From the NCBI GenBank assembly GCA_030148805.1, contig JASBSS010000017.1, positions 1-64,000 on the forward strand: a stretch of 64,000 nt of DNA. Reading direction: 5' to 3'. Origin of the DNA: Thiogranum sp. (GTDB lineage Bacteria > Pseudomonadota > Gammaproteobacteria > DSM-19610). Shown piece after piece: positions 1 to 64,000 of this stretch (positions are counted from its first letter, which is position 1; every line of letters starts with the position of its first letter). Both the position numbers and the translations under genes were made by a program. The notes beneath the pieces are model-generated. The model worked only from the letters and a program-made list of their open reading frames with translations, was not told where the DNA came from and did not search any database.

Positions 1-273
1 GCCGATACTGTCGCGCCCACGGCTGAAGCCGGTAGACGTGGTTTCTTTAGTCGCCCAATCGCTATGTCCGTAGCTCAGGTAGTCGATGCCACACAGATCG
101 GACAACTGGCAAAAGGCAAATGCCGGTTCATCACGTAACGCCTTGCAAACGCCCAGCAACTTGTCCGCAGGTACGACCAGCGTCACTTCGCCGCGATCGC
201 AGATACAGCCGGAGATTTCTGAGCTAAAACGTTGTTCGAGTTTTGTCGCAAGATTTGCGGCAGATTCCGTCAT
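1..273 (-). CDS. nuoC: NADH-quinone oxidoreductase subunit C (5' part only)
   Basis: Subunit of the peripheral arm of complex I. The gene runs off the left edge, so only about the first 91 residues are visible. They start MTESAANLATKLEQRF and reach LCGIDYLSYG...GFSRG, the conserved NuoC region near the DYL(T/S)YG motif. The ATG is at 273, 20 bp after the nuoB stop, giving nuoA-nuoB-nuoC order on the minus strand. Identification rests on this motif and the position after nuoB. Whether nuoC is fused to nuoD cannot be seen. Confidence 0.9.
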   Translation of the reverse strand, partial: MTESAANLATKLEQRFSSEISGCICDRGEVTLVVPADKLLGVCKALRDEPAFAFCQLSDLCGIDYLSYGHSDWATKETTSTGFSRGRDSIG

Positions 274-292
274 ATATATAAGTACTATGGTT

Positions 293-769
293 TTAGCGCG
301 CGATGGTATTCGTACGCCTTATTTTCTTTTGTAATTGAATAATTCCAAACAGAAGAGCTTCTGCCGTCGGCGGACAACCGGGCACATAAATATCCACCGG
401 CACGATGCGGTCGCAGCCGCGCACCACGGAATAGGAATAGTGATAATAGCCGCCGCCGTTGGCGCACGAACCCATGGAAATCACCCAGCGCGGCTCCGAC
501 ATCTGGTCGTACACCTTGCGCAGCGCCGGGGCCATTTTATTGCACAGCGTGCCGGCGACGATCATCACGTCGGACTGGCGCGGACTGGGACGGAACACCA
601 CGCCGAAGCGGTCCAGGTCGTAGCGCGAGGCGCCGGCCTGCATCATCTCCACCGCGCAACAGGCCAGACCGAAGGTCATCGGCCACAACGAGCCGGTACG
701 CGCCCAGTTGATCAGTTTGTCCGCCGAGGTAGTGACGAAACCTTCCTCGAGCAAGCCTTCGATAGCCAT
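293..769 (-). CDS. nuoB: NADH-quinone oxidoreductase subunit B
   Basis: Complex I subunit carrying iron-sulfur cluster N2, the last cluster before quinone. The protein is about 158 residues, the short form common in beta/gammaproteobacteria rather than the 220-residue E. coli form. It contains [20 protein letters not shown] with the tandem Cys ligands, and later [17 protein letters not shown] and [11 protein letters not shown], which supply the other two cysteines. I chose ATG 769, which has GAGG 5-8 nt upstream and AGGAG slightly further away. A GTG at 775 would add two residues. It lies between nuoA and nuoC on the same strand. Confidence 0.96.
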
Positions 770-848
770 CAGCACCTCACTCCTGCTGCCGGCGGCAGCG
801 GCTGCGCATCGCGATCAGGCCTGGCTTGGTCTCTGTCGGGGACCGCCG

Positions 849-1205
849 TCACTCCCATTCCAGCGCGCCCTTTTTCCATTCGTAGATGAAACCGATGACC
901 AGGATCCCCAGAAACAGCATCATGGCCAGATAGCCGAACCACCCGATCTGCTCCAGCACCACGGCCCAGGGAAACAGGAAGGCGATCTCCAGGTCGAAGA
1001 TGATGAACAGGATCGCCACCAGATAGTAGCGCACATCGAAGGGCATGCGCGTGTCCTCGAAGGCCTCGAATCCACACTCGTAAGGAGAGTTCTTTTCGCT
1101 GTCGGGCTTGTGCGGCGCGAGCAGGAAGCCGGCGATCACCGGTACCAGGCCGAAGCCGATGCCGACTGCCATGAAGATCAGCACCGGCAGATAATTTTCC
1201 AGCAT
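849..1205 (-). CDS. nuoA: NADH-quinone oxidoreductase subunit A
   Basis: Small membrane subunit of complex I and first gene of the nuo operon. It is about 118 residues with three hydrophobic segments: [18 protein letters not shown] at the N-terminus, then [20 protein letters not shown] and a C-terminal helix. [24 protein letters not shown] is abbreviated here as the conserved YECGFE...FDVRYY loop. ATG 1205 is preferred to ATG 1223 because GGGAGAGG lies just before it and the family normally begins MLENYLP. The usual upstream neighbours, secG and tRNA-Leu, are about 20 kb away in this genome. Confidence 0.96.
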
Positions 1206-1277
1206 ACTACCCTCTCCCGACACGCCCGATGGGTGTGCATCGTTGTTATTATGTTAAGTGCAAGCACGAAGCTCTGG

Positions 1278-1307
1278 AGTCTAGGCCAGCTTGTTTCCGG
1301 GTGTCAA
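1278..1307 (-). promoter_or_regulatory. sigma-70 promoter of the nuo operon
   Basis: On the minus strand TTGACA (1307-1302) is separated by 18 nt from TAGACT (1283-1278), or by 17 nt if CTAGAC is taken as the -10. The -35 is a perfect consensus. Transcription would begin near 1271, leaving about 65 nt of leader before nuoA. The stretch from 1206 to 1478 otherwise holds no gene. It also has the weak GGGG/CCCC hairpin around 1360-1380. Confidence 0.6.
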
Positions 1308-1478
1308 GCCGATCGCATAGACGTTTTTTATAGCAAATCAAGCAGTTAAGCTGGGTTTCTGGGGGCATAAAAAAACCCCATCCAAAAGCGGCCTGTTCCC
1401 TGTGACGTTCCTTATAACTACTTGATTAAAACCAGCCCCACGCGTAGGCTCCTCGCGGTTGTTTGCAGCGGTCCGTCC

Positions 1479-2450
1479 ATGTCATATCTGATCTCCTCGC
1501 TACCGCAGGCGTTGCACACGCTGTGGAAAAAGACCAATCGTCAACTGTTGCGCGCGCGCATGCTGTTCGCCAGTGAGGCCGAGACGCTCGCCGCCGAGCG
1601 CCGCCTGCGCGGCCGTCAGCAGTATCAGACCTTGCAGAAAGCCGACGTGGTGCTGGTGTCGTTCGGCAAGAGCGGCCGCACCTGGCTGCGGGTGATGCTC
1701 TCGCGCCTCTACCAGCAGCTCTATAAACTGCCCGAAAGCGCGCTTATCGGCTTCGACAATTTCCACGCCCTGAACAACGCCATTCCGCGCATGTTCTTCA
1801 CCCATGACAACTATATCGGCGACTATACCGGTCATACCGATTCCAAGCAGGACTTCTACGGCAAAAAAGTGGTGCTGCTGGTGCGCGACCCGCGCGATGT
1901 CGCCGTGTCGCAGTTCTTCCAGTGGAAATACCGCATGAAGACCGGCAAGAAGGCGATCAACCAATACCCGGACCACGGCAGCGAGGTGTCGATTTTCGAC
2001 TTCGTCATGAACCCCGACGCCGGCTTGATGAAAGTCATCCGGTTTCTCAATCTCTGGGCGCAGGAAGCCCCGCAGATGGAAAACTTCTTTCTCCTGCGCT
2101 ACGAGGACCTGAAGGAAAAGCCCGAGCAGATGCTGCGCCAGCTGGCCGAGTTCATGGCCATCCCGGCCGACGACGCGCAAATCCGCGACGCGGTGGCGTT
2201 CTCCAGCTACGACAACATGAAGAAAATGGAAGAGAAGAAGACTTTCTGGCTGGCCGGCGGCCGCATGGCCCCGGGCGACCGCGCCAACCCCAACAGCTAC
2301 AAGGTGCGCCGGGCCAAGGTGGGCGGTTACCGCGACTACTTCGACGATCGGCAGGTGGCGGAAATCGACAGCTTCACCCGCGAACACCTGGCGCCCTTCT
2401 ACGGCTATACCGACGCCGGCGCCGCCCGCGAGTCGCGCTCCGGCGGCTGA
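1479..2450 (+). CDS. PAPS-dependent sulfotransferase (paralogue 1)
   Basis: Probable transfer of sulfate from PAPS to a hydroxyl or amine acceptor. The 5'-phosphosulfate-binding loop is SFGKSGRTWLRVML in the first third. The 3'-phosphate-binding segment is VLLVRDPRDVAVSQFFQ. The C-terminal signature KVRRAKVGGYRDYF is shared with the other two sulfotransferases in this block. The acceptor cannot be read from sequence. ATG 1479 (MSYLISSLPQ) was preferred over an upstream in-frame TTG at 1422, because the extension is not homologous to the paralogues. No convincing ribosome-binding site separates the two. It is divergent from nuoA and convergent with the next gene. Confidence 0.85.
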   Translation: MSYLISSLPQALHTLWKKTNRQLLRARMLFASEAETLAAERRLRGRQQYQTLQKADVVLVSFGKSGRTWLRVMLSRLYQQLYKLPESALIGFDNFHALNNAIPRMFFTHDNYIGDYTGHTDSKQDFYGKKVVLLVRDPRDVAVSQFFQWKYRMKTGKKAINQYPDHGSEVSIFDFVMNPDAGLMKVIRFLNLWAQEAPQMENFFLLRYEDLKEKPEQMLRQLAEFMAIPADDAQIRDAVAFSSYDNMKKMEEKKTFWLAGGRMAPGDRANPNSYKVRRAKVGGYRDYFDDRQVAEIDSFTREHLAPFYGYTDAGAARESRSGG

Positions 2451-2459
2451 GGCGCGCCC

Positions 2460-3374
2460 TCAGGCGGCCAGGGGCGGGGCCAGGGGCGGCGTGCGCGCCA
2501 GTACCTCGAAGGCGTCGTGGCGGATATGGTTGCGCGCCATTTCCGCGCGCAGCGTCTCCTCGCTGACAAGGCCCTGTTGCAGACACTCGGCCAGCAGACC
2601 GAAGAAAAAATCGACCTGGTTGGGGTCCGGGTTCTGCTTGTACTTGCCGGTAAGACCGTAATCCCCGAACAGGGCGCGCCGCGCCCGCCGCAACCAGTGC
2701 TTGGGGGGAAACAGCTGGAAGGTGTCGGCCGGACGGAAATCCACCGGCAGGCCGGTTTTCCACGGCTGGGTCTTGCGCTTGGTCGTGTGCAGCATTTTGG
2801 TCTGAGGGCCGAGGTGGTCGAAATCGTTCCACTCCGGCTCGAACAGGCCGATTCGGCTTTCGTCCTCGTACTTGAGACACACCCAGCGCATGTAATCGCG
2901 CTCGAAGCGAAACATCGCGTCGAACTGCTCCTCGACCTTCCAGTGGGTGAGCTGGGCGTTGTCGAGCAGCATCACACTGGTGGCCAGGCACCCGCGGCGC
3001 CCCTTCGATCCCGACTTGGGCCGGCACAGGATGGCGTGGCCCTGCATGTCGCGCGAGAGCAGCTCCCAGACGTCGGCGCGGGCGAACACATCCGGGTCGA
3101 TGACCAGGGCGCGGCCGCTGTAGTGCATCAGTTGCGGCGGCAGAAAACGCGTCGGCGTGAACGATTGCAGATCGTCGCGCACCCACTGGCGCTTGCCGCC
3201 GTCGCGCAGGTAGTACTGACCCTCGCGCGCGCGCAGAAAAGGAAAATCGTCGTAGTTCATCACCCGGATGTCGAACTTGTCGTTGTGGCGGGAATAGCGG
3301 CGCAGCGCGTATTCGGCGACCACCGCGCCGAGGTGCTGCTTTTCATTGGACTGGATAAAAACGCAGTATTCCAC
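2460..3374 (-). CDS. Putative glycosyltransferase-like protein
   Basis: A 304-residue soluble protein starting MEYCVFIQSNEKQHLGAVVA. The segment ALVIDPDVFARADVWELL resembles the DxD-containing motif after the nucleotide-sugar-binding half of GT-A enzymes (GT8-like), with hydrophobic strand, D-P-D, then a short helix. No signal peptide or transmembrane segment is seen. It sits between sulfotransferase 1 (tail-to-tail) and an acyltransferase, consistent with glycolipid or glycan work. The family assignment rests on one motif and general composition, so the activity is uncertain. An alternative is a GT-A-fold protein without transferase activity. Confidence 0.5.
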   Translation of the reverse strand: MEYCVFIQSNEKQHLGAVVAEYALRRYSRHNDKFDIRVMNYDDFPFLRAREGQYYLRDGGKRQWVRDDLQSFTPTRFLPPQLMHYSGRALVIDPDVFARADVWELLSRDMQGHAILCRPKSGSKGRRGCLATSVMLLDNAQLTHWKVEEQFDAMFRFERDYMRWVCLKYEDESRIGLFEPEWNDFDHLGPQTKMLHTTKRKTQPWKTGLPVDFRPADTFQLFPPKHWLRRARRALFGDYGLTGKYKQNPDPNQVDFFFGLLAECLQQGLVSEETLRAEMARNHIRHDAFEVLARTPPLAPPLAA

Positions 3375-3521
3375 CGCCCGACCCTCTCGCTTCGACAGGC
3401 GTTATTCTAAACCGGGAAGTCGGCCCAGACCAAGCCGCGACGGCTGGCCATGGCCGGCGACATCGCGCAAAATACGCCCCACGCCCTTCCTTCGCGGGCG
3501 TGACACAAGGATCACCCCGTT

Positions 3522-4484
3522 TTGGCCAAACTGCTTCTCGGCGACAAACACAAGGCGCATTCGCCGCGACTGCTGCGCCTGCTGTGGGCGCTGGAGGCCG
3601 GCCTCATCGGCCTGGTCATCCGCCTCGGCAGGCTCCTGCCCCCCGACCTGGCCTCGCGCGCCGGCGCGCGCCTGGGCCGGCGCTTCGGCCCGCGTCTGGA
3701 CAAGACCCGACTGATCCGGCGCAACCTGCGCCTGGCCTTCCCCGAACACTCCCCGGCCGAGCTCGACACCCTGGTCCGGGAACTGTGGGGTAACCTGGGG
3801 CGCATTCTCGCCGAGTATCCGCACCTGGGCGCCATCTGCGACACCCAGGCCGATCAGCGCCTGGAATATGTCATCGCCGAGGGCATCGAGGCCTTTTCGG
3901 ACCCCGCCAGGCCGGCAGTGTTCGTCTCCGCCCACCTGGCCAACTGGGAACTGGCCGCCGGCGCCATCGCCCACCGCGGCGTGCCGCTCAACGTGGTCTA
4001 CACCCGGCTGCAGAATCCGGCGCTCGATCGCATGCTGTATCGCGCCCGCCTGGCGCTGGGCAGCGGCCTGGTGGAACGCGACGGCGCCGCGCGCCAGTTG
4101 ATGCGCAGCCTCAAGCAGGGCACTTCGGTCGGCCTGGTGGTCGATCAGCGCGTCGACGGCGGCGCGCCGGTGCCGTTTTTCGGCCACGACATGCTCACCT
4201 CCGTCACGCCGGCGCAACTGGCGCTGCGCTTCGGCTGCCAACTGGTGCCGGTGCAGATCCAGCGCGTGCGCGACGCCCGCTTCCGCGCCATCTTCCATCC
4301 CCCGGTGCAAGCCCCCGCCGACCTGCCCGACGACGAGAAAATCCTCGCCATGACCGCCCAGGTCAACCGCCTGTTCGAGGACTGGATCCGCCAGCGGCCG
4401 GCCGAATGGATGTGCACCAAACGCCGCTGGCCCAAGCATCTGATGAAACCAGGCTGGTCGGAGCGCCCGGACCCGGACACCTGA
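3522..4484 (+). CDS. LpxL/HtrB-type lysophospholipid/lipid A acyltransferase
   Basis: Inner-membrane acyltransferase that adds an acyl chain to lipid A or another glycolipid precursor. The catalytic HxxxxE motif is visible as SAHLANWE around residue 138. It is followed by NVVYTRLQNPALDR, VERDGAARQLMR and the family's VDQRVDGGAPVPFFG region; the C-terminus has WMCTKRRWPKH. The N-terminal segment LLWALEAGLIGLVIRLGRLLP is hydrophobic and likely membrane-associated. The length, 320 residues, is typical. The start is a TTG at 3522 with AAGG about 12 nt upstream. Which lipid and position it acylates is unknown. Confidence 0.85.
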   Translation: MAKLLLGDKHKAHSPRLLRLLWALEAGLIGLVIRLGRLLPPDLASRAGARLGRRFGPRLDKTRLIRRNLRLAFPEHSPAELDTLVRELWGNLGRILAEYPHLGAICDTQADQRLEYVIAEGIEAFSDPARPAVFVSAHLANWELAAGAIAHRGVPLNVVYTRLQNPALDRMLYRARLALGSGLVERDGAARQLMRSLKQGTSVGLVVDQRVDGGAPVPFFGHDMLTSVTPAQLALRFGCQLVPVQIQRVRDARFRAIFHPPVQAPADLPDDEKILAMTAQVNRLFEDWIRQRPAEWMCTKRRWPKHLMKPGWSERPDPDT

Positions 4485-4488
4485 GCTG

Positions 4489-4701
4489 CAAACCTCCGCC
4501 TGGACAAGACCTGCCGGCAAGACCGGCCCCGCTGGCAAGACCGCCCCTGTGGTTGAAACAAGGCCAGCGCCTGAGACAAAGCCTGCCACTGAGCCAGAGC
4601 CTGAAAGACTGTCGCTGGGACAAAGCCTGCCGCTGGGACAAGGTCCGCTGCCGAAACCAAGGCATGCTGCGGGACCCAAGCCCGCCCGCCGCGTCGCCTG
4701 A
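4489..4701 (+). repeat. Degenerate ~20-bp low-complexity repeat between acyltransferase and sulfotransferase 2
   Basis: This gene-free interval holds imperfect copies of a unit close to CGCTGGGACAAAGCCTGCC, clearest in the second half around 4613-4655. Read +1 relative to the acyltransferase, it is open to a TGA at 4699-4701. In that frame it would encode a Pro/Ala/Thr/Lys-rich string such as PAGKTGPAGKTAP and ETRPAPETKPATEPEPE. It could be a lost linker-like C-terminal tail or a simple repeat. Downstream, GGGTATACT (-10-like, 4716-4721) may serve the next gene. Confidence 0.5.
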
Positions 4702-4755
4702 ACGGGAAAAACGGGTATACTGCGGCGCTCGAAACCGTCAAGCGAAGCCGTATCG

Positions 4756-5727
4756 ATGCCCTTACTCAGCGACAACGCCCGCAAGGCCCTGATCATCGCG
4801 CCCACCGCGCCGCTGCCGCGACCCTTACGGGTGGCGCTGCGCCGGCGCCGGCTGGGCAAGCTCGAAGTCGATATCGCGCGGCGTTCGCAATTGATCATCA
4901 TCGCCCACCCCAAGAGCGGCAACACTTGGCTCAAGGTGATGCTCACCCGTCTCTACAGCCTGCGCCACGGCATCGCCGAGAAGGACTTCGCGCGTTACCC
5001 GACGCTGGCCGATCGCAACCCGGCCATTCCACGTTTCGCCGCCACCAACGGCTGGTACAGCTACGAGCGGGCCATCGGCGACAAACTTCAGCCAGGCGCT
5101 GGCGACTCGCCCCTGCGGCACAAGCCGGTGGTGCTGCTGGCGCGCAACCCGCTCGACATCGCCGTGTCCTGGTTCTTCCAGTTCACCAAGCGCCAGTCGG
5201 CGCACAAACAGGAGCTGATCAACGCCGAACTGCGCCAGCCGGTGCGGCGCGACGCCATCGACATGTGGCAATTCGTGCGCCACAGCGAAATCGGCCTGCC
5301 GTCGCTGATCGACTTTCTGAATTATTGGGAGACCGCCCTCGCGTCCCTGGACCACACCCTGATCACCAGCTACGAAGCGCTGCGCGCCGACCCCGCGCGG
5401 GTGCTGCGCCAGATCGGCGCGCTGCTGGGCGACGAGTTCAGCGACCAGGACCTTCGCGCCGCGGTCGATTTCGGCGCCTTCGATAACCTGCGCAAGCTCG
5501 AAAGCGAAGGCTTCTTCCGCTCCGGCGGCCTGACGCTGCGCAACGCCGCCGACCCCGAGAGTTTCAAGGTGCGCCGGGCCAAGGTGGGCGGTTACCGCGA
5601 CTATTTCACGCCCGAACAGGCCGACGAACTGGAGGCGCTGGTGCGCGCGCGCCTGTCGCCCGCGTTCGGCTACCACGATCTGCCCGACGCCGGCGGCGAG
5701 CGCAGCGAAGACAGTGCCGCCCGCTGA
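4756..5727 (+). CDS. PAPS-dependent sulfotransferase (paralogue 2)
   Basis: Second sulfotransferase, 323 residues. The PAPS 5'-loop is AHPKSGNTWLKVML, and the 3'-phosphate segment is VVLLARNPLDIAVSWFFQF, with N in place of the D of the paralogues' RDP. The C-terminus carries FKVRRAKVGGYRDYF, as in paralogues 1 and 3. It diverges more from the other two than they do from each other, so it may have a different acceptor. ATG 4756 follows a repeat-rich spacer and a TATACT -10-like element. The gene overlaps the following ELM1-like gene by 14 nt, suggesting co-translation. Confidence 0.85.
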   Translation: MPLLSDNARKALIIAPTAPLPRPLRVALRRRRLGKLEVDIARRSQLIIIAHPKSGNTWLKVMLTRLYSLRHGIAEKDFARYPTLADRNPAIPRFAATNGWYSYERAIGDKLQPGAGDSPLRHKPVVLLARNPLDIAVSWFFQFTKRQSAHKQELINAELRQPVRRDAIDMWQFVRHSEIGLPSLIDFLNYWETALASLDHTLITSYEALRADPARVLRQIGALLGDEFSDQDLRAAVDFGAFDNLRKLESEGFFRSGGLTLRNAADPESFKVRRAKVGGYRDYFTPEQADELEALVRARLSPAFGYHDLPDAGGERSEDSAAR

Positions 5728-6841
5728 CCGCCAGCCCCGCGTCTGGCTGATACTGGGCAACAAGAAAGGCGACAACGGCCAGGTCGAGACGCTCGCCCAG
5801 GCCTTGCACGAGGCCTACGGCTGGCACTGCGAGCGCAAGGACATCCAGGTGCGCGAGCCCTTTCTTTTCGGCAAGCCCAAAGTCGCGCCGACGCTGTATC
5901 ACATCGAGCCCGAGCGCTCGGCGCCGTTGCAGCCGCCCTGGCCGGATCTGATCATCACGGTCGGGCGCAGCCCGGCCAACGTGGCGCTGTGGGTGCAGCA
6001 GCAATCGGGCGGGCACACCCGGCTGGTGCTGATCGGCAAACCCTCCGGCTACATGGAACGCTTCGACCTGATCATCACCAGTGCCGAAACCCTGCCGGCG
6101 CCCTACCCCAACGTCCAGCGCATCGACCTGCCGCTGATGCGCGTCAACGCCGCCGAGATCGCCCGGGGCGAGCGCGACTGGCGCGAGCGTCTGGACGGCT
6201 TGCCGCGACCGCTGGTGGCGATCATGATCGGCGGCCCGACCAACCCCTTCGTCTTCAACGCCGCCGTCGGCGAAACGCTGTTGCAGCAGGCACGGCAAGT
6301 GATCGCCGCCGGTGGCACCCCCTATTTCTCCACCTCGCGGCGCACCCCCGCCGCCGTCACCGAGCGCCTGCGCCAGGCCCTGCCGCCACAGGCACGACTG
6401 TACGACTGGAACGACTCGGCGACGCACAATCCTTATCACGGCCTGCTGGCGCTGGCCGACCGTTTCGTGGTCACCGGCGACAGCATTTCGATGATGGTGG
6501 AGGTGATCCAGCTGCGCAAACCGCTGCAGATCCTGCCGCTGCCGACTGGCGCGCTGGGGCGCCTCGATCAGGCGCGGCGGTCGCTGGCGCGCTGGTTGTA
6601 TCGCCCGGCGCGCGGCCCCCGCGGACACCTGCGCGTCGCTCTGGCGCGGCTGGTCTACCGGCTGCATCTGATCCGCCACACGCGCCACTACCCGGGCTTC
6701 CATCAACGCCTGGTGGACCTGGGCCTGGCCAGCTGGGTCGACACGCCGGCCACCGCGCCCGCCACGGCACCGCCCGACGAACTGCCGCCGCTGGTGGCGC
6801 GGGTGCGCGAAGTCGCGGCGCGGACCCGGGACGATCGCTGA
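5714..6841 (+). CDS. ELM1/GtrOC1-like protein (GT-B-like fold, DUF1022 type)
   Basis: A 375-residue protein of the family named after the plant mitochondrial fission protein ELM1, common in proteobacteria with no assigned reaction. Visible family features are WLILGNKKGDNGQVETLA at the N-terminus, LIITVGRSPANVALWVQQ, a central ALVAIMIGGP-type strand (LVAIMIGGPTNPF), and FVVTGDSISMMVEV, which resembles the nucleotide-binding half of GT-B glycosyltransferases. It starts at GTG 5714 inside the 3' end of sulfotransferase 2. A role in surface-glycan work is inferred from neighbours only. Confidence 0.65.
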   Translation: MPPADRQPRVWLILGNKKGDNGQVETLAQALHEAYGWHCERKDIQVREPFLFGKPKVAPTLYHIEPERSAPLQPPWPDLIITVGRSPANVALWVQQQSGGHTRLVLIGKPSGYMERFDLIITSAETLPAPYPNVQRIDLPLMRVNAAEIARGERDWRERLDGLPRPLVAIMIGGPTNPFVFNAAVGETLLQQARQVIAAGGTPYFSTSRRTPAAVTERLRQALPPQARLYDWNDSATHNPYHGLLALADRFVVTGDSISMMVEVIQLRKPLQILPLPTGALGRLDQARRSLARWLYRPARGPRGHLRVALARLVYRLHLIRHTRHYPGFHQRLVDLGLASWVDTPATAPATAPPDELPPLVARVREVAARTRDDR

Positions 6842-6913
6842 AGGCGCTTCCGTCGGCCTCGCCGCCTGTGAAATAATGGTCGCGGTCTTTTCGCCGCCGA
6901 CCCGGGGCCGCCT

Positions 6914-7552
6914 ATGTCGCTGCTAGATATCGCCGCTTTCGAGAACACACCGCTGCAGCGTGAACCGTTCGATTACCTCATCGCCCGGCAGGTCTTGTCG
7001 GCCGAGGCCCTGGCGCAGGTCAATCGCGACTATCCGGCCATCGAGGTACCGGCCAACTTCGCCGCCCACGAACTCGACTACGGCCCGGCGTTCCAGACCC
7101 TGCTCGACGAACTCGACGGCCCGGCGTTCCAGGACGCGGTGGCGCGCAAGTTCGGCCTCGACCTGGAGCACAGCGAGAAGACCATCACGGTGCGCAAGTA
7201 CTCCGAACCCAGCGACGGCCATATCCACACCGATCACTGGAGCAAGCTGATCACCGTGTTGATGTATTTCAACCCGCAGTGGACGCAGGCCGGTGGCCGG
7301 CTGCGCCTGCTGCGCAGCAAGCACGACATCGAGGACTATGCCGCCGAGGCCGAACCGGTGGGCGGCACCCTGCTCGCCTTTCGCCGCAGCGCCCGCTCGT
7401 TCCACGGCTACAAGCGCTTCAGCGGCGAGCGCCGGGTGCTGCAGGTGAACTGGGTCCGGGCCGACCCGGTGGCGCGCTACGCCCAGCAACTGGCGCGCTT
7501 CGGCACCCATACCGGCAAGCGTCTGCTGCGGGCGATCCGCGGCGCCCACTGA
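6914..7552 (+). CDS. 2-oxoglutarate/Fe(II)-dependent oxygenase (prolyl-hydroxylase type)
   Basis: A 212-residue oxygenase of the 2OG-Fe(II) family, expected to hydroxylate an unknown substrate using O2 and 2-oxoglutarate. The iron triad is visible as HxD in GHIHTDHWSK (about residues 101-104) and the distal His in SFHGYKRF. The downstream Arg in GERRVLQVNW would bind 2-oxoglutarate. It follows the ELM1-like gene by 72 nt on the same strand and ends tail-to-tail with sulfotransferase 3. Members of this family are often found in polysaccharide loci, which fits the block. The substrate is not predictable. Confidence 0.75.
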   Translation: MSLLDIAAFENTPLQREPFDYLIARQVLSAEALAQVNRDYPAIEVPANFAAHELDYGPAFQTLLDELDGPAFQDAVARKFGLDLEHSEKTITVRKYSEPSDGHIHTDHWSKLITVLMYFNPQWTQAGGRLRLLRSKHDIEDYAAEAEPVGGTLLAFRRSARSFHGYKRFSGERRVLQVNWVRADPVARYAQQLARFGTHTGKRLLRAIRGAH

Positions 7553-7582
7553 CTGACGCGGACGCGGCGCGCCCGGGCCGCT

Positions 7583-8518
7583 TCAGGAGGCCTGCTGGTC
7601 GGCGGAGAGCGTTTCGTTGTAACCGAACATCGGGTCGAGATTGGCCACCACCAGGTGATCGATGTGGGCCTGGCGGTCGGGCTCGAAATAATCGCGGTAG
7701 CCCCCGACCTTGGCCCGCCGCACCTTGAAGGAATTGGGGTTGCGCTTGTCGCCCGGACGCACGCGCGCGCCGCTGCCCTTGAACTGGCTCTTGGCCTCCA
7801 GCTTCTTCATGTTCTCGTACGCGGCGAACTCGACGGCCTTGTCGATCTCCTCGTCGCTGCCCGGCGTGCCGACGAATGCCAGCACCTGGCGCATCACCCC
7901 GGCCGGATCGCGCCGCATGTCCTCATAGCGGATGATCAGCAGCTGGTCGCCGAGTTCCGGCAGCGCGCGCGCCCAGCCGTTGAAGAACTCCACGATGCGC
8001 GGCACCCCGCAGTCAGGGTCGGTGACGAACTCCCAGATATCGGTGTCGGCGCCGTGGGCGGGGTACTTGTTCAACAGCTTCTTGTTCGGCCGCATGCGGT
8101 ACTTCCACTGGAAGAACTGCGAGACGGCGACGTCGCGCGGATCGCGCACCAGCAGCACCACCTTCTTGCCGCGGAAGTGCGTCAGCTCTTCCTTCACATT
8201 AAGATAATCTTTTAAATAATTGTTATGACTAAAGAATACCTTGGGTACATTCGGGCAACGGTGATGCAGGTTGTCGAATTCCAGCAGGCGGTCGGCCGGC
8301 AGCTGGTACTTGATCTGATAGAACCGCGACAACATCACCCGAAACCAGGTGCGCCCGCTCTTGCCCCAGGAGATCAACACCCAGTCGGCCAGTTGCAGCT
8401 TGCGGTATTCCTCCTTGCCGCGCCACCGGCGCTCCAGGGCGATGCGCCGCTCGCGCGGCAGGAAAAACAGGAGACTGAGGAGAATGTGGCGGGTAACGAC
8501 GGCCCGGATTTCATGCAT
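7583..8518 (-). CDS. PAPS-dependent sulfotransferase (paralogue 3)
   Basis: Third sulfotransferase, 311 residues, very similar to paralogue 1. It has SWGKSGRTWFRVMLSRFYQ (5'-PAPS loop), GKKVVLLVRDPRDVAVSQFF (3'-PAPS) and FKVRRAKVGGYRDYF near the C-terminus. Paralogues 1 and 3 probably arose by duplication followed by inversion, since they sit on opposite strands. A short patch at 8195-8245, coding the YLKDYLNVKEEL segment, is strikingly AT-rich against the surrounding GC-rich codons. No good ribosome-binding site is seen before ATG 8518; a second ATG lies two codons away out of frame. Confidence 0.85.
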   Translation of the reverse strand: MHEIRAVVTRHILLSLLFFLPRERRIALERRWRGKEEYRKLQLADWVLISWGKSGRTWFRVMLSRFYQIKYQLPADRLLEFDNLHHRCPNVPKVFFSHNNYLKDYLNVKEELTHFRGKKVVLLVRDPRDVAVSQFFQWKYRMRPNKKLLNKYPAHGADTDIWEFVTDPDCGVPRIVEFFNGWARALPELGDQLLIIRYEDMRRDPAGVMRQVLAFVGTPGSDEEIDKAVEFAAYENMKKLEAKSQFKGSGARVRPGDKRNPNSFKVRRAKVGGYRDYFEPDRQAHIDHLVVANLDPMFGYNETLSADQQAS

Positions 8519-8568
8519 GGGGGTATGGTTTTCCTGTTTCCGACAGCGGCATCAACAACGCGGCGATT

Positions 8569-9777
8569 CTACCGGGATACGCGCCGCGGCGCATCCACGC
8601 CGGCCGGCGCGAAGCGCAACGCGCGCTCGCGCAGCGACGCCGGCAGCACCAGCACCCGATCCCCGCCCTGGATCTGCAGCACGTAGGTCGTCTTCGCCGT
8701 CTGCAGGCCGGTCGCATCCACCTTGTAGCGGCCGAGCAGCGATTGGAACGTCATGGTGCGCAACTGCGAGCGGATCGCGTTGCGATCCAGCGAATCGGCC
8801 AGGCGCACGGCGGCCTCCAGCACCTGCCCCGCGGCATAGCCGAGCGCCGCCTGCGCGCCGGCGTTGTGCCCGTAAAGACGCTTGTAGCGGTAGGAAAAAT
8901 CCATCGCCAGCGGCAAGGCCGCGCTGCGCATCCACGAGACCAGCCCGAGCACCCCCTCGGCCTGCGCGCCCAGGGTCTGCACGAACTCCGGCAGCGCCGG
9001 ACCCACGGTAAAGGCCAGGGCGCGCGGCGCGAAACCGGCCTGGCGCGCGGCACGCACCAGGGCGATGGAATCGTGCAGGTAGGTGCCGCCGATCACCAGT
9101 TCCGGGCCCGCGGCCTGCATCTGGCGTACGAGTGGGCCGAAGTCGGTCTGCGTCTGCGGATACTCGTGCTCGTAGACGATCCGCATACCGTAATGCGCGG
9201 CCTGGCGGCGCACCCCGCGCGCCAGCTGGCGCGGGAACGTGTTGTCGGCGTAGACCAGCGCCAGCCGGGTGATGCCCGCCGCGGCCGCCGCGGCCAACAA
9301 CGGATCGGCGTAGCGTTCGGCCTGGGCGTCGATACCGAAGATATTCAGGTAACCGCGCGCCCAGATATCCTCCCCCGCCGCGCCGCTGGCCACCATGGGG
9401 AAATGGTGAGACTCCGTCACCCGGCTCGCGGCCATGGTGATGTCCGAACCGTAGGGCCCGAGCAACAGGTCGACCTTGTCCTCGCTGATCAGGCGCTCGT
9501 ACAGACGGGTGGCGCGCTCGGGGTCGGAGCGGTCGTCATAGTGCACCAGCTCCACCGGTCGGCCCAGCAGGCCGCCGCGCTGGTTGACGTCGTGCACCCA
9601 CAGCCGCATGCCCTCCAGGTCGGCGGCGCCGGGTACCGCGTACTGGCCGCTCAGCGCCACGGTCACGCCGACGCGGATGGGACTGCGCGCAAGGCTCAGC
9701 GTGTGCCAGCAGAGCAACGCCAGCGTGCCGCCGAGCAGCACCAGGTTGAGAAACAACGGGCGACCGGAGACGCGCAT
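8569..9777 (-). CDS. Periplasmic substrate-binding protein, branched-chain amino-acid type (Peripla_BP_6)
   Basis: A 402-residue type-I periplasmic binding protein. An N-terminal signal-anchor (LFLNLVLLGGTLALLCWHTL) precedes the start of the binding fold, IRVGVTVALSGQYAVPGAAD. The family's GGLLGRPVELVHYDDRSDPE and DLLLGPYGSDITMA follow. No permease or ATPase genes are adjacent, so it may be an orphan receptor. The downstream direction is MlaA and hydrolase first, then this gene on the minus strand, 7 bp after the mlaA-like stop. It is therefore probably co-transcribed with that pair. The ligand is unknown. Confidence 0.75.
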   Translation of the reverse strand: MRVSGRPLFLNLVLLGGTLALLCWHTLSLARSPIRVGVTVALSGQYAVPGAADLEGMRLWVHDVNQRGGLLGRPVELVHYDDRSDPERATRLYERLISEDKVDLLLGPYGSDITMAASRVTESHHFPMVASGAAGEDIWARGYLNIFGIDAQAERYADPLLAAAAAAGITRLALVYADNTFPRQLARGVRRQAAHYGMRIVYEHEYPQTQTDFGPLVRQMQAAGPELVIGGTYLHDSIALVRAARQAGFAPRALAFTVGPALPEFVQTLGAQAEGVLGLVSWMRSAALPLAMDFSYRYKRLYGHNAGAQAALGYAAGQVLEAAVRLADSLDRNAIRSQLRTMTFQSLLGRYKVDATGLQTAKTTYVLQIQGGDRVLVLPASLRERALRFAPAGVDAPRRVSR

Positions 9778-9784
9778 CAGCCAG

Positions 9785-10567
9785 TCACCGTTGGATGTCC
9801 AGTTTGCGTTTGGTCGAATACAGCGTACGCACCAGCTCGTACTCGAACGGCGAGCCGGTCTCGTAATAGCGAAAGGCGATGTGCGCGCGCTGATCGACCG
9901 CCGAGAGCGTGTCGCGCGTCCACGACTGATACAGTTCCAGATCCGCCGTCTGCTGCCACAGCAACCAACGCGTGCTCCAGTCCACCGAATAGCCGCCGGC
10001 GTCGCGCAGGCTCGAGGGGCCGAGGATGGGCAACACCAGATAAGGGCCCGGACCCACGCCCCAGTAGCCCAGCGTCTGGCCGAAATCCTCCTCCTTGCGC
10101 GGCACGTCGCTGGCCAGATCGATGAACCCGAGCAGGCCCATGGTGGAATTGACCATCAGCCGCGTGCTGGTGTCGAGCGTCTTCTTCAGGTCCAGCTGCA
10201 GCACGCTGTTGAGCAGGGTGGTGACATCCGACAGGTTGAGAAAGAAATTGTGCAGCCCCTGTTGCAGCGGCCGCGGCGTCACCCGCCGGTAGAGATCCAC
10301 GCCGGGCAGGAACACATAGCGGTCGAAGTAATAGTTGAACTGGTACATCCTCCGGTTGAAGCCCTCGAAGGGATCCCAGATGCGGTCGGACTCATAGACC
10401 ACGCCGGGGTCCAGCACCCGCTCGGCCGGAAACACCGGCGTTTCGGCCGGCCCATTGCGGGTGACCGGCGTGGTGCTGCAGGCGCCGAGCAACAGCCCCA
10501 GGCACAGCAGCGCCACGGGCCGCCACCAGGCCGGCGCGACCGCCGCCTTCGGCGCGCTCAACGCCAC
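9785..10567 (-). CDS. mlaA: MlaA/VacJ-family outer-membrane lipoprotein
   Basis: Lipoprotein that removes mislocalised phospholipids from the outer leaflet of the outer membrane, passing them to MlaC and the MlaFEDB transporter in known systems. A lipoprotein signal is visible (VALLCLGLLLGACS, Cys acylated). The family core follows: DPFEGFNRRMYQFNYYFDRY, VTPRPLQQGLHNFFLNLSD, FIDLASDV and EEDFGQTLGYWGVGPGPYLVLP. The start is GTG 10567, overlapping the 3' end of the hydrolase gene by 10 nt, so translation is probably coupled. No other mla genes are in the window. Confidence 0.9.
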   Translation of the reverse strand: MALSAPKAAVAPAWWRPVALLCLGLLLGACSTTPVTRNGPAETPVFPAERVLDPGVVYESDRIWDPFEGFNRRMYQFNYYFDRYVFLPGVDLYRRVTPRPLQQGLHNFFLNLSDVTTLLNSVLQLDLKKTLDTSTRLMVNSTMGLLGFIDLASDVPRKEEDFGQTLGYWGVGPGPYLVLPILGPSSLRDAGGYSVDWSTRWLLWQQTADLELYQSWTRDTLSAVDQRAHIAFRYYETGSPFEYELVRTLYSTKRKLDIQR

Positions 10568-11853
10568 TTGCCCAGCTCGCCCATCAGCCGCAGCATATCG
10601 CGCACGTTCACCACGTACTGCATGTTGCCCAGATGCCCGCCGTTGGGATAGATCTTCGCCCGCTCGCCGAACACCCGGGTGATGAACCCGATACCGCTGT
10701 CGCCCAGGATCAGGTCATCGCGGTTGTGCATCACGAATATCCGGTCGGAGTCGTGGAGGAAACCGGCGATGCGCGCCAGGCTCATGCGCCCGATCATCGC
10801 CTCGCGGCTGATGGGTCGCTCCAGACGGGCGTTGTAGAAGGGGTAGAAAAAACGGTGGAAGTAATCGGTGAACCCGAGACGCATCGCCACCTTGGCATAG
10901 TCGCCGGGATCGCTGAACCGGCCGATGTGCACGTTGCTGGGCTTGATGAAGCCATAATTAGTCATCAGGTCGGCGGCGAACATCAGGTTGGCCGCCGAGA
11001 AGCGGAACGACAGGCCGATCAGCGCCGCCAGCTCATCGTCGCGCGGCTGTAGCTGACTGAACACCGAATACAGGAATTCCTCGCCGAACTCCAGCCGGTC
11101 GGCGGTCGAGTACAGCACGTTGAACTCGCGCACGATCTCGTCGTAGTAGCTGTGGAAATTGTCCATGCCGCCGGGGATGCTCTCCAGCATGCGATCGAGG
11201 ATCGACATCGACTCGTAGAGGTTGACCGGCGGGTTGATCAACAGCACGCGGCGGAAATCGAAGGCCCGGCGCTGCTGGTCCAGCCAGGCGACGAAGGCGG
11301 CGTTGAAGCCGCCGAGACTGTAGCCGGTGAGGTAGTAGCCGGTCACCTCGATGCGCCGGCGGTAGCGCTCGCGGATGCGCTCCATCACCCGGTAGAGATC
11401 CTGGGCATCCCCGACCGCGTCGCCCGGCACGCCGGTCGAGGACGCCGCGACGATAAAATTCGGCAACGTCGGCGACGACAGCGACACCACGTGGAAGCCG
11501 GCGTTGTAGAACGCCCGCGCCAGCGCCAGGTTGCGCATGCCGTTGTGCGCCCCGCCGGTGCCGGCGATCAGGAATATCAACGGCGCCGGCTGGTCCTGGA
11601 ACGCATAGGAGTAGCGCAGCTGTGCCTCGTACCACAGATAGTTGGGCGCGTGGCGCTGGGGAAACACCGTCAGCCGGTCCTCGTGGACCACGACCGGCGG
11701 AAACAGCTTTTGCAGTTTCTCCGGGGTGCCGACCACGGTGGCGCGGAACTTGTCCTGGATGGGGAAGGCGTACGCCGGATCGTCCTGCCCCCGCGCCGCG
11801 ACGGCCAGGCAGACCGCCAGACCGGTCACGAGCAGTCTTGCAAATTTCAGCAT
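10558..11853 (-). CDS. Secreted alpha/beta hydrolase (serine esterase/lipase-like)
   Basis: A 431-residue hydrolase with a signal peptide (LLVTGLAVCLAVAARGQ). The oxyanion/strand region is PLIFLIAGTGGAHNG, the nucleophile elbow is GYSLGG, the acid is likely in MHNRDDLILG, and the catalytic His is in YPNGGHLGNMQY. These make a complete Ser-Asp-His set for the alpha/beta hydrolase fold. It overlaps mlaA, suggesting a linked role at the outer membrane, perhaps on phospholipid; that link is inference. The ATG at 11853 is in a region with a perfect GGCGGCG/CGCCGCC hairpin upstream (11936-11954). Confidence 0.75.
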   Translation of the reverse strand: MLKFARLLVTGLAVCLAVAARGQDDPAYAFPIQDKFRATVVGTPEKLQKLFPPVVVHEDRLTVFPQRHAPNYLWYEAQLRYSYAFQDQPAPLIFLIAGTGGAHNGMRNLALARAFYNAGFHVVSLSSPTLPNFIVAASSTGVPGDAVGDAQDLYRVMERIRERYRRRIEVTGYYLTGYSLGGFNAAFVAWLDQQRRAFDFRRVLLINPPVNLYESMSILDRMLESIPGGMDNFHSYYDEIVREFNVLYSTADRLEFGEEFLYSVFSQLQPRDDELAALIGLSFRFSAANLMFAADLMTNYGFIKPSNVHIGRFSDPGDYAKVAMRLGFTDYFHRFFYPFYNARLERPISREAMIGRMSLARIAGFLHDSDRIFVMHNRDDLILGDSGIGFITRVFGERAKIYPNGGHLGNMQYVVNVRDMLRLMGELGKWR

Positions 11854-12081
11854 GTCGGGGGTGATCCGTCCCTTGGTTGTCGGCGTTGTCCCACGTGGTG
11901 CGTCGCCGGTTGCGGGCTAATATAACACGACTGCCGGCGGCGACGAGCGCCGCCCGGGCAAGGGGAACTTTTCGCCCGCCGCGGCCACGAAACCCACAGG
12001 CGATCACCGTCACCAGCCACTACCGCGCGAGCGCGACAGTCTGTCTGCCCCGCTTGCCTCGACGCTGCAAGGACACGGATT

Positions 12082-13098
12082 ATGCAATTGGGAATGTTGG
12101 GCCTGGGCCGCATGGGCGGCAATCTGGTACGCCGGCTGCTGCACGCCGGCCACGACTGCGTGGTGTTCGACCACCGCGCCGAGGCCGTGGCCGAGCTGAG
12201 CGCCGAAGGGGCCGAGGGAAGCCGCGATCTGGCCGATTTCGTGGCCCGCCTGCAACCCCCGCGCGCCATCTGGCTGATGCTGCCGGCGGCGGTCGTGGAT
12301 ACGGTGATCGAGGCGCTGGGACCGCATCTGCAAGCGGGCGACACCCTGATCGACGGTGGCAATTCCTTCTACCAGGATGACCTGCGGCGGGCCGCCGCGC
12401 TGGCCGCGCGCGAGATCCACTATCTGGACGTTGGCACCAGCGGCGGTGTCTGGGGGCGCGAACGCGGTTACTGCCTGATGATCGGTGGCGAGGCCGCAAC
12501 GGTGACGCGGCTCGACCCGCTGTGGCGCGCGCTGGCGCCGGGGCCGGACGCCGCCGGGCGCACCCCCGGGCGCGAGGGCGAGCCGACGAGCGCCGAGCGG
12601 GGCTATCTGCATTGCGGGCCGAGCGGCGCCGGCCACTACGTCAAGATGGTGCACAACGGCATCGAGTACGCCCTGATGGCCGCCTACGCCGAAGGCATGA
12701 ACATCCTGCGCCACGCCGACGCGGGCCTGGCGTCGGGCGCGCACGACGCCGAAACCGCGCCGCTGCGCCAGCCCGAGCACTACCCCTACCGGTTCGACGT
12801 CGCCGAGATCGCCGAGCTGTGGCGCCGCGGCAGCGTCATCGGCTCCTGGCTGCTCGATCTCAGCGCCAGCGCCCTGCACGCCAGCCCGCAGCTGGACGCC
12901 TTCTCCGGACGCGTCTCCGATTCCGGCGAAGGCCGCTGGACCCTGCAGGCGGCGATCGAAACCGGCGCGCCCGCGCCGGTGTTGAGCGCCGCCCTGTTCC
13001 AGCGCTTCGCCTCGCGCGGCGAAGCCGGTTTCGCCGACCGGCTGCTCTCGGCGCTGCGCCTGCAGTTCGGCGGCCACGAGGAAAAGCGCGGCGATTGA
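12082..13098 (+). CDS. gnd: 6-phosphogluconate dehydrogenase, decarboxylating (short NAD-type)
   Basis: Oxidises 6-phosphogluconate to ribulose 5-phosphate and CO2. The Rossmann motif is GMLGLGRMGGNLVRRL at the N-terminus. The substrate and catalytic segments LIDGGNSFYQDD, DVGTSGGVWGRERGYCLMIGG and KMVHNGIEYALM follow, with Lys, His and Asn of the active site in the last. At 338 residues it is the short bacterial form (YqeC/GndA type, often NAD-dependent) rather than the 470-residue form. AAGGACACGG lies before ATG 12082. It precedes glgX, so both may serve carbohydrate turnover. Confidence 0.9.
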   Translation: MQLGMLGLGRMGGNLVRRLLHAGHDCVVFDHRAEAVAELSAEGAEGSRDLADFVARLQPPRAIWLMLPAAVVDTVIEALGPHLQAGDTLIDGGNSFYQDDLRRAAALAAREIHYLDVGTSGGVWGRERGYCLMIGGEAATVTRLDPLWRALAPGPDAAGRTPGREGEPTSAERGYLHCGPSGAGHYVKMVHNGIEYALMAAYAEGMNILRHADAGLASGAHDAETAPLRQPEHYPYRFDVAEIAELWRRGSVIGSWLLDLSASALHASPQLDAFSGRVSDSGEGRWTLQAAIETGAPAPVLSAALFQRFASRGEAGFADRLLSALRLQFGGHEEKRGD

Positions 13099-13111
13099 GA
13101 ATCCGTGGCCG

Positions 13112-15241
13112 GTGCGCTACGATCGCCGCCAAGCAGGTCCGACAGCCTTGAGCCGCGATTCCTTGAACCCTTACCCCACCCGCGCGGGCACGCGCTATCC
13201 CGCAGGCGCCTGTCCCGACGCCCACGGCTGCAATTTCTCGCTGTTCAGTCATCACGCCACGGCGGTGGAGCTGCTGTTGTTCGCCACCGCCACCAGCGAA
13301 GAACCCTTGCAGCGCATCCGCCTCGATCCGGCGGTCAACAAGAGTTTTTTCGCCTGGCACGTCTACGTCGTCGGCCTGCCCGTCGACACCTGGTACGCCT
13401 GGCGGGTCGACGGTCCCGACGATTGCGAACGCTCCGGCCTGCGCTTCGACGCCGAGAAGGCGCTGCTCGATCCGCATGCGCTGGCCGTCAGCCACGCGCT
13501 GTGGGAGCGTGGCGCGGCCTGCGCCGCGGGCGACAACAGCGCCCGCTCGCTGCGCGCGCGGGTGGTGGACGACGACTACGACTGGGAGGGCGACACGCCG
13601 CTGGCGATGCCGTTCGAAAACGCCATCCTCTATGAACTGCACGTGGGCGGGTTCACCCGCCACCCCTCCTCGGGCGTCGAACATCCCGGCACCTTCGCCG
13701 GACTGATGGAAAAAATCCCCTATCTGCGGGACCTCGGCATCACCCACGTCGAGCTGTTGCCGGTGATGGCCTTCGACGAACAGGACGTGCCCCCGGGCAC
13801 CGCCGCGCTGGGGCTGGAAAACTACTGGGGCTACAGCACCCACAGTTTCTTCTCGCCCCACCCCGGCTATTGCGTGAGGCCCGAGCAGGCCGGCCATCAG
13901 CGCGAGTTCCGCGACCTGGTCAAGGCGCTGCACCGCGCCGGCATCGGCGTGATCCTCGACGTGGTGTTCAACCACACCGCCGAGGGCGGCGCCGACGGGC
14001 CGGTGATCAACTTCAAGGGCCTGGAGAACGGCGTGTTCTACCACCTGGGCGCCGCCGACAAACGCATCTATCGCGACTTCACCGGCTGCGGCAACACCGT
14101 CAACTGCAATCACCCCATCGTCGCGCGCTTCATTCTCAACTGCCTGGAGTACTGGGTGCGCGAAATGCACGTCGACGGCTTCCGCTTCGACCTGGCCAGC
14201 GTCATGGCGCGCGGCGAGGACGGCGAGCCGATGCGCGACGCGCCGCTGATCTGGGGCATCGAGCTGTCCGAGCAGCTCGCCGCCACCAAGCTCATCGCCG
14301 AGGCCTGGGACGCCGTCGGCCTCTATCAGGTGGGCAACTTCCCCGGCCGCCGCTGGGCCGAGTGGAACGGGCGCTACCGCGACGTGCTGCGTCGCTTCCT
14401 GCGCGGCGACCCGGGCCTGATCAGCGAACTCGCCACCCGCCTGAGCGGCAGCCCCGATTTCTATCAGCCGCAACACCGCCTGCCGATCAACAGCATCAAC
14501 TTCATCACCTGTCACGACGGCTTCACGCTGCGCGATCTGTTCAGCTACGCCCACAAGCACAACCTGGCCAACGGCGAGGACAACCGCGACGGTCACGACG
14601 ACAACCTGAGCAGCAACGGCGGCGTCGAAGGCGACAGCGACGATCCGGCGCTCACCGCGCTGCGCCGCCAGCGGGCGAAGAACGCCATCGCGCTGTTGCT
14701 GCTCAGCCAGGGCGTGCCGATGCTGCTGGCCGGCGACGAGCGTTGCAACACCCAGCAGGGCAACAACAACGCCTACTGCCAGAACAACGCCATCGGCTGG
14801 CTCGACTGGCAGGCCACAGAGGGCTGCGCCGAGATGCTGCGCTTCACCCGCCACATGATCGCCCTGCGCAAGCGCCACCCCGCGCTGATGCGCCGGCGCT
14901 TCCTCACCGGCCAGCCGGTGGGCGAGCGTGGCCTGCCCGACATCAGCTGGTATGGGGCCGACGGCGAGGCGCCGGCCTGGTACGACGACACCGCCCAGGT
15001 GCTGGCCTTCACCCTGGCGGCGCTGGCCGGCGACGAGGCCGACCTGCACGTGATCATGAACCTGTCGCCCCAGGCGATCGAGGTCGAACTGCCACGCCTG
15101 TCCGGCCGCCACTGGCGCCTCGCCGTCGACACCGCCCGTGTCTCGCCCGAGGACATCGTGGCGCCTGAGGTCCAGGTGCCGCTGGACGCCGAACAACTGC
15201 GCGCCGACGCCCACAGCGTGGTGGTACTCGAATCCTATTGA
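13112..15241 (+). CDS. glgX: Glycogen debranching enzyme GlgX
   Basis: GH13 isoamylase-type enzyme that hydrolyses alpha-1,6 branches of phosphorylase-trimmed glycogen in the cytoplasm. An N-terminal CBM48 region is followed by the (beta/alpha)8 barrel: ILDVVFNHTAEG, GFRFDLASVM (nucleophile Asp), LIAEAWDAVG (acid/base Glu) and FITCHDGFTLRD (third acidic residue). QGVPMLLAGDE and CQNNAIGWLDW are GlgX-type. The start is uncertain. GTG 13112 gives 709 residues, while TTG 13148 (MSRDSLNPYPTRAG) would drop twelve residues that match no family. It is 13 bp after gnd. Confidence 0.92.
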   Translation: MRYDRRQAGPTALSRDSLNPYPTRAGTRYPAGACPDAHGCNFSLFSHHATAVELLLFATATSEEPLQRIRLDPAVNKSFFAWHVYVVGLPVDTWYAWRVDGPDDCERSGLRFDAEKALLDPHALAVSHALWERGAACAAGDNSARSLRARVVDDDYDWEGDTPLAMPFENAILYELHVGGFTRHPSSGVEHPGTFAGLMEKIPYLRDLGITHVELLPVMAFDEQDVPPGTAALGLENYWGYSTHSFFSPHPGYCVRPEQAGHQREFRDLVKALHRAGIGVILDVVFNHTAEGGADGPVINFKGLENGVFYHLGAADKRIYRDFTGCGNTVNCNHPIVARFILNCLEYWVREMHVDGFRFDLASVMARGEDGEPMRDAPLIWGIELSEQLAATKLIAEAWDAVGLYQVGNFPGRRWAEWNGRYRDVLRRFLRGDPGLISELATRLSGSPDFYQPQHRLPINSINFITCHDGFTLRDLFSYAHKHNLANGEDNRDGHDDNLSSNGGVEGDSDDPALTALRRQRAKNAIALLLLSQGVPMLLAGDERCNTQQGNNNAYCQNNAIGWLDWQATEGCAEMLRFTRHMIALRKRHPALMRRRFLTGQPVGERGLPDISWYGADGEAPAWYDDTAQVLAFTLAALAGDEADLHVIMNLSPQAIEVELPRLSGRHWRLAVDTARVSPEDIVAPEVQVPLDAEQLRADAHSVVVLESY

Positions 15242-15351
15242 CGCCCTGTCTGTCGGCGCGCGGCGACAGGGGCGGCAATTGCATCGGGGCCCGCGGCAGG
15301 TAGAATGCCCAGACTTATAAAAACCCGTCTCTGGCTTCACGAGGACCCTGC

Positions 15352-16389
15352 ATGCCCCGCCTGGCAACCCGTATCCTGCGCAACGCGCCGCTGCCCTTCG
15401 CCCTGTTGTTGTTCGCCCACGCCGCCACCGCCGACGAGCTGGTGCTGCGCGACGGCTCGCGCCTGATCGGCGACGTGGTCTCGCGCGATGACGGCATCCT
15501 CGGTTTCAAGACCGCCTTCGCCGGTCTTATCCGCGTCAAGTGGGAGGAAATCGTCACCATCAAGGCCGACAAGCCGATGGAGTTCCTGCTCGAGGACGAT
15601 CGCACCCTGATGGTCACCCGGGTGGACAACGAAGCCGACGGCCTGCGCGTGGAAACCGCCGAGGGCGGCGCCCCGGAGACGCTCACCCAGGAACAGGTCA
15701 CGCTGATCAATCCCGAGCCCTGGCGCAAGGGCCAGGGCATCAAGTTCAGCGGTCACGCCAACGCCTCGCTGCAACGCCAGACCGGCAACACCGACAAGGA
15801 CGAGATCGATCTCGACGGCGACTTCACCCTGCGCCGGCGCCACGACCGCTTCAAGGCCTTCGCCGAGCTGGAGAAGGACCGCGCCGAGAACCAGAAGATC
15901 AAGGACGCCTGGAAATTCGACGGCGACTACAACTACTTCGTCAACAAGCAGTGGTACTGGGGCGCGTTCGCCCGGCTGGCGCACGACCAGTTCGCCGACT
16001 TGAACCTGCGCACCACGGTCGGCCCGCTGGTCGGTTATCAGTGGTTCGAGAGCGAGGAGCTCAACCTCAGCACCTCCACCGGTATCAGCTACGTCAAGGA
16101 GGATTTCACCAACGAGCCGGACAACAGCTATCTGGCCATCCCCTGGAACATCGATTTCGACAAGTACCTGTTCGGCCACTTCATGCAGTTCTATCACAAG
16201 CAGACCGGCTTCTGGAGCCTGGAGCACACCGGCGACGTGGTGGTCGACACCTGGACCGGCTTGCGCTTTCCGCTGGTGCTCGGGCTGGTCGCCAGCACCG
16301 AGCTGAAACTGCGCTACGACGGCAGCGCCGCCGACACGGCGAGCAAGACCGACACCACCTACAGCCTGAAGCTGGGCTACCAGTGGTAG
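15352..16389 (+). CDS. DUF481 (YdiY-like) outer-membrane protein
   Basis: A 345-residue protein with a signal peptide (PFALLLFAHAATA), a small N-terminal beta domain (ELVLRDGSRLIGDVVSRDDG, SH3-like) and a C-terminal DUF481 beta-barrel-like domain. It ends in LKLGYQW, whose terminal aromatic residue is typical of outer-membrane barrels. TGNTDKDEIDLDGDF matches the usual start of the barrel. Function in the family is unknown; acid-induced YdiY is the E. coli relative. The upstream spacer has a CCTGTC/GACAGG hairpin at 15245-15270 without a T-run. Confidence 0.75.
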   Translation: MPRLATRILRNAPLPFALLLFAHAATADELVLRDGSRLIGDVVSRDDGILGFKTAFAGLIRVKWEEIVTIKADKPMEFLLEDDRTLMVTRVDNEADGLRVETAEGGAPETLTQEQVTLINPEPWRKGQGIKFSGHANASLQRQTGNTDKDEIDLDGDFTLRRRHDRFKAFAELEKDRAENQKIKDAWKFDGDYNYFVNKQWYWGAFARLAHDQFADLNLRTTVGPLVGYQWFESEELNLSTSTGISYVKEDFTNEPDNSYLAIPWNIDFDKYLFGHFMQFYHKQTGFWSLEHTGDVVVDTWTGLRFPLVLGLVASTELKLRYDGSAADTASKTDTTYSLKLGYQW

Positions 16390-16404
16390 CCGGCGGCTGA
16401 TCCG

Positions 16405-19400
16405 GTGACCCCCGCGCGCGCCTTGACCGCCCCGGCGTTGCGCTCGCCGCGCGCACGGGCGTGGCGTGCGCGCCGCTGGCGTGCGCTGTGGCCCCTGGCG
16501 CTGCTGACCTTCGCCTGGCTGGCGCAGGCCGCGCCGCCGGCGCCGCCGCCCTCGGGCTCGGATACGCTGTCGCGCAGCGCCGTCGAAGCGCGGCTCAAGG
16601 AACTGGAGACCAACAAAGCCTACGACAAGGAGACGCGCGACACGCTTGCCGACCTGTACAACAAGACCCTCGGCTATCTGGAAGCGGCCAAGACCAACAA
16701 CGCCTCGGCCGAGACCTTCCGCCAGACCCGGCAAAACGCCGCGGCGCAGGCCGCGAAGCTGCGCCGGCAACTGGAAAGCGACGAGAAACACCAACCGCCG
16801 CCCAAGGTGCAGGCGAGCGCGCAGACCCCGCTGGCCGAGATTGAACAACAACTGCTCAAGGAAAAGGCCGACCAGGCCGCGGTCGACGCCAAGCTCAGCA
16901 GCCTCAAGGAACTGCTCGCCCAGGAGAGCAACCGTCCCGACCAGGCGCGCCAGCAGCTCACCGACGCGCGCCGCCAGCTCGAGAGCGTGTCCACGCAACT
17001 GCACCAGCCGCCGGTCAACGGCGAGGCGGCGGCCTTGCACGAGGCGCGTCACTGGAGCCTGCTGGCGCAAAGCAAGGCGCTGACCGCCGAGATCAACATG
17101 CTCGACCAGGAACTGCTGAGCTATCCGATGCGCCTGGATCTGATCAAGGCGCAGCGCGATACCACCGCGCGCAGCCTCGAGCGCATCGGCCAGCGGGTCC
17201 AGGCGCTGGAGAACCTGCTCAACGGCAAGCGCCGCGATCAGGTCGAGGCCGCGCGCGCCGAGGTCGCCTCGGCCCAGGGCGAGACCCGCGACAAACCGGC
17301 GCTGGTGCAGGAGTTCGCCGCGCAGAACGCCGACTACAGCGACCAGCTGCAACGCCTGACCACGCGGCTGGAGAAAACCGTCGCCAACGCGCAGAACATC
17401 AGCGATCAGGCCAAGAGCATCGAGGAGGACTATCGCAGCACCCGGCAGAAGCTCGACGTCGCTGGCCTCAGCCACGCCCTGGGCCAGATCCTGCTCGAAC
17501 AGCGCCGGCTGCTGCCCGACGAGCGCAAGATCCGCCGCGACGCCCGCCTGCGCGAGGCCGAGATCTCCGACACCGCCTTCCAGCAGATCCAGCTCAACGA
17601 ACAACTGCGCAAGCTCAACAACCCCGACACCTACGCCAGCGCGCTCAGCGCCGGCCTCGACCCGGCCAGCGCGCGCGCCCTGCACCAGGACCTGGTCGAG
17701 CTGAGCAAGACCCGGCGCGACCTGTTGCAGAAGATCATCGCCACCGGCGACAGCTATCTGCGCGCCCTGGGCGAACTGGACTACGCGCAGACGCGCCTGC
17801 TCGACGTGGTCACCCAGTACGACGGCTTCCTGGCCGAACGCCTGCTGTGGGTGCGCAGCGCCCCGGCGCCCGATCTGGGCATGCTGATCAATACCCCGGC
17901 GCAGGTCATGGAGCTGCTCTCGCCGAGCAACTGGCTCGACCTGAGCGAAACCCTGCTCGACCAGTTGCACGCCTCGGTGTTCCCCGCCCTGCTGTTGCTG
18001 CTGGCCTTCGGTCTGATCTGGAAGAAACGCCAGATCGTGCGCCTGCTGCACGCGGCGGGCGAGAACACCCGCGATCCGCGCCACGACCATTTCCGCTATA
18101 CCGTGCAGGCCCTGGGCCTGACGCTGCTGCTGGTGCTGCCCGGGCCGCTGCTGTTCTGGACCGCCGGCTGGATGCTCGCCAGTTCGCTCGACGCCAACGA
18201 CTTCAGCCGCGCCGTGGGCCAGGCGCTGGTGTTGATGAGCCCCGCGTTCCTCTACCTCAGCGCCTTTCGCGGTCTGTGCCGCAACGGCGGCGTCGCCGTG
18301 GCGCACTTCGGCTGGCCCGAGGACGTCACCCGGCAGCTGCGCCGGCAGGTGACGGTGCTGATGTCGATCTTCCTGCCCTCGGCGGTGGTGGCGGTGATCA
18401 CCTTCCGCATCACCACCCTGGTCGAGGGCGCGCTGGCGCGACTGGCCTTCGTGGTGTTCATCAGCGCGCTCACCTGGTTCTTCCTGCGCCTGCTCGGCAC
18501 CCGCAAGGCGATCCTGCAACCGGTGATGGCGCGCCACCCGGCCAGCGCGCTGGCGCGCCTGCGCTATCTGTGGCTGGGGCTGGCGATGATCGTGCCGCTG
18601 CTGCTGATCGTGCTGGCGATCAGCGGTTTCGTCTACACCGCCGGCACCCTCACCGGCAGCCTGGTGCAGACCCTGTGGCTGGCCCTGGGCTTTCTGCTGA
18701 TCCACCAGATGGCGGTGCGCTGGCTGCTGCTGGTGCACCGCAAGCTGGCGCTGGCCGCGGCGCTGGAGCGCCGCCGCGCCCAGTTGAACGAACTGCGCCA
18801 GAACCAGGACGCCGCCGCCGACGTGCCGCGCGACGAGACCGAGCTGGAACAGCCGGCGATCGATCTGACCGCGCTCAACCAGGAAAGCCTCAAGCTGCTG
18901 AACAGCCTGATCCTGTTCGGCGCCGTGATCGGCCTGTGGTTCATCTGGTCGGACGTGCTGCCGGCCTTCGGGCGGCTCGACCACATCGACCTGTGGCACT
19001 ACAAGGGTGTGAGCGACGGCGAGGAAAGCCTGATCCCGGTGACCCTCGCCGATGTGCTGCTGGGCGTGCTGATCAGCGTGGTCACCGTGATCGCCGCGCG
19101 CCGCTTCCCGTCGCTGCTGGAAATCGTGCTGCTCAAGCGCTTCGAGATCTCCTCCGGCGGGCGCTACACCGCCGCCACCCTGGCGCGCTACACCATCGCC
19201 GCGGTCGGCATTCTGCTGGTGTTGAACACCCTCGGGGTGCGCTGGTCGCAGGTGCAGTGGATGGCCGCGGCGCTGAGCGTGGGTATCGGCTTCGGCCTGC
19301 AGGAAATCGTCGCCAACTTCATCAGCGGCCTGATCATTCTGGTGGAGCGGCCGATCCGCGTCGGCGACGTGGTCACCGTGGGCGACTCCGACGGCGTGGT

Positions 19401-19857
19401 CACGCGCATCCAGATCCGCGCCACCACCATCCGCACCTGGGACCGGCAGGAGCTGCTGGTCCCGAACAAGGAATTCATCACCGGGCGGCTGCTGAACTGG
19501 TCGCTCTCGGACCCCATCACCCGCATCCGCGTGCCGGTGGGCGTGGCCTACGGCAGCGACGCGCAGCGGGCGATGCAATTGATGCGCGAGGCCGCCGAGC
19601 ACAACAAGCTGGTGCTCAAGGACCCGCCGCCCTACACCATCTTCACCCAGTTCGGCGACAATACCCTCAACCTGGAACTACGCTGCTTCGTCGGCACCCA
19701 GGAAGACCGCCTGCCGGCGATCTCCCAACTGCACGAGGCCATCAACCAGGCCTTCACCGAGGCGGACATCGTCATCGCCTTCCCGCAGCGCGACGTGCAC
19801 CTGGACACCACCCGGCCGTTGGAAGTCCGCATCCAGTCGCAGGAGCCCGGCCAGTAG
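16405..19857 (+). CDS. MscK/KefA-type large mechanosensitive channel (MscS superfamily)
   Basis: A 1150-residue inner-membrane channel that opens on hypo-osmotic shock. The order is signal peptide (LWPLALLTFAWLAQAAPPAP), about 450 residues of periplasmic coiled coil, roughly eight to eleven transmembrane helices from about residue 520, and the C-terminal MscS domain. The MscS domain shows GIGFGLQEIVANFISGLIIL (TM3 pore helix), ERPIRVGDVVTVGDSDGVV and LLVPNKEFITGRLLNWSLSD. GTG 16405 follows the DUF481 gene by 15 nt. The stop codon (in CCAGTAG) is the first unit of a 25-copy heptamer array. Confidence 0.88.
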   Translation: MTPARALTAPALRSPRARAWRARRWRALWPLALLTFAWLAQAAPPAPPPSGSDTLSRSAVEARLKELETNKAYDKETRDTLADLYNKTLGYLEAAKTNNASAETFRQTRQNAAAQAAKLRRQLESDEKHQPPPKVQASAQTPLAEIEQQLLKEKADQAAVDAKLSSLKELLAQESNRPDQARQQLTDARRQLESVSTQLHQPPVNGEAAALHEARHWSLLAQSKALTAEINMLDQELLSYPMRLDLIKAQRDTTARSLERIGQRVQALENLLNGKRRDQVEAARAEVASAQGETRDKPALVQEFAAQNADYSDQLQRLTTRLEKTVANAQNISDQAKSIEEDYRSTRQKLDVAGLSHALGQILLEQRRLLPDERKIRRDARLREAEISDTAFQQIQLNEQLRKLNNPDTYASALSAGLDPASARALHQDLVELSKTRRDLLQKIIATGDSYLRALGELDYAQTRLLDVVTQYDGFLAERLLWVRSAPAPDLGMLINTPAQVMELLSPSNWLDLSETLLDQLHASVFPALLLLLAFGLIWKKRQIVRLLHAAGENTRDPRHDHFRYTVQALGLTLLLVLPGPLLFWTAGWMLASSLDANDFSRAVGQALVLMSPAFLYLSAFRGLCRNGGVAVAHFGWPEDVTRQLRRQVTVLMSIFLPSAVVAVITFRITTLVEGALARLAFVVFISALTWFFLRLLGTRKAILQPVMARHPASALARLRYLWLGLAMIVPLLLIVLAISGFVYTAGTLTGSLVQTLWLALGFLLIHQMAVRWLLLVHRKLALAAALERRRAQLNELRQNQDAAADVPRDETELEQPAIDLTALNQESLKLLNSLILFGAVIGLWFIWSDVLPAFGRLDHIDLWHYKGVSDGEESLIPVTLADVLLGVLISVVTVIAARRFPSLLEIVLLKRFEISSGGRYTAATLARYTIAAVGILLVLNTLGVRWSQVQWMAAALSVGIGFGLQEIVANFISGLIILVERPIRVGDVVTVGDSDGVVTRIQIRATTIRTWDRQELLVPNKEFITGRLLNWSLSDPITRIRVPVGVAYGSDAQRAMQLMREAAEHNKLVLKDPPPYTIFTQFGDNTLNLELRCFVGTQEDRLPAISQLHEAINQAFTEADIVIAFPQRDVHLDTTRPLEVRIQSQEPGQ

Positions 19858-20025
19858 CCGGTAGCCGGTAGCCAGTAGCCAGTAACCAGTAGCCAGTAAC
19901 CAGTAGCCAGTAACCAGTAACCAGTAACCAGTAACCAGTAACCAGTAACCAGTAACCAGTAACCAGTAACCAGTAACCAGTAACCAGTAACCAGTAACCA
20001 GTAACCAGTAACCAGTAACCAGTAA
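19851..20025 (+). repeat. Tandem heptamer array, CCAGTAA x25
   Basis: Twenty-five head-to-tail 7-bp units. Unit 1 (CCAGTAG) contains the stop codon of the MscK-type gene. Units 2-3 are CCGGTAG and 4-8 alternate CCAGTAG/CCAGTAA. The remaining 17 are perfect CCAGTAA. Variation is confined to the gene-proximal end, which suggests growth by slippage at the distal end. The minus strand reads as LLVTGYW heptapeptides in all frames; this is a consequence of the repeat and not evidence for a gene. Confidence 0.97.
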
Positions 20026-20037
20026 CCAAAAAAATTA

Positions 20038-20068
20038 AATAATAATTAATAAGTTATTAATTATTATT
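20038..20068. repeat. Perfect 15-bp-arm pure A/T palindrome
   Basis: The arms AATAATAATTAATAA and TTATTAATTATTATT flank a single G at 20053, with no mismatch. It lies between the heptamer array and the convergent egtD stop at 20073 in otherwise GC-rich DNA. It may form a cruciform or a shared transcript-end hairpin; there is no GC stem, so a normal intrinsic terminator is unlikely. Confidence 0.9.
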
Positions 20069-20072
20069 CAAG

Positions 20073-21059
20073 TCAATTATGCATTGATTTCCCGTTCAGT
20101 CCGCCCCGATAGCGGAGACAGTGCACGCTGAACAACTGACCCTCGTCGGTCCACACGGTCTCGGCCTGATAGCCGCTGTCCTCGGCCAGCGCCTGGAATT
20201 CCTCGACGCTGTACTTGTACGAGTTCTCGGTGTGCAGCGATTCGCCTTCGGCAAACCGGATCGGCTGGCCGGCGACGGACACCTGTTGCTCCCGGGTGCT
20301 GCGCAGGTGCATCTCCACCCGTCCGGCGTCTTCGTTGAAAAACGCCAGGTGCTCGAAACACTCCAGACGAAAGTCCGCTTCGAGTTCGCGGTTGATGCGT
20401 TCCAGCAGGTTGAGGTTGAACGCGGCGGTGACGTTGCCGGCGTCGTTGTAGGCCGCGTCCAGCTTGGCCTTGTCCTTCTTCAGATCGACACCGATGAGCA
20501 GCTTGCCGCCCTCGCCCAGGTGGCGGCCGACGCGCTTGAGCAGCTGCCCGGCCTCCTCGGGCTCGAAGTTGCCGATGCTCGAACCGGGGAAGAACGCCGC
20601 GCGCGGCAGGTCCGCGGGCAGCTCCGGCAGCTCGAAATCGCTGCTGTAGTCGGTACAGGCGGCATAGACCTCGAGCTCGGGATAGTCTTGCGCCAGCGAG
20701 GTGGCGGCATCCAGCAGATGACTGCGCGAGATGTCCAGCGGCACGTAGGCGGCCGGTTGCAGCGCATCGAGCAGCACCCGGATCTTGCGACTGCTGCCGC
20801 TGCCCAGCTCCATCAGCATGCAGTCGTTGCCGAGGAAGTCGGCGATCTGCGAGCCGTTGCTTTCGAGAATGTCGACCTCGGTGCGGGTGGGATAGTATTC
20901 GGGCGCCTCGGTGATGGCGTCGAACAGCTGCGAACCGCGCTGGTCGTAGAAGTATTTCGGCGCCACTCGCTTGGGCCGCCGGCTGAGGCCGGCCAACACT
21001 TCCTCGCGGATATCGGCCACTGGCGGATGGTAGTCAAAAAAGTGAATCCGACCGTTCAT
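20073..21059 (-). CDS. egtD: L-histidine N-alpha-methyltransferase (EgtD-like)
   Basis: SAM-dependent trimethylation of histidine to hercynine, the first step of ergothioneine synthesis in characterised homologues. Family features are KYFYDQRGSQLFDAITEAPE, YYPTRTEVDIL, the SAM site MELGSGSSRKIRVLLDAL, and RAAFFPGSSIGNFEP. Its 328 residues match EgtD. ATG 21059 is followed by MNGRIHFFDYHPP. No egtB or other ergothioneine genes are adjacent, so the second step must be encoded elsewhere or the protein may serve a different histidine-methylation product. The gene is convergent with the MscK-type gene and lies downstream of tRNA-Leu on the same strand. Confidence 0.85.
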   Translation of the reverse strand: MNGRIHFFDYHPPVADIREEVLAGLSRRPKRVAPKYFYDQRGSQLFDAITEAPEYYPTRTEVDILESNGSQIADFLGNDCMLMELGSGSSRKIRVLLDALQPAAYVPLDISRSHLLDAATSLAQDYPELEVYAACTDYSSDFELPELPADLPRAAFFPGSSIGNFEPEEAGQLLKRVGRHLGEGGKLLIGVDLKKDKAKLDAAYNDAGNVTAAFNLNLLERINRELEADFRLECFEHLAFFNEDAGRVEMHLRSTREQQVSVAGQPIRFAEGESLHTENSYKYSVEEFQALAEDSGYQAETVWTDEGQLFSVHCLRYRGGLNGKSMHN

Positions 21060-21171
21060 ATCCTTGTCCTTTTTGTTGACTGACAGCGTGGCCTAACGGT
21101 ACGCGCCGGGTTTCTTTTTTGTCAATCGGACAAGTACGACAGCCGTGTCGGATAAGGGGTTCCCGTAAATA

Positions 21172-21256
21172 TGGTGCCGACGGCCGGAGTCGAACCGGCA
21201 CAGCTTTCGCCACTACCCCCTCAAGATAGCGTGTCTACCAATTCCACCACGTCGGC
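21172..21256 (-). tRNA. tRNA-Leu(GAG)
   Basis: The 85-nt cloverleaf folds cleanly. The acceptor stem is GCCGACG/CGTCGGC and the CCA is encoded. The D-arm sequence is GTGGAATTGGTAGAC. The anticodon stem is CTATC/GGTAG with loop TTGAGGG, giving anticodon GAG. There is a class-II variable arm and a T-arm with GGTTCGACTCC. It lies 20 nt downstream of secG on the same strand, the usual secG-tRNA-Leu arrangement. Confidence 0.95.
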
Positions 21257-21276
21257 AAATGCGTTGCTTGGGCTGG

Positions 21277-21732
21277 CTACCGGCCTGGGTCGCCGGCATC
21301 CGGCACGGGTACCGGGGCGTCCTTCTCGGGCACCGCGCCCTGCGGCGGCGCCTTCGGTTCGGCGCTGCCTTCGGCGGGGGGCGCCTCGGGCAGATCGACC
21401 GGCGGCAGATCGACCGCGTCGGTGTCGTCACCGGATTTGGCCGGCGCCTGGGGTTGTTGCGTGACCACCGACTTGTTGACGCTGACGCTCGGATGGCGCT
21501 CGCCCAGCACCAGCGGCGAGGACAACAGCAGGCTGTTGACGAAGAACAGGGTCGCCAGCACCGCGGTGGCGCGGGTGAAGAACGAGCCGCTGCCGCGCGC
21601 GCCGAACACCGTGCCCGAGGCCCCGGCGCCGAAGGCCGCGCCCATGTCCGCGCCCTTGCCCTGTTGCAACAGCACCAGCGCGATGATCGCCAGACCCATC
21701 AGCACCTGCAAAACCAATAAAGCTGTAAACAT
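21277..21732 (-). CDS. secG: Preprotein translocase subunit SecG
   Basis: Small inner-membrane subunit of SecYEG. It has two membrane helices (LLVLQVLMGLAIIALVLLQQ and ATAVLATLFFVNSLLLSS) around the conserved QGKGADMGAAFGAGASGTVFG loop. A long Pro/Ala/Glu-rich cytoplasmic tail brings it to 151 residues, longer than the 110 of E. coli. It starts at ATG 21732, 18 nt after tpiA, and is followed by tRNA-Leu. Confidence 0.95.
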   Translation of the reverse strand: MFTALLVLQVLMGLAIIALVLLQQGKGADMGAAFGAGASGTVFGARGSGSFFTRATAVLATLFFVNSLLLSSPLVLGERHPSVSVNKSVVTQQPQAPAKSGDDTDAVDLPPVDLPEAPPAEGSAEPKAPPQGAVPEKDAPVPVPDAGDPGR

Positions 21733-21750
21733 AGAAGCTGTCCGTTAACC

Positions 21751-22503
21751 TCAGGCGCCGGCGCTGCAGATTTTAAGAAATTCGTTGGCGTCCAGCGACG
21801 CGCCACCGATCAGGCCGCCGTCGATGTCGGCCATGGCAAACAGTTCGGCAGCGTTGGCACCCTTGACGCTGCCGCCGTAGAGAATCTGCACCTTGTCGGC
21901 CACCCCCACGTTCAGCTCGGCGAGCTTGCCGCGGATGAACGCGTGCACGTCCTGCGCCTGCTGCGGCGTGGCCGTCTTGCCGGTGCCGATGGCCCACACC
22001 GGCTCATAGGCGATGACCGCATCGTTCAAGGCCGCGACGCCTTCGAGCTCGATGACCGCGTCGAGCTGGCGCGCCACCACGCTTTCGGTCACGCCCTGCT
22101 CGCGCTCCTCGAGGGTCTCGCCCACGCACAGGATCGGGATCAGCCCGCCCTTGCGCGCGGCGGCGAACTTGCGTGCCGTGAAGGCGTCGTCCTCGGCGTA
22201 CAGGCTGCGACGCTCGGAATGGCCGACGATCGCGTACTTGCAGTTGAAGTCGTTCAACATGCTGGCGGACACCTCGCCGGTGAACGCGCCGCTGTCCTGG
22301 TCGCTGATGTCCTGGCTGCCCCAGGCCACGGGGCTGCCGGCCAGACGCTCGGCCACCTGGGGAATATAGACGAAGGGCGGGCAGACGGCGATCTGCACGT
22401 TAGCGGCCGCGCCCGCGCCGGCGACGATCCCGGAAAGCAACTGTTCAATACTGTCCCGGGAGCCGTTGAGCTTCCAGTTGCCCGCCACCAGTATCTGCCG
22501 CAT
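21751..22503 (-). CDS. tpiA: Triosephosphate isomerase
   Basis: Interconverts dihydroxyacetone phosphate and glyceraldehyde 3-phosphate. It shows VAGNWKLNGS (catalytic Lys), VGHSERR (catalytic His), AYEPVWAIGTGKTA (catalytic Glu) and ILYGGSVKGANA (phosphate loop). I chose ATG 22503 (MRQILVAGNWK, 250 residues), which has AGGAG 9-13 nt upstream. An upstream in-frame start at 22593 would add 30 non-conserved residues and lie across the promoter. Confidence 0.97.
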   Translation of the reverse strand: MRQILVAGNWKLNGSRDSIEQLLSGIVAGAGAAANVQIAVCPPFVYIPQVAERLAGSPVAWGSQDISDQDSGAFTGEVSASMLNDFNCKYAIVGHSERRSLYAEDDAFTARKFAAARKGGLIPILCVGETLEEREQGVTESVVARQLDAVIELEGVAALNDAVIAYEPVWAIGTGKTATPQQAQDVHAFIRGKLAELNVGVADKVQILYGGSVKGANAAELFAMADIDGGLIGGASLDANEFLKICSAGA

Positions 22504-22538
22504 GCCTGTCTCCTGCCTACCCTTTAAAATAGCCGCGT

Positions 22539-22567
22539 AGCCTAGCGACACGGCGCCGGAAAAGCAA
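22539..22567 (-). promoter_or_regulatory. sigma-70 promoter of tpiA-secG-tRNA-Leu
   Basis: On the minus strand TTGCTT (22567-22562), 17 nt, TAGGCT (22544-22539). The leader to ATG 22503 is about 30 nt. It lies back-to-back with the promoter of the TrpD2-like gene. Confidence 0.45.
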
Positions 22568-22617
22568 ATCTTTCGCCGCGCCGTCGCCGCCAAACCCCCG
22601 GTTTACGGCGGATTTTG

Positions 22618-22645
22618 TTGAAACCCGGCAACCACCACTTATACT
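22618..22645 (+). promoter_or_regulatory. sigma-70 promoter of the TrpD2-like/Rieske operon
   Basis: TTGAAA (22618-22623), 16-nt spacer, TATACT (22640-22645). AGGAG then precedes ATG 22674. Strong by inspection. Confidence 0.6.
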
Positions 22646-22673
22646 CGCTGCAAACATATATCAGGAGTCGCTT

Positions 22674-23792
22674 ATGAGCACCGCCGCCGCGGACGCCGAT
22701 CTGCAGAGCACCATGCGCTCGATCATCCAGCGCATCGCCACCGGACCGGAGCTGTCGAAGAACATCTCCGAGGAAGAGGCCCGCCTGGGCACCGCCGCGA
22801 TTTTCGAGGACAAGGTCGACCCGGTGCGCGCGGCGATCTTCTTCATCGCCCTGCGCATGAAGCGCGAGACCCCGGAGGAGAACCGCGGCGTGCTGGACGC
22901 GATTCTCGACTACACCCAGCGCGTGACCGCCGAGGTCGACGAGCTGGTCGACCTGGCCGACCCCTACGACGGCTACAACCGCAGCCTGCCGGCCTCGCCC
23001 TTGCTGCCGCCGCTGCTGGCCGCCTGCGGCGTGCCCTGCGTCTCGCACGGGCTGGACTCGGTGGGGCCGAAGTTCGGCATCACCCACCGCCACGTCCTGG
23101 CCGCCGCCGGCGCCCCGGTGGATCTGACCCCGCAACAGGCCGCCCAGCGCCTGTCCGACCCGGCGCTCGGCTGGAGCTATGTCGACCAGGCCCAGTTCTG
23201 CCCGCGCCTGCACGGCCTGGTGCCGCTGCGCCAGCAGATGATCAAGCGCCCAGTGCTGACCACGGTGGAAGTGCTGGCCAAGCCGATCAGCGGCCGCCAG
23301 AAGACGCATTTCGTCACCGGCTATGTGCACAAACCCTACCCGCCGGTCTACGCCATGCTGGCGCGCCACGCCGGCTTCGACTCGGCGCTGATCATTCGCG
23401 GCACCGAGGGCGGCGTGATCCCCTCGCTGCGCCAGGCCGGCAAATACTTTTACTATCACGACAAGGGCGAGGAACAGGGCGTCGAGGTCGACCCCGGCAG
23501 CATCGGCATCGCCCAGGAGGTACGCGCCGTGCCGCTGCCCGACGACCTGCCGCCGGCCGAGGAACGCGGCGACGGCATCGCGCTCAGCGTCAACGTGCAG
23601 GCCGCGGCGCGCGCGGCCGCCGAGGCCGGCCTGGCCGCGCTGCGCGGCGAGCAAGGCGCGACCTACGATTCGCTGCTCTACGCCGCGTCGATGATCCTGC
23701 AACACGTGGGCAAACACCCCAGCCTGCAAGCCGCCGCCGAACAGGTGCGCGCCGTGCTCGACAGCGGCGACGCCGCCGCGCGCGTGCGCTAG
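22674..23792 (+). CDS. TrpD2-like protein (anthranilate phosphoribosyltransferase family)
   Basis: A 372-residue member of the nucleoside/anthranilate phosphoribosyltransferase fold. The N-terminal helical domain is followed by PYDGYNRSLPASPLLPPLLA, VSHGLDSVGPKFGITHRHVL and IIRGTEGGVIPSL, aligning with TrpD segments. The glycine-rich PRPP loop GTGGD of true TrpD is replaced by YDGYNRS. This matches the TrpD2/YbiB group, which is not a tryptophan enzyme; YbiB has been described as a DNA-binding protein. It is followed after 10 bp by a Rieske ferredoxin gene. The role of the pair is unknown. Confidence 0.7.
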   Translation: MSTAAADADLQSTMRSIIQRIATGPELSKNISEEEARLGTAAIFEDKVDPVRAAIFFIALRMKRETPEENRGVLDAILDYTQRVTAEVDELVDLADPYDGYNRSLPASPLLPPLLAACGVPCVSHGLDSVGPKFGITHRHVLAAAGAPVDLTPQQAAQRLSDPALGWSYVDQAQFCPRLHGLVPLRQQMIKRPVLTTVEVLAKPISGRQKTHFVTGYVHKPYPPVYAMLARHAGFDSALIIRGTEGGVIPSLRQAGKYFYYHDKGEEQGVEVDPGSIGIAQEVRAVPLPDDLPPAEERGDGIALSVNVQAAARAAAEAGLAALRGEQGATYDSLLYAASMILQHVGKHPSLQAAAEQVRAVLDSGDAAARVR

Positions 23793-23802
23793 GGGCAGGC
23801 GC

Positions 23803-24117
23803 ATGCAGGCACCCTTTGAAGCCGTAGCCGCCGTCGACGAGCTAGCGCCCGGCGAGATGAAGAAGATCACCGTCGGCGGCAAGGCGCTGTTGCTGTGCAA
23901 CGCCGAGGGCGACTATTACGCCGTGGACGAGATGTGCAGCCACGAGGACTACTCGCTGCACCTGGGCTGCATCCAGGGCCGCAAGATCAAATGCTCGTTG
24001 CACGGCAGCTATTTCGACCTGGCCAGCGGCGCCGCCCTGGTCGAGCCGGCCGACGAGCCGATCGGCACCTATCCGGTGAAAATCAGCGCCGGCCAGGTAT
24101 GGGTGGACCCCAGCTAA
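23803..24117 (+). CDS. Rieske-type [2Fe-2S] ferredoxin
   Basis: A 104-residue soluble Rieske protein. The cluster ligands are in MCSHEDYSLHLG (Cys-x-His) and KCSLHGSYFDL (Cys-x-x-His), with the small-ferredoxin tail IGTYPVKISAGQVWV. No signal peptide, so cytoplasmic. Proteins of this kind pass electrons to dioxygenases or reductases, but no such partner is adjacent. The stop codon TAA (24115-24117) overlaps the T-run end of the minus-strand small-RNA terminator. Confidence 0.9.
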   Translation: MQAPFEAVAAVDELAPGEMKKITVGGKALLLCNAEGDYYAVDEMCSHEDYSLHLGCIQGRKIKCSLHGSYFDLASGAALVEPADEPIGTYPVKISAGQVWVDPS

Positions 24118-24146
24118 AAAAAAGCCCGCCCGGAGCGGGGGCAGGC
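24116..24146 (-). terminator. Intrinsic terminator of the candidate small RNA
   Basis: Minus-strand stem GCCTGCCC/GGGCGGGC (24146-24139 with 24131-24124), 8 bp including one G-U, loop of 7, then eight T (24123-24116). On the plus strand the same stem has a C-A mismatch and no T-run, so orientation is clear. Confidence 0.85.
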
Positions 24147-24268
24147 GTCGTCGCCTCCTTGCGACGTAAAGGACCGCCCTGTCGTTATGTGCCGAGCGTC
24201 CCTGCCCGGCCTTGCAAGCGCACGATCCCGTGGTCGAACCCGACGGATTGCCGTGTTCGATCCTGGGG
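24116..24268 (-). ncRNA. Candidate Rsm/CsrB-type small RNA (CsrA/RsmA-titrating)
   Basis: No CDS explains a minus-strand transcript here, yet it ends in a strong oriented terminator. Reading the minus strand 5' to 3', there is a two-part hairpin TCGAAC-ACGG...CCGT-GTTCGA (24260-24234). CACG with loop GGAT follows (24232-24221). Then comes a 7-bp stem GCCGGGC/GCTCGGC closing loop AGGGAC (24210-24191), GAC with loop AGGGCG (24183-24172), and a 6-bp stem CGTCGC/GCGACG closing loop AAGGAG (24166-24149). Two hexaloops hold ANGGA and a third loop holds GGA, the signature of CsrA/RsmA-binding RNAs. The 5' end is estimated. Confidence 0.6.
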
Positions 24269-24405
24269 GATGAGACTAAACCTCGGGCTTGACTGTTTGA
24301 TGACCGCGCCGTGACCCTTGCGTGATGCGCCAGCCCCGTTTGTCCCCCCGCCCGTTCGCGGCTACCATCCGGTATTCCCGCCAGCCGAACGGAAGCCCGA
24401 ACGCC

Positions 24406-25956
24406 TTGCCCACCCTGACGACAGCCAACCTCCTCCGCCGCTGGCCGCTGCTGGCCCTGATCGCCGCGCTGCCCGCCTGCGCCGGCAGCCCCGGCCCGGC
24501 CTCCTGGTACCAGGACGGCCAGCGAACCGTGCAGCAGGCCGACCGGCTGCAACCCGACCGGCGCCCGGCGCGCAACGTGATCCTGTTCATCGGCGACGGC
24601 ATGGGCGTGTCCACCGTGACCGCCGCGCGCATTCTCGACGGCCAGCAACGCGGCCAGCCGGGCGAGGAGAACCTGCTGAGCTTCGAGCAGTTCCCCTATG
24701 TCGCCTTGTCGAAGACCTATAACACCAACCAGCAGACCCCCGACTCGGCCGGCACCATGACCGCCATGATGACCGGCGAAAAGACACGCGCCGGCGTCAT
24801 CGCCCAGGACGGCCGCGCGCGCCGCGGCGACTGCGCCGGCGCGCGCGGGCACGAGCTGCGCACGCTGCTGGAGCTGGCCGAGCAGAAGGGCCTGGCCACC
24901 GGCATCGTCACCACCACCCGCCTGACCCACGCCACCCCCGCGGCCACCTACGCCCACAGCCCCGAGCGCGGCTGGGAGGGCGACAGCAAGCTGCCGCCCC
25001 AGGCCCGCCGGCAGGACTGCAAGGACATCGCCGCGCAACTGATCGACTTCCCCTACGGCGACGGCCCGGAGGTGGCACTGGGCGGCGGGCGGCAGTATTT
25101 CCTGCCGCAGCAGACCGCCGATCCCGAAAACCCCGCCAAACAAGGCACCCGCCAGGACGGCCGCGACCTGACCCAGGAATGGCTCGCCCGCCACGCCGAT
25201 GCCGCCTATGTCTGGAACCAGCCGCAATTCGACGCCCTCGACCTCGCGCGCACGCAACACCTGCTGGGCCTGTTCGCGTATTCCCACATGCGTTACGAAG
25301 CCGACCGCAGCCGCGACCGCGCCGGCGAACCCTCGCTGAGCCAGATGACCGCCACCGCGCTGACCCTGCTGAAGCGCAACCCGCGCGGTTACTTTCTGAT
25401 GGTCGAGGCCGGACGCATCGACCACGCCCACCACGCCGGCAACGCCTATCGCGCGCTCACCGACACCATCGAACTGGCGCGCGCCGTCTCGACCGCGCGC
25501 GCCATGAGCAACGCCGACGACACCCTCATCCTCGTCACCGCCGACCACAGCCACACCTTCACCCTGGCCGGCTACCCCACCCGCGGCAACCCCATCCTCG
25601 GCCTGGTGGTCGGCAACGACGAACACGGCGAACCCGATGACCACCCCACGCTGGCCGACGACCACATGCCCTACACCACCCTGGGCTACCAGACCGGCCC
25701 CGGCTACAAACTGATCGGGGAACACACCCGCGACGACCAACGCCGCCCCCCCGCCGCCGGACGCCAGCAGGACCTCAGCCACATCGACACCACCGAGCGC
25801 GGCTTCCACCAGCAGTCCCTGGTGCCGCTGAAATCCGAAACCCACGGCGGCGAGGACGTCGCCGTCTACGCCACCGGCCCCGGCGCCTTCCGCGTGCATG
25901 GGGTGATGGAGCAGAACGTGATCTATCACATCATGCGGCGGGCGTATGGGTGGTAG
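24406..25956 (+). CDS. Alkaline phosphatase (PhoA family), lipoprotein or periplasmic
   Basis: Phosphate monoester hydrolase. Family motifs in order: VILFIGDGMGVSTVTAARI (metal Asp), QTPDSAGTMTAMMTG (phosphorylated Ser about residue 114), MVEAGRIDHAHHAGN (metal Asp/His) and VTADHSHTF (metal Asp-His). The N-terminal LLRRWPLLALIAALPACAGS fits a lipoprotein signal with Cys acceptor. TTG 24406 with GGAAG upstream was chosen because it puts the signal peptide at the terminus. An alternative in-frame start at 24322 adds 28 residues and would reach back towards the small-RNA promoter. At about 516 residues it is typical. Confidence 0.9.
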   Translation: MPTLTTANLLRRWPLLALIAALPACAGSPGPASWYQDGQRTVQQADRLQPDRRPARNVILFIGDGMGVSTVTAARILDGQQRGQPGEENLLSFEQFPYVALSKTYNTNQQTPDSAGTMTAMMTGEKTRAGVIAQDGRARRGDCAGARGHELRTLLELAEQKGLATGIVTTTRLTHATPAATYAHSPERGWEGDSKLPPQARRQDCKDIAAQLIDFPYGDGPEVALGGGRQYFLPQQTADPENPAKQGTRQDGRDLTQEWLARHADAAYVWNQPQFDALDLARTQHLLGLFAYSHMRYEADRSRDRAGEPSLSQMTATALTLLKRNPRGYFLMVEAGRIDHAHHAGNAYRALTDTIELARAVSTARAMSNADDTLILVTADHSHTFTLAGYPTRGNPILGLVVGNDEHGEPDDHPTLADDHMPYTTLGYQTGPGYKLIGEHTRDDQRRPPAAGRQQDLSHIDTTERGFHQQSLVPLKSETHGGEDVAVYATGPGAFRVHGVMEQNVIYHIMRRAYGW

Positions 25957-26016
25957 AAAGCGGGGAAACCAGCAACGCCCGCACGCCTTTCCGGTAAATT
26001 AGCGGTCGCCAGGCGA

Positions 26017-26033
26017 CCCTGTCATTTCTGACA
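26017..26033. repeat. Palindromic direct repeat, copy 1 (CCCTGTCATTTCTGACA)
   Basis: TGTCA/TGACA arms around TTTC. A 16/17 identical copy lies at 27222-27238. The two copies bracket the low-GC patch 26077-27047. Confidence 0.7.
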
Positions 26034-26076
26034 AACAGCCGGGCGCATGCTCGCTATTTGCAACTAGGAGTCGAAG

Positions 26077-26673
26077 ATGAATCCGGACGAAAAGAGAGCT
26101 ACGGATTATCTTGAAAGCCGTGGACTCACTGCGGAGCGCTTTTCCAAAGCAGAAACGGGCACTGGAAAAACGCCTGATTTTCGAGTATTTCGAAACGGAG
26201 AACTTCTTTTCTACTGCGAGGTTAAATCTAGCGCCGAAGATAGGTGGCTCGACGACCAACTAAACAATGCTGCTCCTGGCGAATTGGTGGGTGGAGCAAG
26301 GAACGATCCAGTCTTTAACCGCCTTACCTCCCACGTTCATGGAGCCGTCAAGCAGTTTGATGCCGTAAACAAAAACAATAAATATCCGAATGTCCTCGCT
26401 TTCGTGAATCACGACCACATGTGCGGGTTCAATGATCTCTTGGGGATATTAACTGGAAACCTCTACGCCAATGACGGTACGGCGCACCCAATTTATCGAC
26501 AATTCTCTCACGGCCGCATTAAAAACGAAAAAGGAAAGATTCATTTGTTTATCTGGCTAGACGATCATCGGCCAGATCGTCTGTTTTTTAGCCAAACAGA
26601 CGAAGCCCACCATGCAGTAGTGTGTGCTGCATTCGGAATTCAGCCAAATGAAATCGAACAAATCGGATCCTGA
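26077..26673 (+). CDS. Orphan PD-(D/E)XK-like protein of low GC
   Basis: A 198-residue soluble protein starting MNPDEKRATDYLESRGL. GKTPDFRVFRNGELLFYCEVKSS has the layout of a PD-(D/E)XK nuclease core: PD, then a strand ending E-x-K. No methyltransferase or partner gene is adjacent. Base composition is clearly lower in GC than its neighbours and codon use differs (many AAA, GAA, TTT), which suggests recent transfer. GGAG (AGGAGTCGAAG) precedes ATG 26077. Restriction, Holliday-junction or defence functions are possible; none is shown. Confidence 0.6.
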   Translation: MNPDEKRATDYLESRGLTAERFSKAETGTGKTPDFRVFRNGELLFYCEVKSSAEDRWLDDQLNNAAPGELVGGARNDPVFNRLTSHVHGAVKQFDAVNKNNKYPNVLAFVNHDHMCGFNDLLGILTGNLYANDGTAHPIYRQFSHGRIKNEKGKIHLFIWLDDHRPDRLFFSQTDEAHHAVVCAAFGIQPNEIEQIGS

Positions 26674-26729
26674 CAACACCCCAACCAGCGTTTGACGGCC
26701 GTGCCAAATTACCAACTGCCCCAGGTCAC

Positions 26730-27047
26730 GTGAGCACCATGACAAACAACGCAGTCAACTATAAAAAATCGAAAAGGAAGCAGGTCACCTATGGACTTGT
26801 ATTCAGTGGAATAGTCGTTTTCGTCGGTATGCTCTTTTCCCCAATCAACACCCTAAACAAGATTTTGGTCTTTGCAGCGATCTCATTGATCTTCGCCGCA
26901 TTGGCGATATTTCTAATAAGAAAAGCCGCTAAAGAGGCTGTGTGCCCCCACTGCGATGCGGATATATTCGAGGTCATCCAGGCATCGGAATAAACAAAAT
27001 TGCAGTTCAAGTACTGCCCCGCTTGCGGCAAGGAAGTCGAGATATGA
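26730..27047 (+). pseudogene. Small membrane protein with zinc ribbon, split by an in-frame TAA
   Basis: The 5' part encodes 87 residues: a basic N-terminus, two hydrophobic segments (VTYGLVFSGIVVFVGMLF and ILVFAAISLIFAALAIFLI), then CPHCDADIFEVIQASE followed by TAA (26991-26993). Reading on in the same frame gives TKLQFKYCPACGKEVEI and a TGA at 27045-27047. CPHC and CPAC are the two halves of one zinc ribbon. One base change (for example AAA to TAA) would explain the split. The truncated form may still be made. It has low GC like the previous gene. Confidence 0.7.
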
Positions 27048-27221
27048 TCAACCCGCTGAGTTGGCAGTGATCGCGCATGGCTGCGGGCATTGCTGATTGC
27101 GGCGGACACAGGGGTCAGTGCCAGAAAAGCGAAGGTGTTGAAGGTGGCCGGTGTCGACCGCTAGCAGCGGGCTCGGCCGGCACGGGTCTCTACAAACAAA
27201 ATCTTAACGTTTGCAAACCGC

Positions 27222-27240
27222 CCCTGTCAGTTCTGACAGT
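27222..27240. repeat. Palindromic direct repeat, copy 2 (CTGTCAGTTCTGACAG core)
   Basis: Perfect 7-bp arms CTGTCAG/CTGACAG around TT, in the otherwise gene-free stretch 27048-27410. Matches copy 1 at 26017. I see nothing else coding in this stretch. Confidence 0.7.
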
Positions 27241-27410
27241 TTGCCCGTGCCGTCGCTTCGCGGCACAATGCCCGCAAACCAATACGAACCGATAACAAGA
27301 ACAAGGGAGACGCCGCCATCTGCCAGATCACCCCCGGATATCCTTCCGTCCGCCTCCTGTCGGCCGCGCGGAGCGCGCGCCGGACACGAACGAGGCTGAT
27401 CCTCCCACTC

Positions 27411-27893
27411 GTGCTCCTGGTGAGCGGTTGTGCGACCTACTCCCCCGTTCCGGAGAACTACCAGGGTCCGGTCTCGACCATCGCCAGCTCGCAGAAACGC
27501 CATAGCATCAGCAAGGCGGATATCTTTTATCTCAGCCGGGTGGACGGTCAGAACATCAGAAGCTCCTTGAACGCCACCCGGGAGGCGAGCTATGGCCAAG
27601 GGCCTGTTCTGACGACCAAGCTGGTGTCGACGCGGGTGCCGTCCCGGGAAGGGACTTTCACCCTCGTCGGGCGAACCGAGTATGCCGCACCGATCCAGGC
27701 GCTGACCGGGACGGTCTATGAGGTCCAGGGCGACATCGCGTTCGCGCCGCGGCCCAACGAAACCTATGTGGTCAAGGGCCAACTGGGTCCTGACTACTCC
27801 GCCGTGTGGATCGAGTCCAGGGAAACCGGCGAGGTGGTCCAGAAGAAGATCGAGATCCATGGCAACACGGCGTTGAAAATTTGGCAGAAATGA
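27411..27893 (+). CDS. Uncharacterised lipoprotein (start uncertain)
   Basis: A protein of 160 residues from GTG 27411, of unknown function. The lipobox LLVSGC sits only seven residues from that GTG, too short for a signal peptide. The frame stays open upstream with RLILPLVLLVSGC preceded by a basic RRTRTR stretch, so the true start must be further 5'. AAGGGAGA at 27304-27311 is a good ribosome-binding site followed by ATC at 27318 rather than ATG. The mature part begins ATYSPVPENYQGP and ends in a beta-rich domain. The next gene is also a small lipoprotein. Confidence 0.6.
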   Translation: MLLVSGCATYSPVPENYQGPVSTIASSQKRHSISKADIFYLSRVDGQNIRSSLNATREASYGQGPVLTTKLVSTRVPSREGTFTLVGRTEYAAPIQALTGTVYEVQGDIAFAPRPNETYVVKGQLGPDYSAVWIESRETGEVVQKKIEIHGNTALKIWQK

Positions 27894-27951
27894 ACGGCCG
27901 CGAATCGGGAACCACAAAACGACAAGAACAAGTGTAGGGAGTGGAAAGACA

Positions 27952-28386
27952 ATGAGCTATAAACGGATGGCTCTGGTCGTGGCTCTCGCCACGACCGGTT
28001 GTGTCACGGTGCCCAAGACCTCCTCGCAACTGGTGGAAAGCTCGAAGACCACCCAGGATTTCTGCTACGCGATGCCGCGCGCGGCGGTGGGCGAACGGGT
28101 GGCGGATTTTCTCGGGCGCTGTTACGGCAAGGTGGAGACCGCCATTCCCCTGGGCGGCGGTTATGTGCCGATGCGGGGCGATTTCCAGGTGGTCGACGAA
28201 CAGCTCGCCAAGGGCAACCGGTACTCGGTGCGCAATTTCATGGGCTTCGGTTACAGCGCCGACGTGGTCGATGGCGGGGAGCGCTGTGAGACGGCGGTGA
28301 ACATGTACGCGGTGACGGGGATGTGGAAGAAGCTGTTTGGGGCGGTGGACGCGACCGTCAAGGGCCAGGAGGTCAAATGCCCTTAG
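27952..28386 (+). CDS. Uncharacterised small lipoprotein
   Basis: A 144-residue protein with a short lipoprotein signal: MSYKRMALVVALATTGC, with Cys-17 the acceptor. The mature part has DFCYAMPRAAVGERVADFLGRCYG and ends EVKCP, with several cysteines that could pair in the periplasm. I do not recognise the family. GGGAG about 11 nt before ATG 27952 supports the start. It lies 58 nt after the preceding lipoprotein gene on the same strand, probably in one transcript. Confidence 0.65.
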   Translation: MSYKRMALVVALATTGCVTVPKTSSQLVESSKTTQDFCYAMPRAAVGERVADFLGRCYGKVETAIPLGGGYVPMRGDFQVVDEQLAKGNRYSVRNFMGFGYSADVVDGGERCETAVNMYAVTGMWKKLFGAVDATVKGQEVKCP

Positions 28387-28559
28387 ACAACCGGGACGAC
28401 GAACAGGCGGCCTGGACATCGGGGGTCACCACACCCCGTGCGATCGATGCCGTCGCCGAACGGATCGCCACAGCGCCCGGAGCGCCCTGAGGAATAACCC
28501 ACTGGATGAAATCCGTGGCACCCAGGCAGGCTTCTGGACAACGAGCGAGGTATCAACCC

Positions 28560-28988
28560 ATGCGGTTTCTCCTGCTGCCGCTTCTGAGTCTGTACCTGGC
28601 TTCTTGTATCGACGACAGCAACGGCACCGAGGCCGTCCCGCTCGAGTTCAGCGCGCGGTCGGGCTTGCAATCGGGGATCGACCCGCAACAGATCCGGGTG
28701 TTGCGCAGTGCCGCCGACTACGCCGCGCTGTTGTCGGAAACCACCCTCTCAGGGGCGCCGCCCACTCCGGATTTCAGCACCCGGATGCTGATCGCCGTGC
28801 TCAGCACGCTGGATTCGTGCTATGGCCTGTCGGCCGAGTCGGTGGTGAAGAGCGGCGGGTTCATCCGGGTGACGGTCGGTGTCTCCGGGCCGGCCGAGGT
28901 CTGTCCGGCGGTGGTCGGGCAGAACTATCTGCTCATCGACGTACCCCGGACAGCGGGTCAGGTTTCCGTCTGGCACCAGAGCCCGTGA
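28560..28988 (+). CDS. PrcB_C-like lipoprotein
   Basis: A 142-residue lipoprotein. The signal MRFLLLPLLSLYLASC has a clear lipobox. The mature part TRMLIAVLSTLDSCYGLSAE...FIRVTVGVSGPAEVCPAV...NYLLIDVPR resembles the PrcB C-terminal domain found in protease-complex assembly proteins and many small lipoproteins. ATG 28560 with GAGG upstream was preferred to an ATG 54 nt earlier, which would bury the signal peptide. Function unknown. The remnant of a RelE gene follows directly. Confidence 0.6.
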   Translation: MRFLLLPLLSLYLASCIDDSNGTEAVPLEFSARSGLQSGIDPQQIRVLRSAADYAALLSETTLSGAPPTPDFSTRMLIAVLSTLDSCYGLSAESVVKSGGFIRVTVGVSGPAEVCPAVVGQNYLLIDVPRTAGQVSVWHQSP

Positions 28989-29004
28989 GGCGCAAACTTC
29001 TGCG

Positions 29005-29238
29005 GTGAAAGAGCTAGAAGCCATACTGCAAAAGAAAGAACGGCAACGCATCATCCGACGAATTGGCCAATTGGCTGCAGATCCCCGCCCGCCAGGCGCA
29101 AAGAAGCTATCCGGAAATGGCAAGTATCGCGTACGTCAGGGTGCTTACCGGATTGTATAGGGTATCGAGGATAGCGAATTGATTGTCGTGGTGGTGAAGG
29201 TAGGACAGAGAAAGGCTGTTTATCGCGGCCCCCTCTAA
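29005..29238 (+). pseudogene. RelE/ParE-family toxin remnant
   Basis: The reading frame encodes SAVKELEAILQKKERQRII and KKLSGNGKYRVRQGAYRIV. A TAG (29158-29160) then interrupts, and the frame continues GIEDSELIVVVVKVGQRK and AVYRG to TAA at 29236-29238. Intact RelE relatives have YRIVY-(E/G)IED, so TAG replaces a tyrosine codon. The usual first strand (M-Y-x-V-x-F) is also missing because the PrcB-like gene ends there. No antitoxin gene is adjacent. The remnant is inactive by inspection. Confidence 0.8.
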
Positions 29239-29333
29239 ACCGATCGCCCGCGCCGACGCTGGAAAGCGTAGCCCTTGGGCGGAAACTTTAGCGACCGCCC
29301 GGACACTAAGTGTCTTTTATCTGGAGAGACCCC

Positions 29334-30095
29334 ATGCCCGACGACTACCCCCGCATCGCCGCGGTCACCGGCGCCACCTCCGGCATCGGCGAGGCCACCG
29401 CGAGAAGATTTCTGCAATCCGGGTTCGCCGTGGTCGGCAACGGCCGCAACGGCCAGAAGCTCGCGGCGCTGGAGGACGAACTCGGCCCGGCGTTCTGCGG
29501 CGTGGCCGGCGATGCGAGCGAGGAAAGTGTTCTGGACAGCCTGTTCGAGACCGCCGCCGGGCGCTACGGGGCGGCCCCGGATATCGTGGTGGTCAACGCC
29601 GGTCGCGGCCTGGGCGGGTCGGTGAAGGACGCCGATCTGTCCGAGTTCCAGGATCTGCTCAAGGTCAATCTGACCGGCGCGCTGGCGCTGTTGCAAAAAG
29701 CGGCGCGGCGGATGGTCGCGCGGCAACGCGACGCGTTCCCGCGACAGGCCGCCGACATCGTCATCATCGGCTCGGTGGTGGGGCGGCATATCTCCCCGTT
29801 CAGCGCGGTCTACGGGGCGTCGAAATTCGCCGTGCATTCGCTGGCCGAGGCGCTGCGCCGTGAGATCGGCCCGCTGGGGGTGCGCGTCAGCCTGGTGGAA
29901 CCGGCGGTGGTGTTGAGCGGCTTCCAGGCGGTGGCCGGCTACGACGACGAGATGCTGCAGCATTTCGAGGAGAAATTCGGGCCGCTGCTGGTGGGCGAAG
30001 ATATCGCCAATGCGATCGGCTATATCGTCGACCAGCCCGCGCACGTGCACATCAGCGACATCGTGGTACGGCCGACGCGGCAGGATTATCCCTGA
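29334..30095 (+). CDS. Short-chain dehydrogenase/reductase (SDR)
   Basis: Classical SDR of 253 residues. The cofactor motif is AVTGATSGIGEATARRFL, the structural NAG is in VVVNAGRGLGG, and the catalytic set is S in IIGSVVG with YGASKFAVHSLAEAL (Y-x-x-x-K). The substrate is unknown; YdfG/serine-type dehydrogenases have this arrangement. ATG 29334 (MPDDYPRIAAV) follows GGAGAGA. It is the last gene before the C1 region and converges on the fds regulator. Confidence 0.85.
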   Translation: MPDDYPRIAAVTGATSGIGEATARRFLQSGFAVVGNGRNGQKLAALEDELGPAFCGVAGDASEESVLDSLFETAAGRYGAAPDIVVVNAGRGLGGSVKDADLSEFQDLLKVNLTGALALLQKAARRMVARQRDAFPRQAADIVIIGSVVGRHISPFSAVYGASKFAVHSLAEALRREIGPLGVRVSLVEPAVVLSGFQAVAGYDDEMLQHFEEKFGPLLVGEDIANAIGYIVDQPAHVHISDIVVRPTRQDYP

Positions 30096-30138
30096 GCGGG
30101 GCGCCGCCCCACCCGCCTCGGCTGGCAACCGGCCTGCG

Positions 30139-31215
30139 CTAACGCCGGCCGAGCGTGGGGAAGGCCTCGTCGGGTTTGAGCAGTTCCAGGCTCAGGCTGG
30201 GCGCGTAGCCGGGTAGGCGGCTGACCTCGGCCTTGAACTCGCCGCTCTCGAGGGTTTCGAGGATCGGCCGGAAACGGCTGTCGTGCAGCAGGCGCTCCTC
30301 GAACATCAGAAAATAGCGCTCGGTGAGCAGCGGCACGAAGTCCAGGTCGAACTGACGCGCCGCGGCCTCGACGCCGATGCCGACGTCGGCCTTGCGGCTG
30401 GCGATATAGGCGGCGACCGCGGCGTGGGTGAACTCGATGCTCTCGAAACCCGCCAGGTCGCGCCGGTCGATGCCGGCCTGCGCCAACAACAGCTCCAGCA
30501 ACATGCGGGTGCCGGAATTCTCCTGGCGGTTGACCAGGCGCACCGGCGCCTTGGCGAGATCGGCGATGCTCCAGATCTGTTTGGGGTTGCCCTTGGCCAC
30601 CATGATGCCCTGCCCGCGCGTGGCCAGGCACACCAGCCGGAAGGTGGGCTTGAACAACTTGGCGTAGTTGGCCAGCACCGGTTCCAGCAACGGGCCCTGG
30701 GGGATGTGGAAGCCGGCGATGTCGCAAGCGCCCCGGCTGAGGGCGTCGACCGCGTCGAGACTGCCGCGATAGTTGATCTCCAGTTCGCCGTGCTTGCGGA
30801 TCAGCCGCTTGTGCAGGGCGTCGACGGCGAAACCGTGACTGGCGAACAGGCGCAGCGCACCCTGCCCTTGCGGCACCACGGCGTGCAGTTCCGCCTCGAT
30901 CTCGGAGGCCATGCTGTCGAGCAGGGGCATCAGCCGCGCCTCGACCTGCTTGTGCGCCCAGACCAGTTTGCGGCCCAGATCGGTCAGGTGCGAGCCGCGC
31001 CCCCGTGTCATTTCCACCACACTGTCACCCAGAAGTGTGTCGAGTTCGGCCAGGATGTTCCAGGCGTGACGATAGGAGATGCGCAGGCGTTCGCTGGCCT
31101 GGCGCAGGTTGCCGCAGGCGTCCACTTCCGAGAGCAGATTCAATGCCTTGTCCAACGATGTCGGGCGCCCCGAGCCATCGATATGGCTGATGGCGGGGCG
31201 GATGGAGAATCGCAT
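30139..31215 (-). CDS. ModE/LysR-type HTH regulator with PBP-like domain (likely fds regulator)
   Basis: A 358-residue transcription regulator. The N-terminal winged HTH (NLRQASERLRISYRHAWNILAELD, given here as two parts around SYRHAWNIL) is of the ModE/LysR kind. From about residue 115 a periplasmic-binding-protein-like domain begins (LRLFASHGFAVDALHKRLI) and runs to the C-terminus, similar to MopR/PBP-like ligand domains that sense oxyanions or small acids. It is divergent from fdsG, as regulators of fds operons often are. Formate or molybdate as ligand is inference. Confidence 0.75.
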   Translation of the reverse strand: MRFSIRPAISHIDGSGRPTSLDKALNLLSEVDACGNLRQASERLRISYRHAWNILAELDTLLGDSVVEMTRGRGSHLTDLGRKLVWAHKQVEARLMPLLDSMASEIEAELHAVVPQGQGALRLFASHGFAVDALHKRLIRKHGELEINYRGSLDAVDALSRGACDIAGFHIPQGPLLEPVLANYAKLFKPTFRLVCLATRGQGIMVAKGNPKQIWSIADLAKAPVRLVNRQENSGTRMLLELLLAQAGIDRRDLAGFESIEFTHAAVAAYIASRKADVGIGVEAAARQFDLDFVPLLTERYFLMFEERLLHDSRFRPILETLESGEFKAEVSRLPGYAPSLSLELLKPDEAFPTLGRR

Positions 31216-31257
31216 AGTTGCACTCCGGTTCCGATAAAACCGCGCGCCCTGATCCGA

Positions 31258-31273
31258 TTTATATGCCTATAAA
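31258..31273. promoter_or_regulatory. Operator-like palindrome between regulator and fdsG
   Basis: Perfect TTTATA-TGCC-TATAAA in the AT-rich 187-bp divergent spacer, about 45 bp upstream of the regulator start and 130 bp from fdsG. It probably overlaps a regulator promoter; a good place for autoregulation. Confidence 0.45.
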
Positions 31274-31402
31274 ATTCATATTGCCATGATTTGCTTCGTT
31301 ATTTAGCATCCGGCCCATGGCGTGGATAGTGAGCGTGAGTCGATATATGCATGAACGAGGCCATTTGGTGGCGCCACCCCGGTTGCTGACGGGGCCAGGC
31401 GC

Positions 31403-31873
31403 ATGACGGACACCCTGCCCGAGGCCGACGCCCAGAGCGTCGAGGCCGCGATCCTGGCCCACGGGACGCAGCCGGGCGCGTTGCTGCCGCTGCTGCACGC
31501 CGTCCAGGACCGGCTCGGCCACATTCCCCCGCCGGCGGTCACGCGCATCGCCGCCGCGCTCAACCTGTCGCGCGCCGAGGTCCACGGGGTGGTCTCCTAT
31601 TACCACCATTTCCGCGAGCGGCCCTGTGGCCGCCATCTGCTGGAAATCTGCCGGGCCGAGGCCTGTCAGGCGCGCGGCGCGCGTGAGCTCGAGGCGCACG
31701 TGCGCCGCCGCCTGGGTTGCGACTTCCACCAGACCAGTGGCGAGGGTGTGTCGCTGGAGCCGGTGTACTGTCTGGGCCTGTGCGCCACCGGTCCGGCCAT
31801 CGCCATCGACGGCCAGGCGTTCAGCCGCGTCAGCGCCGCGGTGTTCGATGCCCTGAGAGCGCGGCACCTGTGA
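31403..31873 (+). CDS. fdsG: NAD-dependent formate dehydrogenase gamma subunit
   Basis: NuoE-like [2Fe-2S] subunit of the soluble molybdenum formate dehydrogenase, 156 residues. It shows ALLPLLHAVQDRLGHIPPPA and VHGVVSYYHHFRERPCGRH. The four cluster cysteines are in CRAEACQARGA and VYCLGLCATGPA. It passes electrons between the catalytic alpha subunit and the flavin subunit. The stop overlaps the fdsB start in GTGA, so translation is coupled. First gene of fdsG-fdsB-fdsA-fdhD-fdsD. Confidence 0.93.
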   Translation: MTDTLPEADAQSVEAAILAHGTQPGALLPLLHAVQDRLGHIPPPAVTRIAAALNLSRAEVHGVVSYYHHFRERPCGRHLLEICRAEACQARGARELEAHVRRRLGCDFHQTSGEGVSLEPVYCLGLCATGPAIAIDGQAFSRVSAAVFDALRARHL

Positions 31874-33423
31874 GCCAGGTGCTGTATATCCCCCGCGATA
31901 GCGTCGCCCTGTCGCTCGGCGCCGACGAACTGGCGCTGGCGGTGAGCGCCGAGGCCCGCCGCCGGCGGATCGACCTGCAACTGGTGCGCAACAGCTCGCG
32001 CGGGCTGTTCTGGCTGGAGCCGCTGCTGGAGGTGCACACGCCCGAGGGTCGGGTCGGCTACGGGCCGGTCGCGCCCGCCGATGTCGCCGGCTTGTTCGAC
32101 GCCGGGTTCCTGCGCGGCGGGGAACATCCGCTGTGCCAGGGGATCGTCGACGACCTCCCCTATCTCAAACGCCAGCAACGCCTGACCTTCGCCCGCGCCG
32201 GCCTCACCGATCCGCTGTCGTTGAGCGACTACCTGGCCCACCAGGGCTTCGTCGGTCTGCGCCGTGCCCTGAGCATGAGCGCCGCCGAGATCGTCGCCGC
32301 GGTCACCGACTCGGGTCTGCGCGGGCGCGGCGGCGCGGCCTTTCCCGCAGGCATCAAATGGCAGACGGTGCGCACCACCGAGGCCAGGCGCAAATATGTG
32401 GTCTGCAACGCCGACGAGGGCGACTCCGGGACGTTCGCCGACCGCATGCTGATGGAAGGCGATCCGTTCGCGCTGATCGAGGGGATGACGATCGCCGCGC
32501 TCGCGGTCGGCGCCGGCGAGGGTTACATCTACGTGCGCTCGGAATACCCTCAGGCCTACCGGACACTCTGTCAGGCCGTGGATCTCGCCACCGCGGCCGG
32601 CTATCTGGGCGCGGACATCCTCGGTGGCGGCCGGGGCTTCGAGCTGCACGTGCGCAAGGCCGCCGGTTCCTATGTCTGCGGCGAGGAGACGGCGATGCTC
32701 GAAAGCCTGGAGGGCAAGCGCGGCATGGTGCGCGCCAAACCGCCGCTGCCCGCCGTCCACGGGCTGTTCGGTTGTCCCAGCATCATCAACAACGTCATCA
32801 CCCTGGCCAGCGTGCCGGTGATCCTGGCGCGCGGCGCGGACTTCTATCGCGGCTTCGGACTGGGGCGTTCGCGCGGCACGCTGCCGTTGCAGCTGGGCGG
32901 GAATGTCCGTCACGGCGGCCTGATCGAGCTGGCTTTCGGCACCACCCTGCGCGAGCTGATCGACGAGTTCGGCGGCGGCACCGAAAGCGGCCGCCCGTTG
33001 CGCGCGGTGCAGGTGGGCGGCCCGCTCGGCAGCTACCTGCCGGCGTCGCTGCTCGATGTGCCGATCGACTACGAAGCGCTGGCGCAGATCGGCGGCGTGC
33101 TCGGCCACGGCGGCGTGGTGGTGTTCGACGACAGCGTCGACATGGCCCAGCAGGCGCGTTTCGCCATGGAATTCTGCGCGCTGGAATCCTGCGGCAAGTG
33201 CACCCCCTGCCGGATCGGCGCGACCCGCGGCGTCGAGCTCGTCGACAGCATCATCGCAGGTCAACAGCGGGAACGACAGACAGGCTTGTTGCGGGATCTG
33301 TGCGCGACCATGCTCGACGGTTCGCTGTGCGCCATGGGCGGCATGACCCCCTATCCGGTGCTGTCCGCGCTCGATCACTTTCCCGAGGATTTCGCGCGAC
33401 CGTCCGCCCGCCGCGCGGGCTGA
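31870..33423 (+). CDS. fdsB: NAD-dependent formate dehydrogenase beta (flavin) subunit
   Basis: NuoF-like diaphorase subunit of 517 residues that reduces NAD+ with FMN. An N-terminal thioredoxin-like stretch is followed by the NADH/FMN site GLRGRGGAAFPAGIKWQ. KYVVCNADEGDSGTFADR and GAGSYVCGEETAM-type (AAGSYVCGEETAMLESL) come next. The [4Fe-4S] ligands are in ESCGKCTPCRIGATRG near residue 441 with a fourth Cys in GSLCAMGG. Start GTG 31870 was chosen for the 4-nt overlap with fdsG; the frame is open further upstream but inside fdsG. Confidence 0.93.
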   Translation: MSQVLYIPRDSVALSLGADELALAVSAEARRRRIDLQLVRNSSRGLFWLEPLLEVHTPEGRVGYGPVAPADVAGLFDAGFLRGGEHPLCQGIVDDLPYLKRQQRLTFARAGLTDPLSLSDYLAHQGFVGLRRALSMSAAEIVAAVTDSGLRGRGGAAFPAGIKWQTVRTTEARRKYVVCNADEGDSGTFADRMLMEGDPFALIEGMTIAALAVGAGEGYIYVRSEYPQAYRTLCQAVDLATAAGYLGADILGGGRGFELHVRKAAGSYVCGEETAMLESLEGKRGMVRAKPPLPAVHGLFGCPSIINNVITLASVPVILARGADFYRGFGLGRSRGTLPLQLGGNVRHGGLIELAFGTTLRELIDEFGGGTESGRPLRAVQVGGPLGSYLPASLLDVPIDYEALAQIGGVLGHGGVVVFDDSVDMAQQARFAMEFCALESCGKCTPCRIGATRGVELVDSIIAGQQRERQTGLLRDLCATMLDGSLCAMGGMTPYPVLSALDHFPEDFARPSARRAG

Positions 33424-33449
33424 GGCGTTCGCGGCTTGGAGGAACCGAC

Positions 33450-36314
33450 ATGTACCAGATTGGCGAAAAAGATTTCGGCACGCCCCCCAGGGAGGCGGCC
33501 ACCCGGGTGAGCCTTGAGATCGACGGCGTCGAGGTCAGCGTGCCCGCGGGCACCTCGCTGTTGCGCGCCGCCGCGCTCACCGGCGTGCAGATCCCCAAAC
33601 TGTGCGCCACCGATACCCTGGAGGCATACGGTTCCTGCCGCCTGTGCCTGGTGGAGATCGACGGCCGGCGCGGCTACCCGGCGGCCTGCACCACGCCGGC
33701 CGAGGACGGCATGAAAGTGCGGACCGAGACGCCGCGCCTGGCCGAGCTGCGCCGCGGCGTGATGGAGCTCTACATCTCCGACCACCCGCTCGACTGTCTC
33801 ACCTGCCCGACCAATGGCAACTGTGAGTTGCAGACCATGGCCGGCGCGGTGGGGCTGCGCGCGGTGCGTTACGGCTACGCCGGCAGCAACCATCTGGGGG
33901 ACGCCAAGGACGCGTCCAACCCCTACTTCACCTACGATCCGAGCAAATGCATCGTCTGCAGTCGCTGCGTGCGCGCCTGTGAGGACATCCAGGGCACCTA
34001 CGCGCTGACCCTCGACGGGCGCGGTTTCGACTCGCGGGTGGCGGCCGGTCAGAACGAGGCGTTCATGGACTCCGAGTGCGTCTCCTGCGGCGCCTGCGTG
34101 CAGGCCTGCCCTACCGCCGCGCTCACCGAGAACTCCCTCATCCGCCAGGGTCAACCCGATCACAGTGTGGTGACCACCTGCGCCTACTGCGGCGTGGGCT
34201 GCGCCTTCAAGGCGGAGATGAAAGGCAATGAAGTGGTGCGCATGCTGCCTTACAAAGAGGGCAAGGCCAACGAGGGACACGCCTGCGTCAAGGGGCGCTT
34301 TGCCTGGAACTATGCCACCCATCGCGATCGCATCTTGCGCCCGATGATCCGCCGCAGCATCGACGAGCCCTGGCAGGAGGTGTCGTGGGACGATGCGATC
34401 GCCTATGCGGCCGGCGAGTTCAAACGCATCCAGGCCACTCATGGCGCGCAGGCCATCGGCGGTATCGTGTCCTCGCGCTGCACCAACGAGGAGGACTACC
34501 TGGTGCAGAAACTGGTGCGCGCGGCCTTCGGCAACAACAATGTCGACACCTGCGCGCGGGTGTGCCATTCGCCCACCGGCTACGGCCTGAAGCAGACCCT
34601 GGGCGAATCGGCCGGCACCCAGGCGTTCAAGTCGGTGGAGAAAGCCGACGTGATTGTGCTCATCGGCGCCAACCCCACCGACGGTCACCCGGTGTTCGCC
34701 GCGCGCATGAAACGCCGCCTGCGCCAGGGCGCGAAGCTGATCGTCATCGACCCGCGCAGCATCGACCTGGTGCGCTCGCCGCACGTGCGCGCGGCCTATC
34801 ACCTGAAGCTGAAGCCGGGCACCAACGTCGCCGTGATCAGCGCCATGGCGCACGTGCTGGTCACCGAGAACCTGGTGGACGAGGGCTTCGTCAAGGCGCG
34901 CTGCGACGCGCAGTCGTTCGCCGACTGGAAGGCGTTCGCCGCCCGGGCGGACAATTCCCCCGAAGCGCTGCAGGCGGTCACGGGGGTGCCGGCCGAGACG
35001 CTGCGCCAGGCCACGCGTCTGTACGCCGGCGCCGGCAACGGGGCGATCTATTACGGTCTGGGGGTCACCGAGCACGCGCAGGGTTCCACCATGGTCATGG
35101 GCATCGCCAACCTCGCCATGGCCACGGGCAACATCGGCCGCGAGGGCGTGGGCGTCAATCCGTTGCGCGGTCAGAACAACGTCCAGGGCTCCTGCGACAT
35201 GGGTTCCTTTCCGCACGAGTTGCCCGGTTACCGCCACGTCTCCGATGACGCCACGCGCGCGCGCTTCGAGGCCGCCTGGCAGGTGCGCATCGAGCCGCAA
35301 CCCGGGCTGCGGATTCCCAACATGTTCGACGCCGCGCTGGACGGCAGTTTCAAGGGCCTGTATTGCCAGGGCGAGGACATCGTGCAGTCCGACCCCAACA
35401 CCCAGCACGTCGCCGCGGCGCTGCGGGCGATGGAATGCATCGTGGTGCAGGACCTGTTCCTCAACGAGACGGCGAAATACGCGCATGTGTTCCTGCCGGG
35501 CTCGTCGTTTCTGGAACGCGACGGCACCTTCACCAACGCCGAGCGGCGGATTTCGCGCATCCGCCAGGTGATGCCGCCCCGGGCGGGCCTGGCGGACTGG
35601 GAGGTCACCATGGCCCTGTCCAACGCGCTGGGCTATCCCATGAACTACCGGCATCCGGGCGAGATCATGGACGAGATCGCCGCGCTGACGCCGAGTTTCG
35701 CGGGGGTGAGCTATGCCAAGCTCGACCAGCTGGGGAGTCTGCAATGGCCGTGCAACGCGCAGGCGCCGGAGGGCACCCCGGTGATGCACGTCGACGAATT
35801 CGTGCGCGGCAAGGGCCGCTTCTTCGTCACCCGATACATTCCCAGCGACGAGAAGGTGACCTCCCGGTTCCCCCTGATTCTGACCACCGGCCGCATCCTG
35901 TCGCAGTACAATGTCGGCGCGCAGACGCGGCGCACGGAGAACGTCCGCTGGCACGACGAGGATCGCATCGAGATCCATCCCCACGACGCCGAGGAGCGCG
36001 GCATCACCGAGGGCGGCTGGGTCGGGGTCGAATCGCGCGCCGGGCAGACGGTGTTGCGCGCCACCCTCAGCGAGCGGGTACAGCCGGGGGTGGTCTACAC
36101 CACCTTCCACTTCCCCGAGTCCGGGGCCAATGTCATCACCACCGACAACTCGGACTGGGCGACCAATTGCCCGGAATACAAGGTCACCGCGGTCCAGCTC
36201 AGCGCCGTCACCCAACCCTCGGCCTGGCAGCGACACTACCAGGCCTTCAACCGCCGGCAGTTGCAACTGCTCCACCAGGCCGCGGACGCGCCGGCGGTGG
36301 TGGACGAAGACTGA
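33450..36314 (+). CDS. fdsA: NAD-dependent formate dehydrogenase alpha (catalytic) subunit
   Basis: Oxidises formate to CO2 at a bis-MGD molybdenum (or tungsten) centre; 954 residues. In order: a [2Fe-2S] ferredoxin domain (LCATDTLEAYGSCRLCLVE), a His-Cys cluster region (DHPLDCLTCPTNGNC), two ferredoxin-type [4Fe-4S] motifs (CIVCSRCVRACED and CVSCGACVQACP), and the CAYCGVGC cluster. The molybdopterin domain carries the metal-ligand Cys in VDTCARVCHSPT at about residue 368, a TGC codon, so cysteine and not selenocysteine. GGAGGAACC precedes ATG 33450. It provides the last step after the H4MPT pathway. Confidence 0.95.
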   Translation: MYQIGEKDFGTPPREAATRVSLEIDGVEVSVPAGTSLLRAAALTGVQIPKLCATDTLEAYGSCRLCLVEIDGRRGYPAACTTPAEDGMKVRTETPRLAELRRGVMELYISDHPLDCLTCPTNGNCELQTMAGAVGLRAVRYGYAGSNHLGDAKDASNPYFTYDPSKCIVCSRCVRACEDIQGTYALTLDGRGFDSRVAAGQNEAFMDSECVSCGACVQACPTAALTENSLIRQGQPDHSVVTTCAYCGVGCAFKAEMKGNEVVRMLPYKEGKANEGHACVKGRFAWNYATHRDRILRPMIRRSIDEPWQEVSWDDAIAYAAGEFKRIQATHGAQAIGGIVSSRCTNEEDYLVQKLVRAAFGNNNVDTCARVCHSPTGYGLKQTLGESAGTQAFKSVEKADVIVLIGANPTDGHPVFAARMKRRLRQGAKLIVIDPRSIDLVRSPHVRAAYHLKLKPGTNVAVISAMAHVLVTENLVDEGFVKARCDAQSFADWKAFAARADNSPEALQAVTGVPAETLRQATRLYAGAGNGAIYYGLGVTEHAQGSTMVMGIANLAMATGNIGREGVGVNPLRGQNNVQGSCDMGSFPHELPGYRHVSDDATRARFEAAWQVRIEPQPGLRIPNMFDAALDGSFKGLYCQGEDIVQSDPNTQHVAAALRAMECIVVQDLFLNETAKYAHVFLPGSSFLERDGTFTNAERRISRIRQVMPPRAGLADWEVTMALSNALGYPMNYRHPGEIMDEIAALTPSFAGVSYAKLDQLGSLQWPCNAQAPEGTPVMHVDEFVRGKGRFFVTRYIPSDEKVTSRFPLILTTGRILSQYNVGAQTRRTENVRWHDEDRIEIHPHDAEERGITEGGWVGVESRAGQTVLRATLSERVQPGVVYTTFHFPESGANVITTDNSDWATNCPEYKVTAVQLSAVTQPSAWQRHYQAFNRRQLQLLHQAADAPAVVDED

Positions 36315-37180
36315 TGCCGCTGGCGCCCAGGTTCCCGGACGGCGACACGGCGCCAGGCGCCGCGGGCTATTGCGCCGTGTCCACCCTGGCCTGGCAGGAA
36401 GGTCAGGCGCGCGCGGCCAGCGACTATGTCGCCGACGAAGTGCCGCTGGCGCTCGAGTACAACGGGATTTCGCACGCCGTGATGCTGGTGACACCGACCG
36501 ACCTGGAGGACATGGCCGTCGGTTTCAGTCTCACCGAGGGCATCGTCAGCGACATCAGCGACATCCGGGGTATCGAGATCGTCGCCACGGACCCGGGGCT
36601 GACCGCCAGGATCGCCGTCTCGGGGGAATGTTTCCTGCGCTTGAAGACGCGGCGGCGCTCGCTGGCCGGACGCACCGGCTGTGGCCTGTGCGGGGCGCAA
36701 AGCCTGCAGCAGGTGTATCGCCTACCGACGCCGGTGAACAACACCCGCCTGCGTTTCTCCCCCGCGGCACTACAGCGCGCGTTCGGCGCCCTGCACGCCG
36801 GCCAGACGCTGATGCACAAGACCGGCGCCACCCACGCCGCGGCCTGGGCGGACGCCAGCGGGCGGATCAAGCTCACGCGCGAGGATGTCGGCCGGCACAA
36901 CGCCCTGGACAAGCTCATCGGCGCGCTGGCGCGCCGGGGCGCGCCCACCGGCGGCGGTCTGGCCCTGGTCACCAGCCGCGCCAGCTATGAGATGGTGCTC
37001 AAAACGGCCGCTGCGGGGATCGGCTGTCTGGCCGCGGTGTCGGCGCCGACGGCACTGGCGGTCCGGCTGGCGCAGGCGACGCGGCTGACGCTGCTGGGCT
37101 TCGTGCGCGGGCAACGCCTGGTCGTCTACACTCACGCGCAGCGCCTCGATACCGGCTGCGCCCCGAGCGCGCCCGCATGA
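36314..37180 (+). CDS. fdhD: Formate dehydrogenase sulfurtransferase/accessory protein FdhD
   Basis: Delivers sulfur to the molybdenum cofactor of formate dehydrogenase (called FdsC in fds operons). It has 288 residues. The essential Cys pair is in GRTGCGLCGAQS, and the family motifs THAAAW, EDVGRHNALDKLIG and TSRASYEMVLKTA are present. ATG 36314 shares one base with the fdsA stop. Operon position between fdsA and fdsD is typical. Confidence 0.95.
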   Translation: MPLAPRFPDGDTAPGAAGYCAVSTLAWQEGQARAASDYVADEVPLALEYNGISHAVMLVTPTDLEDMAVGFSLTEGIVSDISDIRGIEIVATDPGLTARIAVSGECFLRLKTRRRSLAGRTGCGLCGAQSLQQVYRLPTPVNNTRLRFSPAALQRAFGALHAGQTLMHKTGATHAAAWADASGRIKLTREDVGRHNALDKLIGALARRGAPTGGGLALVTSRASYEMVLKTAAAGIGCLAAVSAPTALAVRLAQATRLTLLGFVRGQRLVVYTHAQRLDTGCAPSAPA

Positions 37181-37401
37181 ACCGCCACAACCTGGTCAGG
37201 ATGGCCAACCAGATCGGGGCGTTCTTCGAGAGCTTCCCCGATCGCGAGCAGGCGCGCGAGGAGATCGCCAACCATCTGCTCCGGTTCTGGGAGCCGCGCA
37301 TGCGCGCCCAACTGCTCGCCCAGATGGACTCCGAACCCGACGACGGCTTGAGCACCATCGTTCGCGAAACCCTTGCCACCCACAGGCCGCGGCTGCTGTG
37401 A
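37177..37401 (+). CDS. fdsD: NAD-dependent formate dehydrogenase delta subunit
   Basis: A small soluble protein of 74 residues needed for formate dehydrogenase maturation or stability. MANQIGAFFESFPDREQA and NHLLRFWEPRMRAQLLAQ match the FdsD family. ATG 37177 overlaps fdhD by 4 nt, placing it last in the fds operon. Confidence 0.92.
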   Translation: MNRHNLVRMANQIGAFFESFPDREQAREEIANHLLRFWEPRMRAQLLAQMDSEPDDGLSTIVRETLATHRPRLL

Positions 37402-37438
37402 AGCTACCGCCGCGCCCACCGACGCCTTGGAGGAACCC

Positions 37439-37984
37439 ATGCGCCCGTCCGTGCTGATGTTGACCCTGTCGCTGTCCACCGCCGCCGTGCGCGCCGACGA
37501 CGCTCCCCCACCGGTGCCGCCGGACTACCCCAGCCACCGGAGCACCAGCGAATGCGGCGACGCGCAGGAGTTGCGCCAACTGCGCGAAAGCCTCATGCGC
37601 TACAACCTGAGCCGCGTCGAGATCGCCGCGGTGCTGCGCAAGATGGCCGCCAAGTACCGGCTGGAAGGTGACACGCGCACGGGTTTGCTGGCGTTCGCCA
37701 GCAGCTTCGAACAGATGCGCCAGAATCTGCCGGCGCCGGATCCGGACTCGGCCGAATTCCGCAATTTCGACTTCAGGCTGGGGCTGAGCTTCGCCGCGCT
37801 GACGCTCTACCTGAATACGCGCGACCCGTCGCTGGCCCGCCACTTCAGCCGCGATCGTGGCGACCCGGGCAGCGACCTCGGGCTCTACCTGGCCTCGCTG
37901 GACAGCAGCCGCGCCGGCTATTTCTCCCGGTTGGAACGCGCCACGGCGCGCCACCGCCCGGCTCCCGGGCAGACCTGCCGCTGA
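37439..37984 (+). CDS. Uncharacterised periplasmic protein
   Basis: A 181-residue protein with a signal peptide (PSVLMLTLSLSTAAVRADD), helical and charged afterwards: ECGDAQELRQLRESLMRY and EIAAVLRKMAAKYRLEGD. I do not recognise the family. GGAGGAACCC immediately before ATG 37439 is a strong ribosome-binding site, and the gene follows fdsD by 37 nt. It may belong to the fds transcript, but its role in formate metabolism is not shown. Confidence 0.65.
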   Translation: MRPSVLMLTLSLSTAAVRADDAPPPVPPDYPSHRSTSECGDAQELRQLRESLMRYNLSRVEIAAVLRKMAAKYRLEGDTRTGLLAFASSFEQMRQNLPAPDPDSAEFRNFDFRLGLSFAALTLYLNTRDPSLARHFSRDRGDPGSDLGLYLASLDSSRAGYFSRLERATARHRPAPGQTCR

Positions 37985-38294
37985 TGGCCGGCCCGATTGT
38001 ATAAATACGGACACACCGACGTGGCTGTAGTGTTCCAGATTGCTACATTTCTCGGACACTCTGTGACCCGTTTGCGGCACACGGCGGTGGCACAGGGCGC
38101 TCCTGTCCCGGGTCCGGCGCGGCCGGGATCTCCTCCCGAAAAGGTAAAAAATACAAAGCTTTTGTGTGGATTTGGTCACCCACCCCAGTGATCCCCCGAC
38201 AGCCGCCAGCGCCGGGGGCGCCTTCCCCTGCGCCTACACCCGGTATGGATCCTGCTCTTACATTCCCAACCCTGTCTACCTAACGGATGCTCCC
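37985..38294 (+). promoter_or_regulatory. Intergenic region upstream of the sigma-54 activator operon
   Basis: No gene in about 310 nt. It holds a TGTATAAAT (-10-like) at 37999-38006 and GTGTTCC-N17-GGACAC, an inverted repeat, at about 38030-38058. It also has CTGTGAC at 38061, which resembles the CTGTGACAG sites at 56.6 kb, and ACAAA-GCT-TTTGT at 38153-38165. A GG-N10-GC sigma-54 promoter is not present. Confidence 0.4.
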
Positions 38295-40259
38295 ATGGAA
38301 ATATCAAAAGCGCTTTCCCGGCACCGCGAGTTTGTACTTTCCATCGCCTCGGGCGAAATCAGCGACGCCTCGGTGGATTCACGCATCTCCGCCTCCTGGC
38401 GTCGCTGTATCCAGGACTATGGGCTGGATCCGAAGGACCCGCCCGAGACCGTCGACGTCGGTGCCGACGTGCTGCAGGAGCACCAGGAGCGCCTCGGCAG
38501 CCTGCTGTCGATCGCCAGGGTGGAGATGACCAACCTCTATCAGCAGATCGCCGGCAGCGGCCACTCCATCATGCTCACCGACAATTCCGGCCTGGTGCTC
38601 AACTACGTCGGCGACCCTGCGTTCGGCGCCACCGCGGCGGCGGCGGGCCTGCGCGAGGGCGCGCAGTGGACGGAAAGCCTGCAGGGGACCAACGGGATGG
38701 GCACCTGCCTGGCCGACGGCGCCCCGGTGGTGGTGCATCAAAACGAGCATTTCTTCGGCAGCAACCTGCTGTTGACCTGTACCGCCGCGCCGATCATGGA
38801 CGCCGACGAGCGCGTGATCGCGGTGCTCGACGCCTCCAGCGAGTCGGCCCGTGCCCAGCAACACACCATGGCCCTGGTCAACATGTCCGCCAAGATGATC
38901 GAGAACCGCGTCTTCCTGTCGAGCTTCAGGAAGCACTTCATCCTTCACTTCCACAGCCGCGCCGAGTTCATCAACACCCTGGGCGAGGGTCTCATCGCCT
39001 TTCGCGGCGATGGCAGCGTGTTGGCCGCCAACCGCAGCGCCCTGTTCCAGCTGGATTACAAGGGCCTGGCCGAAGTCCGCGCGCGCTCCATCGAAGAGCT
39101 GTTCGACAACGCCTCCACCCTGCTGAAACATTCGCTCCGCCCGCTGCTCAAGGCGGTGCCGATCTACGAGACGCGCCACGCCCACCGCTTCTTCGGCATC
39201 GTGCAGGTCCCGGACACCCGGCAGGTGTTCGGTCTCAGCGCGGCACCGTCGGCGCGCGACCCGGGCAGCGTCGCGAGCAAGGGGCACGAGGCGCTGAATG
39301 CGTTGGAGTTCGGCGACACCCAGATGCGCCGCAACATCCGCGTCGCCCAACGCGTCCTGGACCGCGAAATACCGATTCTGGTGACCGGCGAGAGCGGCAC
39401 CGGCAAGGGCGTGTTCGCCAAGGCGCTGCATCTGGCCAGCGAGCGCGCCGACAAACCCTTTGTCGCCATCAATTGCGCCTCCATTCCGGAGGCACTGATT
39501 GAAAGCGAGCTGTTCGGTTACAAGCCCGGTGCGTTTACCGGGGCCAGCCGACGCGGCAACGCCGGAAAAATCGTCCAGGCCGACGGCGGTACGTTGTTTC
39601 TCGACGAGATCGGCGATATGCCCTTGTCGTTGCAGGCGCGCCTGCTACGCGTGCTGGAGGAAAAGGAAGTCGTCCCTCTCGGCGGTCACGAACCGGTTTC
39701 GGTGGACCTGCGCGTCATCAGCGCCACCCACCGCGATCTGCGGGCCATGGTGACCGAGGGCGAGTTTCGCGAGGACCTGTTCTACCGCTTGCAGGGCATC
39801 AAGATCTGTCTGCCCGCGTTGCGCGAACGCGCCGACAAACGCGAACTGATCCGTCGCCTGATCGCGCTGGAGAACATCGACCGCCAGCCCCCCGTGGAGG
39901 CCGACGAGGCGGTGGTCGACCAACTGGCCAGCCACGACTGGCCCGGCAATATACGCCAGCTGCGCAATGTCCTGAAAACACTGCTGGCGCTGTCGGAAAG
40001 CGGCCATCTCGTCCACAGCAGCCTGATCGGGGAACTGCTGTGGGATGTGCGCGACACGGCCCAAGCCGGCGTGCAGCAGGAATCGCTCGGCGACGACCGG
40101 GAAAGCTCGGACCCGCTCAGAAACGCCGAACGGGAGGCCTTATTGCAGGAACTGGAGCGCCACCACTGGAACGTATCCAGCACCGCCCGGCGTTTGAAAC
40201 TGAGTCGCAACACCCTGTACCGGAAGATGAAACGTTGTCGTATCGCGTTACCGAAATGA
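38295..40259 (+). CDS. AcoR-type sigma-54-dependent transcription activator
   Basis: A 654-residue enhancer-binding protein. The N-terminal half has [18 protein letters not shown], the typical AcoR start. A GAF domain follows at about 80-190 ([33 protein letters not shown]). The AAA+ domain has Walker A GESGTGKG (about 365-372), the sigma-54 contact GAFTGAS (about 412-418) and Walker [14 protein letters not shown] Fis-type HTH ends the protein ([20 protein letters not shown]). All parts are intact. It heads a plus-strand run of C1-cofactor genes. The likely targets are the sigma-54 promoters at 56.56 and 56.78 kb. Confidence 0.9.
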
Positions 40260-40789
40260 GCCGCCGCGACGGGCTCGTCCCGGATAAGGAGACTTCAAGC
40301 TTCTCCGTCAGCGTGAACCCCGGTGCGCTGCATTTCAACGCCGCGCATTTCATCACCGTCAACGACAGCTGCGAGAATCTGCACGGGCACAACTTTCACG
40401 TCCGCGTCAGCGCCTCCGGGCGGAGCGATGGTGACGCCTTGGTGATCGATTTCGTCCTCCTGAACCGGCTGGCGGAGCAGATCTGTCGCCAATTGCACGA
40501 CAAGATCCTCCTGCCGGCCACCAGCGGCGAAATGGACATCGAAGAGCGCGACGATTGCTATCATGTCCAGGGCCACGGCAAGCGTTTCATGTTTCCGGTG
40601 GAGAACTGCTGTCTGCTGCCGGTGAGCAACACCACCGCGGAAATGCTCGCCTGGCACATCTGCAACCTGCTCGGGGAAGCGCTCGGTCGACGCAACGCGC
40701 TGCAAAACGTGCACGAGCTCGAGGTCGCCGTCGAGGAGGCCGACTGCCAATGGGGCATCGTCCGGCAACGGGTCGGCACGCATGGGTAA
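40256..40789 (+). CDS. 6-pyruvoyltetrahydropterin synthase-like protein (archaeal type)
   Basis: PTPS/QueD superfamily, 177 residues. The zinc ligands are H in FNAAHFITV and both H in CENLHGHNFHVRV, which also supplies the catalytic Cys. A longer insert (VEERDDCYHV-type region) and FPVENCCLLPVSNTTAEMLAWHI resemble the archaeal group used in methanopterin synthesis. Start ATG 40256 overlaps the activator's TGA (ATGA). A role in making the 6-hydroxymethylpterin of H4MPT is inferred from neighbours. Confidence 0.8.
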   Translation: MSRRDGLVPDKETSSFSVSVNPGALHFNAAHFITVNDSCENLHGHNFHVRVSASGRSDGDALVIDFVLLNRLAEQICRQLHDKILLPATSGEMDIEERDDCYHVQGHGKRFMFPVENCCLLPVSNTTAEMLAWHICNLLGEALGRRNALQNVHELEVAVEEADCQWGIVRQRVGTHG

Positions 40790-41339
40790 GTCCCGCCATG
40801 CCCGCCTGGCCTGGGCGATCACCGGCTCCGGACACTACCTGCACGAGTGCATGGCGCTGATGCGCGACTACGGCGAGGTCGATCTCTTCCTCAGCGCGGC
40901 CGCCGCGGAGGTGCTCGCCATGTATGGCTACCGCCTGGACGAACTGCGAGCCGAGATACGGGTGTTTCGCGACAACAGCGCCAGCTCGGTGCCGGTGGGC
41001 CTGTTCTACGAAGGGCGCTATCACTCCCTGGTGATCGCCCCGGCGACCTCGAACACCATCGCCAAATGCGCCTATGGCATTTCCGACAGCCTGGTCACCA
41101 ACATCTTCGCCCAGGCCGGCAAATGCCGCCTGCCCGCGATCGTGTTCGCCTGCGATACCGCCCCGGAGCTGCAAAGCCAGGCGCCACGGGAAACCGTCAC
41201 GGTCTATCCCCGACCCATTGATCTGGACAACGTCACCCGGCTGAGCCGCTTCGAGCAGACCTGCATCGTCTCGGATGTGGAGCAGCTGCGACAGGCGCTC
41301 GGCCTCGCCTCGCCATGCCTGAACGCATCGCCTTCCTGA
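40782..41339 (+). CDS. dmrB: Dihydromethanopterin reductase-like flavoprotein
   Basis: A 185-residue flavoprotein of the archaeoflavoprotein/DmrB group, expected to reduce dihydromethanopterin to H4MPT with an electron donor. The FMN-binding core is visible: ARLAWAITGSGHYLHECM, LVIAPATSNTIAKCAYGISD and SLVTNIFAQAGKCRLP. ATG 40782 overlaps the PTPS gene by 8 nt. The enzyme would finish the pterin made by the neighbouring genes. Other flavoprotein roles cannot be excluded. Confidence 0.75.
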   Translation: MGKSRHARLAWAITGSGHYLHECMALMRDYGEVDLFLSAAAAEVLAMYGYRLDELRAEIRVFRDNSASSVPVGLFYEGRYHSLVIAPATSNTIAKCAYGISDSLVTNIFAQAGKCRLPAIVFACDTAPELQSQAPRETVTVYPRPIDLDNVTRLSRFEQTCIVSDVEQLRQALGLASPCLNASPS

Positions 41340-42709
41340 CCGGTCGCCTCGCCGAGCCCAGTCTGCGCCGCGTGCTCGACGCCCTGGCGGACAAGAGCTT
41401 CGAGGCGGACGTGCGCCAACTGGGGATCAACGTCGCCGGGCTGCTGACCAGCGACATGATCCGCCGGCGCATGCCGCGCGCCGAGGCCGATCGCATCATC
41501 GTGCCGGGGCGCTGCCGCGGCGACCTCGACGCGCTGAGTCGCCATTACGGCGTACCGGTGCTGCGCGGACCCGACGATCTGAAGGATCTCCCGGCCTACC
41601 TGGGCCACGGCGCGCGGACGCCCGACCTCAGCGGCTACGACATCCGCATCTTCGCCGAAATCGTCGACGCGCCGGCACTCGACATCGCCCAGATCCTGGC
41701 GCGCGCGCAGCGCTATCGCGACGCCGGCGCCGACGTCATCGACGTCGGCTGCCTGCCGGACACGCCGTTTCCGCACTTGAGCGAAACCGTCCGGGCCCTG
41801 CGCGACAGCGGTTTCGTGGTCAGCGTGGATTCCATGAACAGCGCCGAGCTGCTCGCCGGTGCCCGCGCCGGCGCCGACTACCTGCTGAGCCTGAACGAAC
41901 AGACCCTCTGGGTGGCCGACGAGGTGGAGGCCACCCCCGTCCTGGTGCCGACCGGTGATGGGGGTCTGGCGTCCCTGCTGCGGGCGATGGAGCGCCTGGA
42001 TCTGGCCGCGCGACCCTATCTCGCCGACCCCATACTCGACCCGCCGCTGCTCGGGTTCACCGAGTCGATCGCCCGCTATCGCGAGCTTCGTCGCCGGCGC
42101 CCGGAGGTCGAGATGTTGCTGGGCGTGGGCAACGTCAGCGAACTGCTCGACGCGGACACCGCCGGTGTCAACGCGCTGTTGGCGGCCATCGCCGCCGAAC
42201 TTTCGATCCACAATGTGCTCACCACCCAGGTCAGCGCCCACGCCCGCCGGGCCGTGCACGAGCTGGACGCGGCCCGCCGCCTTGTCCATCGCGCGCGCCT
42301 GGACGCATCGCTGGCGCGGGATATCGACCCGCGCCTCCTGGCGCTGCACGAACGCCATCCGTTTCCCTACCAACCCGAGGAGATCGCGCAGACGGCGGCG
42401 GCCGTGCGCGACCCCAGCTACCGGATCGAGGTCAGCGCGGCGGGCCTGCATCTGTATAACCGCGACGGCCTGAAAAGCGCCCACGATCCGTTCACGCTGT
42501 TCGCGCAACTCTCGCTCGGCACGGACACCGGGCACGCCTTCTACCTCGGCGTGGAACTGGCCCGCGCGCAGATCGCCTGGCAGCTCGGCAAGCGCTATGT
42601 GCAGGACCAGGAGCTGCGTTGGGGTTGCGCCAGCGACACGCCGGCCGAGGACCTGGAGTCCCAGGCGGCGCCCGGCGCGACGCGCCTTGAAACGGGAACG
42701 CGTCCATGA
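41315..42709 (+). CDS. Dihydropteroate synthase-related protein (H4MPT cluster type)
   Basis: A 464-residue protein with a TIM-barrel pterin-binding region: IFAEIVDAPALDIAQIL, DAGADVIDVGCLPDTPFPHL, GFVVSVDSMNSAELL and NVLTTQVSAHARRAVHELD. It is the larger DHPS-like protein found in bacterial H4MPT clusters. It probably acts on a pterin intermediate, although coupling of the pterin in methanopterin is by beta-RFA rather than pABA alone. ATG 41315 lies 25 nt inside the dmrB 3' end. The exact reaction is not established. Confidence 0.7.
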   Translation: MPERIAFLTGRLAEPSLRRVLDALADKSFEADVRQLGINVAGLLTSDMIRRRMPRAEADRIIVPGRCRGDLDALSRHYGVPVLRGPDDLKDLPAYLGHGARTPDLSGYDIRIFAEIVDAPALDIAQILARAQRYRDAGADVIDVGCLPDTPFPHLSETVRALRDSGFVVSVDSMNSAELLAGARAGADYLLSLNEQTLWVADEVEATPVLVPTGDGGLASLLRAMERLDLAARPYLADPILDPPLLGFTESIARYRELRRRRPEVEMLLGVGNVSELLDADTAGVNALLAAIAAELSIHNVLTTQVSAHARRAVHELDAARRLVHRARLDASLARDIDPRLLALHERHPFPYQPEEIAQTAAAVRDPSYRIEVSAAGLHLYNRDGLKSAHDPFTLFAQLSLGTDTGHAFYLGVELARAQIAWQLGKRYVQDQELRWGCASDTPAEDLESQAAPGATRLETGTRP

Positions 42710-43278
42710 TCCGGGAAACCCTGGTCACCAGCCTGTCCGCCGACGGCGGCCCCCACCTCGCCCCCATGGGGGTGCAGGCGCAGGGCGATCGGTTGCTGCT
42801 GGCGCCCTTTCGCCCCTCGCGTTCGCTGGACAATCTGCTGCGCGCGCGCTGCGCGGTGATCAACTACTGCGACGACGTGCGTATCTTCGCCGGCTGCCTG
42901 ACCGGCCGCCGCGACTGGCCGCTGTGCGCGGCCGAGAAGATACCCGGCTTCAGGCTGCGCGACGCGCTCGCCCACGCGGAGGTCGTCATCGAGGAAGTCG
43001 AGGAGGATCCGCTGCGCCCGCGGCTGCATTGCCGGGTGGTGTTCGAGGCGGTACACGCCGGGTTTCGCGGCTTCAACCGCGCCCAGAGCGCGGTGCTCGA
43101 GGCGGCGATCCTGGTCAGCCGCCTGTCGCTGCTGCCGGCGGAGAAGATCGACAGCGAGATCGAGTACTTGAAGATCGCCGTGGACAAAACCGCCGGCCGG
43201 GCGGAAAAGCAGGCCTGGAGCTGGTTGATGCAGGCCATCGTCGCGCATCGCGCCAACGCCCGGGAGCCGCGCCCGTGA
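42706..43278 (+). CDS. DUF447-family protein (flavin-type split barrel)
   Basis: A 190-residue protein of the DUF447 family found in methanogens and H4MPT-using bacteria. Visible features are PHLAPMGVQAQGDRLLLAPF and VINYCDDVRIFAGCLTGR, a split-barrel flavin-binding layout, followed by a helical tail SEIEYLKIAVDKTAG. ATG 42706 overlaps the previous gene by 4 nt. No reaction is known; cofactor biosynthesis is suggested only by context. Confidence 0.7.
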   Translation: MIRETLVTSLSADGGPHLAPMGVQAQGDRLLLAPFRPSRSLDNLLRARCAVINYCDDVRIFAGCLTGRRDWPLCAAEKIPGFRLRDALAHAEVVIEEVEEDPLRPRLHCRVVFEAVHAGFRGFNRAQSAVLEAAILVSRLSLLPAEKIDSEIEYLKIAVDKTAGRAEKQAWSWLMQAIVAHRANAREPRP

Positions 43279-43949
43279 CCGGCCTGCTGGCCAGCGTGAG
43301 CACGCCGCTGGAAGCGCGCATCGCCCTGCGCGGGGCGGCCGACATCATCGATCTCAAGGCGCCGGCGGCGGGCGCGCTCGGCGCCGTGGCGCCCGGGATT
43401 CAGCGCGCGGTGGTGGCCATGGTCGCGGGTCGCCGCCGCACCAGCGCCACCTGCGGGGATCTGCCGATGCAGGCGCAGGTCATTCGGCGCGGCCTCGAGC
43501 AGACCGCCGCCAGCGGCGTCGAGCTGGTCAAGCTGGGGTTGCCGCGGCTGGAGCAGCACCTGGAGTGCCTGGCCGTGCTCGCCGAGGCGGCCGCCAGCGG
43601 CATTCGGGTCGTGGCGGTGCTGTTCGCCGAATCCGATCCACCGCTGTGGTTGGTCGACGAGCTGGCGCAGGCCGGCTGCCACGGCGTCATGCTCGACACG
43701 GGTGACAAGGCCGGGGGCAGCCTGCGCCGGCATCTGTCGCTGGCGCAACTGGCCGCCTTCGTGCAGCGCGCCCGCCGGCGGCACCTGCTCAGCGCGCTGG
43801 CCGGCTCGCTCGGGCTCAGCGACGTGGCCGCGCTGTTGCCGCTGGCCCCCGATTATCTCGGCTTTCGCGGAGCGCTGTGCGCGCAAGGTGCCCGCACCGG
43901 CGCCTTGTCGGCCGCGGCGCTGGCGAGGGTGCGCGCCGCGATCCCCTAG
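43275..43949 (+). CDS. mfnB: (5-formylfuran-3-yl)methyl phosphate synthase
   Basis: Makes the furan ring precursor of methanofuran from two glyceraldehyde 3-phosphates. It has 224 residues of the DUF556 family. ADIIDLKAPAAGALGAV carries the first conserved Lys, and MLDTGDKAGGSLRRHL carries the second; both are in the TIM-barrel active site. Start GTG 43275 gives a GTGA overlap with the DUF447 gene. Last gene of the plus-strand activator operon. Confidence 0.88.
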   Translation: MTGLLASVSTPLEARIALRGAADIIDLKAPAAGALGAVAPGIQRAVVAMVAGRRRTSATCGDLPMQAQVIRRGLEQTAASGVELVKLGLPRLEQHLECLAVLAEAAASGIRVVAVLFAESDPPLWLVDELAQAGCHGVMLDTGDKAGGSLRRHLSLAQLAAFVQRARRRHLLSALAGSLGLSDVAALLPLAPDYLGFRGALCAQGARTGALSAAALARVRAAIP

Positions 43950-44066
43950 CCGCCGGGCGTCGCGGCGACACCAGCGCTTGAATTTCGCCGCTAGCCCCCG
44001 GGCGTGAGGCACGCCCTCCACCCCTGCCTGTCCCCGTGTGAATGGCTCCGCTAGCCCCCGCGCGTG
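43946..44066. repeat. Three short direct repeats, CTAGCC(G/C)CCG(G/C)GCGT(C/G)
   Basis: Copies begin at 43946, 43991 and 44051. The second and third match at 17/18 over CGCTAGCCCCCG-GCGTG. The first carries the mfnB stop and the third the mfnE stop. Between them GGGCGTG-AGG-CACGCCC (44000-44016) forms a hairpin with no T-run. Confidence 0.5.
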
Positions 44067-44698
44067 GGCGCACGGCCGCCGACGCCGTGGGCCAGCGACG
44101 TGGCGAATATGTCCTTGTCGCCCCGCAACAGACCCGGCACCAGTTCGCACTGATCCTGCGACAACAGGCTGATGGAAAAATCACCCGTTCGCGCATAATG
44201 CGGAAACGCGGCGTCGACCACGCCGTGCCTGGCCAGATCGCCGATCGCCAGCGCACTCTCGTCGAGCGCCACCGACTTGACCAGCAGCAGGTGCGCGGCG
44301 CGCAGGCGCGCGGCCAGCCAGGCGGCCAGACTGTCCGAGGTCACATCCCAACTGGGTTCGACCGCCGGGTCGTCGTTGACCATCAGCGTCGGCAGCCAGA
44401 CCGGCACGGCGCCGGCGTCCAACACCCGACGGATGTCCGCTTCGAGCTCCACCGGCACCAGCCGGGGCTGCAGGCCCGCGAGCATCAGTCCATATTGCGC
44501 CATCGCCAGCAGCGCCATGAAGTGCGCGCTGGCGTTGTCGAAACACCAGTAGCTCTGCGACTTGCTGACCAGCTCGGCGAACGGACCGCCGCCGGGCACG
44601 ATCACCACCTCGCCGCCCCCGTGACGCGTCAGGGTGTCGAGCCACAGGGGCAGGGTTTCAGCAGTGGCCAGACTGCCGCCGAGTTTCACTATCCACAT
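44051..44698 (-). CDS. mfnE: Furan phosphate kinase of methanofuran synthesis (amino-acid-kinase fold)
   Basis: A 215-residue amino-acid-kinase-fold protein like MfnE, which phosphorylates [5-(aminomethyl)furan-3-yl]methyl phosphate to the diphosphate. It has WIVKLGGSLATAETLPLW and VVIVPGGGPFAELV (ATP and phosphate loops). MVNDDPAVEPSWDVTSDSLAAWLA and LLLVKSVALDE give the substrate side. It overlaps pabB by 41 nt and converges on mfnB. The assignment is by fold and neighbours. Confidence 0.82.
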   Translation of the reverse strand: MWIVKLGGSLATAETLPLWLDTLTRHGGGEVVIVPGGGPFAELVSKSQSYWCFDNASAHFMALLAMAQYGLMLAGLQPRLVPVELEADIRRVLDAGAVPVWLPTLMVNDDPAVEPSWDVTSDSLAAWLAARLRAAHLLLVKSVALDESALAIGDLARHGVVDAAFPHYARTGDFSISLLSQDQCELVPGLLRGDKDIFATSLAHGVGGRAPTRGG

Positions 44699-46073
44699 CG
44701 CTCAGACCCAGTTGTTCCAGCCAGCGCAGAATCGCGGCGGCCTTGTCGTAGGTTTCCCGGTATTCCGCCGCGAGCGTCGAATCGGCGACGATGCCGCCAC
44801 CGGCGGCGAAGCTCAGGCTGCCGGCGCGATGCACCAGGGTGCGTATCGCGATACTGGTATCCATGGCCCGATCGAAGCCGATGTAGCCGAGCGAGCCGCA
44901 ATAGACGCCGCGCGCCGCCGGTTCCAGCTGGTCGATGATCTGCATGGCGCGCAGTTTCGGCGCCCCGGTGATGGAACCGCCGGGGAAACAGGCCCGCAGC
45001 AGATCGAGACAATCGAACGGCGCGCGCAACCGCCCCGTCACCGTGCTGACCAGGTGATGCACGCTGGCGAAGCTCTCCACGTCGAACAGCCGGGGAACCT
45101 GCACGCTGCCGTAGCGGCAGACCTTGCCCAGGTCGTTGCGCAGCAGATCGACAATCATGAGATTCTCCGCCCGGTCCTTGGCGCTGCGGCGCAGCTCCTC
45201 GGCCAGCCACAGGTCCTCCTGCGGGTGACGCGAGCGCGGCCGGGTGCCCTTGATCGGGCGCGTCTCCACCTGCTCCCCCGTGACCTTGAGAAAGCGCTCC
45301 GGCGAGTTGCTCAACACCTGGCAGTCCGGCAGATTGAGATAGCCGGCGAAGGGCGCGGGGTTCAGGCCGCGCAGCGTGCGATAGCCCTGCCAGGCGCTGC
45401 CGCGCACCCGCGCCTGGAAATGCCGGGCGAGGTTCACCTGATAACAGTCGCCCTCGCGGATGAATCGCTTCACCCGGCGAAAGGCGCTGGCGTAGTCGGC
45501 GAAGCTGAGATTCGATCGCGGCGCCTGGAGCAGCTCGAAGGGCGCTCTGGCCGGCGCCGGCGGCGGTGCCCGGAAATACCGCACCCACTTGCGCCGGCGG
45601 CATGCCGCGAGCGCATCGTCGCCCCGGGAAACCAGAAAACTGCGGCGTTGCCCGTGATCCACCACCAGCGCCCAGTCGTAGATTCCCACGGCCATGTCCG
45701 GCAGCGCCCGCACAGCCCCGGCCGAGCCCACCGATGGCTCCACCCGCCGCGCCAGATCGTAGGCGAAATAGCCCAGGGCCCCGCCGCTGAAGGGCAGGCC
45801 GGCGACGCCCTCGCCACGCGCGCCCAAGGCGTCTTTCACCAGCGCGAAGGGATCGGCGCGGGAAACGTGCCGGCCGTCGGGCGCGGTGATCTCGGTCAGC
45901 TCGCCGCGGGTGACCAGCGTCACCCGCGGCTCGACGGCGATGATGTCATAACGCCCTTGATCGACGAACGGCCGGCCGCTGTCGAGAAACACCGCCCAGG
46001 GAATGTCGGCGAGCGCGTCGAACAACCCGGCGCTGTCGGCGCGATAGGGCAGTTCCTGCACCTGCGCGCTCAT
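44658..46073 (-). CDS. pabB: Aminodeoxychorismate synthase component I
   Basis: Converts chorismate (with ammonia) to 4-amino-4-deoxychorismate on the way to p-aminobenzoate. It has 471 residues. The C-terminal chorismate domain shows FIREGDCYQVNLARHF, SNSPERFLKVTGEQVETRPI, RSAKDRAENLMIVDLLRNDL, GSITGAPKLRAMQIID and YCGSLGYIGFDRAMD. pABA is the arene unit used by MptG, which explains its place in an H4MPT cluster. ATG 46073 overlaps the mfnF stop. The region 46073-47057 in the same frame belongs to mfnF and is not part of it. Confidence 0.88.
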   Translation of the reverse strand: MSAQVQELPYRADSAGLFDALADIPWAVFLDSGRPFVDQGRYDIIAVEPRVTLVTRGELTEITAPDGRHVSRADPFALVKDALGARGEGVAGLPFSGGALGYFAYDLARRVEPSVGSAGAVRALPDMAVGIYDWALVVDHGQRRSFLVSRGDDALAACRRRKWVRYFRAPPPAPARAPFELLQAPRSNLSFADYASAFRRVKRFIREGDCYQVNLARHFQARVRGSAWQGYRTLRGLNPAPFAGYLNLPDCQVLSNSPERFLKVTGEQVETRPIKGTRPRSRHPQEDLWLAEELRRSAKDRAENLMIVDLLRNDLGKVCRYGSVQVPRLFDVESFASVHHLVSTVTGRLRAPFDCLDLLRACFPGGSITGAPKLRAMQIIDQLEPAARGVYCGSLGYIGFDRAMDTSIAIRTLVHRAGSLSFAAGGGIVADSTLAAEYRETYDKAAAILRWLEQLGLSDVDSETRRQSGHC

Positions 46074-47113
46074 GCGCGCCCCCGCGCCAGCTCCGCCACC
46101 GCCAGGGCCGGCAGGCAATCGGCCGGCGCCCCGGTGCGCAGCCGTTGGGTGTTCACCAGCGAGGCCATGTCGATGTAGCGCCGCGCGCAACGCGCCGCCA
46201 GATGCCTGACCAGAAACCGCCCGACACCGCAGCCGACCAGCGGCGTAGCGGCGTCCAACGCGCGCTCGGATACGACCAGGTGCAGCGCCCGGGCGATGGC
46301 GTGCAGCTGACATTCGCGGTAGTAACAGGCCAGCCGCCGCCAGTCCTCCAGCCCCGCCGCGGTGTCGTCGAGCCCGAGCATCCTGGCCAGGCGGCGGGCG
46401 CTGGCGCGGACGGTTTTGGGACCGGCGTCGGCGCTGGGCAGCTGATCGGCGTGCGCCGGCAACTCGCCGGTCAGGCGATAGACGTCGGCGCTGAGCGCGA
46501 ACTGCTCGGCCATTTGCGCCACCCAGGCGCCGTTGAACGGCGCGCTTTGCGCCAGCGCCATCAGCGGCGTGCGCACCACGCCGGTGTAGAGCAGCTCGCC
46601 GCAACGCAGCCGTTGGTGATCGCCGCCGCCGTGGGCGAGCACCTCGGCGTCGCGGATCGCGACGATGTCGGTGGTGGTGCTGCCGATATCGACCAGCAGT
46701 GCCTGGGGAACCCGCCGGGCGGTGAAGGTGGCGCTGGCCAGCCAGTTGCTGGAGGCGATCGCCTGTTCGGCGTCGAGCGTCGCCGCGCTGTCCAGCAAGC
46801 CCCGGGGCCCGGCGTACCAGGCGATGTTGGGCGAGGACACCTGCGCTTCCACTGTCCTTATCAGCGCGCGCACCCCCTCGCGGCGTCCGCGAAACAGATC
46901 CACCAGCTCGCCGGTCATGGTGAACGCATGGTGCGCGCCTTCGAGCCGCAGCGTGCGGATGGCGCGCTCCAGCCCCTGACGCAACGGCTCCAGCCCCTGC
47001 CAGAGTGGGCACGGCCACTGGGCGCTGTGCAGCACGTAGCCCTCCGCGTCCAGGCACGCGACCTTCAGATGGGCACCACCGAGATCCCAGCCGACGAACG
47101 CCTCAGGCGACAT
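46070..47113 (-). CDS. mfnF: MfnF-like hydantoinase/oxoprolinase-family protein (H4MPT cluster)
   Basis: A 347-residue ASKHA/hydantoinase A-like protein. In methanogens MfnF joins the furan diphosphate to the glutamyl-tyramine of methanofuran. The phosphate loops of the fold are VGWDLGGAHLKVACLDAEG and LLVDIGSTTTDIVAIRD, and the adenosine-type loop is VGCGVGRFLVRHL. GGAG precedes ATG 47113. It overlaps mfnD by 11 nt and pabB by 4 nt. Function is inferred from family and context. Confidence 0.78.
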   Translation of the reverse strand: MSPEAFVGWDLGGAHLKVACLDAEGYVLHSAQWPCPLWQGLEPLRQGLERAIRTLRLEGAHHAFTMTGELVDLFRGRREGVRALIRTVEAQVSSPNIAWYAGPRGLLDSAATLDAEQAIASSNWLASATFTARRVPQALLVDIGSTTTDIVAIRDAEVLAHGGGDHQRLRCGELLYTGVVRTPLMALAQSAPFNGAWVAQMAEQFALSADVYRLTGELPAHADQLPSADAGPKTVRASARRLARMLGLDDTAAGLEDWRRLACYYRECQLHAIARALHLVVSERALDAATPLVGCGVGRFLVRHLAARCARRYIDMASLVNTQRLRTGAPADCLPALAVAELARGRA

Positions 47114-48104
47114 GGGGGAGCTCCAGATCGAGATCGACGTGGTCGGATCCGTCCTCGGGAAAAGCCGGCGCCGCCGTGCCCCGCAACATCCGCAGCACCA
47201 GGGCCGCGGGATTCACGCCCAGCACGTGGTGAATACCGGCGTACGACGTGCTCAGCCGCGGGTTGACTTCGACCACCGTGGGTCCGGCGGCGGTCATGAC
47301 GATGTCCACGCCGACGTAGCCCCACAGCCCTGGCAGGGCGCGCGCCACGGCCGCCGCCAGCCTGGCGCACGCAGCGCCGCCGGCGAGCGCGCGCCTGACC
47401 TGGATGCCGGTCAGCACCAGGGTACGCTGCCGTGGAATGACGCGTTGCAAGTTGTACGTCAGCAACTGGGCGCCACCGTGCGCGCACAGCAAGGACAGGC
47501 TCGCCGCCTGCCCTTGCAGATAGGGTTGGGCGACACAGTTCGCGTAGCGCGTGCGCTCGCGCAAGGCCCGGCGCATGGCACGATGCCCGGAAAACACCTC
47601 CAGACCGCCGCACCCCGCGCCGTCATCCGGCTTCACCACCCAGCGTCCGGGCGCATACGCGATCACCTCGTCGCTGCGATAGGTCGCCACGGTTGGGATG
47701 TCGGCCCGGCGCAAACAGGCCGCGGTGCGGTACTTGCTGGCGGCGATCGCAATCGTCTCGGGGTCGGTGCCGAGCAACGACCGGCCCCGTGCCAGGGTCA
47801 GTTCGCTGATCCGCTGCAACAGGCCGTCGAATTCCGGCATCACCGGCCAGACGGCGTCGCAGCGATCGATGCAGGCCTGCCATTGCCCCCAGATATCCTG
47901 CTTCCCCTCGGGCACGAACAGCTCGCAATCGACCCCCAAGGGCGGCAGCCGCGCATCGCGGCTGACCAGCAGCTCGACGCCCTCGATCTGCAGCAGGTCC
48001 CGAATCAGGGCGCTCAGCATCAGTTCCGCCTGCGCCAACAGTTCCCGCTTCAGCGCCCCGCCCTGGCCGCCACCGGTGATATACTCGACGACAAAGATAC
48101 GCAT
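47103..48104 (-). CDS. mfnD: ATP-grasp ligase, MfnD-like (methanofuran synthesis)
   Basis: A 333-residue ATP-grasp ligase. It has MRIFVVEYITGGGQGG, GTDPETIAIAASKYRTAACL, RWVVKPDDGAGCGGLEVF (ATP site) and GVDIVMTAAGPTVVEVNPR (metal site). MfnD in methanogens ligates glutamate to tyramine; methylotrophic methylofuran contains tyrosine, so the substrate may differ here. ATG 48104 was preferred to an ATG at 48128 because the shorter form matches the family. The divergent HisA-like start is only 13 nt away. First gene of mfnD-mfnF-pabB-mfnE. Confidence 0.75.
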   Translation of the reverse strand: MRIFVVEYITGGGQGGALKRELLAQAELMLSALIRDLLQIEGVELLVSRDARLPPLGVDCELFVPEGKQDIWGQWQACIDRCDAVWPVMPEFDGLLQRISELTLARGRSLLGTDPETIAIAASKYRTAACLRRADIPTVATYRSDEVIAYAPGRWVVKPDDGAGCGGLEVFSGHRAMRRALRERTRYANCVAQPYLQGQAASLSLLCAHGGAQLLTYNLQRVIPRQRTLVLTGIQVRRALAGGAACARLAAAVARALPGLWGYVGVDIVMTAAGPTVVEVNPRLSTSYAGIHHVLGVNPAALVLRMLRGTAAPAFPEDGSDHVDLDLELPHVA

Positions 48105-48117
48105 ACCGGTCGTGCTC

Positions 48118-48807
48118 GTGATCCTCATACCCGTTATCGATTTGGCCGCCGGCGAGGTCGTCCACGCCCGCGGTGGCGAACGCGCCGCCTACCGTCCGCT
48201 GCGCAGCCGGCTGTGCGCAAGCTGCGAGCCGACCGCGGTCGTCGGCGGCCTGCTCGCGTTGCACCCCTTCCGTCATCTCTACATCGCCGACCTGGACGCG
48301 ATCTCGGGGAGCGGCGACCAGCGAAACGTCATCGACCGACTGCACGCGACGTTCCCACGACTGCAACTGTGGGTGGACGCCGGTATCGCCCGCCACGCCG
48401 ATTGGCGCTGCCAGGGTTCGCACGTCCCCGTCATCGGCAGCGAAACGCTTGCCGACAGGTCGCTTCTGGCCACGCCCGCGGTCCGCGCCGCCAGCGTGCT
48501 GTCGCTGGATTTCCGCCATGACAGCGCGCTGGACCCCAGTGGGGTGCACCAGCATCCCGAACTCTGGCCCGAGCGCGTCATCGGCATGAGCCTCGGGCGG
48601 GTCGGGAGCGGCCGTGGTCCCGACCTGGCGCGGCTGCGGGAACTGCGCGCGCGCGCGCCTTCCACCGAGCTTTATGCCGCCGGCGGTATCGCCGGACCGG
48701 CCGACCTGGAATCACTGCGACGTCTAGGCCTGGCCGGCGCGCTGCTGGCGAGCGCCCTGCACGACGGCGCGTTCAGCCGCGAGCAATTGCGAAACTTCAC
48801 GCCCTAG
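48118..48807 (+). CDS. HisA/HisF-like protein of H4MPT clusters
   Basis: A 229-residue TIM-barrel protein resembling HisA: MILIPVIDLAAGEVVHARGG, HLYIADLDAISGSGDQRNVI, LQLWVDAGIARHADW and LYAAGGIAGPADLESL. HisA-like proteins of this kind are recurrent members of bacterial H4MPT clusters with no established reaction. GTG 48118 is the likely start, or GTG 48112 two codons earlier. Its 3' end shares CTAG with the stop of the next gene on the opposite strand. Confidence 0.7.
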   Translation: MILIPVIDLAAGEVVHARGGERAAYRPLRSRLCASCEPTAVVGGLLALHPFRHLYIADLDAISGSGDQRNVIDRLHATFPRLQLWVDAGIARHADWRCQGSHVPVIGSETLADRSLLATPAVRAASVLSLDFRHDSALDPSGVHQHPELWPERVIGMSLGRVGSGRGPDLARLRELRARAPSTELYAAGGIAGPADLESLRRLGLAGALLASALHDGAFSREQLRNFTP

Positions 48808-50024
48808 GCGACGACGTCGAACACCCCCTCGCAGGCCAGCAGCCGCTGTCGCTGGGCCCGGTCGCCGACTTCGGGGGGAGCGAAACCCTGCAGCAGCGGA
48901 TTCCCGCCGCGCGCCTGGAACTGCGCCAGGTCCGGGCCGCGGTAGTGGCACCAGGACTGTTCGGTTTCATAAAGTTGCAGCTCGAGCATCCCCGGCAGAT
49001 AGTCGATGAGCTGTTCCCAGATATACACGCACAGCATCTCGGTGCTGGAACGCCAGGCCAGTTCCGGGGCGACATAGTTCAAGGTGTGATGATCGAATCT
49101 CTCGACGATCCGGCGATTCACGACCCGCTTGAGGTAGCCGTAGTCGATGACACAGCCTGTCACCGGGTCGACGCGATCGGCGACTTTCACCTGCAATTTG
49201 TAACGCCCACCGTGCAGGTTGGAACACTTGGCGGGATGGTCAGTGATGAAGTGCGCCGAATCGAACACCACTTCCTTGACCACCGTGACCCGCGGGGTTT
49301 GCGCGTGGAAGCGCTCCCACGCGCCCGGCATCAGCCGCAGACCGGCGTGCAGTAGGGCGAACAATGCGTCGGTATCGCTGAGCGTGCGCGCGCGTAACAG
49401 CACCTTGCCCTGGGCAGCCGGGGCGTCGAGTGCCAGCAGCTCGATGTCGCGGCGCTGCAGCCAGGCCTGGATCTCGGCGGCCTCGCCCGCGCCATTCACC
49501 GGCAGGAACAGGTAACCGCCGTGCAGCTCGCCGACGAAGGCCAGACACACCGCCAGCGCCAGGCGGAAATCCGGCGGCGGCGCCAGCGACAGCTGCGCAT
49601 GCGCGGCCTGCGGCCAGGGTTCGAGCGCCCGCAGGCAGTTTTCGGCCACCACGCGGTTGCTGGACTGATCGAAGCGGTACTCCTGGCAGAACCGGAAGCC
49701 GAACTCTCCGAGGTGTCGCTGTGCCCACAGCAGCAGGTCGAGCCGGCGGATATCGCCGGGGATCTCCTGGTAGCCCTCGCGCCGGCGCGCCAGGCCGGCG
49801 AGCTTCAGGCCGAGCAACACACCGCGCGCGGTTTCGCCCGCCGGTACGCGCGGCCTGGCAAACAGCGCCCGTGGCGCGCGTACATTCAGGCGCTCGGGAC
49901 TGAGCAGCAGATCCAGCGGCAGACAATGGCGCAGGGCGTATTCGTGCAGCGTCAGGCCGCAACACTGCAACAGATGCGCGTTGTCCAGCTGCCGCGGCGC
50001 GGCGCCACATTCAAGACATTGCAT
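48804..50024 (-). CDS. PTPS-like protein with N-terminal Ros/MucR-like zinc finger
   Basis: A 406-residue fusion. Residues 1-40 (CLECGAAPRQLDNAHLLQCC and GLTLHEYALRHCLPLD) resemble the zinc finger of Ros/MucR regulators. Residues about 50-240 match no family I recognise. The C-terminal part is a PTPS domain: VFDSAHFITDHPAKCSNLHG, then GRYKLQVKVADRV, CVIDYGYLKRVV, FDHHTLNYVAPE and STEMLCVYIWEQLIDYLP. The zinc triad HGH is HGG here, so one ligand is missing. GAGGAGGTGACCC precedes ATG 50024. Confidence 0.65.
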   Translation of the reverse strand: MQCLECGAAPRQLDNAHLLQCCGLTLHEYALRHCLPLDLLLSPERLNVRAPRALFARPRVPAGETARGVLLGLKLAGLARRREGYQEIPGDIRRLDLLLWAQRHLGEFGFRFCQEYRFDQSSNRVVAENCLRALEPWPQAAHAQLSLAPPPDFRLALAVCLAFVGELHGGYLFLPVNGAGEAAEIQAWLQRRDIELLALDAPAAQGKVLLRARTLSDTDALFALLHAGLRLMPGAWERFHAQTPRVTVVKEVVFDSAHFITDHPAKCSNLHGGRYKLQVKVADRVDPVTGCVIDYGYLKRVVNRRIVERFDHHTLNYVAPELAWRSSTEMLCVYIWEQLIDYLPGMLELQLYETEQSWCHYRGPDLAQFQARGGNPLLQGFAPPEVGDRAQRQRLLACEGVFDVVA

Positions 50025-50102
50025 GGGTCACCTCCTCGTTGCCGCCAGGGCCGGCGGTCGCGGGCGCGCCCCGGTCTCCCGGGATCGCGCCGCCGCGCGC
50101 CC

Positions 50103-50615
50103 TCAGGCGTGAGCCGCAAAGGGATGCGCCGTGCTCCCCTTGCTGGAAACGACCTCGCTGGCCTTCGGCTCGCCGGTAATGGCGCGCTTCAGGGCCAGCT
50201 TGGTGGCTTCGTAGTTGTAGTCCTGGATCTTGTTGTCATCCTCGGCTTCCCAGTGGATGAACACGCCGACGCAGATATAGGCGTCGTCGGCCTCGTCGGC
50301 GGGGATGGTGCCATCCTCGACGCAATCGGCCACCGCCATGGCCACCCCGCGCTGTGCCGGGCCGAACATCTGCACGGCCTGCTTCGCGCCTTTGATGGTG
50401 ACCTTGTTGAACATGACCGTCGAGGGTTTCACCATCAGATTGGGCGTCACCACCGCCAACAACCCGTTGACCCCCTCTTTCTGGTTTGTCAGGGTCTGGC
50501 AAAAGGCATCTTCGGCCGCGCTGCCGCGTGGGCCGATGATCAGATCGATGTGCGCCACCTCGTTTCCGTCTCCAACCAGTGCCTCTCCAACCAGGACTTT
50601 GTCTATCTTTGCCAT
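50103..50615 (-). CDS. fae: Formaldehyde-activating enzyme
   Basis: Condenses formaldehyde with tetrahydromethanopterin to methylene-H4MPT, the entry step of the pathway. It has 170 residues. [20 protein letters not shown] carries the essential His. [20 protein letters not shown] and [18 protein letters not shown] match the family closely. AAGGAGAAGCGTA precedes ATG 50615, the best ribosome-binding site in the operon, which fits the high expression this enzyme needs. It lies 15 nt after the CitG-like gene. Confidence 0.96.
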
Positions 50616-50630
50616 TACGCTTCTCCTTAC

Positions 50631-51554
50631 TCAGGTCGCTAGTAGTGAAACGGAGGAAGTCGGACCCGAACCGGCCTCCGTCATTGAAATGCACGCATGC
50701 GGGTGCGCACGCAGATCGTCATGCAGTTGCCTGACGAACAAGGTGGCGACGACCAGATCGGCCGTGGTGCCCGGATTGATGCCACGCTGCTTGAGGGTGA
50801 GATCGAACAGCGCCAGAGCGCCCATCATCGATTCGGGATCCGGCTGCTGCTCCAGAAGCCCGCCAAGACGTTCGGCCTGCGCGCGCAGCCCAGTGGCCAC
50901 CGCCTCACCGTGCTTGCGCCGCACCAGACTGTCGCCGAACTTCGCCAGCAACGCCAGATAGAGCGAGACGATCCCCCAGGACTCGCTGTGCCAGCGAGCT
51001 TGGGCGGCGCGCAGATAGGGCTCGGCGAAATCGAAAACGTCGCAATAGCCGTGCACGTACTGGAAGGCGATGCGATCCCACTCGATGGCCGGCCTCATCG
51101 CCTCGAGCAGGCTCACCGGCGGAGCGCCGTGACGGATGTCGTAGCGCGGCGCGCTGTTCATGCCGCCGGGCCGGGCCTGGCGGATCGCGGCGTAGACCAG
51201 CCGGGTGTCCTCGGCATCCAGAGCTTGCAAGGTGTGGTCGAGCGCCGCGCGCAGCGACCCCGGCCCGCAGGCGCCGAGCGCGGCGTGCGCGATCGGCGCG
51301 CACAACAGGACAATGCCGAGGTTGGTGTTACAGCCGACGCGGTTGCGGGTCGCGTCGATCGCGCCGCGGACCCGCGCGCCGACGCGCCATCCCGGCGTGC
51401 ACAACGACGGCGCGGCGGCGCGCGCGCTGCGCCTGAAGTCCTCGACGCGCATGCCGTGACCGTCGGCGTAGATGCTGACGTTGCCGGGCTTCAGGGCCGA
51501 CAACTCCGCCTGGCAGGCGCCCAACAGGGCTTGTTGCACCCGCCCCGGATTCAT
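50631..51554 (-). CDS. CitG/MdcB-like (triphosphoribosyl-dephospho-CoA synthase family) protein
   Basis: A 307-residue protein of the CitG-like family that recurs in bacterial H4MPT clusters. It has LLGACQAELSALKPGNVSIY, a family start, GCNTNLGIVLLCAPIAHAAL, and LKQRGINPGTTADLVVATLF. CitG enzymes transfer ribosyl units, so a role attaching a ribose or phosphoribosyl part of the pterin is plausible but unproven. ATG 51554 overlaps the ATP-grasp stop by 4 nt. The family reaction in these clusters is not established. Confidence 0.7.
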   Translation of the reverse strand: MNPGRVQQALLGACQAELSALKPGNVSIYADGHGMRVEDFRRSARAAAPSLCTPGWRVGARVRGAIDATRNRVGCNTNLGIVLLCAPIAHAALGACGPGSLRAALDHTLQALDAEDTRLVYAAIRQARPGGMNSAPRYDIRHGAPPVSLLEAMRPAIEWDRIAFQYVHGYCDVFDFAEPYLRAAQARWHSESWGIVSLYLALLAKFGDSLVRRKHGEAVATGLRAQAERLGGLLEQQPDPESMMGALALFDLTLKQRGINPGTTADLVVATLFVRQLHDDLRAHPHACISMTEAGSGPTSSVSLLAT

Positions 51555-52453
51555 GCGCTCACCGCCACGGGTGGCGTGCACAGATGGCGCGCGCAGAAAT
51601 CGTCCACCAGCGCCTGGGCGATATCCACGCCACAAACCGACTGCAGTCCTTTCCAGGCCGGAATGCTGTTGATTTCGATCACCTGCAGCACGCCGCCCGC
51701 GTCGCGCATCAGGTCGACACCCGCGTAGTCCATGCCCACCGCCGCGACCGCGGTCTCGGCGGTCTGCTCGAGCTCGCGGTCGTTGACCACGGCGACGCAA
51801 CGGGCGCCCTGGGCGACGTTGTTGATCCAGCCGCGCCCGGTACGCCGCATGCTGGCCACCGCCTTGCCGTTGATCACGAAGACGCGCCAGTCGCCGCCGC
51901 CGTCGAGGTAACGCTGCAGGTAGTAAACGCCCTGGTACTCAGCGGCCGGCGGCAGGCGATCGCGCCGCGACAGACGTCGCAGACCACGACCCTGGGAGCC
52001 GAACAGCGGTTTGATCACCAGGCGCTGGCCGGCAGCGCGCTCGCGCCGCCAGACGGCCTCGGCCCGGGAGCGCTCGGCGCTCACCCAGGTCGGCGGCGTC
52101 GCCACCCCCGCGTGGTGCAGCAGCAGGCTGGTCATGCCCTTGTCGACGCTCTTTTCGATCGCCCTGGCACTGTTGTAGACCGGTACCCCCACGGCCTGCA
52201 GCGCGTGCAGGACGTCAAGCGCGAGCACCACCTGCTCCAGGGTGCCGCCCGGCACACCGCGCACGAACACCCCGTCGGGCAAGCGCGCGGCGAAACCCGG
52301 CAGGTGCAGGCCGGCGGTGTGGCCGGCCAGATCGATGCCGCAGCGGGCGAGCGAGACCTGGCGCACCACGCAGTCACGCCGGGCAAAAGCGCGCCGCAAG
52401 CGCTCGGCGTGCCAGCCCCGGTCCTCGCTCAGCAACGCGATCCGCAGGCTCAT
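51551..52453 (-). CDS. RimK-type ATP-grasp ligase (MptN-like)
   Basis: A 300-residue ATP-grasp enzyme: MSLRIALLSEDRGWHAERLR, VDKGMTSLLLHHAGVATPPT, QRLVIKPLFGSQGRGLRRL (ATP site), and DYAGVDLMRDAGGVLQVIEIN (metal site). MptN in methanogens adds glutamate to tetrahydromethanopterin, and relatives modify coenzyme F420. A glutamate ligase on H4MPT or methylofuran is the best guess. ATG 52453 overlaps the mch stop by 4 nt. Confidence 0.72.
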   Translation of the reverse strand: MSLRIALLSEDRGWHAERLRRAFARRDCVVRQVSLARCGIDLAGHTAGLHLPGFAARLPDGVFVRGVPGGTLEQVVLALDVLHALQAVGVPVYNSARAIEKSVDKGMTSLLLHHAGVATPPTWVSAERSRAEAVWRRERAAGQRLVIKPLFGSQGRGLRRLSRRDRLPPAAEYQGVYYLQRYLDGGGDWRVFVINGKAVASMRRTGRGWINNVAQGARCVAVVNDRELEQTAETAVAAVGMDYAGVDLMRDAGGVLQVIEINSIPAWKGLQSVCGVDIAQALVDDFCARHLCTPPVAVSA

Positions 52454-53457
52454 CGCGTCGCTCCGAAGGCCTGCTCCAGCAGCGCGGAGTTCAGCGCGCC
52501 GGCGTGGAAACTGCGCCCCGAGTCGAGGCACGAGACGGTCACGGCGGCCGGGCTGAACAGCAGCGGGTCGATCTGGAAGAAATCGCAATGATAGTCGGTG
52601 AAGATATCGCTGAAGGGTTTACCGTAATCCCGCGAACCGCTGCTGGGCAGGGCCCGGGCGAGATCGGCGGCCTCGGCGTCGCTGCCGGAGACGAACAACT
52701 GCACCTGCCCGCCATAAAGGATCGCGTCGTTGGTACGCCCCATGGCGGTGATGAAATCCGGCGCCGGCGGCGGCAAGGGCGCGCTGCCGAGACCGTCGAC
52801 GATCTGGGTCAGGGGAAAACCGAGACTGTGCGCCTTGTGCAGCGCGACCTCGAGTACGCGCGCCACCACCTGGACCACACCGGCGAGGCTGCGCGTGGGC
52901 GTCAGGATCAAGGTGAGCGCGTCGCTGTCGATGCCGCAATCGGCGGCGATTTTCGCCGCCAGTTCCGGCGGCGGAAACCTGTCGACTTCGAGCACCAGAC
53001 AGCCCGCCTGGCTCTGGTCGACGTAACCGAGCTCGGAAAAAAGAACCTCCTTGCGCGCCAACGCGCGCGCCGGTCCCGAACCCATGGCGTGATAGGCTTC
53101 TCTCCCCTCCCCCAGCGACAGACTCCAGCCCGCGTATTGACTGGCCAGGCAAGCGATCACCGGGTCGCAACTGCGCACATTCAGGCGCCACGGCCAGGTG
53201 GGCGTGCTGTGATCGCACTCAAGGCTGACCTCGCCCAGCCCGCCCATGCAGATTTCCGCGATGCGCAGCCCGCCGCTGAGGCCGCCCGGGGTATCGATGC
53301 CGGCGTCGATGACCGTGCAGCCGTTCGCCAGACGCCGGTTGGTGAAGCGCAGTCGGGAAGCCTCTGCTTTCAACCGCTTGAGCAGTCGATTGGCCGCCGC
53401 GTTGACACTATGGCCAGACGCCTCCTGGGTCGTGTCCTGGCGCCGGCTTATTGGCAT
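52450..53457 (-). CDS. mch: Methenyl-H4MPT cyclohydrolase
   Basis: Hydrolyses methenyl-H4MPT to formyl-H4MPT. It shows TPGGLSGGLRIAEICMGGLG, NVRSCDPVIACLASQYAGW, GSGPARALARKEVLFSELGY and TAMGRTNDAILYGGQVQLFV, all strong family segments. From ATG 53457 it has 335 residues, a little longer than usual. A GTG at the NAAANRLLKRL position could be the true start. It overlaps neighbours at both ends, with 10 nt shared with the unknown ATP-grasp gene. Confidence 0.93.
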   Translation of the reverse strand: MPISRRQDTTQEASGHSVNAAANRLLKRLKAEASRLRFTNRRLANGCTVIDAGIDTPGGLSGGLRIAEICMGGLGEVSLECDHSTPTWPWRLNVRSCDPVIACLASQYAGWSLSLGEGREAYHAMGSGPARALARKEVLFSELGYVDQSQAGCLVLEVDRFPPPELAAKIAADCGIDSDALTLILTPTRSLAGVVQVVARVLEVALHKAHSLGFPLTQIVDGLGSAPLPPPAPDFITAMGRTNDAILYGGQVQLFVSGSDAEAADLARALPSSGSRDYGKPFSDIFTDYHCDFFQIDPLLFSPAAVTVSCLDSGRSFHAGALNSALLEQAFGATR

Positions 53458-54614
53458 GCCTGCACCCGTTCGCCCCCAGCGCCCGCGCCGCTGGCCTGTT
53501 GTTCCAGCGCCATCGCCTGGCGCAGGCTCTGCGCCTGTTTCAGCAGCCGCCAGCGTAAACTGCCGGCGCTGCCGCCACTGGCGTGCAGCGTGCACAGCGG
53601 TTCGCCGGGCCCGATGTGGCTGCCGGCGGCCGGCAGGTCGCTGCACCCGGGCGGCCAGGCGAAGCCCGCCGGTACGCGCAGCGGCGCGGTGGCGTAGACC
53701 GGCATGTGCGCCCGTCTAAACGAGACGGGCGCCAGCTGGGGCAGGCGGCGGCCGCGACACCCCTGCAAGTGGGCGGCGAACAGACCGGGGCCGGGAGCGG
53801 CCTGGTACAACTCCAGCGTGGCGGTCGGCCGGGCGTTGAGTTCCAGCACCTGAAAGCCCTCGCCGCTGACCACCAGATCCAGGCCGTTGAGGCCGCGCAG
53901 ACCCCACCACTGCACGAGTTCGTGAATCGCCAGGCGGACTTCCTCGAACATCGCCGCCCCCAGCGGGTATCGGGAGACCGCGCCGCCGTAGAGATAGGGT
54001 TGCTGACGGGTGGCGAAGGCGCGCCACTGCTCACTGACACCGAGCACCGTGCTGTCGCGGCCGTTGCCGAGAAACGCCACCGAGACGACGTCGCCGTGCA
54101 GCTGCTGTTGGAAATAATCGCCCGCCGCCGCTGGCGAGCGCGCCGCTCTGACCTGCGCCCCGCCGCAGGAGCCGGCGCGCTTGAGCAGCCACCCGTCCGG
54201 GTTCGGCGGCGGCGCGAAGCTCACCCGCGGATGCGCTATGCCCAACCTGTCGAGCACGGCAAAGAAGTTGCGCGGGTCGCACACGCGTGCCAGGGTCTCG
54301 GGGTCGTTGCCCAACAGGGCGCGACCCCGGGCGAGCGCGGCCAGCGTCTGCGGACAGGCCTCGAAACCGGCGCCGTAGACCAGTCCGGCGCAACGACGCG
54401 GCGGCACCAGTCGCTGGGCCGCCGCGAGCAGGCGCTCGGCGTCGAAACCCGCGCTGCTCGACCCCACCCGTGCCCAGCCGCTGGCCCAGCGGCGCGTGTC
54501 CTGATCAGCGAACACATCCACGGCCGCGGCGGCAAAGCCGCAGCGCTGCGCGGAGTGTGCCAGGGCGCGCGCCGAGAGCGCGGCGATCAGCAGTTTCTTA
54601 TGGCTTCGCCACAT
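53448..54614 (-). CDS. ATP-grasp protein of H4MPT clusters (function unknown)
   Basis: A 388-residue ATP-grasp-like protein. The N-terminal LIAALSARALAHSAQRCGF and GFAAAAVDVFADQDTRRW start a Rossmann-like domain. LLGNDPETLARVCDPRNFFA, WLLKRAGSCGGAQVRAA and NGLDLVVSGEGFQVLELNAR form the ATP and metal sites. A C-terminal lipoyl/biotinyl-like stretch is LCTLHASGGSAGSLRW. It lies between mtdB and mch and overlaps both. The family is regularly found with mch but has no assigned reaction. Confidence 0.68.
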   Translation of the reverse strand: MWRSHKKLLIAALSARALAHSAQRCGFAAAAVDVFADQDTRRWASGWARVGSSSAGFDAERLLAAAQRLVPPRRCAGLVYGAGFEACPQTLAALARGRALLGNDPETLARVCDPRNFFAVLDRLGIAHPRVSFAPPPNPDGWLLKRAGSCGGAQVRAARSPAAAGDYFQQQLHGDVVSVAFLGNGRDSTVLGVSEQWRAFATRQQPYLYGGAVSRYPLGAAMFEEVRLAIHELVQWWGLRGLNGLDLVVSGEGFQVLELNARPTATLELYQAAPGPGLFAAHLQGCRGRRLPQLAPVSFRRAHMPVYATAPLRVPAGFAWPPGCSDLPAAGSHIGPGEPLCTLHASGGSAGSLRWRLLKQAQSLRQAMALEQQASGAGAGGERVQACQ

Positions 54615-55503
54615 AGTCCTGCGCCGTCGCGAATGCCCGCTGAAAGTCCACGTACAACGGTGACTGCGCCTCCAGCATGTCGCTGAGCAGTCGGTGTTGC
54701 ACCTGGTACTTGAGGTTGCCCACGGCGAGCGCGCCGATGCCGACGGCACCCGGCACGGCCGTCAGCGGTTCACCATCGTCATGGCATTCGATCCCCTCGA
54801 TTCCCAGGGGCGGCACCGCGTTGAGATCGCCGGCCACCTTCAGGTCAGTCGCGCTGGCGAGCTGAGCGGCCGACAACACTTGGACCCCAGCCGTGGCGGT
54901 GGCAAAGATAATGTCGGCGCGGGCTAGCAATTCCCGCTTGCGCGCATCGCTGCTGCCGTCGGCCGCTTCGAGTTCCACCGCGTAACGCTGACGACACAGG
55001 CGCGCGGTTTCCAGGGGGTGTTCTCTTCCCTTGTGGCCGACCAGACAGACCTCGGCACCGGCGCGCGCGGCCAGCACGGAGGCGGCCACGCCGACCGGAC
55101 CGGTACCGCCGAAGACCATCACGCGCAGACCCTGCAACGCACAGCCGTGCACGCGCGCCAGCTGGCGTTCCACCGAGGCCACCAGCGCCGCCGCGGTGGT
55201 GAACGCACCACTGGGATCGGCGAACACGGAGACCTCGAACGGCGGCACCATGGCCGCGCGTGCCGCCGCGAGCATATCCAGCGCCAGAGAGATGTCGCGC
55301 CCGCCGATGTACAAACCGGTGCGCCGAACGCCTTTCGGCCCGCGGGAGAATATCGCGTCCTGTACCAACGCCGGCACGTCGTCAAGTTGCACGCCGGTAT
55401 AGGGCGTGACGCTATGCCATCCGGCGTCGCAAGCCATGTTGACATCGAACGGGCTGACGTGTTTTTCCGGTGTCAACAGATGCAGCAGGTAGGGCCGGCT
55501 CAT
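54598..55503 (-). CDS. mtdB: NAD(P)-dependent methylene-H4MPT dehydrogenase
   Basis: Oxidises methylene-H4MPT to methenyl-H4MPT. It has 301 residues. LLTPEKHVSPFDVNMACDAG, TPYTGVQLDDVPALVQD and GLYIGGRDISLALDML are family segments. The Rossmann motif MVFGGTGPVGVAASVLAARA follows, then VAGDLNAVPPLGIEGI. ATG 55503 overlaps the mptG stop by 4 nt. MtdB rather than FolD type is clear from the pterin-binding N-terminus. Confidence 0.93.
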   Translation of the reverse strand: MSRPYLLHLLTPEKHVSPFDVNMACDAGWHSVTPYTGVQLDDVPALVQDAIFSRGPKGVRRTGLYIGGRDISLALDMLAAARAAMVPPFEVSVFADPSGAFTTAAALVASVERQLARVHGCALQGLRVMVFGGTGPVGVAASVLAARAGAEVCLVGHKGREHPLETARLCRQRYAVELEAADGSSDARKRELLARADIIFATATAGVQVLSAAQLASATDLKVAGDLNAVPPLGIEGIECHDDGEPLTAVPGAVGIGALAVGNLKYQVQHRLLSDMLEAQSPLYVDFQRAFATAQDYVAKP

Positions 55504-56546
55504 GCATAGGTCCTCGGGTGCACGTTCTGCCGCGCGCCGGCCACGGATCTGTTGGCCGTCGTGGCGAGAGTGATGCGGCCGCCATGATTGCGCGCGCCGA
55601 CCGTCTCGAAGTGCAGGTTGGGACGCTCGGCGAAGCGCCGTTGCAAGGCCGCCGACAAGGCTTGTGCTCGGTCTTCGTCGGGCAGCAGGGCAAAGCCGGT
55701 CGGTCCCCAGGAACTCTGGCCGATGCCCGTCACCCCCTGCGCCCGCAGCCAATCCAGGGCCGCGGCCACCGCGGGGCTGGCAAAACGCCCGGACTGAGCC
55801 GGGGCGAAATAATCCCCCACCACTTGTTGCAGCTCGCCGATGGCGGCGCTGAAGCCGGCGAAATCCGCCTCCGCCAGCGCCGGCAACGCCTGCATCAGCA
55901 CCAGCCGGCACAGCGCGGCGGCGCCGGCGGCGGGAAACGGGGCCAGCGCGCGAAAGGCCGACGACTCCCGCTGGCCGTGAATGCCGTTGGCGGCGCGGTC
56001 GAACACCAGCAGGAAACGCCAGGCTGTCGGAAAATCCCGCCGCAGCAACAACGGCGGGGGCTGCGCGGACTCACCGCGTCCGCCATCGAGCAGAAAGCCG
56101 CCGCCGTCGAAGGCACCGATGCCGATCCCGGAACGTCTGCCGCGCCCGGTCAGCGTCGCCAGCTCGCGGCTATCGAGTTCGAGACCGTAAAGGCGCGCCA
56201 GGCCGCCGGCCACCGCCAGTGCCAGCTGGGTACCCGAGCCCAGGCCCGCGTGATCGGGAATGGCCCGGGGGATCGCGATATCGACGCCGCTGGGCAAGCC
56301 GAGCGTTTCGCTCAGCGACGCGGCAACGGCCAGGGTGCGCGCCACCGCGTGCCGGGGACCGGTGACCTTCAGCGTCCTCGCCGGAGCCAGGGTCAGTTGG
56401 GTGGAGAGCGTGTCCAGCGTTACGCCGAGGCTGCCGAAACGGCGCCCGAGACCGCCGTTCAGGTCGATGAATCCCAGATGTAGACGGGCCGGCGCCTCGA
56501 CGCTGACAGAGGTGCACACCGGCTGCTTGATTGGCTGAACGACCAT
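55500..56546 (-). CDS. mptG: Beta-ribofuranosylaminobenzene 5'-phosphate synthase
   Basis: First committed step of methanopterin synthesis: condenses pABA with PRPP, losing CO2. GHMP-kinase fold: VSVEAPARLHLGFIDLNGGL, DHAGLGSGTQLALAVAGGLA (glycine loop), GIGIGAFDGGGFLLDGG and GIGQSSWGPTGFAL. The start is uncertain. ATG 56546 gives 348 residues, but a sigma-54 promoter just upstream would start transcription almost at that ATG. GTG 56519 (MCTSVSVEAPARLH) gives a more typical N-terminus and a short leader. It heads the minus-strand operon mptG-mtdB-orf-mch-orf-orf-fae-PTPS. Confidence 0.92.
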   Translation of the reverse strand: MVVQPIKQPVCTSVSVEAPARLHLGFIDLNGGLGRRFGSLGVTLDTLSTQLTLAPARTLKVTGPRHAVARTLAVAASLSETLGLPSGVDIAIPRAIPDHAGLGSGTQLALAVAGGLARLYGLELDSRELATLTGRGRRSGIGIGAFDGGGFLLDGGRGESAQPPPLLLRRDFPTAWRFLLVFDRAANGIHGQRESSAFRALAPFPAAGAAALCRLVLMQALPALAEADFAGFSAAIGELQQVVGDYFAPAQSGRFASPAVAAALDWLRAQGVTGIGQSSWGPTGFALLPDEDRAQALSAALQRRFAERPNLHFETVGARNHGGRITLATTANRSVAGARQNVHPRTYA

Positions 56547-56557
56547 GGACTGGGCAT

Positions 56558-56575
56558 TTGCAACTGGCATGCCAG
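56558..56575 (-). promoter_or_regulatory. sigma-54 promoter for the mptG-mtdB-mch-fae operon
   Basis: The minus strand reads CTGGCATGCCAGTTGCAA. The -24 element TGGCATG and the -12 element TTGCA are separated by 4 nt, and GG and GC are 10 nt apart, as sigma-54 requires. It is one mismatch from TGGCACG-N4-TTGCA. Transcription would start near 56548. Confidence 0.75.
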
Positions 56576-56624
56576 CCGCGCAAAGGCCACTTTCCGGCGG
56601 AAATCCGCGCGCGTGCGCAACGGG

Positions 56625-56690
56625 CTGTGACAGCGATGACACACAGTGTCCTCACTGCTGCGTACCAGGCTGACAGGCAACTGTGACAGT
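56625..56690. promoter_or_regulatory. Candidate enhancer sites between the two sigma-54 promoters
   Basis: The palindrome CTGTGACAG occurs at 56625-56633 and again within ACTGTGACAGT at 56680-56690. Between them is GACAC-ACA-GTGTC (56638-56650). They lie about 50-115 bp upstream of the minus promoter and 95-160 bp upstream of the plus promoter, a normal enhancer distance for both. A further hairpin CGTCCG-TTCG-CGGACG is at 56699-56714. Confidence 0.55.
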
Positions 56691-56783
56691 CGCTGTTCCG
56701 TCCGTTCGCGGACGATGCCGATCACCCGGAGTGCCGCCGAGGTTGGCAGCGATATCGCGGGTATCAACGTCATCGGCCTAGGG

Positions 56784-56800
56784 TTGGCACGATCCCTGCT
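56784..56800 (+). promoter_or_regulatory. sigma-54 promoter for the fhcBADC operon
   Basis: TTGGCACGATCCCTGCT: a perfect -24 element TTGGCACG, then CTGCT as -12 (one mismatch to TTGCT), with GG and GC 10 nt apart. The start point would be near 56811, leaving an 80-nt leader before fhcB. Confidence 0.75.
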
Positions 56801-56890
56801 CCCGCTGGGAGGGTATCGCCACGGCCCGCGCCGCCGAGCGCGGGCACGCCGGCACACTCAGGCGCATTGACAGCAACAAGAAGCCAGCCC

Positions 56891-58174
56891 ATGAACCGAC
56901 AATCCACCGCCGAGCCGTTACAGGATATCGTCTGTCCCTTTTGCGGGCTGTGCTGCGATGACCTGTCTGTCACCCGCGCGGGACAGGAGCTGGTGATCGA
57001 CACCCCCTGCCCGCGCGCGCGCGCGGGATTCGCCGCGCCCGGCGCCGACGCCGCGAACGGCACCGATGCGCTACCCCAGATCGCGGGCACGCCCTGCACG
57101 CTGGATGACGCCGTCGCCTACGCCGCCCAGTTGTTGGGCGCCGCCCACCAACCCCTGTTCGCCGGCCTGGGCACCGACGTGGCCGGCGTGCGGGCCTTGT
57201 TGCGGCTCGCGGATCGTTGCGGCGCCAGCTTCGACCACATGAACAGTACCGCCATGCTGCGCAACCTGCTGGTCTTGCAAGACAGCGGCTGGATGACGAC
57301 CACGCTGGGCGAAGCGCGCAACCGGGCCGACGTGTTGCTGCTGTTCGGCGGCGGCGTCGAACGCAGCGCCCCGCGTTTCTACGAGCGACTGTTCGGCGCC
57401 GGCGAGACCTTGTTCGGCCGCCCGCGCAGGGCGCGCGAACTGATCATTGTCGGCGAGGGCGAGGCGCGCCCCCCGGTCGAGGAGTCGGTGCGCACGACGC
57501 GGCTGCACTGCGACACCCGCCGCCTGGGTGAGGTCGCCATGGCCCTCCGCGCCTTGCAGCGGGGCGCGCACCTGCACCCGAGCGGCGTCGCGGGCATTGC
57601 CCTGGAACCACTGCGGGCGGTGTTGGATCGGTTGCGATCGGCCGACTATGGGGTGATCGCGTGGACGGCGGCCGAGCTGGATTTCCCTCACGCCGAACTC
57701 GCCGTCCAGGCTTTTTGTGAACTGGCCACGGCACTCAATGAGACCACCCGCTGCGCCGCGCTGATGCCCGGCGGGGACAATGCCGAGCATACCCTCGCCC
57801 AGGTGGCGACCTGGCAGACCGGCTACCCCACGCGCGCCAGTCTTGCCGCCGCCAGACCCGATTTCGATCCCATCCGCCATGACAGCGCCCGCCTGCTGCG
57901 CGAGGCGGAGGCCGACGTCCTGCTGTGGGTGTCGGCCTTTGACCGCCACCGCACACCGCCACCGTGCCAGGTTCCCGCCATTGTGCTCGGCCGCCACGGG
58001 ATGCGCCCGGCCTCGCCGCCCGCGGTCTTCATCCCGGTGGGAACACCCGGCATCGATCACCCCGGCCACGTCTTCCGTTGCGACGGCGTCACCGCGCTGC
58101 CACTGCGGGCGCTGCGCCACAGCGTACTGCCGCCGGTCAGCGACACGCTGCAGGCCGTGCTCGCCGCCCTCTGA
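56891..58174 (+). CDS. fhcB: Formyltransferase/hydrolase complex subunit B
   Basis: FwdB-related subunit of the Fhc complex, which converts formyl-H4MPT to formate through formylmethanofuran. It has 427 residues. The N-terminus has DIVCPFCGLCCDDLSV, the cluster-like motif retained from formylmethanofuran dehydrogenase, then CPRARAGFAAP. In bacteria this subunit is known to lack redox function, and the overall short length here agrees. ATG 56891 (MNRQSTAEPLQD) was chosen over an ATG 24 nt upstream. First gene after the plus-strand sigma-54 promoter. Confidence 0.88.
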   Translation: MNRQSTAEPLQDIVCPFCGLCCDDLSVTRAGQELVIDTPCPRARAGFAAPGADAANGTDALPQIAGTPCTLDDAVAYAAQLLGAAHQPLFAGLGTDVAGVRALLRLADRCGASFDHMNSTAMLRNLLVLQDSGWMTTTLGEARNRADVLLLFGGGVERSAPRFYERLFGAGETLFGRPRRARELIIVGEGEARPPVEESVRTTRLHCDTRRLGEVAMALRALQRGAHLHPSGVAGIALEPLRAVLDRLRSADYGVIAWTAAELDFPHAELAVQAFCELATALNETTRCAALMPGGDNAEHTLAQVATWQTGYPTRASLAAARPDFDPIRHDSARLLREAEADVLLWVSAFDRHRTPPPCQVPAIVLGRHGMRPASPPAVFIPVGTPGIDHPGHVFRCDGVTALPLRALRHSVLPPVSDTLQAVLAAL

Positions 58175-58188
58175 TCCGGTAAACCCAG

Positions 58189-59859
58189 ATGCTCATCAAA
58201 CTCACAGCCGGCACTATCTACGACCCCGCCAACGGCGTCGACGGCGAAGTCCGCGACCTCTATATCCGCGACGGGCGCATTGTCGCGCCGCCCGCCGAGA
58301 CCGAGCGGGTCAGCGTCGAGTACGATCTGCGGGGCAAGGTCGTCATGGCGGGCGCCATCGACCTGCACACCCACATCGGCGGCGGCAAGGTCAACCTGGC
58401 GCGCGGTCTGCTGCCGGAGTTCTGCCGCGACGCTCACTACGCGCGCGGCGAGCTGACGCGTTCGGGTTGCGGCCTGGCGACGCCTTCAACGCTGGTGACC
58501 GGCTATCGTTACGCGCAAATGGGCTATACCGCGGCCTTCGAGCCGGCGGTGCTGCCCGTCAACGCCCGCCAGGCGCACATGGAGATGGCCGATACGCCAA
58601 TCCTCGACACCGGCGGCTACGCCATGCTCGGCAACGACGACTTTCTGCTGCGCCTGCTGCGCGAGGGCGCCGCCCAGCCGCTGATCAACGACTATGTCGC
58701 CTGGGTGTTGCACGCCACCCAGTGCCTGGGCATCAAGGTCGTCAACCCGGGTGGCATCAATGCCTTCAAGTTCAACGCCCGGGCCCTTGACGTGGACGAG
58801 CCCAACCCCTACTACGAAGTCACCCCGCGCAGCATCGTCAACCGCCTGGCGCGCGCCCTGCACGAACTGGGCGTGGCGCATCCGCTGCATGTGCACGCCA
58901 GCAACCTCGGGGTGCCGGGCAACTTCCGCAGCACCCTCAAGACCATGGGTGCCGCCGACGGCCTGCCTTTGCACCTGACGCATATTCAATTTCACAGCTA
59001 CGGCACCGAAGGCGAGCGCGGGTTCTCCTCGGCGGCCGCGGAAATCGCCGAAGCCATCAACGCCAATGCCAACATCAGCGCCGATGTCGGTCAGATCATG
59101 TTCGGCCAGACGGTGACGATTTCCGGCGACACCATGCACCAATACAACAACCGCCGTCACGCCCACCCGCGCAAATGGGTCTGTAGCGACATTGAATGCG
59201 AGGCCGGTTGCGGCGTGGTGCCTTTCCGTTACCGCGACCGCAACTTCGTCAATGCCATGCAGTGGGCCATCGGGCTGGAGATCTTTCTCATGGTCGACGA
59301 CCCGTGGCGGGTGTTTCTCACCACCGACCACCCCAACGGCGCGCCTTTCACCAGCTACCCTCACCTCATCCGCCTGCTGATGGATCGCAGCTTCCGTGAG
59401 GACATGCTGCGCCAGGTCCACCCGCAGGCCGCCGCGCACAGCCGTCTGTCGGGGCTGACCCGGGAGTACTCGCTCTATGAGCTGGCGATCATGACGCGCG
59501 CCGGGCCGGCGCGGATCCTCGGCCTCAGGGACCGCGGCCATCTCGCGGCCGGCGCCTTTGCCGATATCGCTGTCTACACCGACCAACCCGACCGGGAACA
59601 GATGTTCGCCCGCCCCGCCTATGTGTTCAAGAACGGCGAACTGGTCGTGCGCGAGGGCGAGATCTGCGCGCTAACCCGCGGTGGCACCCACGCGGTGAAA
59701 CCGGAGTTCGACCGCGGCATCGAGAAACGGCTGCGGCGCTATTTCGAGCGCTACCATACCATCAGGCTGAACAACTACCGCATCAGCGACGACGAGATGG
59801 CCGAGGGCATCGGCAGCCCGATCATCGCCGCCAAGTGCGCGCCGCGGGTGGACGCGTGA
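58189..59859 (+). CDS. fhcA: Formyltransferase/hydrolase complex subunit A
   Basis: Amidohydrolase-fold subunit that hydrolyses formylmethanofuran to formate. It has 556 residues. The metal site HxH is in AIDLHTHIGGGKVNLARG. Further ligands come from HPLHVHASNLGVPGN, LHLTHIQFHSYG and FLTTDHPNGAPFTSYPHL (Asp). GGINAFKFNARALD gives the carboxylated-Lys region. ATG 58189 is 14 nt after fhcB and overlaps fhcD by 4 nt. Confidence 0.95.
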   Translation: MLIKLTAGTIYDPANGVDGEVRDLYIRDGRIVAPPAETERVSVEYDLRGKVVMAGAIDLHTHIGGGKVNLARGLLPEFCRDAHYARGELTRSGCGLATPSTLVTGYRYAQMGYTAAFEPAVLPVNARQAHMEMADTPILDTGGYAMLGNDDFLLRLLREGAAQPLINDYVAWVLHATQCLGIKVVNPGGINAFKFNARALDVDEPNPYYEVTPRSIVNRLARALHELGVAHPLHVHASNLGVPGNFRSTLKTMGAADGLPLHLTHIQFHSYGTEGERGFSSAAAEIAEAINANANISADVGQIMFGQTVTISGDTMHQYNNRRHAHPRKWVCSDIECEAGCGVVPFRYRDRNFVNAMQWAIGLEIFLMVDDPWRVFLTTDHPNGAPFTSYPHLIRLLMDRSFREDMLRQVHPQAAAHSRLSGLTREYSLYELAIMTRAGPARILGLRDRGHLAAGAFADIAVYTDQPDREQMFARPAYVFKNGELVVREGEICALTRGGTHAVKPEFDRGIEKRLRRYFERYHTIRLNNYRISDDEMAEGIGSPIIAAKCAPRVDA

Positions 59860-60752
59860 ATCGCCACGGCATCGTGATCGAGGATACCTTTGCCGAGGCC
59901 TTCGGCATGCAGGCCACGCGAGTGATCATCACCGCGCCGGAGCCGCGCTGGGCCCGCGAGGCCGCCGTCTCGATGACCGGCTTCGCCACGTCGGTCATCG
60001 GCTGCGGCGTGGAGGCCGGCATTGAAACCGAACTCGCCCCCGAGGCCACCCCGGACGGACGCCCCGGCGTCTCGGTGCTGCTGTTCGGCATGTCCACCAA
60101 GGCGATCGGCAAGCAGCTGGAGAAGCGCGTCGGACAGTGCGTGCTGACCTCGCCGGGCAGCGCCGTGTACGCCGGCATGTCGGCGGGCGAGCGCGTGGAT
60201 CTGGGGAGGAAGCTGCGCTACTTCGGCGACGGCCATCAGATCTCCAAACTCATCGGCGCCAGACGCTACTGGCGCCTGCCGGTGATGGATGGCGAATTCA
60301 TCTGCGAGGAATCCACCGCTTGCACCGCCGCGGTGGGCGGCGGGAATTTTCTCGTCCTGGCACGCTCGCAGCGCCAGGCCCTGCGTGCCTGCGAACGCGC
60401 CGTGGCGGCGATGCGCCGGCTGGAGAATGTCATCCTGCCGTTTCCCGGCGGCATCGTGCGCTCCGGCTCCAAGGTCGGCTCCAAGTACCCGGCGCTGCCG
60501 GCGTCGACCAATCATCTTTACTGTCCGACCCTGCGCGGCGTGACGGACTCGCGGCTCGCCCCGGAGATCGGCGCGGTACTGGAAATCGTGGTCAACGGAC
60601 TGAGCGACGAAGACGTGCGCCGGGCACTGCGGGTGGGGATCGAATCGGCCTGCGCCGCGGGCCGCGAGAGCGGGGTCGAGCGCATCTCCGCCGGCAACTA
60701 CGGCGGCAAGCTGGGCAAGTTCCACTTCCCGCTGCACGAGGTCATGGCATGA
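59856..60752 (+). CDS. fhcD: Formylmethanofuran:H4MPT formyltransferase (Fhc subunit D)
   Basis: Transfers the formyl group from H4MPT to methanofuran. It has 298 residues, close to archaeal Ftr. It shows VIEDTFAEAFGMQATRVIIT, FATSVIGCGVEAGIE, QCVLTSPGSAVYAGM and PFPGGIVRSGSKVGSKYP, all strongly conserved. Start GTG 59856 gives a GTGA overlap with fhcA, preferred to GTG 59835. Confidence 0.95.
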   Translation: MNRHGIVIEDTFAEAFGMQATRVIITAPEPRWAREAAVSMTGFATSVIGCGVEAGIETELAPEATPDGRPGVSVLLFGMSTKAIGKQLEKRVGQCVLTSPGSAVYAGMSAGERVDLGRKLRYFGDGHQISKLIGARRYWRLPVMDGEFICEESTACTAAVGGGNFLVLARSQRQALRACERAVAAMRRLENVILPFPGGIVRSGSKVGSKYPALPASTNHLYCPTLRGVTDSRLAPEIGAVLEIVVNGLSDEDVRRALRVGIESACAAGRESGVERISAGNYGGKLGKFHFPLHEVMA

Positions 60753-61564
60753 GCCCCATGGTCGTGACGCTGCGCGATCCGCCGGCCCGGCGCATCGATC
60801 TGTCGCCGCTCTCGCCCCAGCGCCTGCAACATCTGCGGCGCGAGGCGATCGGGCGCATCCCGCTGCAGTGCGGCAACCGGCGCTATCTGCTGAGAGATCT
60901 TTTCACCCTCGAAGGCGATGACCCGGGCACGCTGGTCATCCGCAACACCGGCGCCATTCTCGACGGCATCGGCGCGTTCATGCGCGCTGGCCGCATTCGC
61001 GTGGAGGGCGACGCCGGTGACTACGTGGGTCTGGGCATGGCCGGTGGCAGCATCGACGTGCACGGCGATTGCGGCCACTGGCTGGGCAGCGCCATGACGG
61101 CCGGTCGTATCCGCGTCGACGGCGACTGCGGCGATTTCGCCGGCGGGGCCCGCCCCGGGGAGCGGCGCGGCATGGCAGGCGGCACCCTGGTGATACGTGG
61201 CCGCGCCGGCGACCGCCTGGGCGAGCGTATGCGTCGCGGACAGATCCTGGTCACCGGCAGCGTGGGCGACTACTGCGGCGCGCGCATGCTCGCGGGCACC
61301 ATTGCCGTCATGGGCCAGGTCGGCGTGGCGCCCGGTTACGGCATGCATCGCGGTACCCTGCTGCTGCGACAGCCCGCGACGCTGACCGCGACATTCGCCG
61401 ACTGCGGCGTCCACGAGCTGGACTATCTGCGACTGCTGTTCGCCGCCTGGCGCGAACTGGGCCACGGCGGCAGCGCTTTCGCCGACGCCGGCGTGCGCGC
61501 GCGGCGCTACGTCGGCGATCTGGCCACGGGAGGCCAGGGCGAGTTGCTCGTGCCGCCCGACTAG
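60749..61564 (+). CDS. fhcC: Formyltransferase/hydrolase complex subunit C
   Basis: FwdC-related subunit with the repeated G-x-x-x-G right-handed beta-helix. The repeats can be seen as AGDYVGLGMAGGSIDVHGDC, GHWLGSAMTAGRIRVDGDC, GERRGMAGGTLVIRGRAG and GDYCGARMLAGTIAVMG. It has 271 residues and holds the formylmethanofuran channel together with FhcA. ATG 60749 overlaps the fhcD stop by 4 nt. Last gene of fhcBADC. Confidence 0.93.
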   Translation: MSPMVVTLRDPPARRIDLSPLSPQRLQHLRREAIGRIPLQCGNRRYLLRDLFTLEGDDPGTLVIRNTGAILDGIGAFMRAGRIRVEGDAGDYVGLGMAGGSIDVHGDCGHWLGSAMTAGRIRVDGDCGDFAGGARPGERRGMAGGTLVIRGRAGDRLGERMRRGQILVTGSVGDYCGARMLAGTIAVMGQVGVAPGYGMHRGTLLLRQPATLTATFADCGVHELDYLRLLFAAWRELGHGGSAFADAGVRARRYVGDLATGGQGELLVPPD

Positions 61565-61627
61565 GCAACGCCGGCGATAGCGCCATCACGCTTTCGCCCC
61601 CTCGCCCAGCGCCGCGTGCAGTCGTTC

Positions 61628-62911
61628 TCACCGCGCACTGTCCGCCTCCGGGTCGCCGATGGGCGCGGCAAAGGCGTCGGCCACCAGGGTCTCGACGTTG
61701 TCGCCGGTGAGCGCTTGCAGAAAGGCGACCAGGTCCTGCATTTCCGGTGCGCTCAAATTCAAGGGCCGGATGCGCGGGTCCAACCCCGGGTTGGCGTAAC
61801 CCCCCTGGTTGTAGAAACGCACGACCTCAGCCAGCGTCTGCAGGGATCCGTTGTGCATGTAGGGCGCGGTCAGGGCGATGTTTCTCAGCGACGGCGTCTT
61901 GTATTTCCAGCGGTCGGCGGGGTCCAGGGTGACTTCATAGCGGCCCACGTCGCCTTCGCTGGGCGCGCTCACCTTGGCGATGATGTCGCTGTTGACCATG
62001 CGGAACACGCCCGGCGCGAGCTGCACCCGGATGGCGCGGCGCGCGGGCGTCATGGCGGCGTACCAGCCGACGCCGGTGTTGTGGAAGCCGTCGTCGGTGA
62101 ACAGCGCGCTGCTGCGGCCGACGCGGTGGCACGACGCGCAGCCGCCTTTGCCGCGGAACAACTCGTAACCGCGCCGCGCCGCGGCATTCAGAGCCTGGCT
62201 GTCACCGCCATAGCGCCAACGGTCGAAGGCCGAGCCGCCCGAGACCAGCGCCCGGGTATAGGTCGCGAGCGCCGCGCCGATGGTCTCCATGTCCGGCCCC
62301 CGGCCGCCGAAGGCCTGAGCGAACAACCCCCGGTAGTCCGCCAGGTCGGAAAGCTTCCTGATGACTTCGCCCACCGACGGATTGGCCATTTCGTTGTGCG
62401 CCAGCAGCGGCAGCCAGGCCTGTTGTTCCAGACGGGTTTCGCGCCCGTCGTGGAACAAATGACGGAAGTAGCCCACATTGTACAGCGTGGGCGCGTTGCG
62501 CCTGACGATGCGCCCCTCCAGCCCGACCGCCAGCGCCAGCTCGTTGTTGGCGAAGCCCTGTTCCGGCACATGACACATGGCACAGGAGAGGGTGCCGTTG
62601 AGCGACAGGCGGCGGTCGAAGAACAGCTTGCGGCCCAGGGCCAGCGCGGCCGGTGTCGCCGGGTTGTCGGCCGGTACCGGAATCGGCGGCAGGCCAAGCG
62701 GCGGAGCCTGGAAAACCGGCCATAGGTCGCTCGCCCGGGCGCGCTGCGTGCGGGTGTCGAGCGACAACGAGCGGGTGACGTAGTCGTGGCCTTCGTAGCC
62801 TTCTCGGTAATCGCCGCCCGAGTAGCCGTCGCCGGCGGGCGATGCCCGCAGGTGCGCGGCGCACAGCAGCAGGCAACCGGCGCTCAGGGCGGTGATGGCG
62901 CGGCGGCTCAT
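61628..62911 (-). CDS. Di-haem cytochrome c peroxidase/MauG-family protein
   Basis: Periplasmic di-haem c protein of 427 residues with a signal peptide (ITALSAGCLLLCAAHLRAS). The two haem sites are CAMCHVPEQGF and CASCHRVGRSS. The rest fits the CCP/MauG family: LGRKLFFDRRLSLNGTLS, RNAPTLYNVGYFRHLFHDGR, TPSLRNIALTAPYMHNG and LVAFLQALTGDN. It could be a peroxidase or a MauG-like maturation enzyme. It converges on fhcC and follows a paralogue by 23 nt on the same strand. Confidence 0.88.
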   Translation of the reverse strand: MSRRAITALSAGCLLLCAAHLRASPAGDGYSGGDYREGYEGHDYVTRSLSLDTRTQRARASDLWPVFQAPPLGLPPIPVPADNPATPAALALGRKLFFDRRLSLNGTLSCAMCHVPEQGFANNELALAVGLEGRIVRRNAPTLYNVGYFRHLFHDGRETRLEQQAWLPLLAHNEMANPSVGEVIRKLSDLADYRGLFAQAFGGRGPDMETIGAALATYTRALVSGGSAFDRWRYGGDSQALNAAARRGYELFRGKGGCASCHRVGRSSALFTDDGFHNTGVGWYAAMTPARRAIRVQLAPGVFRMVNSDIIAKVSAPSEGDVGRYEVTLDPADRWKYKTPSLRNIALTAPYMHNGSLQTLAEVVRFYNQGGYANPGLDPRIRPLNLSAPEMQDLVAFLQALTGDNVETLVADAFAAPIGDPEADSAR

Positions 62912-62934
62912 GGGCGATCTGCCTCCCCCACCGG

Positions 62935-64000
62935 CTAGGGCGTGCCGTCGGCACGGACAGCGGCGCCGTTGACATCCCCCACCGGCGCCGCCAGGGCATC
63001 CGAGACCAAGGTGGCGACGTCGTCGCCGGTGAGCGATTCCAGGAACGCCACCAGATCGTCCCGCTGCGCCGGCGTCAGCTGCAGCGGTCGGATGCGGGCG
63101 TCCAGACCTTCGTTCGGATAGCCTCCGCGGTTGTAAAAGGCGACCACGTCGCGCAGCGTCGCCAGCGAACCATCGTGCATATAGGGCGCGGTGAGCGCGA
63201 CATTGCGCAGACCCGGGGTGCGGTAACGCCAGCGGTCGGCGGGATCCTGGGTGACCTCGTAGAGACCGAGATCGCCGGGCGTGGCGCCACGCACCGCCTC
63301 GATGACCGAGTCGTCGACGTCGAGATAGACCCCCGGGGCGACCTGCACGCGCCGCTTCGCGGCGGGCTTGCGCATGGCGTTGTACCAGCCCAACCCCGTA
63401 TTGTGCAGATCATTGTCGGTGAACAGCGCGCTGTGCTCGCCGATGCGATGGCAGGAGGCACAACCGGCCTTGCCGGTAAACAACGCGAAGCCGCGTCTGG
63501 CCGCGGCACTGAGCGCCTGTCGCTCGCCCCCGTAATGCCACCGGTCAAACGGCGAATTGCCCGACACCAGGGTGCGCTCGTAACTGGCCAGCGCCTGGCC
63601 GATGGTCTCCATCCCCGGACCCTTGCCGGCGAAGGCGCGCTCGAACAGCCCGGCATAGTCGGGCAGACCGCGGATCCGCTCGATGACGCTGGCAAACGCG
63701 GGATTGCCCATCATGTTATGGGCGAGCAGCGGCCACCAGACCTGGTGTTCGAGCGCATATTCGCGGCCATCGTGGAACAAGCGCCGCTGATAGGCGACGT
63801 TGTAGAGGGTGGGCGCGTTGCGCCGCACCGTGCGCCCCTCGATGCCGACCGCCAGCGCCATCTCGTTGCTGGTGAAACCCTGTTGCGGGATGTGGCACAT
63901 GGCGCACGACAAGGTGTGGTTCAGCGACAGACGGCGGTCGAAGAACAGTTTTCTGCCGAGTTCGACCTTGGCGGCGGTGGGGGGATTGTCAGCCGGGGCG
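62935..64000 (-). CDS. Di-haem cytochrome c peroxidase/MauG-family protein (5' end outside window)
   Basis: Tandem paralogue of the gene at 61628-62911. The start lies beyond the right edge, as the frame is open to 64000. Haem sites are SCAMCHIPQQGFTSN and CASCHRIGEHS. RNAPTLYNVAYQRRLFHDGR and TPGLRNVALTAPYMHDG match the neighbour nearly residue for residue. Over the visible part the two are clearly from a duplication. The 23-nt spacing suggests one transcript. Confidence 0.88.
   Translation of the reverse strand, partial: APADNPPTAAKVELGRKLFFDRRLSLNHTLSCAMCHIPQQGFTSNEMALAVGIEGRTVRRNAPTLYNVAYQRRLFHDGREYALEHQVWWPLLAHNMMGNPAFASVIERIRGLPDYAGLFERAFAGKGPGMETIGQALASYERTLVSGNSPFDRWHYGGERQALSAAARRGFALFTGKAGCASCHRIGEHSALFTDNDLHNTGLGWYNAMRKPAAKRRVQVAPGVYLDVDDSVIEAVRGATPGDLGLYEVTQDPADRWRYRTPGLRNVALTAPYMHDGSLATLRDVVAFYNRGGYPNEGLDARIRPLQLTPAQRDDLVAFLESLTGDDVATLVSDALAAPVGDVNGAAVRADGTP

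Follow-up and report, generated by a model that had tools for sequence, protein, structure and literature searches.

The spacer between the divergently transcribed mptG and fhcB genes of Thiogranum sp. is probably a divergent sigma-54 control region with a dedicated GAF-AAA-Fis activator and a binding element between its two promoters, through which a C1 signal would switch both flanking operons of the H4MPT pathway. It was studied in the first 64,000 nt (positions 1–64,000, forward strand) of contig JASBSS010000017.1 from assembly GCA_030148805.1; this whole stretch is called the window below. We observed the sites themselves, their conservation, the surrounding gene content and the co-occurrence of sites with an activator gene. 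A preliminary description of this DNA had proposed that sigma-54 controls both halves of the pathway, a proposal now supported by conservation in gamma- and betaproteobacteria, by the opposed pair of sites, by an encoded RpoN, by a matching activator and by a positioned motif.

The bacterial H4MPT C1 pathway set is complete, with mptG, mtdB, mch and fhcABCD together in the window. Leftward, on the minus strand, come mptG (beta-RFAP synthase family, 55500–56546, its ATG 2 nt past the predicted transcription start), a gene for a mtdB-like methylene-H4MPT dehydrogenase (54598–55452, start approximate), an ORF with an ATP-grasp domain (53448–54749, true start internal), mch for methenyl-H4MPT cyclohydrolase (52450–53409, start approximate), a mptN-like RimK-family ligase gene (51551–52441, start approximate) and an ORF for a CitG-like protein (50631–51800, a weak match, true start internal), with a PTPS-type gene farther on. 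The rightward operon, on the plus strand, runs fhcB (56892–58174, scoring under its family's curated cut-off), fhcA (58189–59859), fhcD (59835–60752, true start some codons in) and fhcC (60761–61564, start approximate). Past the window end the same contig carries genes for SBP56 (methanethiol oxidase family), SCO1 and folE2.

Both sites lie in the spacer where the earlier account had placed them, one facing left and one right, each with 10 nt from GG to GC. The predicted promoter of the mptG operon is on the minus strand at 56559–56575 (CTGGCATGCCAGTTGCA, read 56575–56559), with its −24 GG at 56573/56572 and its −12 GC at 56561/56560. That of the fhcBADC operon is on the plus strand at 56784–56800 (TTGGCACGATCCCTGCT). 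The two share GG-N10-GC at −24/−12 in a TGGCAC-N5-TTGC context. In sigma-54 promoters the GC usually occupies −13/−12; by this rule the starts fall at about 56548 and 56811, the same positions as first predicted, and the fhc transcript would have a leader of about 81 nt. Under an approximate sigma-54 matrix based on the published consensus, the spacer sites score 19.9 and 18.7, the top two values in the window. The next best, 16.1, is inside fhcA, where matches span 15.6–16.1.

RpoN is encoded in the genome. Across its 3.78 Mb the pattern TGGCAYGN4YTGCW has 25 matches, versus 6 for a reversed-pattern control, so two opposed matches within 226 bp are very improbable by chance. Several of the other matches sit before flagellar-, pilin- or ABC-transporter-like genes (identities read from translations alone), which suggests that the pattern picks true sigma-54 promoters here.

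Conservation was followed in mptG loci drawn from 144 relatives picked by kinship and from the best 80 of at least 559 in a named genome collection. Eleven weak GHMP-kinase matches (L046–L056) were excluded throughout. Removing L035, L075 and L126, which had too little upstream DNA, left 96 of 99 loci; among these L029 is the same locus as L058, and L033 and L093 come from the same genome. An mptG-side site was scored when a match of at least 13 bits faced mptG within −120 to +20. Such a site was present in 22 of the 96 loci; with 60 permuted matrices the count averaged 0.2 and never exceeded 2. Minus-facing sites between −700 and −100 were present in 21 of the 96 (30 permuted matrices: mean 0.7, maximum 4). 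Eighteen loci had the opposed pair, four the mptG-facing site alone and three the opposite-facing site alone. Position and orientation upstream of mptG are thus kept in relatives. Carriers include Thiodiazotropha and Ctena symbionts, Thiobacillus thioparus, Parasulfuritortus, Thiohalocapsa, one Thiodictyon MAG, Ectothiorhodospiraceae and several gamma- and betaproteobacterial MAGs. On the MptG tree, from which L029 and L045 were left out, the site label changes 8 times, at least 3 of these changes being forced by well-supported branches.

These counts bear on the alternative that the −24/−12 sites arose by chance in GC-rich DNA, or are occupied without being active, and that a sigma-70-type promoter drives the genes. 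The matches within fhcA speak for it, as does the fact that silent sigma-54 sites are known in general. We nonetheless hold it to be very improbable, given that position and orientation recur in 22 of 96 loci against a permuted mean of 0.2, mostly as pairs; in addition, no sigma-70-like promoter was found in 56300–57100, a weak argument since shuffles likewise gave 0.0.

No mptG-adjacent site (−120 to +20, at least 13 bits) was found in the sampled Methylococcus, Methylobacillus, Methylotenera, Methyloversatilis, Azospirillum or Ancylobacter loci. In the Methylotenera locus L116 a 16.3-bit site does face mptG, from a distance of about 300 bp upstream. The divergent mptG/fhc layout is common to several site-less loci: Methylococcus (L092), Methylobacillus (L066) and Azospirillum (L062) have the same gene order as the window and, unlike it, have no sigma-54 site at mptG. 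Promoter type therefore varies while the layout is constant. Two loci miss the site rule yet resemble the carriers: in L034 a 14.0-bit site lies near −186 and the enhancer motif keeps its usual spacing, and in L096 a degenerate site is in register with that of L032.

The proposed activator is encoded within the window at 38166–40259 on the plus strand, with homology beginning near residue 44 (ATG at 38295). Its product has a GAF domain, an AAA+ sigma-54 domain with Walker A and an intact GAFTGA, and a Fis-type HTH, the make-up of a bEBP. As judged from its Pfam domains, the protein shares the architecture of AcoR-type activators (GAF, sigma-54 AAA+ with GAFTGA, Fis-type HTH), from which it differs in clustering with H4MPT and pterin genes. 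None of the 25 NCBIfam models listed for the protein reached its cut-off. Downstream of the gene are a PTPS-family pterin gene ORF (40040–40789, plus strand, domain from about 40331) and a DUF6513/pterin-binding gene (41315–42709, plus strand). One or both of these neighbors adjoin the activator gene in 13 of 20 orthologue loci, window included, counting flanks of up to 1.5 kb. Two Methyloversatilis loci (L157, L158) have a 46% activator relative beside a DUF6513 gene; mptG there has no sigma-54 site. Self-regulation of the activator gene was considered and set aside: a sigma-54-like match of at least 14.5 occurs in 7 of 20 activator loci, at differing places, and the window's own locus has none.

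The activator was compared over 54 genomes (G145 being a repeat of G006, and G175 of G138), with at least 590 bits taken to mean orthologue. An orthologue was present in 18 of 21 genomes with an mptG site versus 2 of 31 without. Those two are L034 and L096, the near-carriers described above, and the site-bearing rows lacking a full orthologue are L058, L091 and L081, the last with a truncated match of 51%. Among the 144 relatives selected by kinship, the activator (at least 680 bits) occurs in 6, all of them among the 19 with MptG of at least 255 bits; a seventh genome, G044, has a 45% activator relative and no MptG at that level. After phylogenetic correction the association of site and activator was not significant: there were 3 well-supported independent pairs, on average 1.8 agreeing and 0.0 disagreeing, and with only 3 such pairs a sign test cannot reach significance. 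The link of the promoters to this one activator is correlative. Two sister loci from Thiodictyon MAGs, L080 and L112, differ jointly in site and activator orthologue and form a natural presence/absence pair.

It could be instead that the sigma-54 promoters are real and answer to another activator, for example an NtrC-type or a different GAF-AAA-Fis protein encoded in this genome, while the one in the window serves other genes. The genome has 17 matches to the activator protein at E 0.001 or better, L091 combines sites and an enhancer motif at two genes with the lack of an orthologue, and the co-occurrence is owed partly to shared ancestry. We judge this unlikely: the orthologue follows the sites and adjoins pterin genes in most of its loci, and the recurring motif described next does not resemble the NtrC site.

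The preliminary description had also pointed to repeated palindromes between the promoters, which held only in part. There are two exact copies of CTGTGACAG, at 56625–56633 and 56681–56689 (both given on the plus strand), but the spacer of the nearest relative has no exact copy, and exact CTGTGACAG was therefore rejected as a conserved operator. The copies are at best secondary sites, possibly activator half-sites. Between them lies the conserved element, a candidate enhancer-type sequence of the GTGACA-N3-TGTCAC class (TGACACACAGTGTCCT, 56637–56652, plus strand), 77 bp upstream of the mptG −24 element.

This element belongs to a motif that emerged from unsupervised motif finding in 20 spacers, with L068, L065 and L029 left out. 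The motif pairs a TGTCAC half-site with a weaker half that roughly mirrors it, and its log-likelihood is 128, versus 48–60 in 20 dinucleotide-shuffled sets. A fully palindromic model was rejected, scoring 48 against 128 for the free model; the element is described with the free model for this reason. In 13 of the 20 spacers the best match is 67–90 bp upstream of the mptG −24 element. It is 211–286 bp off in three Thiodiazotropha-type loci, in Thiodictyon L080 and in two Ectothiorhodospiraceae, the last pair being poor matches; the motif in L032 carries no weight. At 13.4 bits the window's element is a weak member, within the range attained by shuffled DNA; the 20 spacers are scored on training data, and 4 of the 20 are at or below 13.4. 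The 73 mptG upstream regions without a site gave no motif match above 10.0 bits. Shuffles of those regions, in which padding N was read as A, gave four (16.3, 12.6, 12.0 and 10.8), so lone matches of 10–16 bits, the window's included, are not significant by themselves. A separate genome-wide search for paired CTGTSACAG used gap limits of 15–45, and the window's own spacing is outside them.

Binding, activation and signal are inferred, and the following course of events is the one we favor. Sigma-54 RNA polymerase would be held closed at both promoters of the mptG/fhcB control region. The cytoplasmic activator, comprising a GAF sensor, an AAA+ ATPase and a Fis-type DNA-binding domain, would bind the GTGACA-N3-TGTCAC-type element between the promoters and open both of them upon a C1 signal, which may be methanethiol or formaldehyde derived from it. 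A single switch would thereby serve methylene-H4MPT oxidation and cofactor synthesis on the mptG-mtdB-mch side, and formyl transfer and hydrolysis on the fhc side. The methanethiol oxidase-family gene and the cluster copy of folE2 may be under similar promoters.

The position of the mptG promoter has a further consequence. In 12 of 20 loci an in-frame mptG ATG follows the predicted start by 1–2 nt (2 nt in the window), and this promoter spacing predicts that the mptG mRNA is leaderless. The first ATG is 25–41 nt past the predicted start in six loci (L074, L080, L081, L084, L091 and L034). Neither pattern fits the Thiodiazotropha-type loci L060 and L065, with L065 at 4 nt. For the 19 codons that precede the conserved core, some of them past the alternative starts, we also tallied the differences at each codon position. 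These were 6/5/11 for the window and G001 and 4/5/10 for L032 and L096; the other three pairs gave 2/1/3, 8/8/10 and 10/7/11, so that the pattern is clearly coding-like in two of five pairs. The Sinorhizobium and Leptospira maps describe leaderless mRNAs as well as sigma-54 promoters, and in the portions of those sources available here they are not tied together.

Alternatively, MptG translation begins farther downstream, for example at a GTG at +29, which would give the transcript an ordinary leader and make the ATG near +1 a coincidence. The N-terminal residues are variable, several loci have an in-frame GTG or TTG at +29 to +49, and to these come the six loci with a distant first ATG and the three pairs in which the codon pattern is not clearly coding-like. 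Even so we think it rather doubtful, in view of the recurrent ATG at 1–2 nt, the third-position excess in the window/G001 and L032/L096 pairs, and the GTA that G001 has at the place of the window's alternative GTG.

Where the formaldehyde would come from was approached through gene content. A PQQ alcohol dehydrogenase above its family cut-off is absent from 10 of the 21 site-bearing genomes, the window's included, and present in eleven; methanol as sole formaldehyde source in the window's genome was rejected on this ground. A strong SBP56 match is present in 9 of those 10 genomes, so methanethiol is the likely formaldehyde source in them. SBP56 is slightly commoner with an mptG site (15 of 21 genomes, versus 12 of 31 without, plus one partial). 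Since eleven carriers have the dehydrogenase and SBP56 is also common without the site, the methanethiol theme is not proven. SoxB above cut-off was found in 13 of 21 site-bearing genomes and in 6 of 31 others, two of the six being Methyloversatilis.

In the window's genome SBP56 (L167:1966–3339) has a weak sigma-54-like site at −160 (13.2 bits). Sites facing SBP56 occur in 8 of 16 genomes with an mptG site versus 0 of 12 others, where the 16 include the borderline G139, and the weak SBP56 relatives L196 and L197 were left out. In a separate test the enhancer motif was found upstream of SBP56 sigma-54 sites in G155 (20.2 bits), G152 (19.9), G156 (17.1) and G001 (11.8). These are 4 of the 16 site-bearing genomes; at the 12 SBP56 loci from genomes lacking the mptG site, no match reached 7 bits. 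The other 12 site-bearing genomes, the window's own included, show no such motif at SBP56, and neither the SBP56 nor the folE2 promoter of the window's genome has a match of 7 bits.

A broader reading is that one methanethiol- or formaldehyde-sensing sigma-54 regulon, found mainly in sulfur-oxidising bacteria, takes methanethiol to formate and CO2. Its members would be methanethiol oxidase, H4MPT cofactor synthesis and both H4MPT operons, with a conserved leaderless mptG mRNA arising because the sigma-54 promoter abuts the start codon. We offer this extension tentatively, at somewhat under even chances.

The mechanism proposed is an ordinary sigma-54 switch at a place where we have not found it described; what is newer is the regulon view, together with the predicted leaderless start. 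That sigma-54 control of H4MPT genes is an undescribed mode, as first suggested, fits our search, in which the accessible portions of the open-access literature held no report tying the two together; because the search covered open-access literature only, such absence is no proof. One parallel among C1 oxidation genes is the control of soluble methane monooxygenase by MmoR and RpoN. That system too pairs sigma-54 with a dedicated activator, and its target is the soluble methane monooxygenase operon rather than the H4MPT pathway (PMC5874634, PMC6778391). FhlA of Escherichia coli is, like the proposed activator, a sigma-54 activator sensing a C1 compound, but it senses formate and acts on formate dehydrogenase and hydrogenlyase genes, not H4MPT genes (PMC6540204). 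Desulfovibrio vulgaris offers another divergent arrangement, in which the two orange-protein operons share sigma-54 and a cognate regulator; the genes concerned are unrelated ones. In the transcription-unit map of Methylosinus sporium 5 the H4MPT pathway is expressed and an RpoN motif occurs in the same genome; the RpoN promoters reported there belong to nitrogen genes, and methane and central carbon genes have RpoD-type ones (PMC12403871). The mtoX gene of Ruegeria pomeroyi encodes an inducible SBP56-type methanethiol oxidase with an IclR-type regulator upstream, and the accessible part of that paper does not mention sigma-54 (PMC5739008). H4MPT terms were not found in a sigma-54 regulon comparison (PMC12316311). 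In Paraburkholderia phymatum two fhc genes are raised in bacteroids, and the sigma-54 work in the part of that paper at hand concerns other genes.

The literature searched says little on what turns on H4MPT-linked formaldehyde oxidation in bacteria other than dedicated methylotrophs. A sigma-54 switch for which an activator and an operator can be proposed makes the question testable in a named strain, Thiobacillus thioparus DSM 505. Such a switch suggests that facultative users of C1 compounds leave the pathway unexpressed until it is required; in the dedicated methylotrophs sampled, no mptG-adjacent site was found. It may also link methanethiol breakdown in the sulfur cycle to a specific regulator.

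Further sites were noted on the contig beyond the window. The folE2 gene in the cluster, a second copy in addition to one elsewhere in the genome, has a 19.9-bit sigma-54 site 83 bp upstream (L167:4438–4454, equal to contig C36, 67437–67453). It was rejected as a conserved target: among the 30 folE2 loci listed, sites were found at just two, the cluster copies in G000 and G001, where L201 has no upstream DNA and second copies in G151, G152, G139 and others are outside the set. Sigma-54-like sites at L167:6205 (14.0) and L167:6611 (15.3) lie hundreds of bases before a gene for a pyridoxal-dependent decarboxylase, perhaps the tyrosine decarboxylase of methanofuran synthesis. A 17.8-bit match to the activator motif (L167:12359–12374) is located at the start of a pyridine nucleotide-disulfide oxidoreductase ORF.
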